From Halovivax ruber XH-70 (GTDB lineage Archaea > Halobacteriota > Halobacteria > Halobacteriales > Natrialbaceae): DNA of 64,000 nucleotides. The notes under the pieces were generated by a model that saw only the letters and a program-made list of their open reading frames with translations, made no database searches and was not told where the DNA came from. The stretch spans positions 1,116,001 through 1,180,000 of the forward strand of contig NC_019964.1 of NCBI RefSeq assembly GCF_000328525.1. The letters run 5' to 3'. Both the position numbers and the translations under genes were made by a program. This document shows positions 1 to 64,000 of this stretch, piece after piece; position 1 is the first letter of the stretch; each line of letters opens with the position of its first letter.

Positions 1-703
1 CGTCCATCGCGATCGCCAGGTCCGGATCGACGTCGACACCGAGTGCCCGTGCGCCGCGGAGGCCGACCTCCTCCTGGACGGTCGCACAGAAGTGGATCGT
101 GGCGTCGGGGTCTTCGATCGCTGCGGCCGTCTGAAGCATGGCGTAGAGACAGATCCGGTCGTCCATCGCCTTCCCGGTGAGCAACTCGCCGACGGTCTCC
201 GTCGATTGATCCATCGTGACGAGGTCGCCGACTGCGACGCGATCTTCGACGTCTTCGGCGGGGAGTCCGAGATCGATGTAGACGTCGTCGACGTCCGGGG
301 TGGCCTCGCGCTCCTCGGCGTCCATCGTGTGCGGTGGTGGTGAGCCGATGACGCCCGGAAGGTCGCCGTCTTCGGTGTGGACCGTCACGCGCTGGGCTTT
401 GAGAACACGAGGGTCCCAGCCGCCCAGGGGATCGAGTTCGAGAAATCCACTGCCATCCTCGTCACTCTCGATGTGGCTGACCATGAACCCGATCTCGTCC
501 ATGTGGGCCGCGACGGCGACCTCGTGGTCGCCCGAACCGTCGATCGTGCCGACGACGTTTCCCATCGCGTCCGTTCGGACCCGGTCGACCGACTCGTCGA
601 ACGCATCCTGGACGAGTGTCCGTACGCGATCTTCGTAGCCAGGGACGCCGCTGGTCTCGGTGAGCTCGGTGATCATCGCCTCGTCGAGAGAATGCGTTGG
701 CAT
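1..703 (-). CDS. M42 family metallo-aminopeptidase, C-terminus cut by window edge
   Basis: The visible 234 residues are the N-terminal part of an M42 (glutamyl aminopeptidase/tetrahedral aminopeptidase) enzyme that trims peptides in the cytoplasm using two metal ions. AHMDEIG (about residues 66-72) carries the first metal His and Asp, GKAMDDR (177-183) carries the bridging Asp, and VQEEVGLRGA (209-218) carries the catalytic Glu pair. The start is ATG at 703 (protein begins MPTHSLDEAM). The remaining part with the last metal ligand lies outside the window. A peptidase beside a peptide-type ABC transporter suggests use of imported peptides, which is inference. Older annotations may call this family endoglucanase or cellulase M, which is a historical misnomer. 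Confidence 0.9.
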   Translation of the reverse strand, partial: MPTHSLDEAMITELTETSGVPGYEDRVRTLVQDAFDESVDRVRTDAMGNVVGTIDGSGDHEVAVAAHMDEIGFMVSHIESDEDGSGFLELDPLGGWDPRVLKAQRVTVHTEDGDLPGVIGSPPPHTMDAEEREATPDVDDVYIDLGLPAEDVEDRVAVGDLVTMDQSTETVGELLTGKAMDDRICLYAMLQTAAAIEDPDATIHFCATVQEEVGLRGARALGVDVDPDLAIAMD

Positions 704-772
704 GTACTCGCTAGTCGGCTGCCCGGGTAAAAAGACGCGGTGTACCGGCAGTTCGGGCGGTCCGGGAGCCGA

Positions 773-1306
773 TTACTCGGCTACGCCGGGCTCTTCCGGC
801 TCGCCGATCAGGGGGCCGTACGTCTCGTGCTCGAAGCTTCCAACGACAGTTCCGTTAATCTTCTGCACGTGTGTGTAGAGGACACCTTCTTCGTTGGCAT
901 CGCTAATCATCCCGTCTGCGTACATTCTGTTGTATCGGCCAGCGATGAGGACTGCGCGCTCGTTCACTGGATCGATCAACTCGGTAACGAGGTACAGGTA
1001 CGCTTCGATCGGACGCCCGTACACGAGATACTCGGTGAACGATTCCTCGTCGTAAAACTCCGCAAACGCGTCGGCATCACTATCTGGGACGATATGACAA
1101 ATGCCGAATTGCTCGTCCGCGTCACCGTCTCGGCTGACTGTATTCGTATGCCCTGCGCTCATAGTCAGGACCTCCCAGCCGTCGTCTCGGCGCTCTTGGG
1201 CGATTTGTTCCATCTCTTCGAGTTCCTGTTTCCAGGCTTCGGTCTCTGCAGCGGTTGCATCTTTCACCCGCTCGCTGTGTGGGTCTGCAGGTTGATTCTC
1301 GCTCAT
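773..1306 (-). CDS. Conserved haloarchaeal protein of unknown function
   Basis: A 177-residue acidic soluble protein that I do not recognise beyond its haloarchaeal character. It begins MSENQPADPH. An upstream in-frame ATG at 1327 would add seven residues, but MSENQP is the more typical start. The N-terminal 50 residues are charged and helical (KQELEEMEQIAQERRDD). The middle contains GWEVLTMSAGHTN, and the rest looks like a compact alpha/beta domain with no Cys cluster and no membrane segment. It lies 84 bases after the preceding membrane-protein gene and 69 before the M42 peptidase, all on the same strand, so it may be read through from the ABC operon. Confidence 0.7.
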   Translation of the reverse strand: MSENQPADPHSERVKDATAAETEAWKQELEEMEQIAQERRDDGWEVLTMSAGHTNTVSRDGDADEQFGICHIVPDSDADAFAEFYDEESFTEYLVYGRPIEAYLYLVTELIDPVNERAVLIAGRYNRMYADGMISDANEEGVLYTHVQKINGTVVGSFEHETYGPLIGEPEEPGVAE

Positions 1307-1390
1307 GAAACCCACTGGGAAGAGCATCCGGATAACTCTTTTCGAGAGAGCCCACGTCGACCTGTCCTGTTGAACGGAGTTTCCCGGTAA

Positions 1391-1828
1391 TTAGGCCACT
1401 CCGAGTGCCGTTTCTATGAAGAAGGAGACAGCCAGGGTTGCGACGGCGGCGAGAAACTGCTTTCCAGCCATCGAGACGCGCTCCGGTGGCGGTGGTCGTC
1501 TGACCCACCGTGCTGGCGGGATGGCGTTGGCGATTCGTTGCATTCGACCATCTGGCGCCACCGTTTCGACCGCTTCGTCGTACGAGTCAACCGGTTCGTC
1601 CTCCGATCCCCGCTGTGGCCAGAGTTGGGCCGTGGCAATGGCCAGCAAAATCCATCCTCCGAAAAAGAGGAAGAGTTTGGCTCTGACCAGGTCACCGCCG
1701 GTCAGGAGGGTGAACAAGAGCGCCACACAGGTGAGTGCCACTACGACGACGAACGCGTACGTACACGCGTAAATCCAGGCAGGGACGTGCTGGCGCAGCC
1801 ATTCTGCAACTGTATCCCGGGCTCCCAT
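1391..1828 (-). CDS. Small membrane protein at the end of the peptide ABC operon
   Basis: A 145-residue protein with three likely membrane helices: about residues 20-42, 50-66, and a C-terminal one (about 121-143, MAGKQFLAAVATLAVSFFIE). A proline- and arginine-rich hydrophilic loop (WVRRPPPPERV) lies between them. No known enzymatic motif is visible. It starts one base after the stop of the ATP-binding gene at 1830, so it is almost certainly co-transcribed and possibly translationally coupled with the transporter. It could be an accessory subunit, or simply a hitchhiking gene; the function is unknown. Confidence 0.75.
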   Translation of the reverse strand: MGARDTVAEWLRQHVPAWIYACTYAFVVVVALTCVALLFTLLTGGDLVRAKLFLFFGGWILLAIATAQLWPQRGSEDEPVDSYDEAVETVAPDGRMQRIANAIPPARWVRRPPPPERVSMAGKQFLAAVATLAVSFFIETALGVA

Positions 1829-1829
1829 A

Positions 1830-3221
1830 TCAGACGTCGCGGGCCTTGATCACTGCCTCGGGATCGTCGAACTCGGCTTTGTGTCTGTGACAGTAGCTCT
1901 GATGGTTCGGGCCGGATATCTCGGAGCCGGCCGTTCTTTCTCCCTGCGTCCCCTCGTCAGCGGCATCTTCCTCCTCGACGAAGTGCGGATCCTGCTGATC
2001 ACAGATGCTGCCGAAGACGGTCCCGTATCGCTCTAGTGCAGCGGCCTCTCCATCGGACTGGGCGAGATGCGCGATCTGATGGATCTCGGTCTCGACATCT
2101 GTTGGAAGGTCGAACTCGCCAAACAGCTCGTTCACCGTCTCTTCCATCGTTCCGAATCGCGTCTCCTTGCCGAGTCGCTCACGAATTCGCTCACGGACGG
2201 ATCGGTCAGCCCGCAGTCTCTCGCCGAGTACCTCTCGGAGTTGGACGATGCGGGTCCACAGGTTGGGGTCGAGATCGCTGAACTCCTCTGGTTTGATGGC
2301 CACCGGACAGCGGGTGCTGAATGGACAGCCAGACGGGGGATATCGCGGGTTCGGCGGGGTCCCGTGGAGCGTGATCCGGTCTCTCTCTGCGGTCGGATCG
2401 GGTTCAGGGATTGCCGACAACAGCGAGTGTGTGTATGGATTCGCCGGATCGGTGAACAACTCCTCCGTCGGCCCGATCTCCATGATGTTCCCGAGGTACA
2501 TCACCGCGACGCGGTCGCAGATGTGGCGGACGACGGAGAGGTCGTGAGCGATGAAGAGATAGGTGAGTCCAAACTCCTCCTGGAGATCTTCGAGGAGGTT
2601 GATAATCTCGGCCTGGACGGAGACGTCGAGTGCCGAGACGGGTTCGTCGAGGACGATGAAGTCCGGTTCGAGTGCGAGTGTTCGCGCGATCCCGATCCGC
2701 TGGCGCTGCCCGCCCGAGAACTGGTGCGGGTATCGGAAGTAGTGCTCGCGCTGGAGCCCGACGGTGTCGAGCAACTCTTTCACCTTCTGTCGACGTTCAC
2801 GCGGTGTCCCGATCTCGTGAACGTCGAGTGGCTCCCGGACGATCTCTCCGATCGTCATCCGATCGTTGAGGCTGGAGTCCGGGTCCTGAAACACCATCTG
2901 GGCGTTCTTCCGCCACTGGTGGAGTTCGTCGCGGCTGAGCGTCGTGATGTCCTTTCCATCGAAGCGGATCTCTCCACCGGTTGCCTCTTCGAGCTGGATC
3001 AGTGTCCGACCGAGTGTCGTCTTTCCACACCCGGACTCACCGACCAGGCCGAGCGTCTCACCTTGCTGGATGTCGAACGTGACACCGTCGACGGCTTTGA
3101 CGGGCGTCCCACCGAACAGACTGTTGCCCTCGTAGTAGGTCTTCAGCTCGTCGACTTCGATCATCGTCTCTGCTGTCTGGGGCGTCCGAGTGGAATCAGA
3201 CGATACGACGTTTTGACTCAT
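1830..3221 (-). CDS. dppF: Peptide-type ABC transporter ATP-binding protein, DppF/OppF class
   Basis: One of two ATPases that power the peptide/nickel-type (PepT family) importer on the inner face of the membrane. Walker A is GESGCGKTT (61-69), the Q loop is in FQDPDSSLN (111-119), the signature is FSGGQRQR (168-175), Walker B is FIVLDEP (188-194) and the H-loop His is near 226. The C-terminal oligopeptide-transporter Cys motif is present (GCPFSTRCP, 298-306) but it is split: a further 130 residues follow before a last Cys-containing stretch ([10 protein letters not shown]). This makes the protein 463 residues, longer than typical DppF. It overlaps the preceding ATPase gene by four bases. Confidence 0.93.
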
Positions 3222-4594
3222 TCGTCACCACCTGTTGACTGTGATTTTGGAACCTGTGTGGCATATCCTTGCTCTTGATGCTGCTCAACGGCGGCCACCG
3301 TCGACTTGTCTTCGGGATACAGCAGGCACGCGGCTTTGTGGTCGTCCGCGTTCGCGTTCACCGGGACTGGCTCCGGGTGGACTGCCGAGCACTCGTCGAA
3401 CGATTTGGGGCAACGTGGTTCGAACCGGCAGTACGTCGCCTTCTCGTTCGGTGTCGGAACAGTGCCATCGATCGTCGCCAGTCGATCTCCTTGCTGTTGG
3501 CCAGGGATCGACCGAAGGAGCCCATTCGTGTATGGATGCTTCGGGTTCTTGAAGAGTTCTGTGACAGTAGCCGATTCGACAACTTCACCGGCGTACATGA
3601 CGTTGACTCGATCCGTGATCTCCGCGATCACGCCCATGTCGTGGGTGATGAACATGATCCCGACGTCCCGTTCGTTCTGAATCTCTTCCAGTAACTCGAG
3701 AATCTGCGCCTGGATCGTGACGTCGAGCGCCGTCGTTGGCTCGTCACAGATGAGCATGTCGGGCTCGCAGGCCAGCGCCATGGCGATCACCGCACGCTGG
3801 CGCATCCCACCGGAGAACTGGTGTGGGTACTCGGTTACGCGTCGGCGCGCGTCGGGAATTCCGACAGCCTCGAGCAGATCGGCTGCCTCCTGAGTCGCTT
3901 CTTCGCCTTTCAGGCCCTGGTGGAGTGCCAGTGCTTCCTTGATCTGGTTGCCGACCGTGTAAACAGGGTTGAGGCTGGTCAGGGGGTCCTGGAATATCAT
4001 GGCGATACGCCCACCGCGAATGAGGCGCTGGGACTCCCCCGAGAGGTTGGTGAGTTCGATGAAGCCGTCGGTGATCTGTTCGGGGACGGCTGGATCACCG
4101 CCGGTCACGAACACGAAGTCGTCGTCGGATACTCGGTCGAACGGCTCCGTAAAGCCGGCTGCAACGATCACTTCGATGGGAACGTCTTCGGCCTGATCGT
4201 ACCCCAGCTCTGCCGGTCCGACATCGACCGAGGGGTGATCGAGAATCTCTCCCGAATCGTACTGTGACTCGTATGCCCCGATGTCGACGGTATGTTCGGG
4301 GAACCGTTCTGCATACTCCTGAACGGCATCCAGGTGATTGAATCTGATCGAACTCCCCGGGAGGACACGACCCGGTGAGTCGACGAGCCCCATGATCGAG
4401 CGTGCCGTCACACTTTTTCCTGAGCCCGACTCGCCGACGATACCAACCGTTTCCCCCGGGTGGATGTCGAACGAGATGCCGTCGACCGCGCGAATCGTCT
4501 CTTTCTCGGTGAAAAACGCCGTCTGCAGGTTACTCACCGAGATGATCGGTTCCGCCCTGGTTTTCGATTTGCCGACTGTAGATTGCATAGACAT
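3218..4594 (-). CDS. dppD: Peptide-type ABC transporter ATP-binding protein, DppD/OppD class, with insertion
   Basis: Second ATPase of the importer, 458 residues. Walker A is GESGSGKS (54-61), the Q loop is [10 protein letters not shown] (201-210), the signature is FSGGMRQR (260-267) and Walker B is [11 protein letters not shown] (281-291). A C-terminal oligopeptide motif CRFEPRCP is present. The distance from Walker A to the Q loop is about 140 residues; in family members I know it is nearer 50-60. About 80-90 extra acidic residues therefore sit inside the nucleotide-binding domain (about 85-175). The gene shares one base with the permease stop codon (TAATG) and overlaps the next ATPase by four bases. 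Confidence 0.93.
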
Positions 4595-6330
4595 TATCCA
4601 CCACCTCCTGCAGCCGCACCACCATCACCGCCAACGTCTGCTTCGGGATCGATTGCATCCCGAATCCCGTCGCCCAGTGCGTTGAACGCGGTGACGACGA
4701 GGACGATCATGATCCCCGAAACCGTCGCGATGTGCCACGACGGTCCCGAGACGTACTGACGTCCGTCTGCGATGAGTCGCCCCCACTCGGGGGTCGGTGG
4801 ATTGATCCCGAGACCGAGGAACGAGAGAGCCGACGTGGCGATGATGACGCCACCGACGATCAGCGACGCGTAGATCATGATATAGCCGGCGATGTAGGGT
4901 GCCATGTGCTTTCGCATGGTTTTCAACGGCGTCTGGCCGTAACTCTTCGCGGCGTCGACCCACTCCTCTTCGGACACCTGTAGCGACGGGCCACGAATCG
5001 AGCGCCAGAGTCCTGGCCAGTACGCGAAGGCGAAGATGAGGGCCAGTAACAGCCCACCGTCCATCGGTTCCGCCAACCAGTGATCACCCTCGTTGAAGAT
5101 CACCGAGAGCATCATCACGAGCAGGAACAACGGGATGGAGATGATCGTGTCGCTGGCGATCACCGTGATGACGTCGGCGACTCCCTTGTAGTAGGCCGTT
5201 ACGAGGGAGAGTAGCACCGCGATCAAGCCACCGAGGCCAATCGCGAGGACCCCGATGATGAGGGAGGTTTGCGCGCCATACGCGAGGTGTGTCATGAGAT
5301 TCTGGCCGTGTGGTGTCGTTCCGAATGGTTGCCAGCGACCGTAATCGTCGTAACTCCAGATTCCGACGTTCTCGTTCCCGCGGGACTGACTGTCCAGATT
5401 TGCCACCCCATGGGTAACCGTCTCGAGTGTCCCGTCGTCTCCCAAGTAGGTTACCTCGTGTTCGTACGTCGAGTAGATGTTCGCCTCGGCGGTGACGGGA
5501 CTGATTGTGGGTGCCCAGACCGCGAGCACCAGGAACATGATGACGACCACGAGTCCGAAGAGTCCCCACGTGTGGTTACGGAATCGTCGGAGGGTGTCGT
5601 CACGGGGGGTCCAATCTGCCGCACGGTAGTGGTCGCGGAAGACGTTGTACCCCTTCCAGAGCCACCCCAAGAAGGCAAACGCATAGGCGTATACGACGCC
5701 GACCCGAATCATCCAGGCCAGCTTGGGTTCGAGTCCGAGGAATGTCCCTTCCCATCCGCTCCCATCGGGTGATCGATAGCCCTGATTGGAGATGAGTTCT
5801 CGGTCCGTGAGTGAGGGGAGTTCCGTAAGCGAATCAAGAATGGAGCTCCAGAGGCTGAGTTCGTTCGAGAGGAGCGCGCCGATCGGGGTGAACGCGAGAA
5901 TGCCCGCGATGGCGGCGAGGATGCCGGTGGCGACGGCCCGATCGAGATAGATGCTTCCACGTCGTGTGACGTCGAGGTCGAATCGCTCTGCGACGTGCCA
6001 GGGGAGAATGTACCCACTGACGAATATCGAGGCGACGAACAACAACCCGATAGCCACCAGGTCGTGGACCACAAACGAGATAGCGCCGCCGCCAACGTTC
6101 CCCCCGATCCAGTCGGGGACCATCAGGGCGATATCCAGAACGAATGCGAAGACGCCGCCGATCGCAGAAATCCCCGCGATAACCTTCGGGAACTCGAGCA
6201 GGATCAGGAGCGCCAGCCCGGCGAACCAGATGGTCGCGGGTCGTGGGTTTTGGCGTATCCGCTCTCGAAGCGTCGTATCCTCTTCCCTCGTCGATGCGTT
6301 TGCGGCCGTATTGTCAGTTTGTACACTCAT
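4594..6330 (-). CDS. dppC: Peptide-type ABC transporter permease, DppC/OppC class, with long N-terminal extension
   Basis: Inner-membrane permease subunit, 578 residues where the family is usually about 300. The C-terminal half is a normal BPD_transp_1 domain with the ATPase-contacting EAA-type loop (EEWVDAAKSYGQTPLKTMRK) and roughly six membrane helices. The first 250 residues add about five more hydrophobic segments, for example near 33-55, 100-125 and 135-160, then a hydrophilic stretch before the canonical N-terminal helix (LFGLVVVIMFLVLAVW). It overlaps dppB by four bases. The C-terminus is a glycine-rich tail (GGDGGAAAGGGG). Confidence 0.92.
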   Translation of the reverse strand: MSVQTDNTAANASTREEDTTLRERIRQNPRPATIWFAGLALLILLEFPKVIAGISAIGGVFAFVLDIALMVPDWIGGNVGGGAISFVVHDLVAIGLLFVASIFVSGYILPWHVAERFDLDVTRRGSIYLDRAVATGILAAIAGILAFTPIGALLSNELSLWSSILDSLTELPSLTDRELISNQGYRSPDGSGWEGTFLGLEPKLAWMIRVGVVYAYAFAFLGWLWKGYNVFRDHYRAADWTPRDDTLRRFRNHTWGLFGLVVVIMFLVLAVWAPTISPVTAEANIYSTYEHEVTYLGDDGTLETVTHGVANLDSQSRGNENVGIWSYDDYGRWQPFGTTPHGQNLMTHLAYGAQTSLIIGVLAIGLGGLIAVLLSLVTAYYKGVADVITVIASDTIISIPLFLLVMMLSVIFNEGDHWLAEPMDGGLLLALIFAFAYWPGLWRSIRGPSLQVSEEEWVDAAKSYGQTPLKTMRKHMAPYIAGYIMIYASLIVGGVIIATSALSFLGLGINPPTPEWGRLIADGRQYVSGPSWHIATVSGIMIVLVVTAFNALGDGIRDAIDPEADVGGDGGAAAGGGG

Positions 6331-7391
6331 CGTTCGTACCCCACGCGCGGATCAATGATCGTGTAGAGGAAGTCCTGGAACACGTTTAGTCCGATGATGA
6401 TCACCGTGTAGAAGAACAACAGCCCGCCCGCAAGCGGGAGGTCTCCCTGTGTCATCGCACGGAAGAAGATGTTACCCAGTCCGTTGATGTTGAAGATATA
6501 CTCGATGATGACTGATCCACCGATCAACACGTATGCTTCGCTCGTGATGACTGGGACGAGTGGAATCAGTGCGTTTCTGAAGATGTGTTTCCAGACGATT
6601 GTCCGTTCCTTGAGCCCCTTGGCGCGGGCTGTTTCGACGTAGTTCGAGTTGATGTTCTCGAGGACGGCCGTCCGGCCAATTCGTGCCTCAGCCGCCATCG
6701 AAGCGGACCCGAGGACGAGCGCGGCCGGAAGGATGAACTTGATATCGACCATTATCGCCCCCCAGTTGATTGCCATTGGAGAGGGGAGCACGCCGAATAT
6801 CTGTGCCCCACCTTCCGCGATGAAATTGAGGTCGGGCGTTCCCGTCATACTCTGCAGTTCTGGGCCGAACGTATACCAGTCGAAGCCCAGCCACCCACCA
6901 CCGTGTGTCTGCCGGAGGACCGCGACGATCATGATTGCGAGCCAGAAGTTTGGCATCGACTGCCAGAGGATCGCGCTGATCGTCGCGAAGTAGTCACCTT
7001 TCGTGTTCGGGTTGAGTCCGGAATAGAGTCCGAGCGGAATCCCGATGAAGAGCGGCAGGAGGACCGCCCAGAATCCGAGCCAGAGCGTCGGTGGGCCCGA
7101 CACGACGATAATGTCCGTGACGGTTTGCCCTGGCCTGACGACCCACGATTGGCCGAGGTCCATCGACAGGAAGCTACCGATGAATTCGGTATATTGCTCC
7201 CAGAGTGGGTCAGTGAGCCCGAGATTTTCTCGCATTCGTTGGGCGTCTGCGCCGGTTGCTTCCGGTCCGAGTCGAGCGGCAACGGGGTCGATCGGTCCCA
7301 TTCGAAGCATGACGAAGATGAACGTCAACACGAGGAATACGACCGGAACTGACAACAGTAACCGCTTGAGGAAGTAGCTCCAGCGGCTCAT
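6327..7391 (-). CDS. dppB: Peptide-type ABC transporter permease, DppB/OppB class
   Basis: First permease of the importer, 354 residues, a normal family length. It starts MSRWSYFLKRLLLS with a positively charged edge before the first membrane helix, followed by the periplasm-facing N-terminal domain typical of DppB (PIDPVAARLGPEATGADAQR). The EAA loop is ETARAKGLKERTIVWKHIFR near the C-terminal third. It is the first gene of a tight run dppB-dppC-dppD-dppF with one- or four-base overlaps. The binding-protein gene lies 297 bases upstream, so dppB could have its own promoter. Confidence 0.94.
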   Translation of the reverse strand: MSRWSYFLKRLLLSVPVVFLVLTFIFVMLRMGPIDPVAARLGPEATGADAQRMRENLGLTDPLWEQYTEFIGSFLSMDLGQSWVVRPGQTVTDIIVVSGPPTLWLGFWAVLLPLFIGIPLGLYSGLNPNTKGDYFATISAILWQSMPNFWLAIMIVAVLRQTHGGGWLGFDWYTFGPELQSMTGTPDLNFIAEGGAQIFGVLPSPMAINWGAIMVDIKFILPAALVLGSASMAAEARIGRTAVLENINSNYVETARAKGLKERTIVWKHIFRNALIPLVPVITSEAYVLIGGSVIIEYIFNINGLGNIFFRAMTQGDLPLAGGLLFFYTVIIIGLNVFQDFLYTIIDPRVGYER

Positions 7392-7688
7392 CGTTGCTCA
7401 CCTGGTAATCGGAGAGGCGTGCCCTGTCCTTTGTACATTCGTCTCACTTCGCTACTTCGATGCAATCGTTGTAAACGTTCTGTTATCGCTTCCCACAACC
7501 CGCGGTTGGCTGGTGATATGACGCCGAACTCCTGATCTCTTTTAGAGATTACTGTATGCTATTTCATTTTCGTCGCTTGGTCAGTTCGCGGTGACGAGGT
7601 CGGAGAAGTAGACGATTGTAGTAGCTACCGCTCAGCGCAGTTCGCCACAAATACTGCAAAAAACGGGTCGTCGACGATGCGACTGTCG
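7392..7688. other. Intergenic region between binding-protein gene and dppB
   Basis: This 297-base stretch contains no convincing ORF. Its right end holds an oligo-T tract on the minus strand just after the binding-protein stop, a likely terminator. In the middle is a short perfect inverted repeat, ATCTCT-TTT-AGAGAT at 7535-7549, which also supplies an AT-rich TATA-like element (CTAAAAG on the minus strand). This fits a second promoter for the permease/ATPase genes. The region is visibly more AT-rich than the flanking genes. Confidence 0.55.
7656..7667 (-). terminator. Oligo-T terminator after binding-protein gene
   Basis: On the minus strand the sequence CCCGTTTTTTGC begins about 22 bases after the stop codon of the binding-protein gene. 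A run of six T after a GC-rich stretch is the usual archaeal termination signal. It would uncouple high-level expression of the binding protein from the permease genes. Confidence 0.5.
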
Positions 7689-9572
7689 TTACGCTTCGTC
7701 CTCGAGGTTGGTCTGCCAGTCGAGGTAGTATCCGTTGTTGTCACCGGGCATGCCGGAGGTGTCGGTGTTCTTCGGCTCGAATCCGAAGTGACCGTACGAC
7801 GCGGACGGCCAACTCCAGGCCCAGCCGAGCGAGTACATCTGCAGGTCGCCGTCCTCACCCCGCGACTGAAGCGTACTGAACTGGGTCTCTTCGAGGGTCA
7901 TCTCGACGCCCAGTCCAGAGAGCTTCTCGTTGATGTTCTGTGCCATGTCCTGGAAGAGCTGGCTCTCGTAGGTCGTGCAGGTGACCTGGAACGGATCGTC
8001 TTCGGTGAAGCCTGCCGCTTCGAGTACCGAACCCGCACTGTCTCGGTCGGTCTCGTTGGGACCAAAGGCCCAACCAGAGACGTAGTCTTCGTAGCCGTCC
8101 GCTCCCGTCGGCCAGATGCTGGGTGGTGTAAAGCTGAAGGCTTCGAAGCCACGCCCGTCGAGGAAGTTGTTGACGAGTTCTTCGTGATCCGTCACGTAGG
8201 CGATCGCCTGTCGGACTTCCACAGGGACGTTCTGGGCGTTGTACGCGAAGTAGTATACGCCCAGTCCGGCGAAACTGAGGTAATTAACTTCTTCGCCGTT
8301 TTCGACCGGGCCGTACGTACCGACTTCACGACCTCTGTCGTCCGTCCCCTCGACGTCGATGAGTGACGGATCGTACTGCGCCTGTGGGACGCCGATAATG
8401 TCGGCGTTCTGCTCCATCGAGTACGTCCAGATCGCCGTATCGTCTTCGATGATCTCCCAGTGGACGGAATCGAGTGCCGGGGCACCGTCGTGATAGTTGT
8501 CGAACGCCGTCAGACGGACGTCCTCCCCAACGGTGAAGTAATCGAGCTCGAAGGGGCCGGTCCCGTTCGCGTACGATTGGGTGAATTCTTCGTGACTGAC
8601 TTCGCCGTCGTAGCCCTCGATGTCACCAACGGTCCCTTCGGGAACGATCCCGAAGCCACCGTACGAGAGGATGTCGAGGACGGCCGGGTTCGGTTCGCGG
8701 ATGGTGAACTCGAACGTGTAGTCGTCGACGACTTCCATCTCGAGTCCGTCGGGAACCGGATCGTACGCTCCCTCTTCCTCTTCGTCGGAGGCTTCGTATG
8801 CCATCCCGAGGCCGGCTGGAGCGTCGAGCACGAAGCTCGCCCGGACGCTGTTACCGGACTCGGCAAGCCGACGCATCGAGTAGTAGACGTCGTCCGCTGT
8901 CAGTTCCGTTCCGTCGTGGAACTGAACCCCCTGTTTGAGGGTGAACGTCCAGGTCAGGTCGTCCTCGGAGGTTTCGTAGCCCTCGACGAGTTTGTCTTCG
9001 AGTTCTGGGACGCCGTCTGGGAAGTGCGTCAGTGTCTCGTAAATATTGACCTGAACCTCACTCGAGGCCGTATCGTCCGACATCACTGGGTCGAGCGTGT
9101 CGAACGTCGCATTGATCAGGGAGAGTTCGGTATCGCCTTCGACGTTCGTATTGTGGTGTTGCTGGAAGTGGCCACCGAGGGGACCGATCTTTGGCACGTC
9201 GACGTAGTCGTACCAGAACCGCTCTTCCTTGGGGTGGAAGAGCGGGATCATGATCTGCGAATCCCGCACGGCCTCTTCGATCTCGACGTAGGATTCGTTC
9301 CGGATGTCGGCTCCCTCAGGTCCGGCGTTGTCGACGACCGTGTTCCATGCGGCCTGTGCTTTGTCTGCGTGGGTGGCGTAATCGTCCGGCGCGCCGACGA
9401 AGGCGTCACTGTCGCCGTCGTTGCCATCGTTACCGCCGTCTTCGTCGTCCTCTTCGTCGTCTCCCAACAGCGCAGAACAGCCGGCCAGGCCGACTGTTGC
9501 ACTCCCTCCCATGAGGGCGAGCATCTTCCGTCGCTTGCTATCCACGTTCTGCCGATCAGCAGTATCGGGCAT
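7689..9572 (-). CDS. ABC transporter substrate-binding lipoprotein, SBP_bac_5 family
   Basis: Extracellular solute-binding lipoprotein of 627 residues that feeds the adjacent peptide-type importer. The N-terminus has a Tat-type signal (SKRRKMLALMGG, then a hydrophobic stretch) ending in a lipobox LAGC, followed by a very acidic Gly/Asp linker (DDEEDDEDGGNDG). The mature part is a family 5 binding protein (for example ETLTHFPDGVPELEDKLVEG and FTLKQGVQFHDGTELTADD). I chose ATG 9572 because a TATA element lies 29 bases upstream, which fits a leaderless mRNA; an in-frame start at 9638 would add 22 residues. The substrate is not determined by sequence; peptides are most likely. Confidence 0.92.
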   Translation of the reverse strand: MPDTADRQNVDSKRRKMLALMGGSATVGLAGCSALLGDDEEDDEDGGNDGNDGDSDAFVGAPDDYATHADKAQAAWNTVVDNAGPEGADIRNESYVEIEEAVRDSQIMIPLFHPKEERFWYDYVDVPKIGPLGGHFQQHHNTNVEGDTELSLINATFDTLDPVMSDDTASSEVQVNIYETLTHFPDGVPELEDKLVEGYETSEDDLTWTFTLKQGVQFHDGTELTADDVYYSMRRLAESGNSVRASFVLDAPAGLGMAYEASDEEEEGAYDPVPDGLEMEVVDDYTFEFTIREPNPAVLDILSYGGFGIVPEGTVGDIEGYDGEVSHEEFTQSYANGTGPFELDYFTVGEDVRLTAFDNYHDGAPALDSVHWEIIEDDTAIWTYSMEQNADIIGVPQAQYDPSLIDVEGTDDRGREVGTYGPVENGEEVNYLSFAGLGVYYFAYNAQNVPVEVRQAIAYVTDHEELVNNFLDGRGFEAFSFTPPSIWPTGADGYEDYVSGWAFGPNETDRDSAGSVLEAAGFTEDDPFQVTCTTYESQLFQDMAQNINEKLSGLGVEMTLEETQFSTLQSRGEDGDLQMYSLGWAWSWPSASYGHFGFEPKNTDTSGMPGDNNGYYLDWQTNLEDEA

Positions 9573-9597
9573 GAGAGTGGCATTGTCACACGGTTCG

Positions 9598-9604
9598 TAT
9601 ATAT
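9598..9604 (-). promoter_or_regulatory. TATA element of the binding-protein gene
   Basis: The minus strand reads ATATATA within CGGTAGATATATACG, centred 29 bases before the ATG at 9572. This spacing predicts transcription starting at or next to the start codon, as in leaderless haloarchaeal mRNAs. Confidence 0.6.
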
Positions 9605-9701
9605 CTACCGAACACTTTTGGACAGGGGTTATAGTCATTTGTAATGGAAATCGATGTAGTTAGCCTCGATGGGCCCGGTTGCAGGCAGCGGTAGTGAGAC
9701 T

Positions 9702-9768
9702 CTTTCATGCCTGAAAGCGCGTCACGGTAAGTACCCAACGTGGGTCGCTGGCACCCTGTGGCAGGGTG
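9702..9768. promoter_or_regulatory. Three consecutive perfect inverted repeats upstream of the thiolase gene
   Basis: Three short perfect inverted repeats follow each other: CTTTCA-TGCC-TGAAAG (9702-9717), ACCCA-ACG-TGGGT (9733-9745) and CACCCTG-TGG-CAGGGTG (9752-9768). They lie in the divergent region between the ABC binding-protein gene and the thiolase gene, ending about 34 bases upstream of the thiolase TATA element. They could be regulator-binding sites, or hairpins in an upstream transcript; neither is shown. Confidence 0.45.
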
Positions 9769-9801
9769 TCGACGGATACATGCGGTGCATAAACCACGAG
9801 G

Positions 9802-9807
9802 TATTAA
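9802..9807 (+). promoter_or_regulatory. TATA element of the thiolase gene
   Basis: TATTAA is centred about 29 bases before the ATG at 9834. This supports that ATG over the in-frame start 165 bases further upstream, and predicts a leaderless transcript. Confidence 0.6.
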
Positions 9808-9833
9808 CCGGACCGTCTCGTAGATGGCTACAT

Positions 9834-10997
9834 ATGAGTGAGGTGCGCGTCGCGGGTGTCGGACTGACGTCGTTCGGAGCCAGCCCGAACCGAACGGGTC
9901 GCGACCTGTTCGCGGAGGCTGCCGATATTGCGTTCGACGACGCCGACGTTTCGCGATCGGACGTCGAGATGGTGAGGTACGGAAATTTCATGGGCGAACT
10001 CGCCGAGCACCAGGGCCACCAGGGACCGCTGATGGCCGAAGCGGCGGGGGTCTCTGCTCCGGCAACCCGGTACGAGTCCGCCTGTGCCTCGAGTGCAACG
10101 GCGATTCGAGACGCCGTCGTCAGCATCCGGAACGGTGAATCGGACGTCTGTCTGGTCGGTGGGGCCGAACGGATGACGCACCTCGGGACGGCAGGAGCGA
10201 CAGAGGCTCTCGCGATCGCTGCAGACGACCTCTGGGAGGTCCGTGCCGGCGTGACGTTCCCCGGTGCGTACGGCCTGATGGCCACGGCTTACTTCGATCA
10301 GTACGGGGGTGGGAAGGAGGACCTCGCCCACGTCGCCGTGAAGAACCACGAGAACGCCCTCGATAACGAGAAGGCCCAGTACCAACGGGAGATTTCGGTC
10401 GAGGAGGTCCTCGAGGCACCCGCCGTCTCCGAACCGCTCGGGCTCTACGACTCCTGTCCGATCTCCGACGGCGCCGCGGCCCTCGTCCTCGTCAGCGACG
10501 AGTACGCCGAGACACACGACCTCGCTGCCCCCGTCGCCATCACTGGTTCCGGGCAGGGAGGCGATCGGATGGCACTTCACGACCGTGAGCACCTCGCACG
10601 TTCGCCCGCTGCCGACGAGGCCGCGGTCCAGGCGTACGAAGACGCCGGTGTCACGGCCGACGACGTCGCTGCGGCCGAAGTCCACGACTGCTTCACTATC
10701 GCCGAAGTGCTGGCGATCGAGTCGCTCGGCATCGTCGACCGTGGTGAGGGAATCACCGCGGCTCGGGACGGGTACACGACCGTCGACGGCCCCGTTCCGG
10801 TGAACCTCTCCGGCGGACTGAAGGCCAAGGGCCATCCGGTCGGCGCGACTGGCGCGTCCCAGCTCGTCGAACTGACTCACCTGCTCGAGGGTCATCACCC
10901 ACATAGTGACGCGATCGACGGCGACACCGTCGTCGCCCACAACGCCGGTGGCACGGTGGCCTCCTGTGTGGTCCACGTTCTGGAGGTGGTCGCATGA
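9834..10997 (+). CDS. Thiolase family protein (acetyl-CoA acetyltransferase-like)
   Basis: A 387-residue thiolase-fold protein of the archaeal acetyl-CoA C-acetyltransferase type, acting on acyl-CoA condensation or cleavage. The nucleophile Cys is in ESACASSATAIRDA (SxC context, about residue 85). The C-terminal half has VHDCFTIAEVLAIE and the His-containing end NLSGGLKAKGHPVGATGASQ, as in the SCP-x/archaeal thiolase clade. The TATA at 9802 sets the start. The next functional gene encodes a Zn-ribbon/OB-fold DUF35 protein, the usual partner of archaeal thiolases, where it positions the acyl-CoA with HMG-CoA synthase or a related enzyme. The stop codon overlaps a 20-codon mini-ORF. The exact physiological substrate is uncertain. 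Confidence 0.9.
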   Translation: MSEVRVAGVGLTSFGASPNRTGRDLFAEAADIAFDDADVSRSDVEMVRYGNFMGELAEHQGHQGPLMAEAAGVSAPATRYESACASSATAIRDAVVSIRNGESDVCLVGGAERMTHLGTAGATEALAIAADDLWEVRAGVTFPGAYGLMATAYFDQYGGGKEDLAHVAVKNHENALDNEKAQYQREISVEEVLEAPAVSEPLGLYDSCPISDGAAALVLVSDEYAETHDLAAPVAITGSGQGGDRMALHDREHLARSPAADEAAVQAYEDAGVTADDVAAAEVHDCFTIAEVLAIESLGIVDRGEGITAARDGYTTVDGPVPVNLSGGLKAKGHPVGATGASQLVELTHLLEGHHPHSDAIDGDTVVAHNAGGTVASCVVHVLEVVA

Positions 10998-11056
10998 ACG
11001 AGCGCAGTGAGTTCCTGCGAGGACGCCAGCGCGACGCGCTGGAGGTGGTCGCATGA
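10980..11056 (+). repeat. 18-bp direct repeat (59-bp offset) bridging thiolase and DUF35 genes
   Basis: The sequence CTGGAGGTGGTCGCATGA occurs at 10980-10997 and identically at 11039-11056. The first copy contains the thiolase stop (TGA at 10995), and the second contains the ATG of the next gene (11053). This looks like a tandem duplication or insertion that separated a former four-base ATGA stop/start overlap. Confidence 0.85.
10994..11056 (+). CDS. 20-codon mini-ORF overlapping both neighbours
   Basis: ATG at 10994 overlaps the thiolase stop as ATGA, and the mini-ORF stop overlaps the ATG of the DUF35 gene as ATGA. The predicted peptide is MNERSEFLRGRQRDALEVVA. Its last five residues, LEVVA, repeat the thiolase C-terminus because of the 18-bp duplication. 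Being basic, it is unlike the acidic haloarchaeal proteome. The likely role, if any, is to keep translation coupled between the two genes rather than to make a functional peptide. Whether it is translated is unknown. Confidence 0.3.
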   Translation: MNERSEFLRGRQRDALEVVA

Positions 11057-11439
11057 GCGACGACGTTCGCCACGACGGCTACGACGACTGGCTCGACCCC
11101 CTGGAGACCGACCAGGCGTTCTATCTCGAGTGTTCGGCGGGACACGGCTCACTTCCACCGCGACGGGTCTGTCCCGAGTGTGGGTCCGGGGACCTTTCGA
11201 AGACGGCGCTCCCCACGGCCGGGGAACTCGACACGTTCACGGTCACTCACGTTCCGACCCCGGCGTTCGCGGACGACGCACCCTACGCCACCGGGATCGT
11301 CGACTTCGGCCCCATCCGAGTAACCGGTCGCGTCCTCGAACTCGATCCGGACGAGATCGAACCCGGACTCACCGTCGAGGCGACGGTCATCGAGACGGAC
11401 ACGACTGGCGAACGGCTCGTTGGGTTTCGGCCGCGGTAG
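11053..11439 (+). CDS. Zn-ribbon/OB-fold (DUF35) acyl-CoA-binding partner of thiolase
   Basis: A 128-residue protein with an N-terminal rubredoxin-like zinc ribbon (ECSAGHGSLPPRRVCPECGS, residues about 26-45) and a C-terminal OB fold (FTVTHVPTPAFADDAPYATG onwards). In archaea such proteins form a bridge in thiolase/HMG-CoA synthase complexes, passing acyl-CoA between active sites. The first zinc knuckle has only one evident Cys plus a His, while the second is the canonical CPEC. The gene lies immediately downstream of the thiolase and was probably in direct ATGA overlap before the duplication at 10980-11056. It is convergent with meaB. Confidence 0.85.
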   Translation: MSDDVRHDGYDDWLDPLETDQAFYLECSAGHGSLPPRRVCPECGSGDLSKTALPTAGELDTFTVTHVPTPAFADDAPYATGIVDFGPIRVTGRVLELDPDEIEPGLTVEATVIETDTTGERLVGFRPR

Positions 11440-11491
11440 AAATGGAAACGCAGCGGTTGGAACCTCGGTTGCTACCCGCTCGGTGCTATCC

Positions 11492-12637
11492 TCACTCGAC
11501 GTCGAGCTCCTCGAGACAGCCTTCGACGGGATCGAGTACGTCGCTGGCGATGGTGTACGGATCGGTCTCGCCGCGCTGGACGGCCTCGGCGAGTCCGTCG
11601 ACACCGCCGTGGCGCTCCAGTTCGGTTTCGAGCATCTCGTGGACATCCTCGCGGAGGAGCGTCCGAATCTCTTCGGCGTGGCGACGGTGGCTCCGAGCGG
11701 CGAGTTCGCCCGACTCGGTCAGGTACTGTCGGTGATCGGCGAAGGCGTCGAGCAGCGCGTCGATTCCGTCTCCGTCGGTCGCGATCGTTTCGACGATCGG
11801 TGGCTGCCAGGAGGCGCCGACGTCGCCTCCGTCGGTCTCCTCGTGGTCGCCCTGTGTTTCGTTCTCGGCATCCCCGTCGTGGGTGGCCCCCGGACCGTGG
11901 TGGCCGGCGCTTGCCCCGAAACGCGGGCCGTCGCCGAGTTCGATCATCTCCATGAGTTCCTGGACGGTGCGGTCGGCGCCGTCGCGGTCGGCCTTGTTGA
12001 CGACGAAGACGTCGGCGATTTCGAGAATCCCGGCTTTGAGCGTCTGCACGGAGTCGCCCGATCCCGGTGGGACGAGGACGGCGACGGTGTCCGCGGTGCG
12101 GACGATGTCGATCTCGTTCTGGCCGGCACCGACGGTCTCGATGATGATCTTGTCCTTGCCGAAGGCGTCCATGGCGGTGACGGCGTCCGTCGTCGCCGTC
12201 GAGAGGCCGCCGAGGGTGCCACGGGCGCTCATCGAGCGGACGAAGACGTCCATGTCGCCGATCGTCGAGGCCATTCGGATACGGTCGCCGAGGACGGCCC
12301 CGCCGGTAAAGGGCGAGGAGGGATCGATCGCGATGATGCCGACTGTCTCGCCGCGCTCGCGGTAGGTCTCGGCCAATTTGTCGACGAGCGTCGACTTACC
12401 GGCACCGGGAGAGCCGGTCACCCCGATGACGTCTGCGGTTCCGGTGTGATCGTAGAGGTCCGAGACCAGTTCGCGGTAGCCGGGCTGGCGGTTCTCGATC
12501 GTCGAGATGGTGCGAGCCAGCGCCCGGTGGTCGCCCGCGAGCAATCGGTCGACGAGCGACGGTTCGTGAGCGGCCTCACCGCCATCGGGGAGCCTGTCTT
12601 CGGGAGCGGCGTTCCCGCCTGCGTGCTCGTCGCTCAT
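11492..12637 (-). CDS. meaB: Methylmalonyl-CoA mutase-associated G-protein chaperone MeaB
   Basis: A 381-residue SIMIBI-class GTPase that protects and reloads methylmalonyl-CoA mutase with adenosylcobalamin. Walker A is GSPGAGKS (75-82), and IIAIDPSSPFTGGAVLGDRI and IIETVGAGQNEIDI carry the switch/base regions typical of MeaB/ArgK. NKADRDGA supplies the guanine-specificity motif. An extra acidic and histidine-rich loop (HHGPGATHDGDAENETQGDH) interrupts the domain after the NKAD motif, probably a halophilic insertion. It overlaps the upstream mcmA2-type gene by four bases. Confidence 0.95.
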   Translation of the reverse strand: MSDEHAGGNAAPEDRLPDGGEAAHEPSLVDRLLAGDHRALARTISTIENRQPGYRELVSDLYDHTGTADVIGVTGSPGAGKSTLVDKLAETYRERGETVGIIAIDPSSPFTGGAVLGDRIRMASTIGDMDVFVRSMSARGTLGGLSTATTDAVTAMDAFGKDKIIIETVGAGQNEIDIVRTADTVAVLVPPGSGDSVQTLKAGILEIADVFVVNKADRDGADRTVQELMEMIELGDGPRFGASAGHHGPGATHDGDAENETQGDHEETDGGDVGASWQPPIVETIATDGDGIDALLDAFADHRQYLTESGELAARSHRRHAEEIRTLLREDVHEMLETELERHGGVDGLAEAVQRGETDPYTIASDVLDPVEGCLEELDVE

Positions 12638-13050
12638 CGCTCGGGGGCGTTCTCGCGGACGAACTCGATCGTCTCCTCGATCGAGGTGCCGGGGCCGAAG
12701 ATCGCGGAGACGCCTTCGTCGGCGAGTCCCTCGCGGTCTTCTTCGGGAATGACGCCCCCGACGAGTACGAGCGTATCCTCGGCGGCCCCGTACTCTTCGA
12801 GGCCGTCCATGACCTTGGGGACGAGCGTGTTGTGTGCGCCGGAGAGGATCGAGATCCCGAGCACGTCGACGTCCTCCTGGACGGCCGCCTGAACGATTTC
12901 TTCGGGCGCCTTGTGCAGACCCGAGTAGATGACTTCGAAGCCAGCGTCGCGGAAGGCCCGGGCGATGACGTGGGCCCCACGATCGTGTCCGTCGAGGCCG
13001 ACCTTCGCGACGAGACAGCGAATCGATCGACCCGCCTGTTCGGTACTCAT
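12634..13050 (-). CDS. mcmA2: Methylmalonyl-CoA mutase cobalamin-binding subunit (C-terminal domain)
   Basis: A 138-residue stand-alone B12-binding domain. DGHDRG (20-25) is the DxHxxG motif whose His ligates cobalt. The further signatures GISILSGAHNTLV and LVGGVIPEEDREGL match the Rossmann-like fold. In haloarchaea the catalytic barrel of the mutase is encoded separately, and it is not in this window. The start at 13050 gives MSTEQAGRSIRC; a longer in-frame start at 13140 would add 30 basic residues and is unlikely. It overlaps meaB by four bases, so the pair forms a functional unit for isomerising methylmalonyl-CoA to succinyl-CoA. Confidence 0.93.
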   Translation of the reverse strand: MSTEQAGRSIRCLVAKVGLDGHDRGAHVIARAFRDAGFEVIYSGLHKAPEEIVQAAVQEDVDVLGISILSGAHNTLVPKVMDGLEEYGAAEDTLVLVGGVIPEEDREGLADEGVSAIFGPGTSIEETIEFVRENAPER

Positions 13051-13250
13051 GGGCGGGGATTCGACCCCGGCGCGTTTGACTCTAACGGACTTTCGCCGCT
13101 GACGGTCGGAACGACACCGTCTGCGGCCACATGCGGACACCGATTCGTCAGCCGATTACAGATTTGCACCCGAACCAAAGGCTAAAGACCCAATCTGCCC
13201 AATATCCACGTAATGAACGACGGACGTGTCTACTATCGGAGGGATCTATC

Positions 13251-13925
13251 GTGGGCGTCGAAATAACCGAACCGGACGTCAGCGACGCGGAGTACGAGGC
13301 TATGAAGCGATTCGTCTTCGAGTACCTCGCCGCGAGCGTCGAGAAAGAGGACGATGGCGGCCGTATGCGCTGGTATCCGTGGCACTCCGCGGAGTACCGC
13401 CACAATCACATTCTGAACGTGACCGATCTCGCCGCCGACATCGCCGAGGCGGAGGGGGCAGCGGTCGACGTGACGAAGACTGCGGCGGTCTTTCACGACG
13501 TTGCGAAGCTGGAGACTGCCCAGGATCGCCACGCCGAAGCGGGTGCCCGGATCGCACGCGAGTACCTGCAGTCACAGGGAGAATACCCCGAGTCGTTCGT
13601 CGATCAGGTCGCTCGTGCCGTGGAGAACCACTCCTATCAGGGATCGGTGAGCGATCTGCCACTCGAGACGCAGTGTCTCATCGAGGCCGACCTGCTCGAT
13701 AAGGTCGGTGCGAACGGGACGGCACTGATGCTCCTCAGGATGGGATACGAGTCTCGCGTGCACATGGACGCCGACGAGATGGTCGAACGCGTCCTCGAAC
13801 GAGGCGTCGATGCCGTCAGCCGGGTCGAGAGCGAGACGGCCCAGAGTCTGGCACACCAGCGACTCAAACGAGTCAAGTGGTTCCGGGAGTGGCTCGAAGA
13901 CGAGATTGCCGGGATGGGCGAGTAA
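13251..13925 (+). CDS. HD-domain phosphohydrolase-like protein
   Basis: A 224-residue HD-superfamily protein. Metal-binding residues are visible in EYRHNHILNVTDLA (His), AAVFHDVAKLE (the HD doublet) and ARAVENHSYQG (later His), with a final Asp in EADLLDKVGANG. Such proteins hydrolyse nucleotides or phosphomonoesters; the substrate here is unknown. I chose the GTG at 13251 because GGAGGG (13238-13243) precedes it by seven bases. The longer in-frame start at 13131 would add a basic, low-complexity N-terminus. The gene is divergent from the methylmalonyl-CoA mutase subunit. Confidence 0.85.
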   Translation: MGVEITEPDVSDAEYEAMKRFVFEYLAASVEKEDDGGRMRWYPWHSAEYRHNHILNVTDLAADIAEAEGAAVDVTKTAAVFHDVAKLETAQDRHAEAGARIAREYLQSQGEYPESFVDQVARAVENHSYQGSVSDLPLETQCLIEADLLDKVGANGTALMLLRMGYESRVHMDADEMVERVLERGVDAVSRVESETAQSLAHQRLKRVKWFREWLEDEIAGMGE

Positions 13926-14056
13926 CTCCGGAGCGGGATCACGTACTACGCTCAGGTGTTTTCCGGTGCGATGACTCCCGCCTGCTGAGAGCCGTTCTTC
14001 GGCGGTGGGAACGGCCGTCCTCTTATAGGTGATGTTGGCACCTTGGTGTATCTGTA

Positions 14057-14063
14057 GAGGTGA
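14057..14063 (+). promoter_or_regulatory. Shine-Dalgarno site of the DoxX gene
   Basis: GAGGTGA lies six bases before the ATG at 14070, with TTATAG about 45 bases before the ATG as a candidate TATA element. This gene therefore looks leadered, unlike most neighbours. Confidence 0.5.
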
Positions 14064-14069
14064 CCGACG

Positions 14070-14627
14070 ATGTCAACGACCAACGCAAACCGGCTCGAGG
14101 CCCAGTACGGAGGAATTTCCCTTTCGGGATCACCCCACGCACTCAGCGCGTGGACGGTAGTCGCGTTACGAATCGTGATGGGTGGTGTGATGCTGTTCGC
14201 CGGCCTCGGTAAGGTGAGCGAGTGGCCGTTCGACGCGAGCGGCTTCCTCGTCCACGGTGTCGATGCCGCGAGTCCCGTGAGTGGACTCTACGCGGCGATG
14301 GCCGAGACGCCGATCGTCCTGGAGACGATCAACGTGGTCGTCCCGGCGACCCAACTCCTGATCGGGATCGCCCTGATTACGGGTGCGTTCGTTCGACTGG
14401 CGGCGCTCGGCGGGGCGATGCAGATGACCCTGTTCTACCTCGGCGGCTGGGCGGGGGACTGGCTGGCCCTGTTCGACTCGACGCTGGTCTACGCGTTCGT
14501 CTTCCTCGCGATCGGGGCGTTCGCGGCGGGACGGATGGCCGGCCTCGACAGCCGCATCGAACGGCTCCGCGTGGGCGGTCGACCACTCCTCGAGCGCTAC
14601 CCACGGCTCAGGTACGTCCTGGGCTAA
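14070..14627 (+). CDS. DoxX family membrane protein
   Basis: A 185-residue integral membrane protein with four likely helices, at about residues 30-50, 80-100, 103-123 and 130-150. The pattern VVALRIVMGGVMLFAGLGKV followed by a conserved region before helix two matches DoxX/DoxD proteins, which are quinone-interacting or redox-stress membrane proteins in various species. The C-terminus is a basic amphipathic tail (SRIERLRVGGRPLLERYPRL). A T-rich tract (14651-14657) follows the stop and may terminate transcription. The precise role is unknown. Confidence 0.85.
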   Translation: MSTTNANRLEAQYGGISLSGSPHALSAWTVVALRIVMGGVMLFAGLGKVSEWPFDASGFLVHGVDAASPVSGLYAAMAETPIVLETINVVVPATQLLIGIALITGAFVRLAALGGAMQMTLFYLGGWAGDWLALFDSTLVYAFVFLAIGAFAAGRMAGLDSRIERLRVGGRPLLERYPRLRYVLG

Positions 14628-14669
14628 AATGGTGAGCGCCGAACGCCCTCGTTTTTCGACGCCGTTCTT

Positions 14670-15356
14670 CTAGAGCAGTCCCGTCGCGCCCATCGTCAGG
14701 AAGAGCACGCCGAATCCGGCGAGGACGAGGCCACTCGCACTGGCGATGACGGGCGCGAGTTCGTCGACCCGGTTTTCCGCCTCGACGAGCGTCGCCGGGA
14801 ACGTGACGACCCAGAGTCCGATCCCGGCGAAGAAGCCGAGCAAGAGCGTCGGTGACCCGGTCTCGACGACGAGCGACCCGGCGAGGTCGGCGCCGACGTA
14901 CGGGACGTGCGAGAAGACGTCGAGCGTCCCCTCCTCGAGGAGGCCGACGCCTACCGTGAGCCAGAACCCGATCTGGTAGGGGTTCGTGGCGGCCAGGACG
15001 AACGTCTTCCGGAATCCGGCGGCCGGATCGTCGCTATCGACGCGCGAGGCGAAGGCGTCTTTCGCACTTCGGAACGCGTCGACGGCGAAGTAACACATCA
15101 GGACACCGCCGAACAGGTAGAGGAGGGGTCGAATCGCCGGCTGGGCGTCGATCACCGCGACGACGCCGACCAGCGTGAGGACGAAGAAGAGTGCGTCTGC
15201 CGTGAACGCGCCGAGCCCTGCTTTGACTCCCGGATACCAGCCCCGGAGCACACTCTCTTCGGCGATGATGGCGTTCATGGGGCCGGGCGGCGCGGCGAGA
15301 GCCAGGCCGAAGACGGCGCCAACAGCGAGCGTTCCGACGGATTCGAACACGCTCAC
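14670..15356 (-). CDS. LysE/RhtB family exporter
   Basis: A 228-residue membrane protein with about six helices. The N-terminal motif GLALAAPPGPMNAIIAEESV is the conserved PGP signature of LysE-type amino-acid exporters, and the central part (AATNPYQIGFWLTVG) is the second family motif (NP.....FW). It would export small amino-acid-like compounds. It is convergent with the DoxX gene, with 42 bases between the stops, and stands alone upstream. Substrate specificity cannot be deduced. Confidence 0.88.
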   Translation of the reverse strand: MSVFESVGTLAVGAVFGLALAAPPGPMNAIIAEESVLRGWYPGVKAGLGAFTADALFFVLTLVGVVAVIDAQPAIRPLLYLFGGVLMCYFAVDAFRSAKDAFASRVDSDDPAAGFRKTFVLAATNPYQIGFWLTVGVGLLEEGTLDVFSHVPYVGADLAGSLVVETGSPTLLLGFFAGIGLWVVTFPATLVEAENRVDELAPVIASASGLVLAGFGVLFLTMGATGLL

Positions 15357-15446
15357 ACATCGGCGCGAATCTCACAAAAGCTTCCCGGTGGCGGCTATCG
15401 CAACAGAACGTGTTCCAGCCGGATCATCTCGGAGTGGATCCGCCGT

Positions 15447-17945
15447 TCAGGCCTTTGCTTGCCAGCTTCGGACTCGGTCCGCACTGACGCCGTCGACGTC
15501 GCTGGCGATCGCGTCGGGATCGGCGTCCGAGAGATCGTCGACGCTCTCGATGCCGGCCGCCGCGAGTTTCTCCGCGGTCTTCGCCCCGATGCCGTCGAGG
15601 GCCTCTAGGTCGGAGCCGCTCTCGGCCTCGCGTGCCTGGTACTCCCGATAGTTGCAGATGGGACAGCCGAGTTCCCAGGGTTCGTCGTCATCGTCGCCGT
15701 GCACCCGTAACTCGGGCAGGTCGTGTTCGTCACAGCGCTCGTCGGTCACCTCGATCTCGCCGCGACGTGGCAGCGGGAGCGAGTACTCGCAGTCGGGGTA
15801 GCGCGTACACCCGACGAGCCGTGAGCCGCTCTGGAGGGTCTTGATCGCGAGCTCGCCGCCGTGCTCAGCACCGCATTCCGGACAGTCGCCGATCACCGGC
15901 CCCTCGCCCGCGTCGTCGGCCGCACACTGTGGACAGCCGTGGACGAACGTCTGGCGCCCGGCGAGCATCTTGATCTCTTTCAGGTCGTGTTCGTCACAGG
16001 TGTCGTCCAGAATGTGTGGTTTCCCCGTCGAGGGGAGCTGGAGGGTGTACTCGCAGTCTGGATAGCCGTCACAGCCGACGAAGTACGAGCCGTAGCGGCT
16101 GCGTCGAACGAGGAGGTCCTCGCCGCACTCGGGGCAGGGGCCGAGGCGCTTGTCGTCCTTGAGCGACTTGCGGAGGTGGTCGCCGATCTCGTCGCGCGAG
16201 TCGGCGAGTTCGTCGAAGATCTCGTCTAACATCTCGCGGGACTCCGCCGTGACGTCGTCGAGACTGGCTTCGCCGGAGGCGATGGCGTCCATGTCGGCCT
16301 CTAACTGGGCGGTCATCTCTTCGCTGACCACTTCGTCGGCGAACTGCTCGGCGGCATCGACGACGGCCATCGCGAGCCGCGTCGGCCGTGGCGGATCGTC
16401 TTCGACGTAACCCCGGTCGTAGAGCTTCTCGATGATGTTGTGTCGGGTCGACTTCGTCCCGACACCCATCTCCTCCATGGTCTCGATCAGGCGGGACTGG
16501 CCGTACCGCCGTGGCGGCTGGGTCTGCTTTTCCTCGATCTCGGCATCGGACAGCGCGAGCGTCTCGCCCTCGGTGACGTCGGGGACGAAGTTCTCGCTCG
16601 TGTTGAAGTACGGATAGACGGCGTGGTAGCCCGGTTCGACGAGTCGTTTACCGTTCGCCTTGAGCGAGTGGTCGGCGACGTCGGCGACGACCTTGAGGTG
16701 TTCCCAGCGAGCGGCATCGGCGAGCGTCGCGTAGAATCGGCGGACGACGAGCTCGAAGATCTCCCACTCGTCGTCGCTCACCTCGCCGCGGGCGGGGATC
16801 TCGCCCGTCGGGTGGATCGGCGGGTGGTCGGTCGTCTCCTCGTCGCCCTCGGTGGCGACAAGGTCGTCGTCGGTCTCGAGTAAGTCCTCAGCGCTCTCGC
16901 CGAGCGTCGGATGGCCGACGAAGTCGTCGAGCAGCGCCTCCGGATCCAGATCGTCCGGGTAGACCGTGTTGTCCGTTCGCGGGTAGGTCATGTACCCCGC
17001 AGTGTAGAGATCCTCGGCGATCGACATCGCGCGCTTGGCCGAGTAACCGATCGCGCTGGCCGCCCGAATGAATTGCGTGGTGTTGAACGGGGCGGGCGGC
17101 GTGTCCGTGCGCGTTCGTCGGTTGACGTCGACGACCGTCGCCTCGCTCGCCGACGAGAGCGTCTCGAAGACCGACTCGGCAATCGACTCGTCCCAGACCC
17201 GCTCGGCCTCGTTGTCGTCCTCGTCGCGATAGAAGTACTGGGCTTCGAACGCGTCTCCCTCGTCTTCGTCTTTTGCGAGCTCTGCGAACAGCTCCCAGTA
17301 GTCGTCCGGATCGAACGCTTCGATCTCGCGTTCGCGATCGACCAGGAGTTTCAGCGTGGGGCTCTGGACTCTCCCGACCGAAATGAAGTCGTTGCCGAGC
17401 TGGCCGGCCGACAGCGAGAGGAATCGGGTCAGCGACGCGCCCCAGACGAGGTCGATGATCTGGCGGGCCTCGCCCGCGGCCGCCAGGTCGAAGTCGAGCG
17501 ATTCGGGCTGGTCGAACGCCCGCGTGACCTCGTTCTCCGTGATCGAGGAGAATCGCACGCGGCGGATTGGCACGTCTTCGTCGACGTCGCGGACGATCTC
17601 GTAGGCCTCCTTCCCGATGAGTTCCCCTTCGCGATCGTAGTCGGTCGCGATCGTGACCTGTTCGGCTCGCCGGGAGAGGAGTCGGAGCGTGGCGACGATA
17701 TTCTCCTTCGTCGGCCGTTTCTCGACGCTAGCGTCGATCAACTCGACCGGTTCGACGTCGCGCCAGTCGCCGTACTCCGGCGGGAAGTCGACGCCGACGA
17801 CGTGACCGGAGAGCCCGACGCAGCGTGTGCCGCCCCACTCGTAGACGTTGACGCCGTTCTCGCGCGTCGACTGCATGGACTCGCCGCTCAGGATGTCGGC
17901 GATCCGTCTCGCCGCGTTGTCCTTCTCCGTAATTATCAGTTCCAC
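15447..17945 (-). CDS. topA: DNA topoisomerase I (type IA)
   Basis: An 832-residue topoisomerase that relaxes negatively supercoiled DNA by single-strand passage. The Toprim domain opens with ELIITEKDNAARRIADIL and has TDYDREGELIG (acidic metal triad). The active-site Tyr is in GYMTYPRTDNT (Tyr about 321). The C-terminal part contains several four-Cys zinc ribbons (CPECGEDLLVRR, CPQCAADD, CPECGAEHGG, CPICNYRE) and ends with a helix-hairpin-helix domain (LDGIGAKTAEKLAAAGIESV), a common haloarchaeal arrangement. The GTG start at 17945 is supported by GGGAGGTG seven bases upstream; the longer ATG frame adds 22 residues. Confidence 0.96.
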   Translation of the reverse strand: MELIITEKDNAARRIADILSGESMQSTRENGVNVYEWGGTRCVGLSGHVVGVDFPPEYGDWRDVEPVELIDASVEKRPTKENIVATLRLLSRRAEQVTIATDYDREGELIGKEAYEIVRDVDEDVPIRRVRFSSITENEVTRAFDQPESLDFDLAAAGEARQIIDLVWGASLTRFLSLSAGQLGNDFISVGRVQSPTLKLLVDREREIEAFDPDDYWELFAELAKDEDEGDAFEAQYFYRDEDDNEAERVWDESIAESVFETLSSASEATVVDVNRRTRTDTPPAPFNTTQFIRAASAIGYSAKRAMSIAEDLYTAGYMTYPRTDNTVYPDDLDPEALLDDFVGHPTLGESAEDLLETDDDLVATEGDEETTDHPPIHPTGEIPARGEVSDDEWEIFELVVRRFYATLADAARWEHLKVVADVADHSLKANGKRLVEPGYHAVYPYFNTSENFVPDVTEGETLALSDAEIEEKQTQPPRRYGQSRLIETMEEMGVGTKSTRHNIIEKLYDRGYVEDDPPRPTRLAMAVVDAAEQFADEVVSEEMTAQLEADMDAIASGEASLDDVTAESREMLDEIFDELADSRDEIGDHLRKSLKDDKRLGPCPECGEDLLVRRSRYGSYFVGCDGYPDCEYTLQLPSTGKPHILDDTCDEHDLKEIKMLAGRQTFVHGCPQCAADDAGEGPVIGDCPECGAEHGGELAIKTLQSGSRLVGCTRYPDCEYSLPLPRRGEIEVTDERCDEHDLPELRVHGDDDDEPWELGCPICNYREYQAREAESGSDLEALDGIGAKTAEKLAAAGIESVDDLSDADPDAIASDVDGVSADRVRSWQAKA

Positions 17946-18197
17946 GCTGGCGCACCTCCCACGGGGTTCGTGCCGGTCGTCATTGGGGGCGGCTACGCCG
18001 GTTGCCCCCATAACCGTTTCGGCGCTAATCGCAAGACAGCGCGGGTGTGCGCGTCGTACGCGGGCGTTGCGCGCACGTGAGGTCCACGCGGATAGGCTGA
18101 CGTCGCGGAGAGAGTCTGACGTGACGGTGTTCGGCTCCGTCGGCTGTCAAACCGAGGTCGGTGCGACGGTATCGAATCGATCGCGACTCGCCTCGCC
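17946..18197. other. Region upstream of topA
   Basis: A 252-base gap between topA and the serine hydrolase gene, both on the minus strand. It holds the topA Shine-Dalgarno sequence (17953-17960), a GC-rich inverted repeat (GGGGGC at 17985-17990 with GCCCCC at 18004-18009 and an inner GGC/GCC pair), and directly beyond it the element GTTATG on the minus strand (about 18010-18016), a plausible TATA box. The repeat would lie between TATA and transcription start, where a regulator could block initiation. I see no gene here. Confidence 0.45.
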
Positions 18198-19589
18198 TCA
18201 GCACTGGTGGAGACGCCAGCGATCGATGAAGCAACTCAGGTCTCCGCCTTTGCGAACGAACCGGACGGGTATCCGGTCACCGGCTGCCGAGACCGCGTCG
18301 AACCGGCCGGCCTCGACGTCGGTCGGAACGAGCGGTTGCCACTCCCCATCGCCGTCGATCGGCCCACCGATCCTGAGTCGGAGGGTTCCACCCGCCGGTT
18401 CCACTGCGGCTCGCTTGATTCCGCGGTAGGACTCGTACTCGCCACTGAGCTCCTCGAATCGGGCTCGTCGGCTGAAGAACGGTAGCGTCTCCGGGTCAGT
18501 TCCGGTCAGAGCCGCGAAGACCCCTTTCCCGAGCTCGGCGAGGCCGTAGCCTGGCGACGTGTTGGCCAGGAGGGCAATCGCGACGTCGTGGTCTGGACTG
18601 AATCCCGCGTAGGCCGTAGAGATGGCTATCGAGCCGCCGTGACCGATCAGCGACTCGCCGCCGACGTCGCGGGTTCGCCAGCCGTAGCCGTACGGCCCGG
18701 CCGGTGTTTCGGCGTGCGCCTCGTACGCTCGTTGCAGCGTCTCCTCGTCGCAGAGTCGTGTGCCGTCGAGCTCCCCGCCTCGCAGGTGCATCCGAAGGTA
18801 TCGGACGAGGTCCGTCACCGGTGCGAGCAGTCCGCCCGCGGCCGCGCTGTGTTCGCGGATGGGAAGCGGATACGGCGTTAGCTCGTCGTCCTCGGCGAAG
18901 TAGGGCGTCATCCGATCCTCGAACGAGTCGAACCGGTCGCCGTCGAACGTGGAGCGGTCCATCGCTAACGGGCCGAGAATTTTCCGACTGACGTGGTCGG
19001 TGTAGGCGGTTCCGGTGACTGTTTCGATGACTTCGCCGACGAGTGTGTACCCCGAATTGTAGTACTGCCAGTGTTCGCCGGGGTCGTCCGTGATTTCGTC
19101 CGTTGCGCTCTCGACGTGTGCGAGGACGTCTTCACGCGATCCGAGTGGGACGCCGGCTTCGCCGATTCCCAGTTGCCTGCCAAGGAGCGCTTCGCTCACG
19201 GCGAGCGAGGGAAAGCCAGACGTGTGCGAGAGGAGGTGGTGGAGCGTGATTTCGTCCGGAATATCGACGTCGAGGTAGTGGGTGACCGGATCGTCGAGCG
19301 CCAGCTCGTCCGACGCGACGAGCTGGAGCGTCGCGAGCGAGGCGAACGACTTCGAGACGGAGCCGATGCCGTAGACGGTCTCGGACGTCGCCGGGTCGTT
19401 GGACTCTATGTCTCGCGACCCGTATCCCGTCGCGTACAGGACGCCGTCCCGGTCGGAGATCGCGAGGCTCAGGCCGGGGATGTCGTCCTCGGCCAGTCGG
19501 TTCCGGAGCAGTTCGTCGATCGTATCGACGGTTTCTGGGTCGAGCGATGCGTGCTCCCGCGCTCGAGACCGTTCCCGATCGTGTGACAT
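18198..19589 (-). CDS. Serine beta-lactamase-like hydrolase (class C/esterase family)
   Basis: A 463-residue penicillin-binding-protein-like serine hydrolase. The catalytic SxxK is SVSK (77-80), followed by the YxN motif in YYNSGYT, and the third motif is HGGS (LIGHGGSIAIST), the HxG form typical of esterase/D-aminopeptidase relatives rather than KTG. A C-terminal domain of about 130 residues follows. No signal peptide is evident, so it is probably cytoplasmic. ATG 19589 was chosen (MSHDRERSRA); an in-frame start ten codons upstream is possible. True beta-lactamase activity should not be assumed, because archaea lack peptidoglycan. Confidence 0.87.
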   Translation of the reverse strand: MSHDRERSRAREHASLDPETVDTIDELLRNRLAEDDIPGLSLAISDRDGVLYATGYGSRDIESNDPATSETVYGIGSVSKSFASLATLQLVASDELALDDPVTHYLDVDIPDEITLHHLLSHTSGFPSLAVSEALLGRQLGIGEAGVPLGSREDVLAHVESATDEITDDPGEHWQYYNSGYTLVGEVIETVTGTAYTDHVSRKILGPLAMDRSTFDGDRFDSFEDRMTPYFAEDDELTPYPLPIREHSAAAGGLLAPVTDLVRYLRMHLRGGELDGTRLCDEETLQRAYEAHAETPAGPYGYGWRTRDVGGESLIGHGGSIAISTAYAGFSPDHDVAIALLANTSPGYGLAELGKGVFAALTGTDPETLPFFSRRARFEELSGEYESYRGIKRAAVEPAGGTLRLRIGGPIDGDGEWQPLVPTDVEAGRFDAVSAAGDRIPVRFVRKGGDLSCFIDRWRLHQC

Positions 19590-19758
19590 ACCCACACCGT
19601 CTCGGTCGGCCGCCATCAACGTTCAGATGCCGGCACGGCCGTCGTCTACGCCGCTGATTGCAACTCTTGACGCCGAGCGCGGATCCGTACCGGCAACGGC
19701 ACCGTGGAGTGCCACCATTTAACTACCGACTCCACGAGTCCCCACGCGAGAGTTACTC

Positions 19759-21258
19759 GTGTCACAGCCAGACCGCAAGGGGATCGACATGACGACGGGC
19801 GCGATCACGCCCAAACTCTTTCACCTCTCCTGGCCGCTCGTCCTCGGAAACCTGCTGCAGACGGTCTACAACCTCGCGGATATGTTCTGGGTCGGGCAGA
19901 TTCCGGGCGATCAGGACGTCGGCGTCGCCGCGGTCTCGCTCATGTTTCCGCTCTCGTGGATGTTCGTCTCGACGGCGATGGGGCTGACCGCGGCGACGAT
20001 CTCGCTGGTCTCCCAGTACGTCGGCGCCGATCGGCGACGGACGGCCGATCACGCTGTCGCGCAGTCGATCCTACTGGCGATCGCCGCGTCGAGCGTGCTC
20101 GCGGCGGTCGGCCTGTACTTCAGACGACCGATCCTTCGGTTGATGGGCGCACAGGGGCCGGTGTTTGCCGATTCGCTCGCCTACATCGAGGTGATCTTCC
20201 TCACGCTCCCGCTCACGTTCTGTTTCTTCGTGTTTCGATCGGCCCTCCAGGGCGCTGGCGACACCCGAACCGCGATGTGGCTGGTGCTCATCTCGGCCGG
20301 GATCAACGTCGTCATCGACCCGTTCTTCATTCTTGGGTGGGGTCCGTTCCCCGCGCTGGGGACGCGCGGGGCCGGGATCGCCACGTTCATCTCACGCGGC
20401 GTGGCGACGGCGGCCGGCATCTACATTTTACTCCAGGGGACGTACGGCGTCGAACTCCATCTCGGGGATCTCCGACCCGATCCGGCCATGCTCTACCGGT
20501 TGCTCGACGTCGGATACCCGGCGACGCTCGATGGCTGGGTTCGCAGTTTTGCGTCGGTGGCCATGGCGGGCTTCGTCGCCCGGTTCGGTGGCGCGGCGAT
20601 CGCGGCGTACGGCATCGGTGTTCGACTGATGTCGGTGACGTGGTCGGTCTCGGGGGCGGTCGGCCAGGCGACCGCGTCCGGAGTCGGGCAGAACCTGGGT
20701 GCCGGCTTGCCCGAGCGAGCGCGGACAGTGGCCCGAACCGCGACGCTGGGAACGATGGGATTCATCGCCGTCTGTGCGGCGCTGGCGTTCGGCTTCCCCC
20801 ACGAGGCAATGGGCGTGTTCGTCGACAGACGGGCGACGATCCGAGAGGGGGTTGTCTTCCTCCGGATCGTCGCCCCCTTCTGGGCGCTCTTCTCGGCCGT
20901 GATGGTCATCCAGGGCGCGTTCCGCGGGGCGGGCAACACTCGCGAAGCGATGGTCCTCTCCCTCCTGTCACGCTGGGTGTTTCGCGTGCCTGTCGCGCTC
21001 GTCCTCGCGTTCACGGCCGTGACGGTTCCATACACGTCGATTACGATCCCAACCGTCCCCTCGATCGACTACGGCGTTGCGGGTATCTGGATCGCCTACG
21101 CCGTCGGCATGGCCGCCACGTTCGTCGTCGCCGTCGTCTGGTTCCGCGTCGGGAACTGGACGGAGGCTGTCATCGAAGACGAGGGCCCACCCGGTCACGC
21201 GGCCCCCGGTGAGCCGATCGAGGAGGGCGACGAAGCGCCCGAGTATACTGACGACTGA
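19759..21258 (+). CDS. MATE family efflux transporter
   Basis: A 499-residue multidrug/toxin extrusion protein with about twelve membrane helices arranged as two six-helix halves. Typical family segments are LSWPLVLGNLLQTVYNLADM near the N-terminus and ALQGAGDTRTAMW and AFRGAGNTREAMVLSLLSRW in the two halves. It would couple drug or metabolite export to Na+ or H+ entry. The start is GTG at 19759 (SQPDRKGIDM); the ATG ten codons later is an alternative. The C-terminal 35 residues are an acidic soluble tail. It is divergent from the serine hydrolase. Confidence 0.93.
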   Translation: MSQPDRKGIDMTTGAITPKLFHLSWPLVLGNLLQTVYNLADMFWVGQIPGDQDVGVAAVSLMFPLSWMFVSTAMGLTAATISLVSQYVGADRRRTADHAVAQSILLAIAASSVLAAVGLYFRRPILRLMGAQGPVFADSLAYIEVIFLTLPLTFCFFVFRSALQGAGDTRTAMWLVLISAGINVVIDPFFILGWGPFPALGTRGAGIATFISRGVATAAGIYILLQGTYGVELHLGDLRPDPAMLYRLLDVGYPATLDGWVRSFASVAMAGFVARFGGAAIAAYGIGVRLMSVTWSVSGAVGQATASGVGQNLGAGLPERARTVARTATLGTMGFIAVCAALAFGFPHEAMGVFVDRRATIREGVVFLRIVAPFWALFSAVMVIQGAFRGAGNTREAMVLSLLSRWVFRVPVALVLAFTAVTVPYTSITIPTVPSIDYGVAGIWIAYAVGMAATFVVAVVWFRVGNWTEAVIEDEGPPGHAAPGEPIEEGDEAPEYTDD

Positions 21259-21506
21259 CCGAACGATCCTCGGCCGGGATGCCAACCGACGCCGGTTGGG
21301 ACCGGTGCGGCCCTCTCTCGACTGCAGTTGAACCCGTGTCGATACGACCATGCTATCGGCATCCGGTGCTGGGCGACCCGGAGGTACCCGATACAGACGC
21401 CGGAACAAGTGTAACCTGTGTTACTGCAATCGAGTGTGGTCGCCGACGCTACAATAATCAATTTTCGGACACGTTTACGGGTCTTGCGGCCGGTTCACTC
21501 GATACG

Positions 21507-22760
21507 ATGAGCGAGACGACGAACGAGACGAATGCAACGGTGTGGCGATTCTACGCCTACCGGATCACCGTCTCGAACGGCTTCTATCTCCCGGTGAGCG
21601 TCGTGTATTTACAGCAGGTTCGCGGCTTCGGACTCGACGAAATCGGCCTCGTTCTGGGGGCGTTCTCCGTCGCGATGGTCCTCGCGGAGATTCCGACGGG
21701 GTACGTCGGTGATCGGCTCAGTCGACCGAATAGCCTCCTGCTCGGAAACGTGATTATCGCGACGTTCATGGTCGGCTACACCGTCGTCGAGACGCCGCTC
21801 GGCTACGTCGCGCTCCACGCGTTCTGGGCGATCGGCTGGGCGTTTCGTTCGGGCACGGCGGACGCCTGGCTCTACGAACTCCTCGCGAGAGAGGGCGAGG
21901 CGGACGAGTTCACTCGCGTTCGCGGTCGAGCGACGACGGTCAAACTGGGATTCGAGGCGGTGATGGCCGCGTCGGCGGGTTTCCTCGTCGGATACGGCTG
22001 GGAGGTTCCCTTTCTCGCTAATGCACTCGTCGCGGTGGTCGGGATTCCGCTATTGATCACCGCGCCGCGGTCGCGACCGACGTCGCCTGCGGCGGCGGAC
22101 CGGGATGCGCCCGACGCGGAGCCGTTCACCGTTCACGAGGCTATCCGTTCACTGCGAGTGTCGTTCGCCCGGACGGATATCAGATGGTTCGTCGCGTACG
22201 TGACGCTGATTTCGATGCTGTATCAGGTCATCAGGGTGTTCGAGCAACCCGGACTCGAATCGGTCGGGCTCCCGGTCGCCGGTTTCGGATTGCTCTACGC
22301 CGCGTTCAAACTCGTCTCCGGGGGTGCGGCGGCGACCGCCGGCTGGGTTCGAGACCGGCTTGGCGTTCGCCTGACCTACACGCTGGTTCTTCCGGTTTAC
22401 GGCGTCGCCTCGATCGCCATCGCGCTGGTTCCGTTCGCACTCGTCCCACTGTTCTTCACCAACCGGGGGATCAGAACCATCCTCAACCCGATTCGGAATC
22501 AGTACCTGAACGATCGGATCGACGACGTCGGCCGGGCGACGGTTCTCTCGGGGGTCTCGATGAGCAGTATGCTGGCCGGTGCCGGTGGGAAATTCGTCGT
22601 CGGCGCGCTGGCCGACGTGATGGGGCTGGTCACCGTGCTCTCTGCGACCGGCCTGATCATCGTCGTCGCGGCCGCCGGACTGGTCTTCGTCACCACGCCA
22701 TTCGGCGACCGTGAACCGAACCGTGCAGGGACTGCGGTCGATGTCGATCCGGGCGACTGA
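21507..22760 (+). CDS. MFS transporter
   Basis: A 417-residue major facilitator superfamily protein with about twelve membrane segments. The loop 2-3 region contains GYVGDRLSRPNSLLLG, the family's conserved G-x-x-x-D-R motif. A hydrophilic central loop (PRSRPTSPAAADRDAPDAEP) separates the two halves. The start ATG at 21507 gives MSETTNETNATVWRFYAYRI; the ORF is open for another 76 codons upstream, but these include no membrane-like or conserved sequence. The substrate is unknown. It lies 248 bases after the MATE gene on the same strand. Confidence 0.9.
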   Translation: MSETTNETNATVWRFYAYRITVSNGFYLPVSVVYLQQVRGFGLDEIGLVLGAFSVAMVLAEIPTGYVGDRLSRPNSLLLGNVIIATFMVGYTVVETPLGYVALHAFWAIGWAFRSGTADAWLYELLAREGEADEFTRVRGRATTVKLGFEAVMAASAGFLVGYGWEVPFLANALVAVVGIPLLITAPRSRPTSPAAADRDAPDAEPFTVHEAIRSLRVSFARTDIRWFVAYVTLISMLYQVIRVFEQPGLESVGLPVAGFGLLYAAFKLVSGGAAATAGWVRDRLGVRLTYTLVLPVYGVASIAIALVPFALVPLFFTNRGIRTILNPIRNQYLNDRIDDVGRATVLSGVSMSSMLAGAGGKFVVGALADVMGLVTVLSATGLIIVVAAAGLVFVTTPFGDREPNRAGTAVDVDPGD

Positions 22761-22861
22761 CCCGGCTTCGGTCCGGGTTGATCGAACCGAATAGGCGGTT
22801 CCGTTCCAGCGCCCGAATCGATGCCGCAACGATTAGGGTGCCGTCCGACGACGTCTCTGGC

Positions 22862-23764
22862 GTGACTCGCGAGGATTCGTCCAACCCGGGCCCGGCGCCC
22901 TCGGATCCGTTCGCGCTCGTCGGCAACGAAATCAGAGCCGCTATCGTTCGAGCCCTCGGCGATCCCGACGTCCGCGGCGGGCCGCCAGTCGCGTTCTCCG
23001 CCCTCCGGGATCGAGTCGATGTCGACGTCCGGAGTAGCCAGTTCAACTATCACCTCGGCCAGCTCGTCGGCCACTTCGTCGAGCGAACCGACGACGGCTA
23101 TCGTATCCGTCCCGAGGGACGCGTCCTCTACCAGGCGCTCTCTGCCGGCTCGTTCGACCGCCGGGTCACCGAATCGACGACGCCCGCCGGCTTCGCCTGC
23201 CACTACTGCGAGGCGCCCGTCGATGCCGTCGTTCACGAGGGTGAACTCCGGATCCAGTGTCCCGACTGCGACTATCGGTACGACGTCACGACCGTTCCAC
23301 CGGGAATCGACGCGGCGGCGGACCTCGATCTCGACGGAATCGCCCGCTTCACCCACCAGAACCACCTCGCGTTCGCCCGCCGCGTCTGTCCCACCTGCGG
23401 ACAGGAGCCGACCGCGACGGTGCTCGAACCCGACGAGACGCCGTTTCCCACCGACGATCGCCGGGTCGTCTCCGCGTTCGTTCACTGTCGAAACTGCAAC
23501 GACGCGCGCTACCTGTCGATCGGTGAGGCCGTCCTTGCCGACCCGGCGCTACGCGCGTTCTGTCACGACCACGGCCTCGACCTCCTGACGACACCGCTGT
23601 GGGAACTGGAGTTCGCCGCGACCGACCGAACCGTCACGGTCGAATCACGCGACCCGTGGCGGATTTCACTCGTGGTCTCACTGGAGGGGGAGCGCCTCGA
23701 ACTGATCGTCGACGGTGACCTGACGGTGCTGGACCGTCACTGCGAAGGGATCGAGGACGCGTAA
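22862..23764 (+). CDS. ArsR-like winged-helix regulator with two zinc ribbons
   Basis: A 300-residue protein. The first 100 residues form a winged helix (FALVGNEIRAAIVRALGD, then SSQFNYHLGQLVGHFVERTD), as in ArsR-type haloarchaeal regulators. The rest contains two Cys4 sites: CHYCEA with CPDCDY, and CPTCGQ with CRNCND. It is therefore probably a DNA-binding protein with zinc-stabilised or metal-sensing domains. I chose GTG 22862 because GATTAG is centred 29 bases upstream. The open frame extends to a TTG at 22778 without conserved sequence. It follows the MFS gene and precedes another zinc-ribbon gene on the same strand. Confidence 0.8.
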   Translation: MTREDSSNPGPAPSDPFALVGNEIRAAIVRALGDPDVRGGPPVAFSALRDRVDVDVRSSQFNYHLGQLVGHFVERTDDGYRIRPEGRVLYQALSAGSFDRRVTESTTPAGFACHYCEAPVDAVVHEGELRIQCPDCDYRYDVTTVPPGIDAAADLDLDGIARFTHQNHLAFARRVCPTCGQEPTATVLEPDETPFPTDDRRVVSAFVHCRNCNDARYLSIGEAVLADPALRAFCHDHGLDLLTTPLWELEFAATDRTVTVESRDPWRISLVVSLEGERLELIVDGDLTVLDRHCEGIEDA

Positions 23765-23813
23765 TTACGTCTCCACCCGGGACCGTTTTGGGCATCCGAT
23801 CCGATTTACGGAC

Positions 23814-24458
23814 GTGAAACGCGCCTCGTTGGCGGACGAATTCGAATCGACAAACGACCCTGGCTCTCCTGCGGACTCGTTGACGGGAAGCCCGTCGTTC
23901 GTGCGGCGTTCGCTCTCGTCCTCGCTCGAGACGTCGGCCCTCGCGATAAACCACTACCGGATAGCTCCCGGTGAACGCTTCCCCGCCGGGTTACACGCCC
24001 ACCGCGATCAGGCGGAGGTCTTCGTCGTCCTGTCCGGAGAAGCGGCCTTCGCGACGCTCGATGGCCAGGTCGCTGTCGGCTCGCACGAAGCGATACGCTT
24101 CGCTCCGGGCGAGTACCAGGCCGGCCGGAACGACGGCGAAGACTCGCTGTCAGTACTGGCGCTCGGCGCCCCGCGGGATAGCGACGACGTGCGCATCCCG
24201 ATCGCGTGTCCGCCCTGTCGCGGCGACGACCTCCGTCTGGATTTGGCTGGTAATTCGCTCACGTTCGCGTGTACCGAGTGCGACGATCACTGGGAACCTG
24301 CAGCGTGTCCCGCCTGTGGAGGCGAGGATCTGCGAGTCGTTCTCGGACAGTCGGACGAACCGGTCGTCGCCTGTCAGACCTGCACCGCGACGTTCGAGCG
24401 GCCGCCGATCGAGGGCGAGTGGGAGGCGCGTGGACGGGGAGGAAAGCGGATCGACTGA
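23814..24458 (+). CDS. Cupin-domain protein with C-terminal zinc ribbons
   Basis: A 214-residue protein starting at GTG 23814 (KRASLADEFE). Residues about 40-125 form a cupin barrel (PAGLHAHRDQAEVFVVLSGE, with metal-ligand His/His/Glu, then EAIRFAPGEYQAGRN). The last 80 residues have four Cys pairs, CPPC, CTEC, CPAC and CQTC, which can form two zinc ribbons. The cupin part may bind a small molecule or metal, and the ribbons may mediate protein or nucleic-acid contacts. It starts 49 bases after the neighbouring winged-helix/zinc-ribbon gene, and the two may be co-expressed. No specific function is known to me. Confidence 0.82.
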   Translation: MKRASLADEFESTNDPGSPADSLTGSPSFVRRSLSSSLETSALAINHYRIAPGERFPAGLHAHRDQAEVFVVLSGEAAFATLDGQVAVGSHEAIRFAPGEYQAGRNDGEDSLSVLALGAPRDSDDVRIPIACPPCRGDDLRLDLAGNSLTFACTECDDHWEPAACPACGGEDLRVVLGQSDEPVVACQTCTATFERPPIEGEWEARGRGGKRID

Positions 24459-24568
24459 GTCTCGAGTTCGTTGGCGTCCGAGCGCGTCTGAATGGGTGTG
24501 GTGCGTTGGCGGATGGCGTGAAAAACGAAGGAACGCCGTGGTGTCCGAGTGGACGTCTCGGTCCGGTC

Positions 24569-26059
24569 CTACTCTTCGAGTTCGGCACGCAGGAGCTGGT
24601 TGACGGTCCCCGGATCGGCGCTGCCGCCGGTGGCCTGCATGACCTGGCCGACGAGGAAGTTGATCGCGCCGTCGTCACCCTCGGCGTAGTCGGCGACTGC
24701 ATCGGGGTTGTCGGCGATCGCGGCTTCGACGGCGGCCTCGACTTCACCCTCGTCGGTCTTGCCGAGCCCTTCGGCTTCGACGATCGCGTCCGGAGCTGCT
24801 CCCTCGTCGAGCATCGTCCGCAGGACGATCTCCTTCGCGTTCTTGGCGGTGATCTCGTCGGTGGCGACGAGTTCGACCAGCCGGGCGACCTCGTCGAGGC
24901 GATCCTCGAGTTCCGTGATCGCCATGTCGCGGTAGTTGAGTTCACCGAGCAGTTCGTCGGCGACCCAGGTCGCGGCGAGGTCGGGATCGAACTCGCTCGC
25001 CAGATCCTCGTAGAAGTCGGCGACCTGCTTGGTCGAGGTGAGTTTCGAGGCGGCTTCCTCGCCGAGGGCGTACTCCTCGCGGAAGCGCTCGCGGCGGGCC
25101 CGTGGGAGCTCCGGAATCTCGATCTCCTCGCGCCAGTGGGCGACCTGCAGCGGCGGAATGTCGGCTTCTTCGAAGTAGCGGTAGTCCTTCTCCTCGGCTT
25201 TCGATCGCATCGAGACCGTAATGCCGCGACTCTCGTCCCAGTGGCGCGTCTCCTGTTCGACGACGCGCCCGCGCTGGATGGCGTTTTTCTGCCGCGTCTC
25301 CTCGTAGGCCAGCGCCTTTTCTGCACCCTTGTGACTCGAGATGTTCTTGACTTCGGTCCGGTTCGCCGATTCGAGCGCCTCCGTCGAGAGTTCGCCGTTC
25401 TCGTCGGCTTCCGCGGCCTCGACGATCGAGAGGTTTGCGTCGACGCGGAGACTCCCGTCGCGTTCGGCGTCGAAGACACCCAGGTACTCGAGTACCTCCT
25501 CGAGTTCGGCCAGGAAGGCCCGGACTTCGGCTGGGCTGCGGAAGTCGGGCGCCGTCACGATCTCCATCAGCGGCGTCCCGGCGCGATTGTAGTCGATCAG
25601 GGTGTACTCCGCGGAGTCGATGCCTCCGCCGCCTCCGACGTGCTGGAGGCTGCCCGGATCCTCTTCAAGGTGGGCGCGTTCGATCTCGATGGGGCGTCGC
25701 TCGCCCTCGACGCGCACCTCGAGTTCGCCCGACTGGCAGATCGGCTCGTCGTACTGGGTGATCTGGAAGTTCTTCGGCAGGTCGGGGTAGTAGTAGTTCT
25801 TCCGGTGAAAACGGGTCTCCTGGGGGATCTCCGCGTCGATCGCCTTCCCGATCTTCACTGCAGCTTCGACGGCGGCCTCGTTGACGACCGGCAACGCTCC
25901 CGGCAGGCCGAGGCAGACGGGACAGACGTGTTCGTTCGGTTCGTCCGCGTCGCCCGTCGAACACCCACAGAAGATCTTCGTCTCGGTCTCCAGCTGGACG
26001 TGGACCTCGAGCCCGATGACGGTCACGAGCTCACCCTGCTGGACGGTCTGGGCGGTCAT
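24569..26059 (-). CDS. gatB: Aspartyl/glutamyl-tRNA amidotransferase subunit B
   Basis: A 496-residue GatB, the kinase/tRNA-binding subunit of the GatCAB complex that converts Asp-tRNA(Asn) (and, where used, Glu-tRNA(Gln)) to the amide form. The N-terminal catalytic cradle has GLEVHVQLETETKIFCGC with zinc ligands CGCS and CPVCLGLPGALPV. The central part includes DYNRAGTPLMEIVT, and the C-terminal helical tail/YqeY-like domain ends in VGQVMQATGGSADPGTVNQL. The length is normal. Its partners gatC and gatA lie at 52291-53837, about 26 kb away, so the complex is encoded at two loci. A TATA element (CTTTAAG, 26083-26089) lies 27 bases upstream. Confidence 0.96.
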   Translation of the reverse strand: MTAQTVQQGELVTVIGLEVHVQLETETKIFCGCSTGDADEPNEHVCPVCLGLPGALPVVNEAAVEAAVKIGKAIDAEIPQETRFHRKNYYYPDLPKNFQITQYDEPICQSGELEVRVEGERRPIEIERAHLEEDPGSLQHVGGGGGIDSAEYTLIDYNRAGTPLMEIVTAPDFRSPAEVRAFLAELEEVLEYLGVFDAERDGSLRVDANLSIVEAAEADENGELSTEALESANRTEVKNISSHKGAEKALAYEETRQKNAIQRGRVVEQETRHWDESRGITVSMRSKAEEKDYRYFEEADIPPLQVAHWREEIEIPELPRARRERFREEYALGEEAASKLTSTKQVADFYEDLASEFDPDLAATWVADELLGELNYRDMAITELEDRLDEVARLVELVATDEITAKNAKEIVLRTMLDEGAAPDAIVEAEGLGKTDEGEVEAAVEAAIADNPDAVADYAEGDDGAINFLVGQVMQATGGSADPGTVNQLLRAELEE

Positions 26060-26082
26060 TGGACGCGTTTCGGACCCTGTGG

Positions 26083-26089
26083 CTTAAAG
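26083..26089 (-). promoter_or_regulatory. TATA element of gatB
   Basis: CTTTAAG on the minus strand is centred 27 bases before the gatB ATG at 26059, predicting a leaderless mRNA. Confidence 0.5.
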
Positions 26090-26211
26090 GATAACGGAGC
26101 GACGCTCGCGGGCCGGTGAAGCGACTGCCGGTCTCCCGCCCAGCACCATCGTCTCGGTGTCTCTGGACGCTTTCGAGGTAGTGTCAAAATCAAAGACTGT
26201 GTCTGACACAC

Positions 26212-26217
26212 GTTTAT
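26212..26217 (+). promoter_or_regulatory. TATA element of the coiled-coil/smc gene cluster
   Basis: TTTATG is centred 28 bases before the ATG at 26243. Just upstream, GTGTC and GACAC half-sites flank an AT-rich 19-base stretch (about 26181-26209), a loose inverted repeat that may or may not be regulatory. Confidence 0.5.
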
Positions 26218-26242
26218 GTGGCCCGAGCAACCCCTAGCTGGT

Positions 26243-26566
26243 ATGCCGAGAAATCGCGTCGAGGAACTCGAGTCGACGGTTCGTGAACTCGAGTCGACGG
26301 TCGAGGGCCTCACCGAAGAACTGGTCGAATCGAAGGAGCGAATTCGCGTCCTCGAGGATCTGCTCGATGCCGAACAGCAGACGCGAGTGCCGGAGCGACG
26401 GGCGACCGAGGCTCGCGAAGCCGGCCCCGACGACGTCGCGGCCGCGACCGCCGAAGCCGACGCCGACCCGGCCGACCTCGGACTCGAGGCGGACCCCGAA
26501 GCCGAGGCGGTCGAGGAACAGGACGAACCACAAGAGTCAGGTACCGACGAAATCATCGTCGCGTAA
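26243..26566 (+). CDS. Small coiled-coil protein upstream of smc
   Basis: A 107-residue acidic protein beginning MPRNRVEELESTVREL. The first 50 residues form a strong heptad-type coiled coil with a repeated ELESTV motif, followed by an Ala/Glu/Asp-rich disordered tail ending TDEIIVA. It has no enzymatic motif. It lies only 39 bases before smc and has a TATA box at leaderless spacing, so it is probably the first gene of the smc-scpA transcription unit. A role as a small partner of SMC is possible but is inference from position; its own family has no function known to me. Confidence 0.75.
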   Translation: MPRNRVEELESTVRELESTVEGLTEELVESKERIRVLEDLLDAEQQTRVPERRATEAREAGPDDVAAATAEADADPADLGLEADPEAEAVEEQDEPQESGTDEIIVA

Positions 26567-26605
26567 AGGATCCGCGCTTGCGGGTGCGCGGAGGTTCGTA
26601 CGGAA

Positions 26606-29600
26606 ATGCACATCAAAGCCCTCGTCCTCGACAACTTCAAGAGCTTCGGACGCAAGACTCGAATCCCCTTCTACGAGGACTTCACCGTCATCACGGGGCC
26701 GAACGGCTCCGGCAAGTCGAACATCATCGACGCCGTCCTGTTCGCCCTGGGGCTCGCCCGGACGCGGGGCATTCGCGCGGAGAAACTCACCGATCTCATC
26801 TACAACCCCGGGTACGACGACGGTGAGCGCCCCGCGAGCACACGCGAGGCCGAGGTCGAAGTCATCCTCGACAACGCCGACCGCACGCTGGAGCGCTCCC
26901 AGGTGGCCACAGCCGCTGGCTCCGACGACGTCGGCGACTGCGACGAGATACGCATTCGCCGCCGGGTCAAACAGACCGAGGACAACTACTACTCCTACTA
27001 CTACCTGAACGGTCGCTCGGTCAACCTCACGGACATCAAGGACCTGCTCGCTCAGGCCGGCGTTACGCCGGAGGGGTACAACGTCGTCATGCAGGGCGAC
27101 GTCACCGAGATCATCAACACGACGCCCCACAGTCGTCGTGAGATCATCGACGAGATCGCCGGCGTCGCGGAGTTCGACGCGAAAAAGGAAGATGCGTTCG
27201 AGGAACTAGAGGTCGTCGAAGAGCGGATCGACGAAGCCCAACTGCGCATCGAGGAGAAACAGACCCGGCTCGACCAGTTAGAAGACGAGCGCCAGACGGC
27301 GCTTCGCTATCGCCGCCTCCGTCGCGAAAAGGCCGAGTACGAGGGGTATCTCAAGGCCAGTGAACTCGAGGACAAGCGCGAAGAACGCGACGACGTCGAA
27401 GCTCGCGTGGACGATCTCGAGGACGAACTCGAATCGTTACAGCGAAGCCTCGACGAGAAGCAGGGCGCCGTCGTTCGTCTTCAGGAAGATCTCGAGGACT
27501 TAAACGACGAGATCGAGCAGAAAGGCGAAGACGAGCAGTTGAAGATCAAAGGCGAGATCGAGGAGGTCAAAGGCGAGATCGCTCGGCTCGAAGACAAGAT
27601 CGAGACCGCCGAGGAGCGTATCGAGGCAGCCGAAGCCGATCGGCGGGATGCGTTCGTCCAGATCGACCGCAAACAGGAGCGCGTCGACGACCTCGCCGAC
27701 GAGATGCGCGAGTGCAAACTCGAGAAGGCCTCCGTCACCTCGGAGATCCAAGAGCGCGAAGCCGAGATCGAGTCGCTGGAGACGGAACTCGAGAACGTCG
27801 ACACCGAGTACGACGAGGTGAAAGCCGAACTCGCCGAGTGCAAGGACGCCGTCGAAGAGGCAAAGACCGAGAAGAACGACCTCCAGCGCGAGCAGGACCG
27901 ATTGCTCGACGAGGCCAGGCGACGCTCGAACCAGATCGCCGAACTCGAATCCTCGATCGAGGAGACCGAGGAACTGCTCCCCGAACTCGAAGACGAACGA
28001 TCGGAACTCGAACGCGAACTCGACAAGGCCGAGACCAACCGCGAGAACATCGACTCGGTCGTCACCGACCTCAAACGCGAACGCTTCTCGCTGCAGGACG
28101 ACGTCGACGAACTCGAGGACGAACTCCAGGCCAAACAGCAGGAGTACGCAGAGCTCGAGGCGAAGGCCGGCGAGAGTGGGGACTCCTCGTTCGGTCGTGC
28201 GGTGACGACGATTCTCAATACCGGGTTCGACGGCGTCCACGGCGCGGTCGCCCAGCTCGGGAGCGTCGACGGTGCGTACGCCACGGCGTGTGAAACTGCG
28301 GCGGGTGGGCGACTCGCGAACGTCGTCGTCGACGACGACGGTGTCGGCCAGCGCTGTATCGATCACCTCAAATCGAAGAACGCCGGGCGGGCCACGTTCC
28401 TCCCGATGACGGAGATGTACTCCCGGAGTCTCCCCTCCGCGCCGTCGGATCCGGGTGTCGTCGACTTCGCGTACAACCTCGTCGACTTCGACGACCAATA
28501 CGACGGGATCTTCTCGTACGTCCTCGGGGATACCCTCGTCGTCGAGGATATCGAGACGGCCCGGTCGTACATGGGCGACTACCGGATGGTGACGCTGGAC
28601 GGCGACCTCGTCGAGAAGAGCGGTGCGATGACCGGTGGGTCGCGAAAGGGCTCGCGCTATTCGTTCTCGACGGACGGCCGCGGCAAACTCGAACGCGTCG
28701 CGACCCAGATCACCGAGTTGCAAGACCAGCGCGACGACCTGCGTGACGAACTCCGCGACGTCGAATCCAGGCTCGACGACGCGCGTGATCGCCAGACCGA
28801 TGCAGCCGACGAGGTCCGTTCGATCGAGAACGAGATCGAGAAGCTAGACGAACAGCGCGATCGACTCGAGGCGGAGATCGAATCCGACGAGGCCGAACTG
28901 GAAGACCTCGAAGCCGAACGTGAAGAGGTCGACGAGGAGATGACGGACATCTCCGCCCAGATCGAGGCCAAACAGGACGAGATCGACGAGATCGAGGGGA
29001 CGATCGCCGATCTCGAGGCGGAACTGGCCGACTCGAAGATCCCCGAACTCACGGGCCAGATCGAAGACTTAGAAGCCGAGATCGACGAGCGAACCGAGCG
29101 GATCGACGAACTCGACTCGAAACTCAACGAACTCGAACTCGAGAAATCCTACGCCGAGGAGGCGATCGACGACCTCCACGACGAGATCGAAGCGGCCCAG
29201 AATCAAAAGGCCGACTACGAGGAACGAATCGAGACCTTCGAGGACGAGATCGAGTCCCAGGAAGCGGTTCTAGAAGAAAAGCGGGCCGCGGTCGCCCAAC
29301 TCGAAGACGAACTCGCGGAACTCAAAGAGGAACGGACTGGTCTCAGGGACGACCTCGACGAGGCCCGTCAGGAACGCGACGAGGTCCAGGACGAGGTCAA
29401 CGACGTCGAAGCGGACCTCTCGAACGCTCGGGAGCGCCTCGACGCGCTGGAGTGGGAGATCGACTCCTTAGAGGAGGAAGTCGGCGAGTACGATCCCGAG
29501 GAGGTGCCGGACCACGACACCGTCGTGGAGATGGTCGACCTCCTCGAAACGGACATGCAAGCCCTCGAACCGGTCAACATGCTCGCCATCGACGAGTACG

Positions 29601-30178
29601 CCGAGGTTCGAGACGAACTCGACGAACTCGAAGCGAACCGCGAGACGCTCGTCGAGGAGGCCGAGGGCATTCGTGAGCGCATCGAACGCTACGAGAGCCT
29701 GAAGAAAGAGACGTTCATGGAGGCCTACGAGGCCATCAACGAACAATTCACGGAGATCTTCGAACAGCTCTCGGAGGGAACCGGGTCGCTCCACCTGGAG
29801 AACGAGGAGGACCCGTTCGATGGCGGCCTCACGATGAAGGCCCAGCCGGGCGACAAGCCCATCCAGCGTCTCGACGCGATGTCGGGCGGCGAGAAGTCCC
29901 TGACTGCACTCGCCTTTATTTTCGCTATCCAGCGGCACAACCCCGCACCGTTCTACGCACTCGACGAGGTCGACGCCTTCCTCGACGCGGTCAACGCCGA
30001 ACGCGTCGGTCGGATGGTCGACCAACTGGCGGGCGACGCGCAGTTCGTCGTCGTCTCGCACCGCCAGGCCATGCTCGACCGGTCCGAGCGGGCGATCGGT
30101 GTGACGATGCAACAGGACAACGTGAGTGCGGTGACCGGCATCGACCTGAGTGAAGAGGGGGTTGTGGCTGATGACTAG
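26606..30178 (+). CDS. smc: Chromosome segregation protein SMC
   Basis: An 1190-residue structural-maintenance-of-chromosomes ATPase that organises and segregates DNA by loop formation. The head N-lobe has Walker A GPNGSGKSN (31-39). Two long coiled-coil arms flank the hinge (about residues 520-680, including FDGVHGAVAQLGSVDGAYAT and KSGAMTGGSRKGSR). The C-lobe has the signature MSGGEKSLTALAF (about 1091-1103) and Walker B FYALDEVDAFLD. The length matches the family. The last 8 bases overlap the scpA start, so SMC and its kleisin are translationally linked. Confidence 0.97.
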   Translation: MHIKALVLDNFKSFGRKTRIPFYEDFTVITGPNGSGKSNIIDAVLFALGLARTRGIRAEKLTDLIYNPGYDDGERPASTREAEVEVILDNADRTLERSQVATAAGSDDVGDCDEIRIRRRVKQTEDNYYSYYYLNGRSVNLTDIKDLLAQAGVTPEGYNVVMQGDVTEIINTTPHSRREIIDEIAGVAEFDAKKEDAFEELEVVEERIDEAQLRIEEKQTRLDQLEDERQTALRYRRLRREKAEYEGYLKASELEDKREERDDVEARVDDLEDELESLQRSLDEKQGAVVRLQEDLEDLNDEIEQKGEDEQLKIKGEIEEVKGEIARLEDKIETAEERIEAAEADRRDAFVQIDRKQERVDDLADEMRECKLEKASVTSEIQEREAEIESLETELENVDTEYDEVKAELAECKDAVEEAKTEKNDLQREQDRLLDEARRRSNQIAELESSIEETEELLPELEDERSELERELDKAETNRENIDSVVTDLKRERFSLQDDVDELEDELQAKQQEYAELEAKAGESGDSSFGRAVTTILNTGFDGVHGAVAQLGSVDGAYATACETAAGGRLANVVVDDDGVGQRCIDHLKSKNAGRATFLPMTEMYSRSLPSAPSDPGVVDFAYNLVDFDDQYDGIFSYVLGDTLVVEDIETARSYMGDYRMVTLDGDLVEKSGAMTGGSRKGSRYSFSTDGRGKLERVATQITELQDQRDDLRDELRDVESRLDDARDRQTDAADEVRSIENEIEKLDEQRDRLEAEIESDEAELEDLEAEREEVDEEMTDISAQIEAKQDEIDEIEGTIADLEAELADSKIPELTGQIEDLEAEIDERTERIDELDSKLNELELEKSYAEEAIDDLHDEIEAAQNQKADYEERIETFEDEIESQEAVLEEKRAAVAQLEDELAELKEERTGLRDDLDEARQERDEVQDEVNDVEADLSNARERLDALEWEIDSLEEEVGEYDPEEVPDHDTVVEMVDLLETDMQALEPVNMLAIDEYAEVRDELDELEANRETLVEEAEGIRERIERYESLKKETFMEAYEAINEQFTEIFEQLSEGTGSLHLENEEDPFDGGLTMKAQPGDKPIQRLDAMSGGEKSLTALAFIFAIQRHNPAPFYALDEVDAFLDAVNAERVGRMVDQLAGDAQFVVVSHRQAMLDRSERAIGVTMQQDNVSAVTGIDLSEEGVVADD

Positions 30179-31289
30179 CGATGCTCCCGAGGAACCGCAG
30201 GTGACGACGGAACCCTCGGAAGATGCGAACGGGGAGCGTGAGCGACCCGTGAGTGAGGATGGCGAGGAGCCGCAGGCGACGAATGCAGCCGATGGGACGG
30301 CCGCAGGAACGGACACCGAGACAGAAACGGACGAAGCGGCCGACGACGAGATCCCGCTGTCGATCGCTGGGCACGAAGACCGCGACCCGCCGGACGGCGC
30401 GTCGTCGATGCTCGACTTCGGTGACGAGTCGGCAGTTTCGGACGATCCGTTTCCGGCGGAGGTTCCCGAGGCGGCGGACGATGACGACGAGGACGTTCAG
30501 CCGGTCGAGTTGCTGGTACAACTCGCGAAGGACGGCGAGATCGATCCCTGGGACATCGACATCGTCCACGTGACGGATACGTTTCTCGACGCCCTCGACG
30601 AGGCGGATCTGCGGACCTCCGGCCGGGCATTGTTCTACGCGAGTGTCCTCTTGCGGATGAAGAGTGACGTGCTCTTCAGCCCCGACGAGCCTGACGAGGA
30701 GGAGTTACCGCCCTGGGAAGCGGCGTTCGTCGACGACGAGGGGCCGGTCGACGATGGCGGTGACGCACCCGGGTTCGATCCCGTCGAGCGGCTCGAAGCC
30801 GAGATGGATCGGCGGCTCGAACGCCAGCACGCCCGCGGCAAACCCGAGACGCTCGACGAACTCGTTCGCGAACTTCGCGACGCCGAACGCGGGTCCTGGT
30901 GGAAGCGCTCCAGAGAGTACGACACCTCGAACTCGCCGTCGGGGTTCAATCGTGGTGTCCAGGAACTCAGCTACCACTCCGAGGACGCCTATCGTGGCGT
31001 GGACGAACCGACGGCGGACGACGTCACCCACACCCAGCACGACGAAGAGATCGACGCCGTCATCGCCGACGTCGAGGCGGCACTCGCGCCACACTACGAA
31101 GGTGGTCGTGAGGAGGTACTCTTCGCCGAGATCGAGGACGCCGGTGGGTCACGCGTGATGACCTATCTCGCCTTGCTGTTTCTGGCACACCGAGGGCAAC
31201 TCCGCCTCGAACAGGACGAGCTGTTCGGCGATCTCTGGATACAGCAGGTGCCAGTCGAAGTCGAAGCGAGCGAAGCGGTGGCGGATTGA
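30171..31289 (+). CDS. scpA: Segregation and condensation protein A (kleisin ScpA)
   Basis: A 372-residue ScpA, the kleisin that bridges the SMC heads. The first 115 residues are a low-complexity acidic stretch (EEPQATNAADGTAAGTDTET). The conserved part starts at VQPVELLVQLAKDGEIDPWDIDIVHV and includes SVLLRMKSDVLF, and the C-terminal winged helix ends with VTYLALLFLAHRGQLRLEQD-like sequence. It is longer than bacterial ScpA (about 250) because of the acidic extension. The ATG at 30171 lies inside the end of smc. No scpB gene follows; the next gene is convergent. Confidence 0.93.
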   Translation: MTSDAPEEPQVTTEPSEDANGERERPVSEDGEEPQATNAADGTAAGTDTETETDEAADDEIPLSIAGHEDRDPPDGASSMLDFGDESAVSDDPFPAEVPEAADDDDEDVQPVELLVQLAKDGEIDPWDIDIVHVTDTFLDALDEADLRTSGRALFYASVLLRMKSDVLFSPDEPDEEELPPWEAAFVDDEGPVDDGGDAPGFDPVERLEAEMDRRLERQHARGKPETLDELVRELRDAERGSWWKRSREYDTSNSPSGFNRGVQELSYHSEDAYRGVDEPTADDVTHTQHDEEIDAVIADVEAALAPHYEGGREEVLFAEIEDAGGSRVMTYLALLFLAHRGQLRLEQDELFGDLWIQQVPVEVEASEAVAD

Positions 31290-31349
31290 CGGCGGAGGAG
31301 ACGCGCGATTACGGCCGTGGCGCGGTCGGACTTCGGTAGTTATTGCTTG

Positions 31350-32045
31350 TTAGTCCGTGAGGCGCCACTCGTCGCCGCGGACGGTTTCGATGACGTCGCG
31401 TCGTTCCATCTCGGAGAGGACCTCTTGCAGTCGATCGGGCTGGGCGATCTCCATCTCGATGCGCTGGATGTCGTGCGTATTCGCGAGGAAGTGACGGATC
31501 TCCTCTTCGGTAAACGTCTCCTGGTCGGTCGACTCCATGACGCCCGAGATCAGGTCGATCATATCCTCGATGAAGTTCCACGGATAGACGATCCAGGCCC
31601 ACTCTTCTAGGCGTTCGCCGACGTACTCGGGTTCGAACTCGCTGGTTCCGAGCAACTGGAGGGTGGCGGTGCGGACGGTTCCCGCGCCGCGGTCGGTGAC
31701 GTACTCGTGGGCGTGTTCGATCGACCCGCCGGTGTCGGCGATGTCGTCGATGATCAGGACGTCCTTGCCCTCGACGCTTCCTTCGGGCATCGGGTACCTG
31801 ACCGTGGGCTCGTCGGCCTTCTCGGCGGCGCCGACGTAGTGTTCCATCTTCAGGCTCGTCAGGTCGTCGAGGCCGAGGAAGTCACAGAGACATCGGCCGG
31901 CGAACCAGCCGCCGCGCGCGAGCGCGACGATCACGTCCGGTTCGAACGTGTCTCGTCTAACTTGCTCGCTCACGTCCCGACAGAGGCTGTAGATGTACTC
32001 CCAGTTGGTGATCGTACAGCTGAAGTCCTCCGGTAGCTCGGACAT
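31350..32045 (-). CDS. Phosphoribosyltransferase family protein with C-terminal extension
   Basis: A 231-residue type I phosphoribosyltransferase. The PRPP-binding loop is VLIIDDIADTGGSIEHA (about 115-131), preceded by VIVALARGGWFAGRCLCDF, as in xanthine/hypoxanthine-type enzymes. Residues from about 175 form an extra small domain (FTEEEIRHFLANTHDIQRIE, then a winged-helix-like EVLSEMERRDVIETVRGD). It is probably a purine base salvage enzyme or a regulator of that pathway; the base is not identifiable. A TATA-like CTTAACC lies about 33 bases upstream of the start. Confidence 0.87.
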   Translation of the reverse strand: MSELPEDFSCTITNWEYIYSLCRDVSEQVRRDTFEPDVIVALARGGWFAGRCLCDFLGLDDLTSLKMEHYVGAAEKADEPTVRYPMPEGSVEGKDVLIIDDIADTGGSIEHAHEYVTDRGAGTVRTATLQLLGTSEFEPEYVGERLEEWAWIVYPWNFIEDMIDLISGVMESTDQETFTEEEIRHFLANTHDIQRIEMEIAQPDRLQEVLSEMERRDVIETVRGDEWRLTD

Positions 32046-32129
32046 CGTGTGCTCTGCCGGGAGATGGGCGTACCACCGGTTAAGTCATCCGTTGTCGGTT
32101 CGCGTGACCGACGGTACAACTGGCCTACT

Positions 32130-32135
32130 CATAAA
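32130..32135 (+). promoter_or_regulatory. TATA element of the VOC gene
   Basis: CATAAA is centred 27 bases before the ATG at 32159, which supports that start over the in-frame ATG six codons earlier. Confidence 0.5.
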
Positions 32136-32158
32136 CGGCTGTGCCTCGAACGACCCGT

Positions 32159-32848
32159 ATGCTCGACGAACTCGCCTGGCTCGGTCTGGAGGTGAAGTAC
32201 CTCGACGCGGCGCGATCGTTCTACGAGGAGACGTTTTCCCTGTCGATCGTGACTGCAACCGAGACGGAGATCCGGTTCGAGACCGGTCCGTCGGAACTCG
32301 TGATTCGACGGCCGATCGATCTCCCGCGTGGCGGTCTCCACACGCACTTCGCCTGTTCGATCCCAGCAGCGGAGTTCGACGCGTGGTGGGACCACCTCGA
32401 ACCGGCGTTCGACCTCGAGGAGGTCCAGTTCGGTGACGCCAGATCGCTCTACTGTTACGATCCCGACGGCAACTGCGTCGAACTCGGGCAGCGCGATGTC
32501 GACGGTCCGGGTATCGACGGCATCTTCGAGGTGGCACTCGAGGTGGCGTCGATCGATCGGTCGCGATCGTTCTACGAACGGCTCGGTTTCGAGACGGTCG
32601 ATACCGGGGCCGACCGCCGACGAATCAGGATGGACGGCCCCGTCGCACTGGAGCTCTGGGAGCCCCAACTCGGTATCGCCGACGCCCGGGGCGGCGTCCA
32701 CGTCGACCTCGGATTTTCCTGTGCCGATCCAGGGACAGTGGTGGAGCTGGTCGAAGACGATGCGTGCGAGACGACGGCGCGTGGCTCCGACCGGGTAGTC
32801 ATCGATCCAGACGGCCACGTGCTGACGTTCACCGACTCGGCTGCCTAA
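32159..32848 (+). CDS. VOC (glyoxalase/dioxygenase) superfamily protein, two domains
   Basis: A 229-residue protein made of two vicinal-oxygen-chelate modules, at about residues 3-112 and 122-225. Each has the hallmark strand/helix start (LGLEVKYLDAARSFYEETF and VALEVASIDRSRSFYERLGF) and an ending YCYDPDGNCVEL or VIDPDGHVLTF. Glu/His residues that could bind a metal occur in each half (HTHFACSI, HVDLGFSC). It could be an extradiol dioxygenase-like or isomerase-type enzyme, but the substrate is not predictable. It stands between two minus-strand genes. Confidence 0.85.
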   Translation: MLDELAWLGLEVKYLDAARSFYEETFSLSIVTATETEIRFETGPSELVIRRPIDLPRGGLHTHFACSIPAAEFDAWWDHLEPAFDLEEVQFGDARSLYCYDPDGNCVELGQRDVDGPGIDGIFEVALEVASIDRSRSFYERLGFETVDTGADRRRIRMDGPVALELWEPQLGIADARGGVHVDLGFSCADPGTVVELVEDDACETTARGSDRVVIDPDGHVLTFTDSAA

Positions 32849-32881
32849 CGGCTTGTGGACCGGGCGGCGCTCGTCGGTTCC

Positions 32882-33178
32882 TTACAGTCGGCTGTTGTCG
32901 ACGGAGACGCCGGGCGGTGTGACGACGAGGAACCCGCGGAAGTGAACCAGGTTGCCACCGGCTTCCGAAACCTCACGAGCGAATCCGGACGCGAGTTCGT
33001 TGACGTCACCGTCGACGTCGAGCAAGAGGACGCTGCCGTCGCTCACGGTTTCGATCCGTTCTTCGTCCGGTGTCGTCCCGTCGAGCACGTCGAGAACCAC
33101 GTCGGCATCGACGACGTCGGTGTCACCGTCCTCGATGTGTTCTTCCATCGCCCGCAGGTCGAGGTCGAAGTCGCTCAT
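32882..33178 (-). CDS. Small conserved haloarchaeal protein, function unknown
   Basis: A 98-residue very acidic soluble protein starting MSDFDLDLRAMEEHI. A short N-terminal helix is followed by an alternating strand pattern (DVVLDVLDG, SVLLLDVDGDVNELASGF, FRGFLVVTPPGVSVD), which suggests a small alpha/beta or beta-barrel domain. No Cys or catalytic motif is present. ATG 33178 was chosen because a TATA-like CTTTTG lies about 28 bases upstream; an in-frame ATG nine codons earlier is possible. I cannot assign a function. Confidence 0.7.
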   Translation of the reverse strand: MSDFDLDLRAMEEHIEDGDTDVVDADVVLDVLDGTTPDEERIETVSDGSVLLLDVDGDVNELASGFAREVSEAGGNLVHFRGFLVVTPPGVSVDNSRL

Positions 33179-33240
33179 GTACCCGCAGTTCGCGTGTGAC
33201 GGCAAAAGCGTTCCCCACCCGTGGGCACAGACCGGTGCGA

Positions 33241-33855
33241 TCAGCCGTCGTACACGAGAAGTTGATCGGCCTTGTCGGCGAGCGAGACGGCGTCGGAGCC
33301 GAAGGATTCGGCGTGGCTGACGACCAGAAGCAGCACGGTTTCTGGTCGGACGAGCGAGTAGCCGTCCTCGCGCGAAAGTAATCCGTGGGTCTCGAGTTCG
33401 CCAGCATACTTGCTGATCGTCGGTGGGGAGACGTCCAGTGCGGTTGCGAGGTCGTTCGCACCCGCATCCGGCGATCGGAGCAGTTCGAGTATCATGCCAC
33501 GAGGGGTCTCCCGACGGAGGTACCCGAGCGCTCGTTTCTCGAACTCGTCGAAGCGCCCTGTCTGGACGTACCGGCGGTAGTCCCCGTCGCGGAACTGCTC
33601 GATCGATCCGGCCGATTCGAGCGTTCGCAGGTGGTGCTGGGTCTCGCCGGTGCCGAGTTTGAGGTCGTCCCGGATCTTCGAAAAGTGTGCGCCCGGTGTC
33701 GTCGACAGGTAGCCGGTGATCGCGTCACGTGGCTCGCTGTCGCCGGTCGCGGTCGCGGTGCTCGCCGATCCGACGAGCGATGCGCTGGCGCCAACGGTGG
33801 CGAACCGGCGTAACGTGGCCCGTTTGTCTTCGTCGACGCGATCGTCACCGGTCAT
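33241..33855 (-). CDS. Double winged-helix protein with Tat-like N-terminus
   Basis: A 204-residue protein with two predicted winged-helix domains. The first spans about 43-100 (AITGYLSTTPGAHFSKIRDD, then GETQHHLRTLESAGSIEQF). The second spans about 108-170 (LLRSPDAGANDLATALDVSP, then TISKYAGELETHGLL). This is the layout of haloarchaeal MarR/ArsR-like regulators. Unusually, the N-terminus reads KRATLRRFATVGASASLVGS followed by small residues and AxA-type sites (ASTATATG), which resembles a short Tat signal peptide. A DNA-binding protein should stay in the cytoplasm, so either the N-terminus is a membrane tether or the resemblance is accidental. TATA-like TTTTAC lies about 33 bases upstream. 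Confidence 0.8.
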   Translation of the reverse strand: MTGDDRVDEDKRATLRRFATVGASASLVGSASTATATGDSEPRDAITGYLSTTPGAHFSKIRDDLKLGTGETQHHLRTLESAGSIEQFRDGDYRRYVQTGRFDEFEKRALGYLRRETPRGMILELLRSPDAGANDLATALDVSPPTISKYAGELETHGLLSREDGYSLVRPETVLLLVVSHAESFGSDAVSLADKADQLLVYDG

Positions 33856-33949
33856 GCGACTCTACTGTCTCCTCGGTCTCCTCCGTAAAACCGGTTTCGT
33901 TCGATTTTCGTTTCGCGAACAGAACGTTCACGGCAACTGACCGGTCCGA

Positions 33950-35056
33950 TTACTGCCCGGAGCCGCCGTCGATCTCCTGGTCCATCTCCTCGATGACCTC
34001 GTCTGGGTCCGTAATCGTCGCCGGGTCTTTGCCCTCTTTGATCGCCTGGGCCTCTTGCTCCATGGCTTCGACGTCCATGTCGGCTTCCTTGTCGATCTCG
34101 CCGATGATCTCGGCGATGTCGTCGAGGCCGATCAGTTCACGGGTCTCCTCGTCGAACTCGAGACTCTCCAGGGATTCCTCTCCCTCGGAGACGTCGCTCC
34201 CGCTTAGGTGCTTGCCGTAGCGACCGACGAGCGAGGACAGTTCCTGCGGGAGGACGAACGTCGTGGACTCGCCCTGGCCGATCTCCGAGAGCGTCTCCAT
34301 CCCCTTGTCGATGACCGCGCGTTCGCCCATCGATTCGGCGGACTTGGCCCGAAGGACCGTCGAAATCGAGTCACCCTGTGCCTCCAGGATCTGGCTCTGT
34401 TTTTCACCCTGTGCGCGGATGATGTCGCTTTGCTTGTCACCTTCGGCCTTTTCGACGGCGCTGCGGCGTTCACCCTGGGCCTCCAGGATCATGGCACGGC
34501 GTTTTCGCTCGGCGGAGGTCTGCTGTTCCATCGCCTGCTGGACGTCCTTCGAGGGGTTGACCTCGCGGACCTCGACGCTCTCGACGCGGATCCCCCACTC
34601 GTCGGTGGGTTCGTCGAGTTCTTCGCGAATGTGGGCGTTGATCTGCTGGCGTTTGTTGAGCGTATCGTCGAGCTCCATGTCGCCGAGCACCGCCCGCAGT
34701 GTCGTCTGGGCGAGGTTCGAGACGGCCTTCTTGTAGTTGTCGACCTCGAGGAAGGCCTTCTTCGCGTCCATGACCTTGATGTAGACGACCGCGTCGGCGG
34801 TCACGGGCGAGTTGTCCCGGGTGATCGCTTCCTGCCGCGGGACGTCGAGCGTCTGTGTTCGCATGTCGAACGTGTACGTCTTCGAGACGAACGGCGGAAC
34901 GATGTTGATGCCCGGCTCCAGGAGTTTGCGGTACTCACCGAAGACGGTCAGCGCACGCTTTTCGTACGCGTTGACGATCTCGATGGCACTGAGTAGCGAC
35001 GCGACGACGACGACCAGTGCGAGTGCACCGATGATCAATAGCGAGGTAGTTGCCAT
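33950..35056 (-). CDS. SPFH-domain (stomatin/prohibitin) membrane protein
   Basis: A 368-residue stomatin-like protein that forms large membrane-associated rings or microdomains. An N-terminal membrane helix (SLLIIGALALVVVVASLLSA) is followed by the SPFH domain (NAYEKRALTVFGEYRKLLEP to about residue 190). An Ala/Glu/Arg-rich coiled coil follows (QQTSAERKRRAMILEAQGER), and the tail is acidic and variable. The ATG at 35056 has TATA ACTTTTG 28 bases upstream; an in-frame start nine codons earlier is less likely. The partner NfeD gene lies 120 bases upstream on the same strand, the usual stomatin-NfeD pairing. Confidence 0.92.
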   Translation of the reverse strand: MATTSLLIIGALALVVVVASLLSAIEIVNAYEKRALTVFGEYRKLLEPGINIVPPFVSKTYTFDMRTQTLDVPRQEAITRDNSPVTADAVVYIKVMDAKKAFLEVDNYKKAVSNLAQTTLRAVLGDMELDDTLNKRQQINAHIREELDEPTDEWGIRVESVEVREVNPSKDVQQAMEQQTSAERKRRAMILEAQGERRSAVEKAEGDKQSDIIRAQGEKQSQILEAQGDSISTVLRAKSAESMGERAVIDKGMETLSEIGQGESTTFVLPQELSSLVGRYGKHLSGSDVSEGEESLESLEFDEETRELIGLDDIAEIIGEIDKEADMDVEAMEQEAQAIKEGKDPATITDPDEVIEEMDQEIDGGSGQ

Positions 35057-35080
35057 ACCGGATTGTACAAGCGGCCGTCT

Positions 35081-35087
35081 CAAAAGT
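35081..35087 (-). promoter_or_regulatory. TATA element of the SPFH gene
   Basis: ACTTTTG on the minus strand is centred 28 bases before the ATG at 35056, so the SPFH gene probably has its own promoter as well as possible read-through from nfeD. Confidence 0.45.
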
Positions 35088-35176
35088 GTTGCCGTTCGTG
35101 AATGTGACTGATCGGAATAATGGGATGTGCGGTTCGGGGAGAACTGCTGCCCCCTGACCTGGGTGAACGCGGCCGA

Positions 35177-35785
35177 TTACCCGGAACGTTCGGTTTCGAC
35201 GTCTGTATCCACCGAGTCCGCTGCGTCGTCGTCTGCTTCCAGCTCTCCCGTGTCGACTGTCTCCCCATTCGATTCGGCCTCGCGGCCCCGTTCGAGCGCA
35301 CGATCGATCTCGTCACGCTCCACCGACTCGAGCGGCTCGACGGTGAGGACGTTGCCGCCGCCGGGATCCAGGACGATGACCTCGGTCCCCTCCTCGATGT
35401 CGCCGGTTCTCGACCGGGCGCTGTAGAAGGGGGCAAACCCACCGCTCTCGAGTTTCACCTCGCCCTGACGTGACGTGACGGTGTCGGTGACGTAGCCGGT
35501 CGCCCCCGCGAGACTGCTCGAACTACTCGTCTGGGCGCGTCCCTTGCCACCGTAGAAGTCGAACTCGCGGTAGACCCACGTCGCCGCGACGCCCACCACG
35601 AGCGTCAGCGCGGCGAGTGCGAAGATACCCAGGCCGCCGAATACGACGCCGATCAACCCGGCGCCGGCGAGCGCGACGCCGATGACGATCAGGTACGCCC
35701 CTGGAGACATCGCCTCCAGCACCATCAGTACGAGGCCAGTGGCGAGCAACACGAGCGCAGTGTTCGACGCCAGCGTCTCGAGCAT
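35177..35785 (-). CDS. NfeD family protein
   Basis: A 202-residue short-form NfeD. Three to four membrane helices occupy about residues 5-75 (NTALVLLATGLVLMVLEAMS, YLIVIGVALAGAGLIGVVFG, LGIFALAALTLVVGVAATWV). A soluble OB-fold domain follows (LAGATGYVTDTVTSRQGEVK, then TEVIVLDPGGGNVLTVEPL). The acidic C-terminal tail is disordered. NfeD OB domains interact with SPFH proteins, and the stomatin-type gene follows. TATA TTAATTAC (35807-35814) lies 26 bases before the ATG. The membrane-anchored serine protease domain of long NfeD proteins is absent. Confidence 0.9.
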   Translation of the reverse strand: MLETLASNTALVLLATGLVLMVLEAMSPGAYLIVIGVALAGAGLIGVVFGGLGIFALAALTLVVGVAATWVYREFDFYGGKGRAQTSSSSSLAGATGYVTDTVTSRQGEVKLESGGFAPFYSARSRTGDIEEGTEVIVLDPGGGNVLTVEPLESVERDEIDRALERGREAESNGETVDTGELEADDDAADSVDTDVETERSG

Positions 35786-35806
35786 ACGAGGTCCTAGGGC
35801 GTCACC

Positions 35807-35814
35807 GTAATTAA
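35807..35814 (-). promoter_or_regulatory. TATA element of the nfeD-SPFH pair
   Basis: TTAATTAC on the minus strand is centred 26 bases before the nfeD ATG at 35785, indicating a leaderless mRNA. Confidence 0.5.
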
Positions 35815-35848
35815 CTGTTTACGAGGTGATTTTTCGTCAGCGCCTCGC

Positions 35849-36163
35849 CTAGAGGGCGACGCCGGCCAGGCGGACGAAGAGCGCGACGGTCGCCAACGCA
35901 CCGAGAACGACGAACGCGGCGTTTTCGGCGTCGATCGACCCGGACCGGACGGGCGTCGAGAGCGGTTCGGGAACGCCCGGCTTCGACCGGGCGGCTTCGT
36001 CGTCCGAATCCGTCTCTTCGAACTCGCTCGTCGATCCGCCGGGTGTCGTCGGCCGCAACTCGTCCCGGGCATTCGCGGATTCGTCTTCCGGCTCCTCGGT
36101 TCCTGGGGCGTCTGGTTCGTTTGCTTCGTCGACGGCTCCTGAGTCCGTCCGTCGCTCGGTCAT
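35849..36163 (-). CDS. Small tail-anchored acidic protein, function unknown
   Basis: A 104-residue protein starting MTERRTDSGAVDEAN. The first 75 residues are acidic, Pro/Ser/Thr-rich and probably disordered. The last 22 residues form one membrane helix (NAAFVVLGALATVALFVRLA), so the protein is tail-anchored with its bulk on one side of the membrane. TATA-like ACTTTTG (about 36186-36193) is at leaderless distance. It sits 42 bases after the pyk stop... on the same strand, upstream of nothing recognisable as a partner. Function unknown. Confidence 0.65.
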   Translation of the reverse strand: MTERRTDSGAVDEANEPDAPGTEEPEDESANARDELRPTTPGGSTSEFEETDSDDEAARSKPGVPEPLSTPVRSGSIDAENAAFVVLGALATVALFVRLAGVAL

Positions 36164-36205
36164 TGCTCCGTATACGGGAGCCCGCTTCAAAAGTGCGCGG
36201 GCGGC

Positions 36206-37957
36206 TTATCGCTCCGATCCGTCGGTGCCCACGTCACCGTCGTAGACGACGCCCCGATCGCCGTCGATGGTGACGATCCGGCCAGCCTCGACGGTGGTAC
36301 AGTCCGCGTCGCTGAGCATCGGGATCCCCAGTTCGCGAGCGACGAGTGCGGCGTATCCGGTCATCCCGGGCCGAGTGTCGACGATTCCAGCCAGTTTGGA
36401 GACGTCGCCGGTAAACTCGTCGATGGCGTCGATCGCGACGATGGCGCCGTCCGGAACGTCGGTCAGGTCGCCTTCGGGTGCGTGGGCGATCGGCCCGGAT
36501 GCGCGCCCTTCGACGACGACGCGGCCGGTCTCGATCGTGTCGGCGGCGACGTGTACCTTCAGCATGTTCGTCGTGTTCGCCCCTTCCAGTTCGGTCATCA
36601 TGCCACAGAGGACGACGACGGTGTCCCCGGATTCGGCGACCCCGGCGTCGAGCGCCGACTGGACGGCCCGCTCGATGACGGCGTCGACACCCTGGTTGCC
36701 GACCGGTGCGTATACCGGCGTGACGCCCCAGCTGAGGGCGAGCTCACGCCGGACGTCCTCGTGCGGGGTCGAGGCGACGATGGGGATCGCGGGACGATAC
36801 TTGGCCGCTTTCCGGGCGGTGTAGCCCGACTCGGTCGCGGCCACGATGGCGTCTGCGTCGACGTCGCGGGCCAGATACCGGGCCGCCCTCGCGAGCGCGT
36901 CGGTCCGCGTCGAGCCGGATTTCGGCACGCGTCCCTCGAGGACGGTGTCGTACTCGCCGGAGCGCTCGACCTCGCGGACGATCCGGTCCATCGTCTCGAC
37001 GACGCGCACCGGGTGGTCGCCGACGGCCGTCTCCGCCGAGAGCATGACGGCGTCGGTCCCGTCGAGGACGGCGTTCGCCACGTCCGAGGCCTCCGCGCGG
37101 GTTGGTCGCCGCGAATGGACCATCGAGTCGAGCATCTCGGTGGCCGTGATCACCGGCACGCCGCCCTCGTGTCCGCGGCGGATGATCCGTTTCTGAATCA
37201 TCGGGACGTCTTCCATGGGGAGCTCGACGCCCAGATCCCCGCGGGCGACCATGATGCCCGCAGACGCGTCGACCAGTTCGTCCAGATTGTCCACCGCGTC
37301 GGCGCGCTCGATCTTCGAGATGATCGGCACGTCGGCGTCCAGTCCCTCGAGGACCTCGTTGACCGCGTAGACGTCGTCGGCGTCGCGAACGAAGCTCGCG
37401 GCCACGAAGTCGACGTCGTACTCGGCGGCCAGCTCAAGTTCGGCGCGGTCGCCGGCCGTGATCGTCTCGAGGTCGAGGTCGACGCCCGGGACGTTTACGC
37501 CCTTTCGACTCCCGAGTTCGCCGCCACTCTCGACTCGCGTCTCGACGCCCTCGCCTGCGACGTCGATCACGTCGAGCTCGATCAACCCGTCGTCGAGCAG
37601 GATCCGGTCGCCGGCCGAGACGCCGTCGAGCGGTTCCGAAACCCCGATCCGATCCGTCGTCACGGCGGTTCCTTCCGCCAGCTGAACCGTCTGTCCCGTC
37701 TCGAGGGTGATCGTCTCGCCCTCGTCGAGCGGCGCCGTCCGAATCTCCGGTCCTTGCAGGTCGAGCATGATCGCGATCGGGCGGTCGCGTTCCTCGTCGA
37801 CCGTCCGGAGTCGCTCGATCAGTGCGGCCCGATCCTCGGTGTCGCCGTGACTCGCGTTCAATCGGGCGACGGACATCCCCGCCTCGGCGAGCCGATGGAT
37901 CGTCTCGCGGTCGCTCGAGGCCGGTCCGAGCGTACAGACGATTTTGGCGTTTCTCAT
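36206..37957 (-). CDS. pyk: Pyruvate kinase with extra C-terminal PEP-utilising-like domain
   Basis: A 583-residue pyruvate kinase converting PEP + ADP to pyruvate + ATP. KIVCTLGPASSDRETI and ARLNASHGDTEDR at the N-terminus, ISKIERADAVDNLDEL (catalytic Lys), MVARGDLGVELPMEDVP, and TATEMLDSMVHSRRPTRAE are diagnostic. After the usual 470 residues, an extra domain of about 100 residues resembles the mobile PEP-utilising domain (RPGMTGYAALVARELGIPM), but the phospho-accepting His is Tyr (about 535), so it cannot act as a swivelling phosphocarrier. Some bacilli carry a similar extension. TATA-like GATTTTTCC lies about 28 bases upstream of the ATG. Confidence 0.96.
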   Translation of the reverse strand: MRNAKIVCTLGPASSDRETIHRLAEAGMSVARLNASHGDTEDRAALIERLRTVDEERDRPIAIMLDLQGPEIRTAPLDEGETITLETGQTVQLAEGTAVTTDRIGVSEPLDGVSAGDRILLDDGLIELDVIDVAGEGVETRVESGGELGSRKGVNVPGVDLDLETITAGDRAELELAAEYDVDFVAASFVRDADDVYAVNEVLEGLDADVPIISKIERADAVDNLDELVDASAGIMVARGDLGVELPMEDVPMIQKRIIRRGHEGGVPVITATEMLDSMVHSRRPTRAEASDVANAVLDGTDAVMLSAETAVGDHPVRVVETMDRIVREVERSGEYDTVLEGRVPKSGSTRTDALARAARYLARDVDADAIVAATESGYTARKAAKYRPAIPIVASTPHEDVRRELALSWGVTPVYAPVGNQGVDAVIERAVQSALDAGVAESGDTVVVLCGMMTELEGANTTNMLKVHVAADTIETGRVVVEGRASGPIAHAPEGDLTDVPDGAIVAIDAIDEFTGDVSKLAGIVDTRPGMTGYAALVARELGIPMLSDADCTTVEAGRIVTIDGDRGVVYDGDVGTDGSER

Positions 37958-38031
37958 GTGCCCCGCTACGCGTGAGTCAGGGAAAAATCTGCGCAGTTAC
38001 GACGGGTGCGATCGAGATGGCTGATAGAATT

Positions 38032-38066
<35 letters not shown>

Positions 38067-38092
38067 CTTCGCCGACTACCGAGGGGCGACGG

Positions 38093-40219
38093 TCACTTGA
38101 TCTTCTCGCCCAGCGCGGCGTCACCGTGCGTGGTGAGCAGGTCCGCTTCCTCGCCCGCGGCCAGGATCATGCCGTTGGATTCGACACCGAAGAGTTCGGC
38201 GGGTTCCATGTTCGCCAGCAGGATACACCGCGTGCCGGGAAGCTCGTCGAGGTCGTGGAGCTGTTTGATCCCGGCGACGACCTGACGCGTCTCGAAGCCG
38301 ATATCGACTTCGAGTCGGGCGAGGTCGTCGGCACCGTCGATGCCCTCGGCCGTTTCGATCCGGCCGACGCGGATGTCCACGTCCTGGAAGTCTTCGAAGC
38401 CGATGCGATCCTCCGTCAACGGTTCGAGGTCGTCTGTGTCGGTCATGCTCGTGGATTGCTCGCCGGCAGTGTCGTCGCTTTCGGTTTCGCCGTCTGCTGG
38501 CGCTCCGTCGCCGTCTTCCGTCTCGTCGTCGCTCGCCGCTTCCTCGATTCGTGCTTCGAGTTTCTCGTTCAGTTCGGCGACGCGGTCGTCTTCGATTTTG
38601 GCGAATAGTTCGCCGGGTTCGTCGAACGTGTCTTGCGGAGCCGCCAGTGCGTCCTCGAGGTGTGCGTCCGCGATCTCGCCGTCTTCACCGATCTGCTCCC
38701 AGAGCGCCTGAGCCTTGCCGGGGGCGATCGGGGAGAGCAGGACGGCGGTGGCCTTCGCGAGCTGGACGCAGTCGCGGATGACCTGTGCCGCCCGGTCGGG
38801 CTCCTCGTCGGTGAGCTTCCAGGGTTCGTTGCGCTGGATGTACTCGTTGCCGAACTGGGCGAGTCGCGTCGCGGCGTGGCCGACGTCGCGCAGCGAGTAG
38901 TCGTTCACACCGTCGGTGAACGCGTCGATCGCCTCCTCGATGCGCGCTTCGACCTCGTCGGAGACGGCCGAATCGGGCGTTCCGTCGTAGTTCCGGTAGG
39001 CAAAGAGCAGGCTGCGGTACCAGAAGTTACCGACGGTACCGACGAGCTCGCCGTTTACCTTCTCCTGGAAGGCGTCCCAGGAGAAGTCGACGTCCTGCTG
39101 GAAGCCGCCGGTCGTCGTCAGGTAGTACCGCAGGAGGTCCGGGTGGAACCCTTCGTCGAGGTACTCCCTGGCCCAGATGGCCCGGTTGCGACTGGTCGAG
39201 AGCCCCTTGCCGTTGATGGTGATGAAGCCGGTGGCAGCCACTGCACGCGGCGCGTTGTACGCCGCGGCCTCGAGCATCGCCGGCCAGAAGATCGTGTGGT
39301 GCTGGATGATGTCCCGGCCGATCACGTGGACGATCTCGCCTTCGTCCGTCCAGACCTGTTCCCAGTCGTATTCGTCGGGGCCGACCCGCTCGGTGTACTG
39401 TTTGGTACTCGAGATGTACTCGATCGGTGCGTCGACCCAGACGTAGAGGACGACGTCTTCGGCGGCGCCGTCGTCCCCGGGGTAGTCGATCCCCCAGTCC
39501 ATATCGCGGGTGAGACACCAGTCCTGGAGTCCCTCTTCGATCCACTGCCGTGGCTGGTTCCGGGCGTTCGACGTGCCTTCGAGGCCGTCCAGGAACTCCG
39601 TCAGGTAGTCGGCGAACTCGGAGACGCGGAAGAACTTGTGTGTCCGTTCTCGGTACTCCGCCGGGTTGCCGGTCCGGACGCTCCGTGGGTCCTCGATCTC
39701 GCCGGGCTCCAGGTGGCGCTGACAGCCCTCGTCGCACTCGTCGCCGCGGGCCTTCGCACCGCAGTACGGACAGGTCCCCTCGACGTATCGGTCGGGCAGG
39801 TAGTCGTCGGCCTTCGGGTCGTAGGCGACGAGGATCTCGTCCTCGTAGACGTAGCCTTCCTCGTCTAACGTCCGGACGATCTCCTGGGTCAGTTCGGTGT
39901 TCGTCTCGTCGTGCGTGTGCCCGTAGTTGTCGAAATCGACGTCGAACTTCGGGAACGTTTCCTGATACTGTTCGTGCCAGCGCAGTGCGAATTCCTCGGG
40001 GTCGATACCTTCCTGCTCGGCGTTGACGGCGACGGGCGTCCCGTGCATGTCCGAACCCGAGACGTACGCCGTTTCCTGGCCGAGCGTTTCGAGCGCGCGG
40101 GCGAACGCGTCCGCGCCGATGTAGCCGCGGAGGTGGCCGATGTGGAGGTCTCCGTTTGCGTACGGGAGCCCACAGGTCACCACCGCCGGTCGGTCCGTCG
40201 GAAAGTCTTCGGTACTCAT
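38093..40219 (-). CDS. metG: Methionyl-tRNA synthetase
   Basis: A 708-residue class I aminoacyl-tRNA synthetase. HIGH is at 26-29 (DLHIGHLRG), the zinc knuckle includes CPYCGAKARGDECDEGC, and the KMSKS-equivalent loop is KGLSTSRNR (about 340-348). A very acidic linker rich in Glu/Asp/Thr (about 560-600) leads to a C-terminal tRNA-binding OB domain (DFQDVDIRVGRIETAEG, about 605-708), which dimerises the enzyme. Its TATA sits in the loop of an inverted repeat upstream. It is convergent with nothing and is followed by pyk on the same strand. Confidence 0.97.
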   Translation of the reverse strand: MSTEDFPTDRPAVVTCGLPYANGDLHIGHLRGYIGADAFARALETLGQETAYVSGSDMHGTPVAVNAEQEGIDPEEFALRWHEQYQETFPKFDVDFDNYGHTHDETNTELTQEIVRTLDEEGYVYEDEILVAYDPKADDYLPDRYVEGTCPYCGAKARGDECDEGCQRHLEPGEIEDPRSVRTGNPAEYRERTHKFFRVSEFADYLTEFLDGLEGTSNARNQPRQWIEEGLQDWCLTRDMDWGIDYPGDDGAAEDVVLYVWVDAPIEYISSTKQYTERVGPDEYDWEQVWTDEGEIVHVIGRDIIQHHTIFWPAMLEAAAYNAPRAVAATGFITINGKGLSTSRNRAIWAREYLDEGFHPDLLRYYLTTTGGFQQDVDFSWDAFQEKVNGELVGTVGNFWYRSLLFAYRNYDGTPDSAVSDEVEARIEEAIDAFTDGVNDYSLRDVGHAATRLAQFGNEYIQRNEPWKLTDEEPDRAAQVIRDCVQLAKATAVLLSPIAPGKAQALWEQIGEDGEIADAHLEDALAAPQDTFDEPGELFAKIEDDRVAELNEKLEARIEEAASDDETEDGDGAPADGETESDDTAGEQSTSMTDTDDLEPLTEDRIGFEDFQDVDIRVGRIETAEGIDGADDLARLEVDIGFETRQVVAGIKQLHDLDELPGTRCILLANMEPAELFGVESNGMILAAGEEADLLTTHGDAALGEKIK

Positions 40220-40542
40220 TGTATTTTCTTAGCGTGTCGTTGTCGCGGCGGGCGTAAAACCCGCCGGTTTTCGGTCGTGCGTCGCGCTACTCGTCCACAG
40301 GTGGGGTAGAAATCGGGTTTCCCCGCCGCGGGTGCGTGCCGTATGACCGGCGCCGCGACGATCCACCCGTTCGCTATCGTCGCTGACGCATCGTCGCGAT
40401 CGCCGTGCGTCCAGCGCCCATGATGGCCTCACGTTACCTACCCTCGTACAAAACGTTTCTGAACGGAGTCGTCCGATTTCTGCGCTCCTCGTCGAATCTC
40501 CCTCTCCCGGTCGCGAACTCCACCCCGTCGTGATCTCTCCGG
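40220..40542. other. Intergenic region between mfnA and metG
   Basis: This 323-base stretch has no convincing gene; the overlapping long reverse frame is a shadow of mfnA. It holds the metG promoter (inverted repeat at 40246-40266 with a TATA-like loop). The rest has no repeat, RNA gene or motif that I recognise. Confidence 0.5.
40246..40266 (-). promoter_or_regulatory. Inverted repeat enclosing the metG TATA-like element
   Basis: CGGCGGG (40246-40252) and CCCGCCG (40260-40266) are perfect complements flanking CGTAAAA. On the minus strand the loop reads TTTTACG and lies about 37 bases before the metG ATG, which fits a TATA box with a transcript leader of about 10 bases. A protein bound to the repeat would cover the promoter. 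Confidence 0.5.
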
Positions 40543-41637
40543 TCAATCGTCGGTCGTCGCCGCCGTCGGTGTACACTCGTCGATCGCGGCGAGGTCGTCG
40601 ACGAACGATTCGAGCATCGATCGGCTCACGTGGGGCATACAGACGACTCGAAGTTCGCCCGTCCCGGTTCGCGAGATTCGCCAGCCGTCTGCACGCAGCG
40701 CCTCGAACGTGGGCGTCGGGACGTCCGCGGCAACCAGCGGGAGCGTCGGCCTGACGACGTCGTAGCCGAGTTCGGCGAGCTGCGTCGCCAGCCAGTCGGC
40801 GTTTGCCTGTGAGCGATCTGCCTGTGCGGCGTAGCCCTCCGGCCACAGTTCTTCCATCGCGGCGACGGCACTCGCCACGCCGGCACCGGAGCGCGTCCCC
40901 GTCAGTGTCGCCTGCGAGGTCGTCTCCAGGTAGGGCGTATCGACGGCCAGTTCGTCGAGTAACGCCTCGTCCCGAACGAGCAAGCCACCGGCGGGGATCG
41001 CGGCTTGCCCCATCTTGTGTGGGTCGATGGTCATCGTGTCGACCGGGACGTCGGCGAAGGTCCACTCGGTGTCGGTGAACGGGAGGACGAACCCACCCCA
41101 GGCGGCGTCGACGTGGAACAGCGCGCCGACGTCGTGCGCGATCTCACCGAGTGGCCCGAGCGGATCGACTCGGCCGTACTCGGTACTTCCAGCGACGCCG
41201 ACGATCAGCGCCGTCTCCTCGTTCGCCCGGTCGCGAACCGCGTCGAGACGCACCCGGTGGTCGTCGTCCGTTGGAACGATCGTGAGGTCGACGTCGAGAA
41301 CGTCCGCGGCCTTCCTGAAACTGAAGTGGCCCGATTCGGGCATGATGACGGACGGTGACTCGATGTCGTTCTTCCGTGCGCGCTCGCGTGCGATTCGAAC
41401 TGCCTGAATGTTCGCCTCCGTGCCACCGCTGGCGACGTACCCTGCTGGGTCGTCCAGGGCGGCGATGTCGCCGAGCATCGAGATCGCCCGACCCTCGAGA
41501 TCGGCGACGGTCGGATACGTCCCCGGATCGCCGGGGTTCGTCGCGAGAAACCGTTCGGCGGCCTCCCGGGCGACCGGATGCGGCTCCGTACACATCGAGG
41601 AGAGAACCCGGTCGAACCCTTGTGGCTCGGCCTGCAT
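40543..41637 (-). CDS. mfnA: Tyrosine/aspartate decarboxylase MfnA
   Basis: A 364-residue PLP-dependent group II decarboxylase. HVDAAWGG (175-182) holds the PLP-ring Asp, and the lysine that carries PLP is Lys208 in [25 protein letters not shown] (70-79) binds the cofactor phosphate. In methanogens MfnA makes tyramine for methanofuran; in non-methanogenic archaea the same family is thought to make beta-alanine from aspartate for coenzyme A, which is the more likely role here. A TATA element (AGATAAAG, 41661-41668) lies 27 bases upstream. Confidence 0.92.
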
Positions 41638-41660
41638 GCGTCAGAACAGGAGAGTGACGG

Positions 41661-41668
41661 CTTTATCT
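41661..41668 (-). promoter_or_regulatory. TATA element of mfnA
   Basis: AGATAAAG on the minus strand is centred about 27 bases before the mfnA ATG at 41637, predicting a leaderless mRNA. Confidence 0.5.
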
Positions 41669-41742
41669 GTTGTGTTCTCGGGCAGGGTATAACTGCCTTC
41701 AGGGGACGAACGCACAAACGTTGGCATCATTGACAGCTGGAT

Positions 41743-41769
41743 ACATCGGTTACATAGGTTACGTCGGAA
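41743..41769 (+). repeat. Three 9-bp imperfect tandem repeats upstream of the toxin-antitoxin pair
   Basis: The units ACATCGGTT, ACATAGGTT and ACGTCGGAA follow each other directly. They end 32 bases before the antitoxin-like ATG at 41802, right at the likely BRE/TATA region (CTTACG about 41772-41777). A 9-bp unit puts successive sites on nearly the same face of DNA, a layout suited to an autoregulator such as an antitoxin dimer. Confidence 0.6.
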
Positions 41770-41801
41770 ACGCTTACGACAGTCGCTCCCGTATAGCCAT
41801 C

Positions 41802-42164
41802 ATGGTCATCGATATCGATACGTTCGAAGAAACTCCGGAGCCGGAACTGGGGGACCTGAGCAATCCGGAAAAAGTCCTCCAGTTTCTCCTCTCGAACGAC
41901 GACAAAGCGTTCAAAGCCGCCGAAATTGCAGACGAAACTGGCATCCCGCAGAACTCGATTGCGACCGTTCTCGGCCGCCTCGAAGACCGAGGGCTCGTTC
42001 GCCACAAGGCGGCGTACTGGGCGATCGGAGAACCGGAGCGCATCGCGTCGTTCGGTCGATACCGCCGCGTCACCGAGCGTTTGAACGAGCGATTCGGGAC
42101 AGAGGATCGAGAGGCCTGGCAAGAACATGCAGCCGGGACACCATCGACCGACGAAGACGAATGA
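41802..42164 (+). CDS. Winged-helix antitoxin-like protein of a MazF/PemK module
   Basis: A 120-residue acidic protein with a winged-helix domain in the middle (EKVLQFLLSNDDKAFKAAEI, then GIPQNSIATVLGRLEDRGLV, a good recognition helix). Its C-terminus is long and acidic, suitable for wrapping a basic toxin. The ATG at 41802 is the first start after the 9-bp repeats; the open frame extends upstream through them. It overlaps the next gene by four bases (ATGA). By position and fold it is the antitoxin partner, replacing the usual MazE/PemI fold; this is inference from context. Confidence 0.75.
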   Translation: MVIDIDTFEETPEPELGDLSNPEKVLQFLLSNDDKAFKAAEIADETGIPQNSIATVLGRLEDRGLVRHKAAYWAIGEPERIASFGRYRRVTERLNERFGTEDREAWQEHAAGTPSTDEDE

Positions 42165-42502
42165 CGCGGGAACGAACTGACGTCGTGTACGGTGCGGACC
42201 CGTTCAAAGGTGACCAGTATTCGAGACCGTGGTGTATTCTGAACGACGAACAGTATCCGTTCCACGGCGACCAGTTTCTCGTCGTGCCATTGACGACGAA
42301 GAACTGGTACGACGGGCTCGTCCCGATCCCTGAACGCGCGTGGATCAACGGTGGGACGCCAGAACCGAGCAATCTCGTTCCGTGGACCGTCCACACGCTC
42401 GACGAGGCCGATATCGAGTTCTGGCAGGGAACGCTCGAAGCGTCACTCGTCGACCAGGTAACGTCGACGCTCACGTCGTATCTCGCCGGTCGGTCGGACT
42501 GA
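42161..42502 (+). CDS. MazF/PemK-like growth-inhibitor toxin
   Basis: A 113-residue protein resembling haloarchaeal PemK/MazF-type proteins. The core pattern VVYGADPFKGDQYSRPWCIL followed by HGDQFLVVPLTT matches the family's RP-x-L and V-x-P-(L/I)-T elements in its SH3-like barrel. TLDEADIEFWQGTLEASLVD forms the C-terminal helix. MazF enzymes cut mRNA; activity here is not shown. The start overlaps the antitoxin stop as ATGA, the tight coupling usual in such modules. The two genes sit alone between mfnA and ppsA. Confidence 0.78.
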   Translation: MTRERTDVVYGADPFKGDQYSRPWCILNDEQYPFHGDQFLVVPLTTKNWYDGLVPIPERAWINGGTPEPSNLVPWTVHTLDEADIEFWQGTLEASLVDQVTSTLTSYLAGRSD

Positions 42503-42552
42503 GAGCAACGATCCGACGAGCGCGGAAATAGGACGAACCCGAGCGCTCTCTC

Positions 42553-44889
42553 TTACCGAACCGAATCGAGCAGCAACTTCTGTTCGACGCGCTTGACCTC
42601 GTGCTGGACGTCGCGGACGGCGTCGATGTTCGCCGAGATGGAGCTGATTCCCTCGTTGACGAGGAAGCGGACCATTTCGGGTTTCGAGCCGGCCTGCCCG
42701 CAGATTGAGGTGTCGACGCCGTGTTCGCGACAGCGCTCGATGACGTCGCCGATCAGTCTGAGGACCGCTGGGTGGAGCTCGTCGAAGCGGTCGGCGACGT
42801 GCTCGTTGTTCCGGTCGACGGCGAGGGTGTACTGGGTGAGGTCGTTCGTCCCGAAGGAGGCGAAGTCGATGCCCGCGTCGGCCATCTCCTCGACGCCGAG
42901 CGCCGAGGCCGGCGTCTCGATCATCACGCCCCAGGTTCGTTTCTCGGGATCGATCCCGGCCTCTTCCATGAGCCGCTTCGATCGGTAGACGTCCTCGGCG
43001 TCGTTGACCAGCGGCAGCATGATCTCGACGTTGTCGTAGCCGAGGTCGTAGAGTCGCCGGAACGCCTCGAGTTCGTGGGCGAAGACGTCGGGCCGGTCGA
43101 GGCTCCGACGAATCCCGCGGTAGCCGAGCATCGGATTGTGCTCGCTCGGCTCGTCCTCGCCGCCCTCGAGCTGGCGGAACTCGTCGGTCGGCGCGTCGAG
43201 CGTTCGGACGCGGACCGGGCGCGGGTAGAACTCGTCCGCGACGCCGCGGATGCCCTGGACGAGTTCGTCGACGTAGGCGTCGACGCCCTCGTCTTCGATG
43301 AACTTCGCCGGTGTCCGGTTCAGCGAGAGGATCATGTGCTCGGTGCGCAGGAGGCCGACGCCGTCGGCCCCAGTCGCGGCGGCGCGCTCGGCCGCCTCCG
43401 GGATGGAGACGTTGACTTTGACCTCCGTGGCCGTCATCGGCTTGACCGGCGACTGCGGCCGGACGTCTTCGACCGGCTCGGTCTCCTCTTCCGTCTCGAC
43501 CGTCTTCCCGGCGAGTACCTGCCCTCTGTCGCCGTCCAAAGTGATCTGCTGGTCGTCATCGAGGACAGTCGTCGCGTTCGTCGTGCCGACGATCGCCGGG
43601 ACGCCGAGTTCACGTGAGACGATCGCGGCGTGACTGGTCATGCCGCCTTCGTCGGTGACGATGCCAGCGGCCCGCTTCATCGCGGGGACCATGTCCGGCG
43701 TGGTCATCTCGGTGACGATGATATCGCCCTGGCGGACCTTGTCGAGGTCGTCGAGTTTCGTCACGAGTCGGGCCGGGCCGGCGACGCGGCCCGGGCTCGA
43801 CCCGAGCCCGTCGACGAGCAACTCTCCTTCGGGGGCGACGGTTTCGCCTGAGAGTTCGCCACCGGCGGACTCCACCCCGCCGCTGCCGTCGGTGACACTC
43901 GTGACGCCCTCGGATCCGGTGGCGTCGGTGATATCGTCCGGACCCGAGATCGTGGTGATCGGTCGGGACTGGAGCATGTAGTCCTCCCCGTCGGCCATCG
44001 CCCACTCGACGTCCTGTGGGGTGTCGTAGTGGGATTCGACCCGTTCGCCGAGTTCGACGAGTCGTTCGACGTCGGCGTCCGACAGGACGCGCTTTTCGCG
44101 GTCCTCGGGATCGACGTCGACTTCGACGGTTTCGCCTGTCTCGGGGTCTTTGACGTGTTTGACCTTCTTGTCGGCGATCGTCACGTCGATCTCGCCGTCA
44201 GCACGATCGACGACGTAGTTGTCCGGTGAGACCGCACCCGAGACGACGGCTTCGCCCAGGCCCCAGGCTGCCTCGACGATCATGGTCGGGTCGCCGGTCG
44301 AGGGGTGGCTGGTGAACATGACGCCGGACTTCTCGGCGTCGACCATCTGCTGGACGACCACGGCGATGTTGACTGCCGAGTGATCGAAGCCCTGTTCCTG
44401 TCGATAGTAGATCGCCCGCTGGGTAAATAGCGAGGCCCAGCACCGGCGGACGCGGTCGAGCAAATCGTCCTCTGTGACGTTCAGGAACGTCTCCTGCTGA
44501 CCGGCGAACGAGGCGTCGGGCAGGTCCTCCGCGGTGGCCGACGAGCGGACCGCGACGAACGCCTCCTCGTCGGCCGTCCCGACGTCGTGGTAGGCGGCGA
44601 GTATCTCTTCGCGCAACTCCTCGGGGAACGGCGTCTCCTCGATGAGTTCCTGTGCGTGGTCGGCAGCGTCGGCGAGGGCGGCCGAATCCTCGACGTCGAC
44701 CTCGACGGCATCGAACAACTCCTCGTCGATGCCGGCGTTCTCGATGAACTCCCGGTAGGTGCCAGCGGTGACGACGAAGCCAGGCGGGACCGGCAGCCCT
44801 GCTCCCGTAAGCTCGCCCAGGGACGCGCCTTTGCCCCCGACGGACTCCAGGTCGTCGGCGCCGATCTCGTCCAGCCAGAGTACAGCCAT
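42553..44889 (-). CDS. ppsA: Phosphoenolpyruvate synthase
   Basis: A 778-residue enzyme making PEP from pyruvate, ATP and water for gluconeogenesis. The N-terminal ATP-grasp part begins MAVLWLDEIGADDLESVGGK and includes SSATAEDLPDASFAGQQETF. The mobile domain has the phosphohistidine in GGMTSHAAIVSRELGVPAIV, and the C-terminal PEP-binding barrel ends with GIDFASFGTNDLTQY and ICGQAGSKPEMVRFL. An acidic Gly/Ser-rich linker precedes the phospho-His domain. ATG 44889 is supported by TATA TTTATC 28 bases upstream; a start at 44940 would lie upstream of that TATA. It opposes pyruvate kinase. Confidence 0.96.
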   Translation of the reverse strand: MAVLWLDEIGADDLESVGGKGASLGELTGAGLPVPPGFVVTAGTYREFIENAGIDEELFDAVEVDVEDSAALADAADHAQELIEETPFPEELREEILAAYHDVGTADEEAFVAVRSSATAEDLPDASFAGQQETFLNVTEDDLLDRVRRCWASLFTQRAIYYRQEQGFDHSAVNIAVVVQQMVDAEKSGVMFTSHPSTGDPTMIVEAAWGLGEAVVSGAVSPDNYVVDRADGEIDVTIADKKVKHVKDPETGETVEVDVDPEDREKRVLSDADVERLVELGERVESHYDTPQDVEWAMADGEDYMLQSRPITTISGPDDITDATGSEGVTSVTDGSGGVESAGGELSGETVAPEGELLVDGLGSSPGRVAGPARLVTKLDDLDKVRQGDIIVTEMTTPDMVPAMKRAAGIVTDEGGMTSHAAIVSRELGVPAIVGTTNATTVLDDDQQITLDGDRGQVLAGKTVETEEETEPVEDVRPQSPVKPMTATEVKVNVSIPEAAERAAATGADGVGLLRTEHMILSLNRTPAKFIEDEGVDAYVDELVQGIRGVADEFYPRPVRVRTLDAPTDEFRQLEGGEDEPSEHNPMLGYRGIRRSLDRPDVFAHELEAFRRLYDLGYDNVEIMLPLVNDAEDVYRSKRLMEEAGIDPEKRTWGVMIETPASALGVEEMADAGIDFASFGTNDLTQYTLAVDRNNEHVADRFDELHPAVLRLIGDVIERCREHGVDTSICGQAGSKPEMVRFLVNEGISSISANIDAVRDVQHEVKRVEQKLLLDSVR

Positions 44890-44914
44890 CTGTGTCTGTG
44901 TGCTTGACGGACTG

Positions 44915-44920
44915 GATAAA
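44915..44920 (-). promoter_or_regulatory. TATA element of ppsA
   Basis: TTTATC on the minus strand is centred 28 bases before ATG 44889. Its position inside the longer possible reading frame shows that the protein starts MAVLWLDEIG. Confidence 0.6.
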
Positions 44921-45153
44921 GAAGCTTCCGAAGCCATCACCCCGGTGAGTCATTCACGCGCCTGAGTCTCCCGAATAGCGCAATATTTGCGCCAGTGGCT
45001 GGTGAATTATTCTGCGGATACCGGGTCGTACCGAGGCGGTCGTTTGCCTTCGTTCGTCCACGTTGAGCGGCCCACCTCGTGATGTGATCGTTTCCACATT
45101 CCCACTCGGATGTACGCGACCGCCCTCGTCAGCTGTGAAGCACCCACCGCCGT

Positions 45154-45206
45154 CCTCCTCCTATCGTCCAACCCTCCTCCTATCGTCCAGTCCAACCCCT
45201 CCTATC
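45154..45206. repeat. 19-bp direct repeat at the hmgA 3' end
   Basis: CCTCCTCCTATCGTCCA occurs at 45154-45170 and identically at 45173-45189, with a partial third copy (CCTCCTATC) at 45198-45206 that runs into the hmgA stop codon (45202-45204). The strand bias is strong: pyrimidine-rich on plus, purine-rich on minus, where it forms the hmgA mRNA 3' end. It may be part of a termination region or simple slippage DNA. Confidence 0.75.
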
Positions 45207-46434
45207 TTCCGAGGTCTTCGTGCGCGCTTGCGAGGTGCCGCGAGGAGAGGGCGGCGAGCAGGGAGAGTTCGCCCGCCAGCGCGCCGACGGCGATGACCTC
45301 GGCCAGCGCGTTCGCATTCTCACCGGCGGGCTCTCCACTGCCACGCAGGTCGAGGACGTCGAGCGCTTCGGCCTGGGTCGGCAGTTTCGTGCCGCCGCCG
45401 ACGGTGCCGACCTGGAGGGAGGCCAGCGAGATGCTGGCGTAGAGGTCTTCGGACCCGTCTTCGTCACGCTCACGGGTCTCCATCGTCGTGATCGCGTTCG
45501 AGCCCTCGACCACGTGAGCCTCGTCCTGGCCCGTCGCGAGGAAGGCCGCGGCGACGACGTTCGCCGCGTGTGCGTTGAACCCGAGGCTGCCGGCCTTCGC
45601 GCTACCGATCAGGTTCTTGCGAGTGTTGGCCTCGACGATCCCCTCGGCCGTGGTTCCCAGCCGATCCTCGACGAGTTCTCCGGGGATGACGACGTCTGCG
45701 GTGACCGACCGGCCGCGTCCTTCCACCGCGTTGATCGCTGCAGGCTTCTTGTCCGAACAGAGGTTGCCCGACACCGCGACGAGCGAGGCTGGCGTCTCGG
45801 CCTCCACGACGTCGCAGGCTTCGCGGGTCGCGATCGTGACCATGTTCATCCCCATCGCGTCTTTCGTGTCGTAGGCGAAGCGGAGGTAGACGGAGTCGCC
45901 GACGACGTAGGGCTCGACGCCGAGCAGTTCGCCGTGGCTGGTCGTCGACTCGGCCGCCTCGCGGAGGTCGGCTTCGTGCGACTCGACCCACTCGACGGTC
46001 TCGGCCGCTTCGGCGACGCCGTCGACCCGGAAAACCGGCGCGCGCGTCATTCCGTTCTTCGTCACGCGGGCGGTCGAGCCACCTGCGTCGTCGATGACGG
46101 AGAGGCCGCGGTTGACGGAGGCGACTAGCGCGCCCTCGGTCGTCGCGAGCGGGAGATAGTACTCGCCGCTGGCCGCCCCACCGTCGACGGCGACCGGACC
46201 GGCGACGCCCATGGGGATCTGGGCAGCACCGATCATGTTCTCGATGGCCGTGTCGGCTGCCTCGGCGGCCGGGAACGAGTAGTCGCCGATCGTCTCGAGG
46301 GTCGTGTCGGTTTCGGCCTCCAGCAATCGGCGACGGGCCTCGGCTGCGGTGTCTGAGTCCGCGTGGTCGTCCAGTTCGTACAGTCGAAGCTCGCCGTCGC
46401 GGACGCGGTCGGCCAGGGTCTCGGCGTCGCTCAT
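45202..46434 (-). CDS. hmgA: 3-hydroxy-3-methylglutaryl-CoA reductase (class I)
   Basis: A 410-residue NADPH-dependent HMG-CoA reductase producing mevalonate for archaeal isoprenoid lipids; in haloarchaea it is the target of statins such as mevinolin. Signatures include ENMIGAAQIPMGVAGPVAVD (substrate-binding), YDTKDAMGMNMVTIATREAC (NADPH/catalytic Asp) and VGTVGGGTKLPTQAEALDVL. The length is normal for the catalytic domain without membrane anchor. A TATA-like TGTTAGG (46459-46465) lies 28 bases upstream. It is the second most upstream gene before a divergent amidohydrolase. Confidence 0.96.
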   Translation of the reverse strand: MSDAETLADRVRDGELRLYELDDHADSDTAAEARRRLLEAETDTTLETIGDYSFPAAEAADTAIENMIGAAQIPMGVAGPVAVDGGAASGEYYLPLATTEGALVASVNRGLSVIDDAGGSTARVTKNGMTRAPVFRVDGVAEAAETVEWVESHEADLREAAESTTSHGELLGVEPYVVGDSVYLRFAYDTKDAMGMNMVTIATREACDVVEAETPASLVAVSGNLCSDKKPAAINAVEGRGRSVTADVVIPGELVEDRLGTTAEGIVEANTRKNLIGSAKAGSLGFNAHAANVVAAAFLATGQDEAHVVEGSNAITTMETRERDEDGSEDLYASISLASLQVGTVGGGTKLPTQAEALDVLDLRGSGEPAGENANALAEVIAVGALAGELSLLAALSSRHLASAHEDLGR

Positions 46435-46458
46435 GCGTCAGTCGAGACGGGGCCCGGT

Positions 46459-46465
46459 CCTAACA
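46459..46465 (-). promoter_or_regulatory. TATA-like element of hmgA
   Basis: TGTTAGG on the minus strand is centred 28 bases before the hmgA ATG at 46434. Confidence 0.4.
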
Positions 46466-46599
46466 GTTGCTGATTCCGTTCGATCCTGTGCTCCCCGCGA
46501 CGCCACGGATAACCATCGGCGATCGTGACGCGGTGGCGATCCCCGCCGCGATTCGCCGGAGGCGCAATCGTTTTGGGACTGCCACGCACCGGTCAGGTC

Positions 46600-48213
46600 A
46601 TGACCGAGGCTGCAGATCTCGTCTTGCTCGACGGGGACGTCCACACCCTGGCGGGGGCGACCGACGGCACTGGCACAGTCACGATAGCCGACGAAGGGGA
46701 GTCAGCGGACGTTCAGGAGGCGATCGCGATTCGCGACGGCGAGATCGTCCGCGTCGGACGAACCGTCGAGATCGAACACCTCAAGGGCGTCGAGACGACC
46801 GTGATCGATTGTGCGGGACGAACGGTCGTACCGGGATTTATCGACGCACACACGCACATGGAAACGCAGGGCCTGTACCTTGTCCACGCGGATCTCTCCG
46901 ACGCCGCGAGTCTCGACGACGCGCTCGACGAACTAGACCGTCAGGCCGAGACCGGCCGTGAGTGGATCCTCGGATTCGGCTACGACGAGAGCGAGTGGCC
47001 CGAATCGCGCTACCCGACACGGGAGGATCTGGACGCGATCAGCGAGGAACGGCCCGTCGTCGCGATGCGCGTCGATATGCACACCGCGTCGCTCAACTCC
47101 GTCGCGCTCGACCGATTGCTCCCCGACCTCCCGGCCGACGACGTCCGGACGGCAGACGGTGAGCCGACCGGTGTGGTCGTCGAGGACGCCGCAACTCAGG
47201 TCTGGGGTGGCTCGGACGACTCTGACGCGGAGACGCGTGAACTCGTGACGGCGGCGATCGACCACGCCACCTCGCTCGGGGTCACCGGCGTCCACGAGAA
47301 AGTTCGCCACTCCCGCGCGCCGCGAATCTACCGCGAACTGGATCGCGACGGCGACCTCGACTGTCGGGTCCGGCTCGATTACTGGAGCGATCATCTGGAG
47401 ACGGCGATCGACGTCGGCCTCGCGACGAACGCGGGGAGTGACTTCGTCCGAACCGGCGGGATCAAGTCCTTCACCGACGGGAGTATCGGCGCCCGGACGG
47501 CGAAGCTCTTCGAACCGTACGAGGACCTCGACGGCACGGGATCCGACGCCAGCGAGGAGGGCCCCGACGACGGCCGCGGCCAGTGGGTCGTCGAGCCCGA
47601 CGAACTCCGCGAGGTCGCTACCCGGGCCGTCGACTACGACTTCCAGCTGACCGTCCACGCGATCGGCGACGAGGCGATCGGGGCGGCGGTCGACGTCCTC
47701 GCCGACACGGAGACCGCACCGACCGCTCGTCACCGCATCGAACACGTCGAACTCGCGACCGACGAACAACTCGCCTCGATGGCCGACGCGGGGATCGTCG
47801 CGTCGATGCAGCCGAACTTCCACCAGTGGGCCCAGCCGGGCGGGCTGTACGACCAGCGCCTCGGCGAAGGGCGGCGAAAACGATCCAATCGGCTCCGAGC
47901 AGTCCTCGACGCGGGTGCCCCGCTCGCGTTCGGCTCCGATAGCATGCCGCTCGACCCGCTGCTCGGGATCCACCACGCCGTCAACGCACCGACGGCGTCC
48001 CAGCGACTCTCGGTGACTGAAGCCATTCGCGCGTACACCATCGGTGCGGCGTATGCCGGATTCGACGAGGACCGACTCGGGACGATCGAGGTGGGGAAGC
48101 GAGCCGATCTCGCCGTGCTCTCGGAGTCGCCCTGGGACGAACCGGATGGGATCGACGAGATCGATGTCGTGGCGACGCTCGTCGACGGCTCACTCGTCTT
48201 CGACGATCGCTGA
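46600..48213 (+). CDS. Amidohydrolase (YtcJ-like, metal-dependent)
   Basis: A 537-residue amidohydrolase-superfamily enzyme of the YtcJ/exoenzyme-regulatory-like group. The metal-binding HxH is in FIDAHTHMETQG (about residue 85); further ligands are expected in LTVHAIGDEAIG and RIEHVELATDEQ (His). The C-terminal strand part is GKRADLAVLSESPWDEPDGI, the composite beta-sandwich. The family hydrolyses amides or imines; the natural substrate here is unknown. The start at ATG 46600 gives MTEAADLVLLDGDVHTLAG; the open frame extends 25 codons upstream. It is divergent from hmgA. Confidence 0.88.
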   Translation: MTEAADLVLLDGDVHTLAGATDGTGTVTIADEGESADVQEAIAIRDGEIVRVGRTVEIEHLKGVETTVIDCAGRTVVPGFIDAHTHMETQGLYLVHADLSDAASLDDALDELDRQAETGREWILGFGYDESEWPESRYPTREDLDAISEERPVVAMRVDMHTASLNSVALDRLLPDLPADDVRTADGEPTGVVVEDAATQVWGGSDDSDAETRELVTAAIDHATSLGVTGVHEKVRHSRAPRIYRELDRDGDLDCRVRLDYWSDHLETAIDVGLATNAGSDFVRTGGIKSFTDGSIGARTAKLFEPYEDLDGTGSDASEEGPDDGRGQWVVEPDELREVATRAVDYDFQLTVHAIGDEAIGAAVDVLADTETAPTARHRIEHVELATDEQLASMADAGIVASMQPNFHQWAQPGGLYDQRLGEGRRKRSNRLRAVLDAGAPLAFGSDSMPLDPLLGIHHAVNAPTASQRLSVTEAIRAYTIGAAYAGFDEDRLGTIEVGKRADLAVLSESPWDEPDGIDEIDVVATLVDGSLVFDDR

Positions 48214-48271
48214 ATCGGGTGCCGGCTCGACTCGCCTGTGGCGATCGCACGGACTGGGACGAATCCTTCGC

Positions 48272-48277
48272 TTTTAA
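48272..48277 (+). promoter_or_regulatory. TATA element of the 48304 gene
   Basis: TTTTAA is centred 29 bases before the ATG at 48304, indicating a leaderless mRNA and supporting this start over the upstream in-frame one. Confidence 0.5.
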
Positions 48278-48303
48278 CTGCTCGCCCGGACGAATTCGTC
48301 TCG

Positions 48304-48738
48304 ATGAGTACTCGTTCCTCTGGCCACGTCGGTCTCAGTCTGTTACTCGCCGGCTTCGGTCTCTATCTCCCGCTCAGCTACGGCTACTCGCTGTGGGTGG
48401 CGCCGACCGGGAAAGCGGGGGCCGCCGGTCGCCTGTGGCTGGGTGCGTTCGTCGTTCTCGTGGTGCTCGCTTCTGTGCTCGGGATCGTTTCGGGTCTGCT
48501 TGTGTGGGCTCGCTCGCAGCGGGGGCGCACGCTCGGCTATCTGTTCGTTCTCACCTGGGTCCTTCTCGAAGCGCTCGCACTCTGGGGTTGGATCGAGGGC
48601 CCGCTGATCGCACCCGTCGTCGTCCGTGACCCGATGGCTCCCGCGGTTCGACTCTGGGTCGCCCTCTCGATCGGCCTCTTCATCTGGGGGTGGGCTAGCG
48701 AGTACCTTACCAGCCCCTCCACGCAGGACCCGGCGTAG
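48304..48738 (+). CDS. Four-helix membrane protein, function unknown
   Basis: A 144-residue membrane protein with four predicted helices, at about residues 8-30, 43-65, 77-97 and 113-133 (LLLAGFGLYLPLSYGYSLWV, LWLGAFVVLVVLASVLGIVS, LGYLFVLTWVLLEALALWGW, ALSIGLFIWGWASEYL). Short hydrophilic loops and no soluble domain. No known family motif is visible. It lies 90 bases after the amidohydrolase and 78 before the epimerase on the same strand, but its own TATA suggests separate transcription. Confidence 0.7.
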   Translation: MSTRSSGHVGLSLLLAGFGLYLPLSYGYSLWVAPTGKAGAAGRLWLGAFVVLVVLASVLGIVSGLLVWARSQRGRTLGYLFVLTWVLLEALALWGWIEGPLIAPVVVRDPMAPAVRLWVALSIGLFIWGWASEYLTSPSTQDPA

Positions 48739-48786
48739 TCGTCGTGTCGCGTCGGCCCGATTTCAGCCGGTTCCGACTCCGGCATC

Positions 48787-48793
48787 GTTATTG
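48787..48793 (+). promoter_or_regulatory. TATA-like element of the epimerase gene
   Basis: GTTATTG is centred 27 bases before the ATG at 48817. Confidence 0.4.
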
Positions 48794-48816
48794 TCCGCAG
48801 GGGTGATCCGATTCGT

Positions 48817-49830
48817 ATGGACCATGCGCTCGTTATCGGCGGCACGCGCTTTATCGGTCGCCACCTGGTCGAGGAGTTGCTCGAACACGACTACGACGTG
48901 ACGCTGTTCAACCGTGGGAATCACGAGAACCCGTTCGCCGACACCGACGGCGTCGACCACGTGCAGGGGGACCGGACCGACGACGGCGACCTCGTCGAGG
49001 CCGCTGCGGTCGAGCCGGACGCCGTCTTCGATTGCGTCGCGTACTTCCCGCGGGACGTCCGCCAGGCGACGACGGTGTTCGACGACGTCGACGCCTACGT
49101 CTACATCTCGAGCGGCGCTGCCTACGGCCGGGAGGACCTTCCGAAGCGCGAGGGGTTCACGCCACTTTGTGAGTGCACCGACGAGCAGGCCATCGCTGAC
49201 GAGTCGGACACCTACGGACCGCGAAAGGCCGAGGGTGATCGCGCGGTCTTCGAGGCGGCCGCCGACGGCGTCAACGCGATGAGCGTTCGCCCGCCGATCG
49301 TCTACGGCCCCCACGACTACACCGAACGCCTCGACTACTGGATCGACCGCATTCACCGCTTCGACCGCGTGGTCCTCCCCGGCGACGGGACGAACCTCTG
49401 GCACCGCGTCTACGTCGAAGACGTCGCGAGCGGGATGCGGATCGTCGCCGAGGAGGGCGAACCCGGCGAGTCGTACAACGTCGGCGACCAGCGCGCCGTA
49501 ACCCTACGTGGCATGCTCGAACTGATCGACGAGTCGCTCGCCGCCGTCGACCCCGACCACGAAGCGGGGGTCGAACTCGTCACCGCGGGCGCCCGCGAAC
49601 TCGCTGCAGCCGACCTCGCGCTCGAGGACTTCGTCCTCTACCGAGACCCGCCCCACATGCTCACCACGGAGAAGGTCGCCCAGCTCGGCTGGGAGTCGAC
49701 ACCACTGTCTGAGGCGATGGAGCGAACGGTCGACGACCACCTCGCGTCGGATCGAACCGGCCGGGAAAACGGTCCCGACCGAGCTGACGAAGAGCGAATT
49801 CTCGGCGTCCTCGATACGCTGACGGAGTAA
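48817..49830 (+). CDS. NAD-dependent epimerase/dehydratase family protein
   Basis: A 337-residue extended short-chain dehydrogenase. The dinucleotide-binding site is VIGGTRFIGRHLVEEL (GxxxxGxxG, about 6-21). The catalytic elements are YISSGAAYG (Ser) and TYGPRKAEGDR (YxxxK). SVRPPIVYGPHDYTER marks the substrate side. The proteins most like this act on nucleotide sugars, or are the archaeal/plant chloroplast-type RNA-binding-like epimerases; the substrate is not predictable. It is convergent with a membrane protein gene. Confidence 0.9.
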   Translation: MDHALVIGGTRFIGRHLVEELLEHDYDVTLFNRGNHENPFADTDGVDHVQGDRTDDGDLVEAAAVEPDAVFDCVAYFPRDVRQATTVFDDVDAYVYISSGAAYGREDLPKREGFTPLCECTDEQAIADESDTYGPRKAEGDRAVFEAAADGVNAMSVRPPIVYGPHDYTERLDYWIDRIHRFDRVVLPGDGTNLWHRVYVEDVASGMRIVAEEGEPGESYNVGDQRAVTLRGMLELIDESLAAVDPDHEAGVELVTAGARELAAADLALEDFVLYRDPPHMLTTEKVAQLGWESTPLSEAMERTVDDHLASDRTGRENGPDRADEERILGVLDTLTE

Positions 49831-49851
49831 GCCGACACCCGTCCGCGTCCG

Positions 49852-50292
49852 TCAGCGTCGCCGGACGATCCCTCTTGCCAGATCCTCTAGCACCCACAGT
49901 AACACGATAGCCGTGAGTGGGAATATCCACCAGTATACGTAGATCGCGTCCAACCGAATCGTCAACAGGGGTTCCACTCCCGAATCGAGGGCGCTTTGAA
50001 TGTCTCTCCAGCTCGTATACGTCGCACCGACGTAGAACGTCACAGCCGCGAGCAACGGTGTGTATCGCCGGTGGGCGACGGCTACGTGAACCATCACGTA
50101 ACCGATCGTGAACAGTCCGATCGCGACGTATACACTTTCCGCGACGGTGCCGACGGAAATCGGGGTAAGCAGATCGGTGACTGGCTGTCGGCGGATGGCA
50201 TGATAGAGGTAGAGAACGGCCGCAGCGTGGCACACGCCACCGATTGTAGGCAAGTGTTTGGCCTCCGGAACCTTACCCACTGGCCGAGCCAT
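49852..50292 (-). CDS. Four-helix membrane protein, function unknown
   Basis: A 146-residue membrane protein with about four helices (for example IGGVCHAAAVLYLYHAI, YVAIGLFTIGYVMVHVAVAH, LLAAVTFYVGATYTSW, YWWIFPLTAIVLLWVLEDLA). It begins MARPVGKVPEAKHLPTIG. The longer frame extends to 50625, over the divergent NRDE gene's start, so it is rejected. GGTAAAAAC (50320-50328) about 32 bases upstream is a good TATA box. No functional motif is present. Confidence 0.7.
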   Translation of the reverse strand: MARPVGKVPEAKHLPTIGGVCHAAAVLYLYHAIRRQPVTDLLTPISVGTVAESVYVAIGLFTIGYVMVHVAVAHRRYTPLLAAVTFYVGATYTSWRDIQSALDSGVEPLLTIRLDAIYVYWWIFPLTAIVLLWVLEDLARGIVRRR

Positions 50293-50397
50293 GTGTTTGT
50301 CGTAGCTACGATCGGCATTGTTTTTACCGATTTCACTGTCCTTCCCAGGTGCTGCGTCTGTCCGGTGGACCGTACCGCGTCGTCGGGTGAGAACGCC

Positions 50398-50402
50398 TTT
50401 AG
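50398..50402 (+). promoter_or_regulatory. TATA-like element of the NRDE gene
   Basis: TTTAG within CGCCTTTAGTCC is centred 26 bases before ATG 50426, indicating a leaderless mRNA. Confidence 0.45.
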
Positions 50403-50425
50403 TCCGTCCTGCGCGTGTACCGACT

Positions 50426-51169
50426 ATGTGCACGTTCATCCTCGCGTGGCAGGTGTTCGCGGAGGCACCCGTCGTCGCGGCTGCCACGCGCGACGAAGCG
50501 CTCGATCGACCCGCCGAGCCGCCGGGTCGGTATCGTGGGGATCCGGTCGTCGTCGCGCCGCGCGACGCCGAGGCCGGTGGCACCTGGATCGGCGTCAACG
50601 AACACGGGGTACTCGTCGCGCTCACGAACCGCTGGACCGACGCTGAACTGGCAGGTGAGCGATCACGCGGGAAGCTGGTCGCGGATGCACTCGCGAGCGA
50701 GTCGGCGACGGCGGCCGGCCGCCTCGTCGAGGAATCCGTCGCAGACGCCGAGTACGATGGGTTCTACCTGGCGATTGCGGACGCCGAGACGGCGACGATA
50801 CACGCCTGGGACGGGACGCTCGATCGAGTCGAGCTCGACCCTGGTGTACACGTGCTGGTCAACGTCGGACGGTCGGTCGAGCCCCAGATCCCGTCGGCCC
50901 GTGAGGAACTGGGGCGGGAACAGGCGGAGAGCGCCGTCGCCGTCCGGACCGCACTCGCGCCAGCCACCGACGAGACTGCCGAAGCGTGGCTCGATCGTGC
51001 CAGCGGCGTGATGGCCGATCACGACTACGGCGTCTGCAAACACGGCGACTCCTACGGCACGCGTTCGGCCTCACTCGTCTCGATCGGGCGGTCCATTACG
51101 TACGAATACGCCGATGGCCCGCCCTGCGAGACGCCATTCGAGTCGATCGACGTCGAAAGCCACATTTAA
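50426..51169 (+). CDS. NRDE family protein (TANGO2-like)
   Basis: A 247-residue protein of the NRDE/TANGO2 family. It begins MCTFILAWQV, so Cys2 would become the N-terminal residue after Met removal, as in Ntn-hydrolases. The family motif appears as ATRDEALDRPAEPP (TRDE instead of NRDE), followed by APRDAEAGGTWIGVNEHGVL and LTNRW. The C-terminal part ends ICKHG-like DYGVCKHGDSYGTRSASLVS. The role is unclear; TANGO2 is linked to heme/acyl-CoA handling in eukaryotes. Start is supported by the TATA at 50398. Confidence 0.87.
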   Translation: MCTFILAWQVFAEAPVVAAATRDEALDRPAEPPGRYRGDPVVVAPRDAEAGGTWIGVNEHGVLVALTNRWTDAELAGERSRGKLVADALASESATAAGRLVEESVADAEYDGFYLAIADAETATIHAWDGTLDRVELDPGVHVLVNVGRSVEPQIPSAREELGREQAESAVAVRTALAPATDETAEAWLDRASGVMADHDYGVCKHGDSYGTRSASLVSIGRSITYEYADGPPCETPFESIDVESHI

Positions 51170-51230
51170 GCGGATTGGAACCCGTTGTTGGGGTATGGAG
51201 ACAGGGTTCCGGGTACGACGTCACTGCGCC

Positions 51231-51238
51231 GAGGTGGT
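51231..51238 (+). promoter_or_regulatory. Shine-Dalgarno-like site deciding the start of the 51242 gene
   Basis: GAGGTGGT lies three bases before the GTG at 51242. It favours that start over the in-frame start 57 bases upstream, though the spacing is short. A TATA-like TTTAAG at about 51166 would give a leader of roughly 50 bases. Confidence 0.4.
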
Positions 51239-51241
51239 ATC

Positions 51242-51592
51242 GTGAGTCTCGCCGAGGTCGAAGCCGACCTGTCGGAGGACGAACGGGCCGGCCTCGAACT
51301 CGTCCGCCAGTCCGGCGGCATCCACCAGAGCGACTTCTGGAAAGAACTCGGCGTCTCCTCGCGCAAGGGGAGTCGGATCGTCGAGAACCTCGTCGAGAAG
51401 GAACTCGTCGACCGTGAGGACGCGGTCTACGATGGACACAACACCTACTACATCACGCCGACCGCGCGGGACCTCGACTTCCGCCTGCTGATGGCCGGCG
51501 ACATGCTCTCGCCGTTCATCGGCGAGGAGGAAGTCGACGCTAACAGCGACGCCTTCTCGCAGTGGATCATGAACCTCGCGTACGAGGATTGA
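51242..51592 (+). CDS. Winged-helix transcriptional regulator
   Basis: A 116-residue DNA-binding protein starting at GTG 51242 (SLAEVEADLSEDERAG). The helix-turn-helix is GGIHQSDFWKELGVSSRKGS with RIVENLVEKELVDREDAVYD as wing approach, followed by HNTYYITPTARDLD. The last 30 residues are an acidic helix. This architecture resembles the small haloarchaeal regulators of the MarR/Lrp-like type. No ligand domain is present. It follows the NRDE gene by 72 bases; its targets are unknown. Confidence 0.85.
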   Translation: MSLAEVEADLSEDERAGLELVRQSGGIHQSDFWKELGVSSRKGSRIVENLVEKELVDREDAVYDGHNTYYITPTARDLDFRLLMAGDMLSPFIGEEEVDANSDAFSQWIMNLAYED

Positions 51593-51778
51593 GGCGCCGA
51601 TCGGTGGTCCGGTGACGATCGCTTTCTTTCGTCGAACGCTCGACGGCCTCCTCGTCGCACTCGACTGGGAACCGTTCGGTACACCCGTGGATGATCTACA
51701 CGTTCGTGCCGGAGATTCTCGCACGTTGAGGACTACTGGGACCGGTCAGGACGTGAACGAGACGATAGCAACTCTGTC

Positions 51779-52225
51779 TCAGGCCCGGGACAGTTGCCGT
51801 TCGATGAGGACGTACGGGTCACGTTCGCGGTTGTAGTAGGGGACGTCGCCCGCGATCGCTTCGACGATCCGTCGGTGGACTTCCCGTGCCGCGCGAGATT
51901 CGTCGGGGGTGAGGTTGTGGCGGCCGCGAATGTCGTCCCAGAAGCCGTCGTCGAGCCAGTAGACGCCCTCGTCGTTCGACTGGTGAACCGCCCGCTCGAC
52001 GGTGAGCGGTTCGGTGCCGGCGAGCTCGCGTCCGACGAGCTGTGCCCGCGCGAGGATGGCCACGAGCTGTCGGCGGGAGACGGGAGCGTGCAGGGCGACG
52101 TCGTCGATCGTCGTTCCGAAGTACTCCTCGACGATATCGCAGGCTCGGGAGAACTCGTCGAACGCGACGTCGGTAGTAGCGTCGTGAATCATCGGCGACT
52201 GGTTCGTCTTGGTGACAGTGTACAT
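51779..52225 (-). CDS. Conserved haloarchaeal protein of unknown function
   Basis: A 148-residue mostly helical soluble protein. The sequence begins MYTVTKTNQSPMIHDATTD, and an internal Met12 is an alternative start. RACDIVEEYFGTTIDDVALH, RRQLVAILARAQLVGRELAG and ESRAAREVHRRIVEAIAGDV suggest three or more helices; the last region ends in NRERDPYVLIERQ. No Cys, membrane or catalytic motif was recognised. A TATA-like GATAAG lies about 25 bases upstream of the start. The gene is convergent with the winged-helix regulator and precedes nothing in its own operon. Confidence 0.65.
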   Translation of the reverse strand: MYTVTKTNQSPMIHDATTDVAFDEFSRACDIVEEYFGTTIDDVALHAPVSRRQLVAILARAQLVGRELAGTEPLTVERAVHQSNDEGVYWLDDGFWDDIRGRHNLTPDESRAAREVHRRIVEAIAGDVPYYNRERDPYVLIERQLSRA

Positions 52226-52290
52226 GGACGGCCGATAAAAACTTATCCCTCGACTGTCCCGGTTCGGTACTCCCCCTCGTCTCGACGCGC

Positions 52291-53556
52291 TTATTCGAGG
52301 GCGCTGGCGACCGAGATGATCGTTCGTTCGCCGAACGCGGGGCCGACGAACTGGATGCCGACGGGGAGGCCGTCCGTCTCACCGGCGGGGACAGAGATGG
52401 CCGGCAGGTCGGCCAGATTGACCGGGACCGTGTTCGCGTCGGCGAGGTAGAGCGCGAGCGGATCGTCGAGGCTCTCGCCGAGTTCGAACGGCGGGACCGG
52501 CATCGTCGGCGAGGCGAGGACGTCGACGTCGTCTAGCACGCGATCGAAATCCTGTTTGATCCAGTCACGTGCCTGCTGGGCTTTCGCGTAGTACTTGTCG
52601 TGGTAGCCTGCCGAGAGGGCGTACGTACCCAGCAGGATTCGTCGTTTCACCTCTTCGCCGAAGCCTTCCGATCGCGTCTGGGCGAACGACTCGTTCCAGT
52701 TGCCGTCGGTGTCGCTCTTGTGGCCGTATCTGACGCCGTCGTATCGAGCCAGGTTCGACGAGGCTTCGGACATGGCGATCACGTAGTAGGCCTCGACGGC
52801 CTGTTCGACCGAGGGGAGGTCGACTTCGGTCGTCGTCGCCCCCTGTGCTTCGAGGGATTCGAGGGCGCTCTCGAACGTCTCCCGGACCCCCTCGTCGGCC
52901 CCTTCGACGAGCTGCGTCGGGACGCCGATCGTCATCCCGTCGACCGACCCGTCAGCCGCGTCGGCGTAGGAACCCTCACCCGGATCCGATCGCGTGGTCG
53001 CGTCGCAGTCGTCGGGACCGGCGATCACGTCGAGCAGCGACGCCGCCTCGGAGACGGTCGGTGCCAGCGGCCCGATCTGTTCTAAGCTGTTCGCGTACGC
53101 GATCAACCCGTAGCGAGAGACGAGGCCGTAGGTCGGCTTGATGCCGACGACGCCGCAGAACGCCGCCGGACACCGGATCGATCCGCCGGTGTCACTCCCG
53201 AGTGCGAGATCGGCGTCGCCGGCCGCGACGGCGGCCGCGGAGCCACCGGAGGAGCCGCCGGGGACGTGTCCCGGTGCGGCCGGGTTGTCGGTCGGTCCGA
53301 CGAACGAGGTCTCGGTCGTCGTCCCCATCCCGAACTCGTCCATGTTGGCTTTCCCGACGATCGTCGCCCCCGCATCGTGGACGCGTTCGACCACGGTCGC
53401 GTCGTACGGTGGCACGTAGTCTTCGAGCATGGCCGACCCGCAGGTCGTTCTGACGCCCTCCGTGGAGATGTTGTCCTTGATTGCGATCGTCTTCCCTGCG
53501 AGCACACCGTCTTCGGCGCCGCCGAGTTCGGTTTCGGTGATGAATGCGTCGGACAT
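52291..53556 (-). CDS. gatA: Aspartyl/glutamyl-tRNA amidotransferase subunit A
   Basis: A 421-residue amidase subunit that releases ammonia from Gln/Asn for GatB. The Ser-cisSer-Lys triad is visible: Lys27 in TIAIKDNIS, cis-Ser102 in PGGSSGGSAAAV and nucleophile Ser126 in SDTGGSIRCP; the 24-residue spacing between the two Ser matches known GatA. It is shorter at the N-terminus than bacterial GatA (Lys near 79), which is usual in haloarchaea. It starts two bases after the gatC stop; the GatB gene is at 24569-26059. Confidence 0.96.
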   Translation of the reverse strand: MSDAFITETELGGAEDGVLAGKTIAIKDNISTEGVRTTCGSAMLEDYVPPYDATVVERVHDAGATIVGKANMDEFGMGTTTETSFVGPTDNPAAPGHVPGGSSGGSAAAVAAGDADLALGSDTGGSIRCPAAFCGVVGIKPTYGLVSRYGLIAYANSLEQIGPLAPTVSEAASLLDVIAGPDDCDATTRSDPGEGSYADAADGSVDGMTIGVPTQLVEGADEGVRETFESALESLEAQGATTTEVDLPSVEQAVEAYYVIAMSEASSNLARYDGVRYGHKSDTDGNWNESFAQTRSEGFGEEVKRRILLGTYALSAGYHDKYYAKAQQARDWIKQDFDRVLDDVDVLASPTMPVPPFELGESLDDPLALYLADANTVPVNLADLPAISVPAGETDGLPVGIQFVGPAFGERTIISVASALE

Positions 53557-53558
53557 GA

Positions 53559-53837
53559 TCAGGAGACGTTCGGCCCTTTGAAGCGGCCATCTTCGGTTTC
53601 CGGGGCGTTCTCGAGTGCTTGTGCCGACGAGAGCGAGTCACGTCTCTCGTCCGGCCGCAGGACGTTCGTTAGTTCGGCCGACCGTTCGACCGAGGGGACG
53701 TCTTCGAGCGTCTCGAAGGCGTCGAGGATCTCCTCGAACTGCGTGGTGAACCGATCGACTTCGTCGTCCGCGAGTGCGACCCGTGCCAGGGACGCGACGT
53801 GGCGGACGTCCTTTTCGGTGACGGCGTCCTCGCTCAT
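53559..53837 (-). CDS. gatC: Aspartyl/glutamyl-tRNA amidotransferase subunit C
   Basis: A 92-residue GatC that wraps the GatA-GatB interface. Typical sequence: VRHVASLARVALADDEVDRF, TQFEEILDAFETLEDVPSVE, and the C-terminal VLRPDERRDSLSSAQALENA. It starts MSEDAVTEKD at 53837 and is followed by gatA with only two bases between them, a clear operon. The upstream 474 bases hold a 13-bp direct repeat (53881-53903) that may be part of its promoter. Confidence 0.95.
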   Translation of the reverse strand: MSEDAVTEKDVRHVASLARVALADDEVDRFTTQFEEILDAFETLEDVPSVERSAELTNVLRPDERRDSLSSAQALENAPETEDGRFKGPNVS

Positions 53838-53880
53838 GCGCGATGTGACTCCCCTGCCGGGAGTAAGGGTTTCGATACGT

Positions 53881-53903
53881 GGGTACAGACCGCGGGTACA
53901 GAC
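53881..53903 (-). repeat. 13-bp period direct repeat upstream of gatC
   Basis: GGGTACAGAC occurs at 53881-53890 and 53894-53903, 44-66 bases upstream of the gatC start on the minus strand. Two spaced copies of one site may mark a regulator pair; no known factor is matched. Confidence 0.45.
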
Positions 53904-54067
53904 ACCTGGTATTGGTGGGAGAGTGCCACAAGTACACGCCTCGCGATTCGTCGGTCAGTGTCGATGGCCAGCTGCGCCACGCCCCCGGGCCGAGCGAATA
54001 CGATACGGCTGCAAACCGAAACTCGTGACAGATCCGACAGTGGTCTGAGCCGGATTGTGTGCGTTGC

Positions 54068-54088
54068 CATTCCCAGCCGGTGGGAATG
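54068..54088. promoter_or_regulatory. Perfect 8-bp inverted repeat upstream of the redox module
   Basis: CATTCCCA (54068-54075) and TGGGAATG (54081-54088) are perfect complements separated by GCCGG. The repeat lies about 220 bases before the Fe-S protein gene, next to GATTAACC, which could be a distant promoter's TATA. It is a candidate operator, or a hairpin in a long leader. Confidence 0.45.
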
Positions 54089-54311
54089 GGGGAAGGATTA
54101 ACCGAGACGGAGTGGGGTCGTCTGAACCAATGTGCGGGAATAGAGACGACGGACTGTGGCGGAATGGACCGATTTCGGACCGGGGGACTGGGGACAAGGG
54201 GGCCAGCGGCGGACGCCGAAGCCGAGTCAGTTCGGCCCGATCTAGTGCCGCCCGGAAGTCGACACCTTTTCAATGGCACCACGACGAGCCTAGTCCAGTG
54301 AGGCCGGCACA

Positions 54312-56009
54312 ATGAGCACGAATACAGAGGACGAATCGTTCCATCCACTCGGTGCTGAGTGGGAGTCAGAGCTCACGTCGATGCTCGACGATACCGAGCA
54401 CGACACGGAGCTCGGACTCGCCATGGCCGAAGATGCCCAGCGACTCGTCGCTGGTGAACTGACGGAAGCCGAGTTTCAGGAAAAGTACCACGAACAGGTA
54501 CTCGACGAGTTCGGCGAAGACGAGCGTCCGACGGCGGACGCGATCGAGGAGCTCGAAGACGAGGACGGCGGGCTCGTCGACGCTCTCACGTCGCTCGCTG
54601 ATGGCGACCAGAGCCGACGTGACGTGATGAAGAAGATGGGCGTCGGCGGTGCCGCACTCGGCGTGGGTGCACTCGCTGACGGCCGAGACCGAGACGCCAA
54701 CGCTCCCTCCTCCGGCGGTGACACCTCCGGAACGCAGTGGGGCATGACGATCGACCTCGAGGTCTGTGACGGCTGTCTCTCCTGCATGCAGGCGTGCGGC
54801 GAGGAGAACAACCTCGACGAGGGCGTCAACTGGATGTACGTCATGGCCTACGAGGACGACACCGTCGGGGCGCCGGAGAATCCCGACGAGGCCAGCGTCA
54901 AGGACTGGCCGTATCTCGTCCGGCCGTGTCAGCACTGTACTGACGCACCGTGTGAGAAGGTCTGCCCGACGACGGCTCGCCACACTCGAAGTAAGGACGG
55001 CATCGTCCTGACCGACTACGACGTCTGTATCGGCTGTCGCTACTGTCAGGTCGCCTGCCCGTACGGGGTCAATTACTTCCAGTGGGACGAACCCGACGTT
55101 AGTCAGGATGCGATCGCGGAACAGCACTCAGACATGACGGGCGATCACATCCACGACTACCGCGACCGACCGGTCGACAGCCGGTCCCCACGTGGCGTCA
55201 TGAGCAAGTGTACGTTCTGCCCGAGTCGCCAGGACGGCTACGGTGGCGAAGACAAGGTCGGGACGACAGCCTGTATGGACGCCTGTCCGCCAGGCGCGAT
55301 CCAGTTCGGTGACGTCAACGAGGACGGAAGCGATCCGAGCGTCTACGCCGACTACCCCGCGTTCGGTCGTGCCGTCGAGAACTTCTTCAACGGTCCGGGC
55401 GGCGCTGCACCAGCATCGCCCCTCCCGTCGATCGACGAGATCGAGTCGGAACTTGGAACGACCGGGGAGGCGACGCTCGACGAGGCGTTCGATCTCTTCC
55501 AGATCGACTTCGTCCAGTCGTCGTACTTCTCGGTGAACGGCTACGAACTGATCGGGACGATTCGAGCGATCACCATCATCGCCGACGACATCGAACTCTC
55601 CAACGATCTCGACCGGAATCGGTCGATGGCGGCTGCAGTCGAGGAAGCCCGCGCCTACAACGATGCGCTCGTCGCGGCCGGCATCGACTTCGAGTCGACC
55701 GAGGTCAGGCGTACGCTCAACCTCGGCGAGGAGACGTTCGGCGACGCTCGTAGCACCCTCAAATCCGTCTTTGGCGACGAGGCCTCGGCGTTCAACCTCC
55801 TGGAGGAGGTCGGAACGAGTCCGAACGTCACATACATCGGTAACGAACCGGGTCCACACGCCCAGCAGATCCCGGCGGAAGAGATCCCCGAGGGCAAAAA
55901 CGTGACACAGTACTCGGACATTACGTACTCCCGGGCCGACGGCTCGGATGCTTCGGTCGTCGACAATCGTATGGACGTGATCGAAGAAGAAACCGTCCGG
56001 GGGCTCTAA
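54312..56009 (+). CDS. Four-cluster ferredoxin-type Fe-S protein (PsrB/NrfC-like) with Tat motif and insertion
   Basis: A 565-residue electron-transfer subunit. Four Cys sets (C152/155/158/162, C206/209/214/218, C239/242/245/249, C300/303/321/325; CDGCLSCMQAC, CQHCTDAPCEKVCP, CIGCRYCQVACP, CTFC with CMDAC) support four [4Fe-4S] clusters as in DmsB/NrfC/PsrB. Residues 1-100 form an acidic helical domain. A Tat-like motif (SRRDVMKKMGVGGAALGVGA) lies internally at 101-120, not at the N-terminus. Between CPPGAIQF and the usual ending (VTYIGNEPGP) about 140 extra helical residues are inserted. The next gene starts directly after the stop; no catalytic molybdopterin subunit is in the window. Confidence 0.88.
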   Translation: MSTNTEDESFHPLGAEWESELTSMLDDTEHDTELGLAMAEDAQRLVAGELTEAEFQEKYHEQVLDEFGEDERPTADAIEELEDEDGGLVDALTSLADGDQSRRDVMKKMGVGGAALGVGALADGRDRDANAPSSGGDTSGTQWGMTIDLEVCDGCLSCMQACGEENNLDEGVNWMYVMAYEDDTVGAPENPDEASVKDWPYLVRPCQHCTDAPCEKVCPTTARHTRSKDGIVLTDYDVCIGCRYCQVACPYGVNYFQWDEPDVSQDAIAEQHSDMTGDHIHDYRDRPVDSRSPRGVMSKCTFCPSRQDGYGGEDKVGTTACMDACPPGAIQFGDVNEDGSDPSVYADYPAFGRAVENFFNGPGGAAPASPLPSIDEIESELGTTGEATLDEAFDLFQIDFVQSSYFSVNGYELIGTIRAITIIADDIELSNDLDRNRSMAAAVEEARAYNDALVAAGIDFESTEVRRTLNLGEETFGDARSTLKSVFGDEASAFNLLEEVGTSPNVTYIGNEPGPHAQQIPAEEIPEGKNVTQYSDITYSRADGSDASVVDNRMDVIEEETVRGL

Positions 56010-57353
56010 ATGAGCGCCGAAACCCCATCCGAGGCGGACATCCTCCGCCCGGTCAACACGCTGACGAAGAAGTGGGTCGCTCTCGTTGCCATCGCTGGGC
56101 TGGCGTTCGCTCTCTTCCTGGTTGGCTGGGCCTACCAGCTGCAGAAGGGGCTCGTCGTCACCGGTCTCGGCGACTGGGGCAGCGGTGGCGGTGTCACCTG
56201 GGGCGTCTACATCGGCGCCTTCATCTGGTGGGTCGGGATCGCCCACGGCGGGATCATCCTCTCCGCAGCCGTCCGACTGCTCGGCATGGAGCGATACATG
56301 CCGGTCGCGCGGATGGCCGAACTCCTGACCCTCGGTGGCCTCTCCGCAGCCGGATTCTACATCCTCGTGCACATGGGACGTCCGGACCGCATGGTCACGA
56401 GTGTCATCAGCCACTATCACATCACGGTCCACAACTCACCGCTTGTGTGGGACGTGACGGTCATCACGGCGTACTTCGTCCTGACGGCGACGTACCTCGG
56501 GCTGACGATTCGCTACGACATCGTCCGTCTCCGTGATGACCTCCCGGACATCCTAGAACCCGTCTACAAGATTCTGACCTTCGGCTACTCGGAAGCCGAG
56601 GACGAGATCATCGAGCGGATGGTCTGGTGGATCGCCGCGGCGATCATCATCATGGCTCCGCTCTTGCTCCACGGCGGCGTTATCCCGTGGCTGTTCTCGC
56701 TCCTCGCGACCTACCCGATCTGGGACGGCGGCATTCAGGGGCCGATGTTCCTCGCGATCGCCCTCACGTCGGCGATCAGCGGTGTGACCATCGCCGCTGC
56801 CGCGTTCACGCGCGCGTACGATTGGCATCACATCATCACCCGTGACATCTTCCGCGGGCTCTTGCTCTGGCTCGGGTTCTTCAGCCTGATGCTGCTGTGG
56901 TTCCAGCTCCAGACGATCATCAACGGCGTCTACTTCCCTGGCGTGGCGGCACTCGAAGCCGCCCACGGCAAACTTCACGCGCCGCTGTACATGGTCTCGA
57001 TGGGGCTGGTGGCCGGCAGTCTGATGTACATCTTCGCCCAGGCGCTTCGACCCGAACTCTTCACCAAGACGCGAGCGATCATCACCGCGTTCGCCGTGCT
57101 GTCGGCGACGCTGATCGAGAAGGTCCTGTTCGTCGTCGAGGGATTCCTCTACGTGCAGTTCAGTATGTACAGCGGGGTCCCCGGGACGTACGTGCCGAGC
57201 CTGATCGAGATCGCGTCGATCCTCGGCACGATCGGGATGGTCGCACTGATCTTCCTGTTCGTCTCGAAGATGATTCCGATCGTCGAACTCCACTCGATCG
57301 AGCACCTTCGTGGCGATCACGATGAGCACGGCTCGACGGAGGTGGAAGCATGA
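56010..57353 (+). CDS. NrfD/PsrC family membrane subunit
   Basis: A 447-residue integral membrane protein with roughly ten helices, the quinone-interacting subunit of polysulfide/nitrite/DMSO-reductase-like and alternative complex III systems. The N-terminal region KKWVALVAIAGLAFALFLVG begins the first helix, and IWWVGIAHGGIILSAAVRLL and GRPDRMVTSVISHYHI carry conserved polar residues of the family. It starts at the base after the Fe-S protein's stop and overlaps the following small gene by four bases. It probably forms a complex with the Fe-S subunit to pass electrons to or from menaquinone. Confidence 0.92.
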   Translation: MSAETPSEADILRPVNTLTKKWVALVAIAGLAFALFLVGWAYQLQKGLVVTGLGDWGSGGGVTWGVYIGAFIWWVGIAHGGIILSAAVRLLGMERYMPVARMAELLTLGGLSAAGFYILVHMGRPDRMVTSVISHYHITVHNSPLVWDVTVITAYFVLTATYLGLTIRYDIVRLRDDLPDILEPVYKILTFGYSEAEDEIIERMVWWIAAAIIIMAPLLLHGGVIPWLFSLLATYPIWDGGIQGPMFLAIALTSAISGVTIAAAAFTRAYDWHHIITRDIFRGLLLWLGFFSLMLLWFQLQTIINGVYFPGVAALEAAHGKLHAPLYMVSMGLVAGSLMYIFAQALRPELFTKTRAIITAFAVLSATLIEKVLFVVEGFLYVQFSMYSGVPGTYVPSLIEIASILGTIGMVALIFLFVSKMIPIVELHSIEHLRGDHDEHGSTEVEA

Positions 57354-57667
57354 GCCTCCTCGCTGGTGCACTCGATGTGACGGCGTCCGCGGTCGCGAAC
57401 CTGCCGCTGTACCACGGCTACGAGCCCACGAGCGGGACGACCGGGTTCTCCGGACCGGGGACGTGGATCATCTTCGGACTGATCCTGATGCCGGTCTACG
57501 TAATGACCATCTCGTGGTTCGTCGGGAACCCGAGCGACGAGAAGACGGGCCTGCTCGGCGTCGTCTACCTCGTCGGGATCACCGCGAACATGTGGGTCGG
57601 GATGTTGATCCTCACCGTCCTGATCGGCCTGGTCTTCTACGGCGGCGCACCGTCGCCGCTCGGCTGA
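57350..57667 (+). CDS. Small membrane protein of the redox module
   Basis: A 105-residue protein with two membrane helices (WIIFGLILMPVYVMTISWFV and VYLVGITANMWVGMLILTVL) and a short N-terminal hydrophobic stretch. ATG 57350 overlaps the NrfD stop by four bases (ATGA), so it is co-translated. It is probably a third subunit or assembly partner of the Fe-S/NrfD complex; I do not recognise the family. It is the last gene of the operon. Confidence 0.75.
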   Translation: MSLLAGALDVTASAVANLPLYHGYEPTSGTTGFSGPGTWIIFGLILMPVYVMTISWFVGNPSDEKTGLLGVVYLVGITANMWVGMLILTVLIGLVFYGGAPSPLG

Positions 57668-57814
57668 ACCCACTCGCCGAATTCGCCACCGGCGGCGTCC
57701 GTTTCGACACGCCGGCCGTTCGATCGGTCTCGCGAATCGTTGATTCTCCGCTCTGTGCGTTCGTACACACTGCCTTCTCGCGGTTCGGATCACCCGATTA
57801 GCAAACATACAAGA

Positions 57815-57841
57815 GTCGTGACGGCCTAGTTCGGTCACGAC
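57815..57841. promoter_or_regulatory. Perfect 8-bp inverted repeat just before the mrp start
   Basis: GTCGTGAC (57815-57822) and GTCACGAC (57834-57841) are perfect complements, 11 bases apart, ending six bases before the mrp ATG at 57848. It would either overlap the transcription start of a leaderless mRNA or form a hairpin covering the ribosome site. Confidence 0.55.
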
Positions 57842-57847
57842 GACTTT

Positions 57848-58972
57848 ATGAGTTCACCAACCACCGAAGACGTCTACGACGCGTTAGCTACCGTCGAGGA
57901 TCCCACGCTCGGCGACGACGTCGTCTCACTCGGCCTCATCAACGATATCGAGATCGACGACGAGACGGTGACCGTCTCACTCGCGCTCAACACGCCGTAC
58001 GACGAGGCGGAAGCGCACGTCGGTACCGCCATCCGCGACGCGATCGAGGAGCTTGGTGCCGAACCGGATATCAGGGCGCGCGTCGGGGCGGACATCGGAT
58101 TCGACGCCGAAGTGCTCCCCCGCGTGAAGAACGTCATCGCCGTCTCCTCGGGCAAAGGCGGCGTCGGCAAGACCACCGTCGCGGCCAACCTCGCTGCCGG
58201 CCTCGAAAAGCGTGGCGCGATGGTCGGACTGCTCGACGCAGACATCCACGGCCCCAACGTCCCGCGAATCCTCCCGGTCGAGAGCGAACCTGGAGTCACT
58301 CCGGACGACGAACTCGTCCCGCCTCGGTCCGACGGCGTTCGTGTCATCAGTACCGGCTTCTTGCTCGAGAACGACGACGATCCGGCCATGCTCCGTGGCC
58401 CGATGGTCAACAAGTTCATGATGAAATTCTTCGAGGGTGTCGAGTGGGGTCGCCTCGACTACCTCGTCGTCGACCTGCCGCCAGGCACCGGTGACGCCAC
58501 GCTCAACCTCCTGCAGGCGATGCCCGTCACGGGGACGGTTATCGTCACGACGCCCCAGGACATGGCACTCGACGACACCCGAAAGGGGATCGAGATGTAC
58601 AACGAACACGACACGCCGGTCATCGGCGTCGTCGAGAACATGAGTTCGTTCGTCTGTCCGAGTTGTGGTGACGAACACCGGTTGCTCGGTGACCGACAGG
58701 GTGTCGAACAGACGCTCTCTGATTACGAGATCCCACTCGTCGGGTCCTTCCCAATGCATCCGGACTTCGGAAAGACCGATGGTCACGGGCCGATCGTCAA
58801 AAACGACGACAGCGAGGTCCAATCGCGTGTCGACGAGACGGTCGAGTCGATCCTCGGCCGGATCGGCGAGATCAACCGACAGCGGGTGGCCGACCATCGC
58901 GGCGAGGGCGAAAACGCCGACGAAGACGCCGAGTCCAGCCCGGTAAAGAGCGAGTACGACGTGTTCGACTGA
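57848..58972 (+). CDS. apbC: Mrp/NBP35 family Fe-S carrier ATPase
   Basis: A 374-residue Mrp-type P-loop ATPase that carries and transfers Fe-S clusters. The N-terminal 90 residues are the MIP18/DUF59 domain (VYDALATVEDPTLGDDVVSL). The deviant Walker A is GKGGVGKTT (102-110), followed by LLDADIHGPNVP. VVDLPPGTGDATL is switch II, and FVCPSCG (about 267-273) supplies the bridging CxxC cluster ligands. The C-terminal 35 residues are acidic. The inverted repeat at 57815 may regulate it. It follows a module of Fe-S proteins whose clusters need such carriers. Confidence 0.94.
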   Translation: MSSPTTEDVYDALATVEDPTLGDDVVSLGLINDIEIDDETVTVSLALNTPYDEAEAHVGTAIRDAIEELGAEPDIRARVGADIGFDAEVLPRVKNVIAVSSGKGGVGKTTVAANLAAGLEKRGAMVGLLDADIHGPNVPRILPVESEPGVTPDDELVPPRSDGVRVISTGFLLENDDDPAMLRGPMVNKFMMKFFEGVEWGRLDYLVVDLPPGTGDATLNLLQAMPVTGTVIVTTPQDMALDDTRKGIEMYNEHDTPVIGVVENMSSFVCPSCGDEHRLLGDRQGVEQTLSDYEIPLVGSFPMHPDFGKTDGHGPIVKNDDSEVQSRVDETVESILGRIGEINRQRVADHRGEGENADEDAESSPVKSEYDVFD

Positions 58973-59058
58973 TCGACGGGCCCTCACTCACCTACTCTCT
59001 TCGGCGTTCTCACTTCCTGGATTCGTTGTGCAACCTGTCTGGCCGCCTGGGTCATCGC

Positions 59059-59072
59059 TGAGAACGTTCTCA
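59059..59072. promoter_or_regulatory. 14-bp perfect palindrome between convergent genes
   Basis: TGAGAACGTTCTCA is its own reverse complement. It lies between the mrp stop (58972) and the asparagine-synthase-like stop (59118), about 90 and 45 bases away respectively. Related GTTCTCAC words occur at about 59006 and 59120. Both genes end here, so termination hairpins or a bound protein are possible; a role is not shown. Confidence 0.5.
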
Positions 59073-59117
59073 CAGCTATAGTGGCGTGGCTGAACGTCAA
59101 AATCGCTCTCAAACAGT

Positions 59118-60290
59118 CTAGTTCTCACTGGTACCGTCGATCCGCGAGTCGATGTACTGTCCGACGTGGTCGTCCATCCGTCGCTTGAACCCGGCCTGCC
59201 GGGCGAGGCGGTCGAGTTCCCGTGAGACGAGGCTGCCGTACTGGAATGCCTTCTTCTCACGGGTGGCGATCGACTCGGGAAGGGACTCGTGAGCGAGCCG
59301 TCTGAGTGCCTGCTTTCTGGCGGATTCCGTGCCGTACAGGTCCGTCGGCATGGAGAGTGCTGGGCCGACGACCTCGTCTGAGAGGTACGGGACGACCGGA
59401 TCGACGCCGGCGGCAGTTACCGCGAGGACGTCACGGGCCAGCTGGTCGGGGAGCGACGAGAGCAGTTCTCGGACGGCCCCGGCCACCGTGTTCGCCTCGA
59501 CGCGATGGTCGAGTCGGTGTACCTTCTCGTAGCCGCCGAACAGTTCGTCTGCGCCCTGACCGAGCACGAGCGACTGGACGCCCTCGGCCGCGGCGGCGCT
59601 GGCGACGAGGTAGACGGCCGTCGCGATCGAGACGTCCATCGCGTTCGTGCGCCCGATCGCGGCTGCGACCGTGGGGACCGCCCGTTCGACGTCGTCGAGC
59701 GTGAGCTCGGTCACGTGGAGGTCGTCGGTGCGGCCGAGTGCCTCGGCCGCGGCTTCGGCCGCCTCGATGTCGTGGCTGTCGGGGAAGCCGACGACGTACA
59801 GTGGCGCGTCGACGTGTGCGGCCAGCAGTGCGGAGTCGACGCCGCCAGAGAACGCCACGCCCACGTTGTCGCCACTGTGTTGGCGCGTTCGCTGACGGAT
59901 GGCGCAGTCGAGCTCCGTCAGGACCTGATCGGCGTCGGCAACAGGGTCGGGATCGGGAAGCGACCAGGTCGGTCGCCCGTCCACGGTGCCGGCCGGGACG
60001 GGGACCGGTTCCGAGAGCGAGGCTGGACGGTGACTCCAATCGGACTGTTCGACGGGGTGCTCGGACAGGTGCCACGAGCGCTCGCCCGCGTCGCTCGTGT
60101 CGTCGGACTCGACTGCACTCGACTCGACGAAGAGAGGTACCCGACCGAGCACGTCGCGGACGAGTCGCCCGTCGACGACGCCGGCAAAGCCGCCGGTTCC
60201 CGGGAGCGCCTCGCCGGTTTCGATGGCCCGTCGGACGACCTGTGACGTCCCGTGGTCGGAGCCGAACGTGAGGTCGGTCGGGCCCGTCAT
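59118..60290 (-). CDS. Asparagine-synthase-like protein (C-terminal domain only)
   Basis: A 390-residue protein with the ATP-pyrophosphatase (PP-loop) synthetase domain of asparagine synthase: VGVAFSGGVDSALLAAHVD (SGGVDS P-loop), LGQGADELFGGYEKVHRLDH and the C-terminal YGTESARKQALRRLAHESLP. The N-terminus MTGPTDLTFGSDHG has no Cys2, so the glutaminase half of AsnB is absent or reduced to about 150 short residues, and any amide source would be free ammonia or another subunit. The start is taken at 60290, overlapping the upstream PHP gene's stop as ATGA. The natural acceptor may not be aspartate. Confidence 0.85.
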   Translation of the reverse strand: MTGPTDLTFGSDHGTSQVVRRAIETGEALPGTGGFAGVVDGRLVRDVLGRVPLFVESSAVESDDTSDAGERSWHLSEHPVEQSDWSHRPASLSEPVPVPAGTVDGRPTWSLPDPDPVADADQVLTELDCAIRQRTRQHSGDNVGVAFSGGVDSALLAAHVDAPLYVVGFPDSHDIEAAEAAAEALGRTDDLHVTELTLDDVERAVPTVAAAIGRTNAMDVSIATAVYLVASAAAAEGVQSLVLGQGADELFGGYEKVHRLDHRVEANTVAGAVRELLSSLPDQLARDVLAVTAAGVDPVVPYLSDEVVGPALSMPTDLYGTESARKQALRRLAHESLPESIATREKKAFQYGSLVSRELDRLARQAGFKRRMDDHVGQYIDSRIDGTSEN

Positions 60291-60973
60291 GGACCGAGCT
60301 GCGTGAGCATCGCGATGATTCGGCGTTTGACTGCCCCCGCAGCCTGTTGAAAGCTGATCCGCCAGGGGGTGCGCTTGCCCTCGACGGCGGTTCGGCCGTC
60401 GGCGATCGCCTGGACGATTGCCTCGGCCGAGTGTTCGTCGGCGTCGACGTGCGTGACCGCCTGGCCGACCATCTCGCTGATGTGGGCGTCGCTCCCGGCT
60501 GTCATCGGGAGGCCGCGTTCGATAGCGAAGCGCTCGGCCTGTCGGTTCGCCCGACCGGTGAGCAGTCGCGAGTTGTACACTTCGATCGCGTCGGCCGCGG
60601 CGAGTTCGTCGCGCGTGATCCTGGCCATGACGCCGTGGCGCGACTCCTGATAGGGGTGCGGAACGATGGCGATCCCGCCGCGGTCGTGGATGCGGTCGAG
60701 CGTCTCGCCGAACGAGAGTCCGGGTGGCACGGCGCGCTCGATGCCGATGCCGAGGACGTGGCCCGCTTTGCTCGAAATCTCGATGCCGGGGATGGCGACG
60801 AGCCCGTACTCCGGCGCGAGCTCGACGGCTTCGAGGCTGGCGTCGATCTCGTCGTGGTCCGTGATCGCAATGGCGTCGAGGCCGATCGCTGCGGCCTGCT
60901 CGAGAATGAGTTCCACCGGATCGCGACCGTCGTACGAGCGCGACGAGTGGGTGTGAAGCTCGACCGTCTGCAC
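60287..60973 (-). CDS. PHP-domain metal-dependent phosphoesterase
   Basis: A 228-residue PHP phosphoesterase. Metal motifs are ELHTHSSRSYDGRDP (HxH near the N-terminus), AITDHDEIDASLE (second motif), IPGIEISS, PHPYQES and TAGSDAHISE (later His/Glu/Asp). The HTHSSRSYDG context resembles trinuclear nucleotide or nucleoside-3',5'-bisphosphate phosphatases. The GTG at 60973 is preferred as start (VQTVELHTHS); the frame continues to a GTG at 61045, which would add 24 poorly conserved residues. It overlaps the asparagine-synthase-like gene by four bases and is divergent from purL. Confidence 0.85.
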   Translation of the reverse strand: MQTVELHTHSSRSYDGRDPVELILEQAAAIGLDAIAITDHDEIDASLEAVELAPEYGLVAIPGIEISSKAGHVLGIGIERAVPPGLSFGETLDRIHDRGGIAIVPHPYQESRHGVMARITRDELAAADAIEVYNSRLLTGRANRQAERFAIERGLPMTAGSDAHISEMVGQAVTHVDADEHSAEAIVQAIADGRTAVEGKRTPWRISFQQAAGAVKRRIIAMLTQLGP

Positions 60974-61102
60974 ACCAGCCCTTTCGAGCGGGTGAAGAAA
61001 AGTACCCCGATCCACCCGCCACGCCGTCGGCGAGGGAGAGTCCACTGTGCCGGCAGCTCTCGCCGAATATCGGGCGCCCGAGGCCGCAGTTCGTGACTCT
61101 CA

Positions 61103-61190
61103 GTACGCCTGTGGTCTCTCGAGAACGGTGCCCCGTACGCCCGTGATCTGTGAACGGTTCCCCGTACGCCGGTGATCTGAGAACGGTGCC
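61103..61190. repeat. 29-bp tandem repeat in the PHP/purL divergent region
   Basis: Two adjacent 29-bp units at 61123-61151 and 61152-61180 are identical at 26 positions; a partial third copy (GAACGGTGCC, 61181-61190) follows and a degenerate copy precedes (GTACGCC at 61103, 32-bp offset). They lie 80-167 bases before the purL ATG and 130-220 bases upstream of the PHP start. No spacers, so this is not a CRISPR array. A regulatory role for purine biosynthesis is possible. Confidence 0.85.
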
Positions 61191-61269
61191 AGTTTCGAGC
61201 GTCGCGGTGATTTGATTGTCGACCGGCGTTTAGAAACCCCTTTACTCCGTCACTCGCACCACTCGGGTA

Positions 61270-63489
61270 ATGAGTCTTCCCGAGTCCGATCGCGAACTCA
61301 TCGTCGACGCGCTTGGGCGCGAGCCCACGGCGGCGGAGTCCGCGCTGTTCGAAAACCTCTGGAGCGAACACTGTGCGTACCGCTCGTCCCGGCCACTGTT
61401 GTCCGCGTTCGAGAGCGAGGGCGAGTCGGTCGTGGTCGGCCCGGGAGACGACGCGGCGGTCGTCGAGGTGCCGACGGCCGACGAGAGTGACGATCTGTAC
61501 CTCACGCTGGGGATCGAGAGCCACAATCACCCCTCGTACGTCGACCCGTTCGACGGTGCGGCGACCGGGGTCGGTGGCATCGTTCGGGACACGCTCTCGA
61601 TGGGCGCCTATCCCATCGCACTCGCCGACAGCCTCTACTTCGGCTCGTTCGAGGACGAACACTCGAAGTACCTCATGGATGGCGTCGTCGAGGGCATCAG
61701 TCACTACGGCAACTGCATCGGCGTCCCGACGGTCACCGGCAGCGCCGACTTCCACGCCGACTACGAGGGTAACCCGCTCGTCAACGTCGCCTGTGTCGGC
61801 CGCCTCCCGCCGGAAAACCTGATCACGGCTGTGGCACAGGAGCCGGGTAACAAGCTCGTGCTCGTCGGCAACGCGACCGGGCGCGACGGACTCGGGGGCG
61901 CCAGTTTCGCGAGCGAGGATCTGGACGAGGACGCAGAGACCGAAGATCGCCCGGCCGTCCAGGTCGGCGACCCCTACGCCGAAAAGCTCCTCATCGAGGC
62001 GAACGAGGTCCTCGTCGACGAGGACCTCGTCGAATCCGCCCGCGACCTGGGTGCGGCGGGCCTCGGCGGCGCCTCCAGTGAACTCGTCGCGAAGGGTGGA
62101 CTCGGTGCAGCGATCGACCTGGATCGCGTCCACCAGCGCGAACCCAACATGTCGCCGCTCGAGATCCTCCTGGCCGAATCTCAGGAGCGGATGTGCTACG
62201 AGGTCCGCCCCGAACACGTCGACCGGGTAGCCGAGGTCGCCGACCGGTTCGATCTGGGCTGTTCGGTCATCGGCGAGGTGACCGAGGGGAACTACGTCTG
62301 TACGTACACCGACGACGCAGGCGAGCGAGAGATCGTCGTGGACGTCGACGCGGAGTTCCTGGGCGAGGGCGCCCCGATGAACGATCTCGAGTCGGTCACG
62401 CCGGAGACGCCATCCACCACGTTGCCAGATCCAGCTCCGGCCCTCTCCGAGGCGTTCGAGGCCGTCGTCGCGAGCCCCAACACCGCGTCGAAGCGGTGGA
62501 TCTATCGCCAGTACGATCACGAAGTCGGCGTTCGAACGAGTCTGGGTCCCGGCGACGACGCGGCGGTCCTCGCGCTCCCCGAGGTCAGCCCGCCCGGGGT
62601 GGACGCGGCGGGCGACGTCGCTGACGAGCCGGTGGGCCTCGCCATCTCCGCCGGTGCCGCGCCACACTGGACGGCGTCGGACCCGGTGGCCGGCGCGAAA
62701 GCCGTCGCCCTGGAGAACGCGACGAACCTCGCAGCGAAGGGGGCGACCCCGATCGCGGCTGTCGACTGTCTGAACGGTGGAAACCCGGAGAAACCCGACG
62801 TCTACGGCGGCTTCTCCGGTATCGTCGACGGGCTGGCCTCGATGTGTGAGACGCTCTCGGTGCCGGTCGTCGGCGGGAACGTCTCCCTCTACAACGATTC
62901 GGTGAGTGGTCCGATCCCGCCGACGCCGACGCTCGCGATGATCGGCTCACGCCCGGGCGTCGACGTGCCGACGGCGTCGGTCGACACCGAGGGCGAACTC
63001 CTGTTGATCGATGCGGACGACTCCGGGCCAGCCGAGTCACTCGGCGGCTCCGAATACCTGGCGCAGTTCGGTGGAACGGCTCCCGGCCCGGATCTGCCCA
63101 CGGATCCGAGCGCGCGCCTCGACGCCATTACGGCGGTCGCCCGAGAGCCGACCACGCGTGCCGTTCACGATATCAGTCAGGGTGGCCTGGCGGTGGCGCT
63201 TGCAGAACTGTGTACGCCTCATGTGGGACTGTCAGTCTCGCTGCCGGAGCCAACGACGGACGCGGGTGCCGCCGGCGTCCTGTTCGCCGAGGGGCCGGGT
63301 CGCGTTCTGGTACAGACGACAGATCCGACCGCGGTCCGCAAGATCGTCGGTGACGCCGGACGTGTCCGGTCGCTCGGACACCCGACCGACGACGGGACCC
63401 TCTCGATCACGGTCGACGACACGTCGTTCGAGTACACGATGGCCGAGATTCGGTCGCTACGGTCCACGATTGTCGACGCACTCGAGTAG
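61270..63489 (+). CDS. purL: Phosphoribosylformylglycinamidine synthase II
   Basis: A 739-residue PurL, the synthetase subunit that turns FGAR into FGAM in purine biosynthesis, working with PurQ and PurS in archaea. [15 protein letters not shown] (His34 of the active site), [13 protein letters not shown] and [20 protein letters not shown] are diagnostic. A second AIRS-like half starts near [20 protein letters not shown], with [16 protein letters not shown] between. The length is normal. Start ATG 61270; TTTAC and TTTAG elements at about -28 and -42 are candidate TATA boxes, downstream of the 29-bp repeats. Confidence 0.96.
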
Positions 63490-63509
63490 CACTCGCGCCA
63501 GTTCCTCCG

Positions 63510-63569
63510 GTGGGCCGACAGTCGTCCGGAGGACCTCCAGTGGGCCAACAGTCGTCCGGCGGACCTCTC
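63510..63569. repeat. 30-bp tandem repeat between purL and the response regulator
   Basis: Units at 63510-63539 and 63540-63569 match at 26 of 30 positions (starting GTGGGCCGACAGTCGTCCGG and GTGGGCCAACAGTCGTCCGG). A partial copy may precede, where CCTCCGGTGGGCC resembles the unit junction CCTCCAGTGGGCC. It sits right after purL in a 184-base gap. It is not the same unit as the repeat upstream of purL. Confidence 0.85.
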
Positions 63570-63673
63570 GTCTGTTACGGCGTGTCACGATCGAACGCCC
63601 CACAGCCGGCTGTTGCCCGATATCTTCTTGGTGGTTCGACGTGACGTCTCTGCTATCTGTGGGGAACACGGAC

Positions 63674-64000
63674 ATGCCACGTAATCCGCACGTACTGGTC
63701 GTCGAAGACGAGCCGGACCTCGCGGATCTGTACGGCGCCTGGCTCGACGACGACTACTCCGTCGAGACGGTCTACGACGGCGCCGACGGACTCGAGGCGA
63801 TCGACGAATCGGTCGACGTCGTCTTGCTCGACCGACGGATGCCAGGGCTCTCCGGTGATACGGTTCTCGACACGATCAGAGAGCGCTCGCTCGATTGCCG
63901 GGTTGCGATGGTCACCGCCGTCGAACCCGACTTCGACATCATCGAGATGGGGTTCGACGATTACCTCGTCAAACCAGTCTCAAGCGGCGATCTGACGTCG
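63674..64000 (+). CDS. Response regulator receiver protein, C-terminus cut by window edge
   Basis: The visible 109 residues are a CheY-like receiver domain: LVVEDEPDLADLY (acidic pair), DVVLLDRRMPGLSGD (phospho-acceptor Asp), VAMVTAVEPD (Thr) and DDYLVKPVSSGDLTS (Lys). In haloarchaea such receivers are often followed by a HalX domain; that part is outside the window. Start ATG 63674 (MPRNPHVLVVED) with an in-frame GTG five codons earlier as alternative. It is preceded by the 30-bp repeat. No adjacent kinase is visible. Confidence 0.9.
   Translation, partial: MPRNPHVLVVEDEPDLADLYGAWLDDDYSVETVYDGADGLEAIDESVDVVLLDRRMPGLSGDTVLDTIRERSLDCRVAMVTAVEPDFDIIEMGFDDYLVKPVSSGDLTS

Follow-up and report, generated by a model that had tools for sequence, protein, structure and literature searches.

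A stretch of 64,000 nucleotides from Halovivax ruber XH-70 (the window) encodes an Fe-S subunit, an NrfD-type membrane protein and a small protein side by side, which raises the question of what such a redox module does when no molybdopterin catalytic subunit accompanies it. The first-pass annotation considered either a stand-alone menaquinone:acceptor complex or one that borrows a catalytic subunit encoded elsewhere. Searching with PF00384 (molybdopterin oxidoreductase) gave no match in the window, as that annotation had said, and none in the complete 3.22-Mb genome, a single contig of 3,223,876 bases; Haloferax volcanii and ten other controls were positive. The idea of a borrowed catalytic partner therefore fails, and the Mo-bisPGD catalytic subunit of the CISM molybdoenzymes (Psr, Dms, Arr, Ttr) is absent, so the module does not belong among them. 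The features discussed below are listed in Table 1.

Table 1. Features of the module and its neighbour (positions in the window).
Feature	Position	Strand	Description
FeS subunit gene	54312-56009	+	565 aa; Tat-exported Fe-S electron-transfer subunit (export predicted)
Ferredoxin_N domain PF16947	54342-54536	+	residues 11-75; acidic, helical
Tat signal SRRDVMKKMGVGGAALGVGA	54612-54671	+	residues 101-120; R102 R103
Fe-S core	54738-55316	+	residues 143-335; aligns with ArrB, PsrB, DsrO and C-terminal part of ACIII ActB
Lineage-specific helical insertion	55347-55781	+	residues ~346-490
NrfD/ActC-like membrane subunit gene	56010-57353	+	447 aa; 10 long predicted helices; ActC quinone-site residues His121, Ser143, Asp148
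Small two-TM subunit gene	57350-57667	+	105 aa; conserved with module; no known family
Mrp/Nbp35-type Fe-S carrier ATPase gene	57848-58972	+	adjoins module

The three genes form the tight operon originally described. The start of NrfD, the only one in the host genome, is the base directly after the FeS stop codon, and the last 4 nt of NrfD are shared with the small gene. Two transmembrane helices are predicted for the small protein and likewise for 48 of the 48 homologues called. The order FeS-NrfD-small-Mrp recurs in about 40 Natrialbaceae loci, again with no Mo gene; of 39 loci, 36 have the Mrp gene next to the module and 35 have the small gene. FeS-NrfD-small-Mrp is a conserved haloarchaeal unit, and for this family having no catalytic subunit is the rule. 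Since the operon is kept in about 40 loci and the PF16947 and NrfD matches have E-values of 1e-32 and 2.5e-22, the arrangement is more than chance. The Mrp ATPase is probably a helper that loads clusters into the module.

All of the cysteines of the FeS protein, exactly 16, lie within residues 126–345 in four four-cysteine motifs; this agrees with the earlier count, and four [4Fe-4S] clusters are expected. ArrB and the C-terminal portion of ActB from alternative complex III (ACIII) give the best alignments with the Fe-S core. The acidic stretch of about 100 residues previously noted ahead of the Tat motif was also found, with 32 acidic (D/E) and 3 basic (K/R) residues in positions 1–98. It contains a complete match to PF16947 (112.2 bits against a gathering threshold of 25, E=1.2e-32, profile positions 1–65 of 65). 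The internal position of the Tat motif, which had seemed odd, is explained by this domain: as PF16947 precedes the signal and the DsrO profile match on the protein begins at residue 99, this is an ordinary N-terminal Tat signal behind an added domain that is known from haloarchaea. A wrongly assigned start codon was ruled out as the cause, because ahead of the signal PF16947 is complete and conserved. The TIGR01409 score of 21.0 (cutoff 16.7) and the Arg102–Arg103 pair, which is invariant in 24 relatives, make the FeS protein a predicted Tat substrate.

About 145 extra residues (346–490) separate the last cluster from the conserved C-terminal ‘..GTSPNVTYIGNEPG..’, close to the 140 or so helical residues first suggested. 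Structure prediction, which had been proposed as a check, gave a helical domain with pLDDT mostly 80–94; no fold match to this part of the model was found in the PDB. The Fe-S part of the same model is of low confidence owing to a shallow alignment. The length of the insertion varies among relatives. In cytochrome b-less genomes the chain after the last cysteine runs to 112–391 residues, with nearly all Natrialbaceae orthologues at 175–294, compared with 102–115 residues in 10 of 11 measurable relatives from cytochrome b-positive genomes and 203 in the other (Mann-Whitney p=0.001, with relatedness not removed). The insertion is thus not unique but a lineage feature: it is normal in the Natrialbaceae orthologues and absent from most relatives in genomes with cytochrome b.

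The membrane subunit is a member of the NrfD family (PF03916, 80.3 bits against a gathering threshold of 25.8, E=2.5e-22), and its sequence, fold and main quinone-site residues point to ActC, the quinol-binding NrfD of ACIII. Its four PDB sequence matches at E<1e-10 are all ActC (8e-20 to 2e-12). The predicted model, with a mean pLDDT of just 64.5, matches four ActC chains best in fold (TM 0.66–0.69), ahead of ActF and PsrC (TM 0.35/0.55 for PsrC). Mapping onto the Rhodothermus ActC residues listed in PMC8076601, the quinone-site residues His139, Ser164 and Asp169 are present in 44/45, 45/45 and 45/45 module NrfDs, respectively, and 9 of the 13 N-side channel residues are kept, as is Glu394. 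The gate residue Arg395 is lysine throughout, and conservation does not extend to the quinone-site Asp253 or to most P-side channel residues. His139, His97, Glu122 and Arg196 (ActC numbering) are lacking in the Mo-linked haloarchaeal NrfDs. With three of four quinone-site residues, the protein would seem to be an ActC-type quinol-binding NrfD, and its N-side half-channel hints at possible ion translocation. The grouping with ACIII rests on residues and fold, the branches of an NrfD tree with ActC being too long for placement. Calisto and Pereira (2021, PMC8076601) had placed 42 archaeal ‘DmsC’ sequences with ActC, ActF and DsrP, with no respiratory role of the kind considered here.

The respiratory chain of the host leaves room for such a quinol oxidase. 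Neither cytochrome b (PF00033) nor cytochrome bd (PF01654) was found in the genome, Haloferax volcanii being positive for both. The genome encodes three Rieske proteins, of the FAD-linked, 632-aa and 164-aa types; they were rejected as bc1 remnants, being of other types and having no cytochrome b to pair with. The host therefore has no cytochrome bc1/b6f complex, and the absence of cytochrome bd rules this enzyme out as a detour round complex III. There are six cupredoxin matches and four heme-copper oxidase catalytic subunits, each with an adjacent subunit II carrying the CuA motif Cx3Cx3Hx2M. CuA oxidases usually take their electrons from a one-electron carrier, so all four should need a one-electron donor, and with bc1 absent something else must oxidise menaquinol and reduce the carrier.

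Having seen that the host lacks cytochrome b, we examined the profile over the class, in 292 Halobacteria genomes, with per-group tallies compiled by hand. A strong NrfD orthologue was taken as a best match of E<1e-140 to the window NrfD, the next class of best matches beginning at about 1e-57. PF00033 is absent from 69 of the 292 genomes. Of these, 67 have a strong NrfD orthologue, against 29 of the 223 cytochrome b-positive genomes (Fisher p=5e-40 overall, 6e-8 within the host's own family and 8e-9 outside it, with relatedness ignored). Within the 74 genomes of the Natrialbaceae, all 56 that lack cytochrome b have the module, and the ten that lack a strong NrfD all have cytochrome b, so that none lacks both. 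The pattern recurs outside this family, in f3 (genera g38 and g57), f10 and f11, and also within genus g38. On the NrfD tree four changes of cytochrome b status are needed, at least two of them forced by well-supported branches. The two cytochrome b-less genomes with no close module, G011 and G095, are 2.1–2.2 Mb in size and we suspect that they are strict anaerobes.

With this complementarity, the missing PF00384 partner, the ActC-like NrfD and the CuA oxidases, the stand-alone menaquinone:acceptor complex of the first-pass annotation gains support and can be narrowed to a bc1 substitute: the operon probably encodes a minimal ACIII-like menaquinol:cupredoxin (halocyanin) or menaquinol:CuA-oxidase oxidoreductase that replaces bc1. 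NrfD would bind menaquinol near the outer membrane face at its ActC-like His/Ser/Asp site, and the four clusters of the exported Fe-S subunit would carry the electrons on to halocyanin or straight to a CuA oxidase. The acidic PF16947 domain before the Tat signal may stay inside or escort export; the helical insertion would fill the place of the missing catalytic subunit and may be a docking site for the acceptor. We counted against this role the 29 genomes with both module and cytochrome b, the two cytochrome b-less genomes with no close module, the loss of Asp253 and most P-side residues, the lack of a heme-c subunit, Mo-like ActB domain, ActF and [3Fe-4S] site, and the direct use of quinol by some CuA oxidases (PMC8251803).

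About one-third of haloarchaea, especially Natrialbales, have no complex III, and the electron route from menaquinone to halocyanin has been called unresolved, both by Pfeiffer and Dyall-Smith (2021, PMC8305020) and in the 2012 Natrialba magadii genome paper (PMC3403918). The module is a concrete and testable candidate for this link to halocyanin or a CuA oxidase in bc1-less haloarchaea. Halocyanin and a ba3 oxidase have reportedly been studied in Natronomonas pharaonis. No paper treating NrfD together with halocyanin was found by a literature search whose coverage excluded most subscription journals. A survey of ActB reported no archaeal member (PMC10100899). If the proposal is right, this would be, to our knowledge, the first archaeal and the simplest known alternative complex III, with no hemes and no Mo-like domain. 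It would help in asking how quinol oxidation is coupled to ion transport in NrfD proteins, and would correct the likely annotation of such genes as orphan polysulfide or DMSO reductases.

The strongest competing explanation, though an unlikely one, is that in bc1-less species the terminal oxidases oxidise quinol directly and the module works elsewhere, for example in reverse, passing electrons from an exported donor to the menaquinone pool in the manner of Qrc. Quinol oxidases were inferred for three natronoarchaea with neither complex III nor its alternative homologues (Sorokin 2018, PMC6176080), the B-family CuA oxidase of Aquifex takes both cytochrome c and naphthoquinol (PMC8251803), and the nearest NCBIfam models for the Fe-S subunit are DsrO and QrcC. 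However, the CuA motifs are complete in all four host oxidases, the near-perfect complementarity with cytochrome b would need another cause, and the genes beside the module include none for a multiheme protein or another exported donor.

The genes found around the module in some relatives count in favour of the proposed bc1 substitute, and some of them also bear on a second alternative. Three Natrinema loci (L022, L029 and L054) have genes for both oxidase subunits, I and II, upstream of it, with CuA in subunit II; DUF2249, CtaA/UbiA, halocyanin and SCO1 genes are present in some of these loci as well. Of 39 loci, 12 have NirK-family genes close to the module, and up to 14 have DUF2249 genes; in the host genome the homologues of NirK, DUF2249, CtaA/UbiA, the oxidase and an HTH_10 regulator form a separate cluster (L170). 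Neighbours of the oxidase, NirK, SCO1 and halocyanin type use one-electron copper carriers or help to build them. The module might serve a nitrogen-oxide branch, feeding halocyanin for NirK and not for oxygen respiration as a whole; the nearby NirK and DUF2249 genes and the NirK of the host would speak for this. It is improbable, as most loci have no NirK nearby, oxidase genes also adjoin the module and the link with a missing bc1 extends much more widely. Also in keeping with the main reading is a paralogue of the FeS protein in the host genome, 65% identical over residues 4–349, which in Halovivax genomes lies next to the CuA aa3 oxidase operon in divergent orientation. Other Natrialbaceae have solitary second NrfD copies and solitary FeS copies with no oxidases beside them. 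Solo NrfD copies drew attention through an in-frame TAG, which in the single copy checked proved to be just an upstream or normal stop.

Amongst known systems, ACIII (ActABCDEF of Flavobacterium, Rhodothermus, Chloroflexus and Roseiflexus) is the closest. The module NrfD is nearest to ActC in sequence, fold and the quinone and N-channel residues, the Fe-S subunit is similar to the C-terminal region of ActB, and both complexes are found where bc1 is absent, with CuA oxidases as presumed partners. Unlike ACIII, however, the module is archaeal, its 565-residue FeS protein has no molybdopterin-like ActB domain, the operon has no heme-c subunits (ActA/ActE) and one NrfD with no second (ActF), all 16 cysteines are in four-cysteine motifs where ACIII has a [3Fe-4S] cluster through loss of a ligand, and PF16947 and the helical insertion are added. 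By analogy, the best reading is that the module works like ACIII, though by its defining parts it is not a member.

QrcABCD and DsrMKJOP also pair an Fe-S protein with NrfD and have no Mo catalysis of their own. A role like that of DsrOP, in the oxidation or reduction of a sulfur compound, could be imagined from the NCBIfam matches, DsrO being the top one for FeS (138.8 bits) and DsrP the only one for NrfD (58.8). Both are far below the curated cutoffs of 200 and 350, as is QrcC (123.5 against 400). Cytochrome c3-type or Dsr partner subunits do not adjoin the module, nor do the examined loci have neighbouring Dsr-type subunits or sulfur enzymes, and this alternative is very improbable.

The weakest explanation is an orphan remnant of a Psr/Dms/Arr-type Mo-reductase with its catalytic subunit encoded elsewhere; the CISM family origin of the Fe-S and NrfD parts and the usual place of PF16947 ahead of Mo subunits would fit, but with no PF00384 in the complete genome and the operon kept in about 40 loci with no Mo gene it is refuted here, unless the subunit is beyond recognition by Pfam.

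A past connection with such enzymes is another matter. Of the 292 Halobacteria genomes, 147 contain the PF16947 domain, in many cases as an ORF of roughly 80–110 codons. All 23 stand-alone genes examined lie directly upstream of a molybdopterin-subunit gene (Pfam check for two of the 23), often with a 4-nt overlap, and mostly PsrB, NrfD and TorD genes follow downstream. The Mo proteins inspected there begin with a Tat signal. These haloarchaeal CISM operons (FerN-Mop-PsrB-NrfD-TorD; L155, L187-L206) thus have PF16947, Tat, Fe-S and NrfD in the order seen in the window. They differ in having PF16947 in a gene of its own, the Tat signal on the Mo subunit and NrfDs only about 26–35% identical to that of the module, which has no Mo body and joins PF16947, Tat and Fe-S in one protein. 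Fusion after loss of the Mo body would be the simplest reading of the shared order, and one that we infer, because Tat signals carry little information. More tentatively still, a haloarchaeal complex III could have arisen when a PF16947-Mop-PsrB-NrfD operon lost its Mo subunit by excision. Fusion would have joined the chaperone-like PF16947 to Tat and Fe-S, NrfD would have kept ActC-like proton/quinol machinery, and the new helical domain would have replaced the catalytic subunit as the docking site for a copper protein. The resulting heme-free complex may have displaced bc1 several times, in roughly a quarter to a third of haloarchaea.

A molybdopterin-subunit gene directly follows the stand-alone PF16947 gene in 23 of the 23 cases checked, and the Pfam name 'Ferredoxin_N' may therefore mask a domain that assists CISM enzymes exported by the Tat route, either as their partner or as their chaperone. 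In one Halostagnicola Fe-S orthologue nearly all of PF16947 is gone, yet the Tat signal and the initial residues of the protein are retained.

A second NrfD gene, standing alone, is present in many Natrialbaceae (loci L136-L141); it has ~72% identity to the NrfD of the window and no adjoining Fe-S gene, and these genomes also have a solitary Fe-S gene at another site (L161-L167). The latter copies contain 15 Cys, and in the solitary Fe-S paralogues of two further loci an Asp replaces one cluster Cys (KCVFDP versus KCTxCP). One cluster may be altered, as in ActB of ACIII or in QrcC. Halovivax genomes encode another Fe-S paralogue, adjoining CuA cytochrome oxidase genes in divergent orientation; this paralogue lacks both the long insertion and an NrfD of its own.

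Within the NrfD tree, the genome G224 (L180) is nested among cytochrome-b-less relatives. It has three cytochrome b matches and retains the module, including the long insertion; bc1 has possibly been re-acquired. Separate from the module, the window's genome has a cluster with genes for DUF2249, a UbiA/CtaA fusion-like protein, CuA oxidase and a copper ATPase, together with one for a copper nitrite reductase that scores above the TIGR02376 cutoff.

Positions of the features, within each locus
Feature	Position	Remark
Stand-alone PF16947 gene	L153 8705-8944	before molybdopterin-subunit gene
Stand-alone PF16947 gene	L154 8193-8429	before molybdopterin-subunit gene
Stand-alone PF16947 gene	L155 9124-9363	before molybdopterin-subunit gene
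Stand-alone PF16947 genes	L187-L206	before molybdopterin-subunit gene
Halostagnicola Fe-S orthologue	L048 7956-9401	
Solitary Fe-S paralogue	L038 7962-9587	Cys to Asp
Solitary Fe-S paralogue	L043 7977-9584	Cys to Asp
Fe-S paralogue without long insertion	L061 8242-9561 (G000:C1:1979241-1980560)	beside CuA oxidase genes
Copper/oxidase cluster	L170 4443-14789	window's genome
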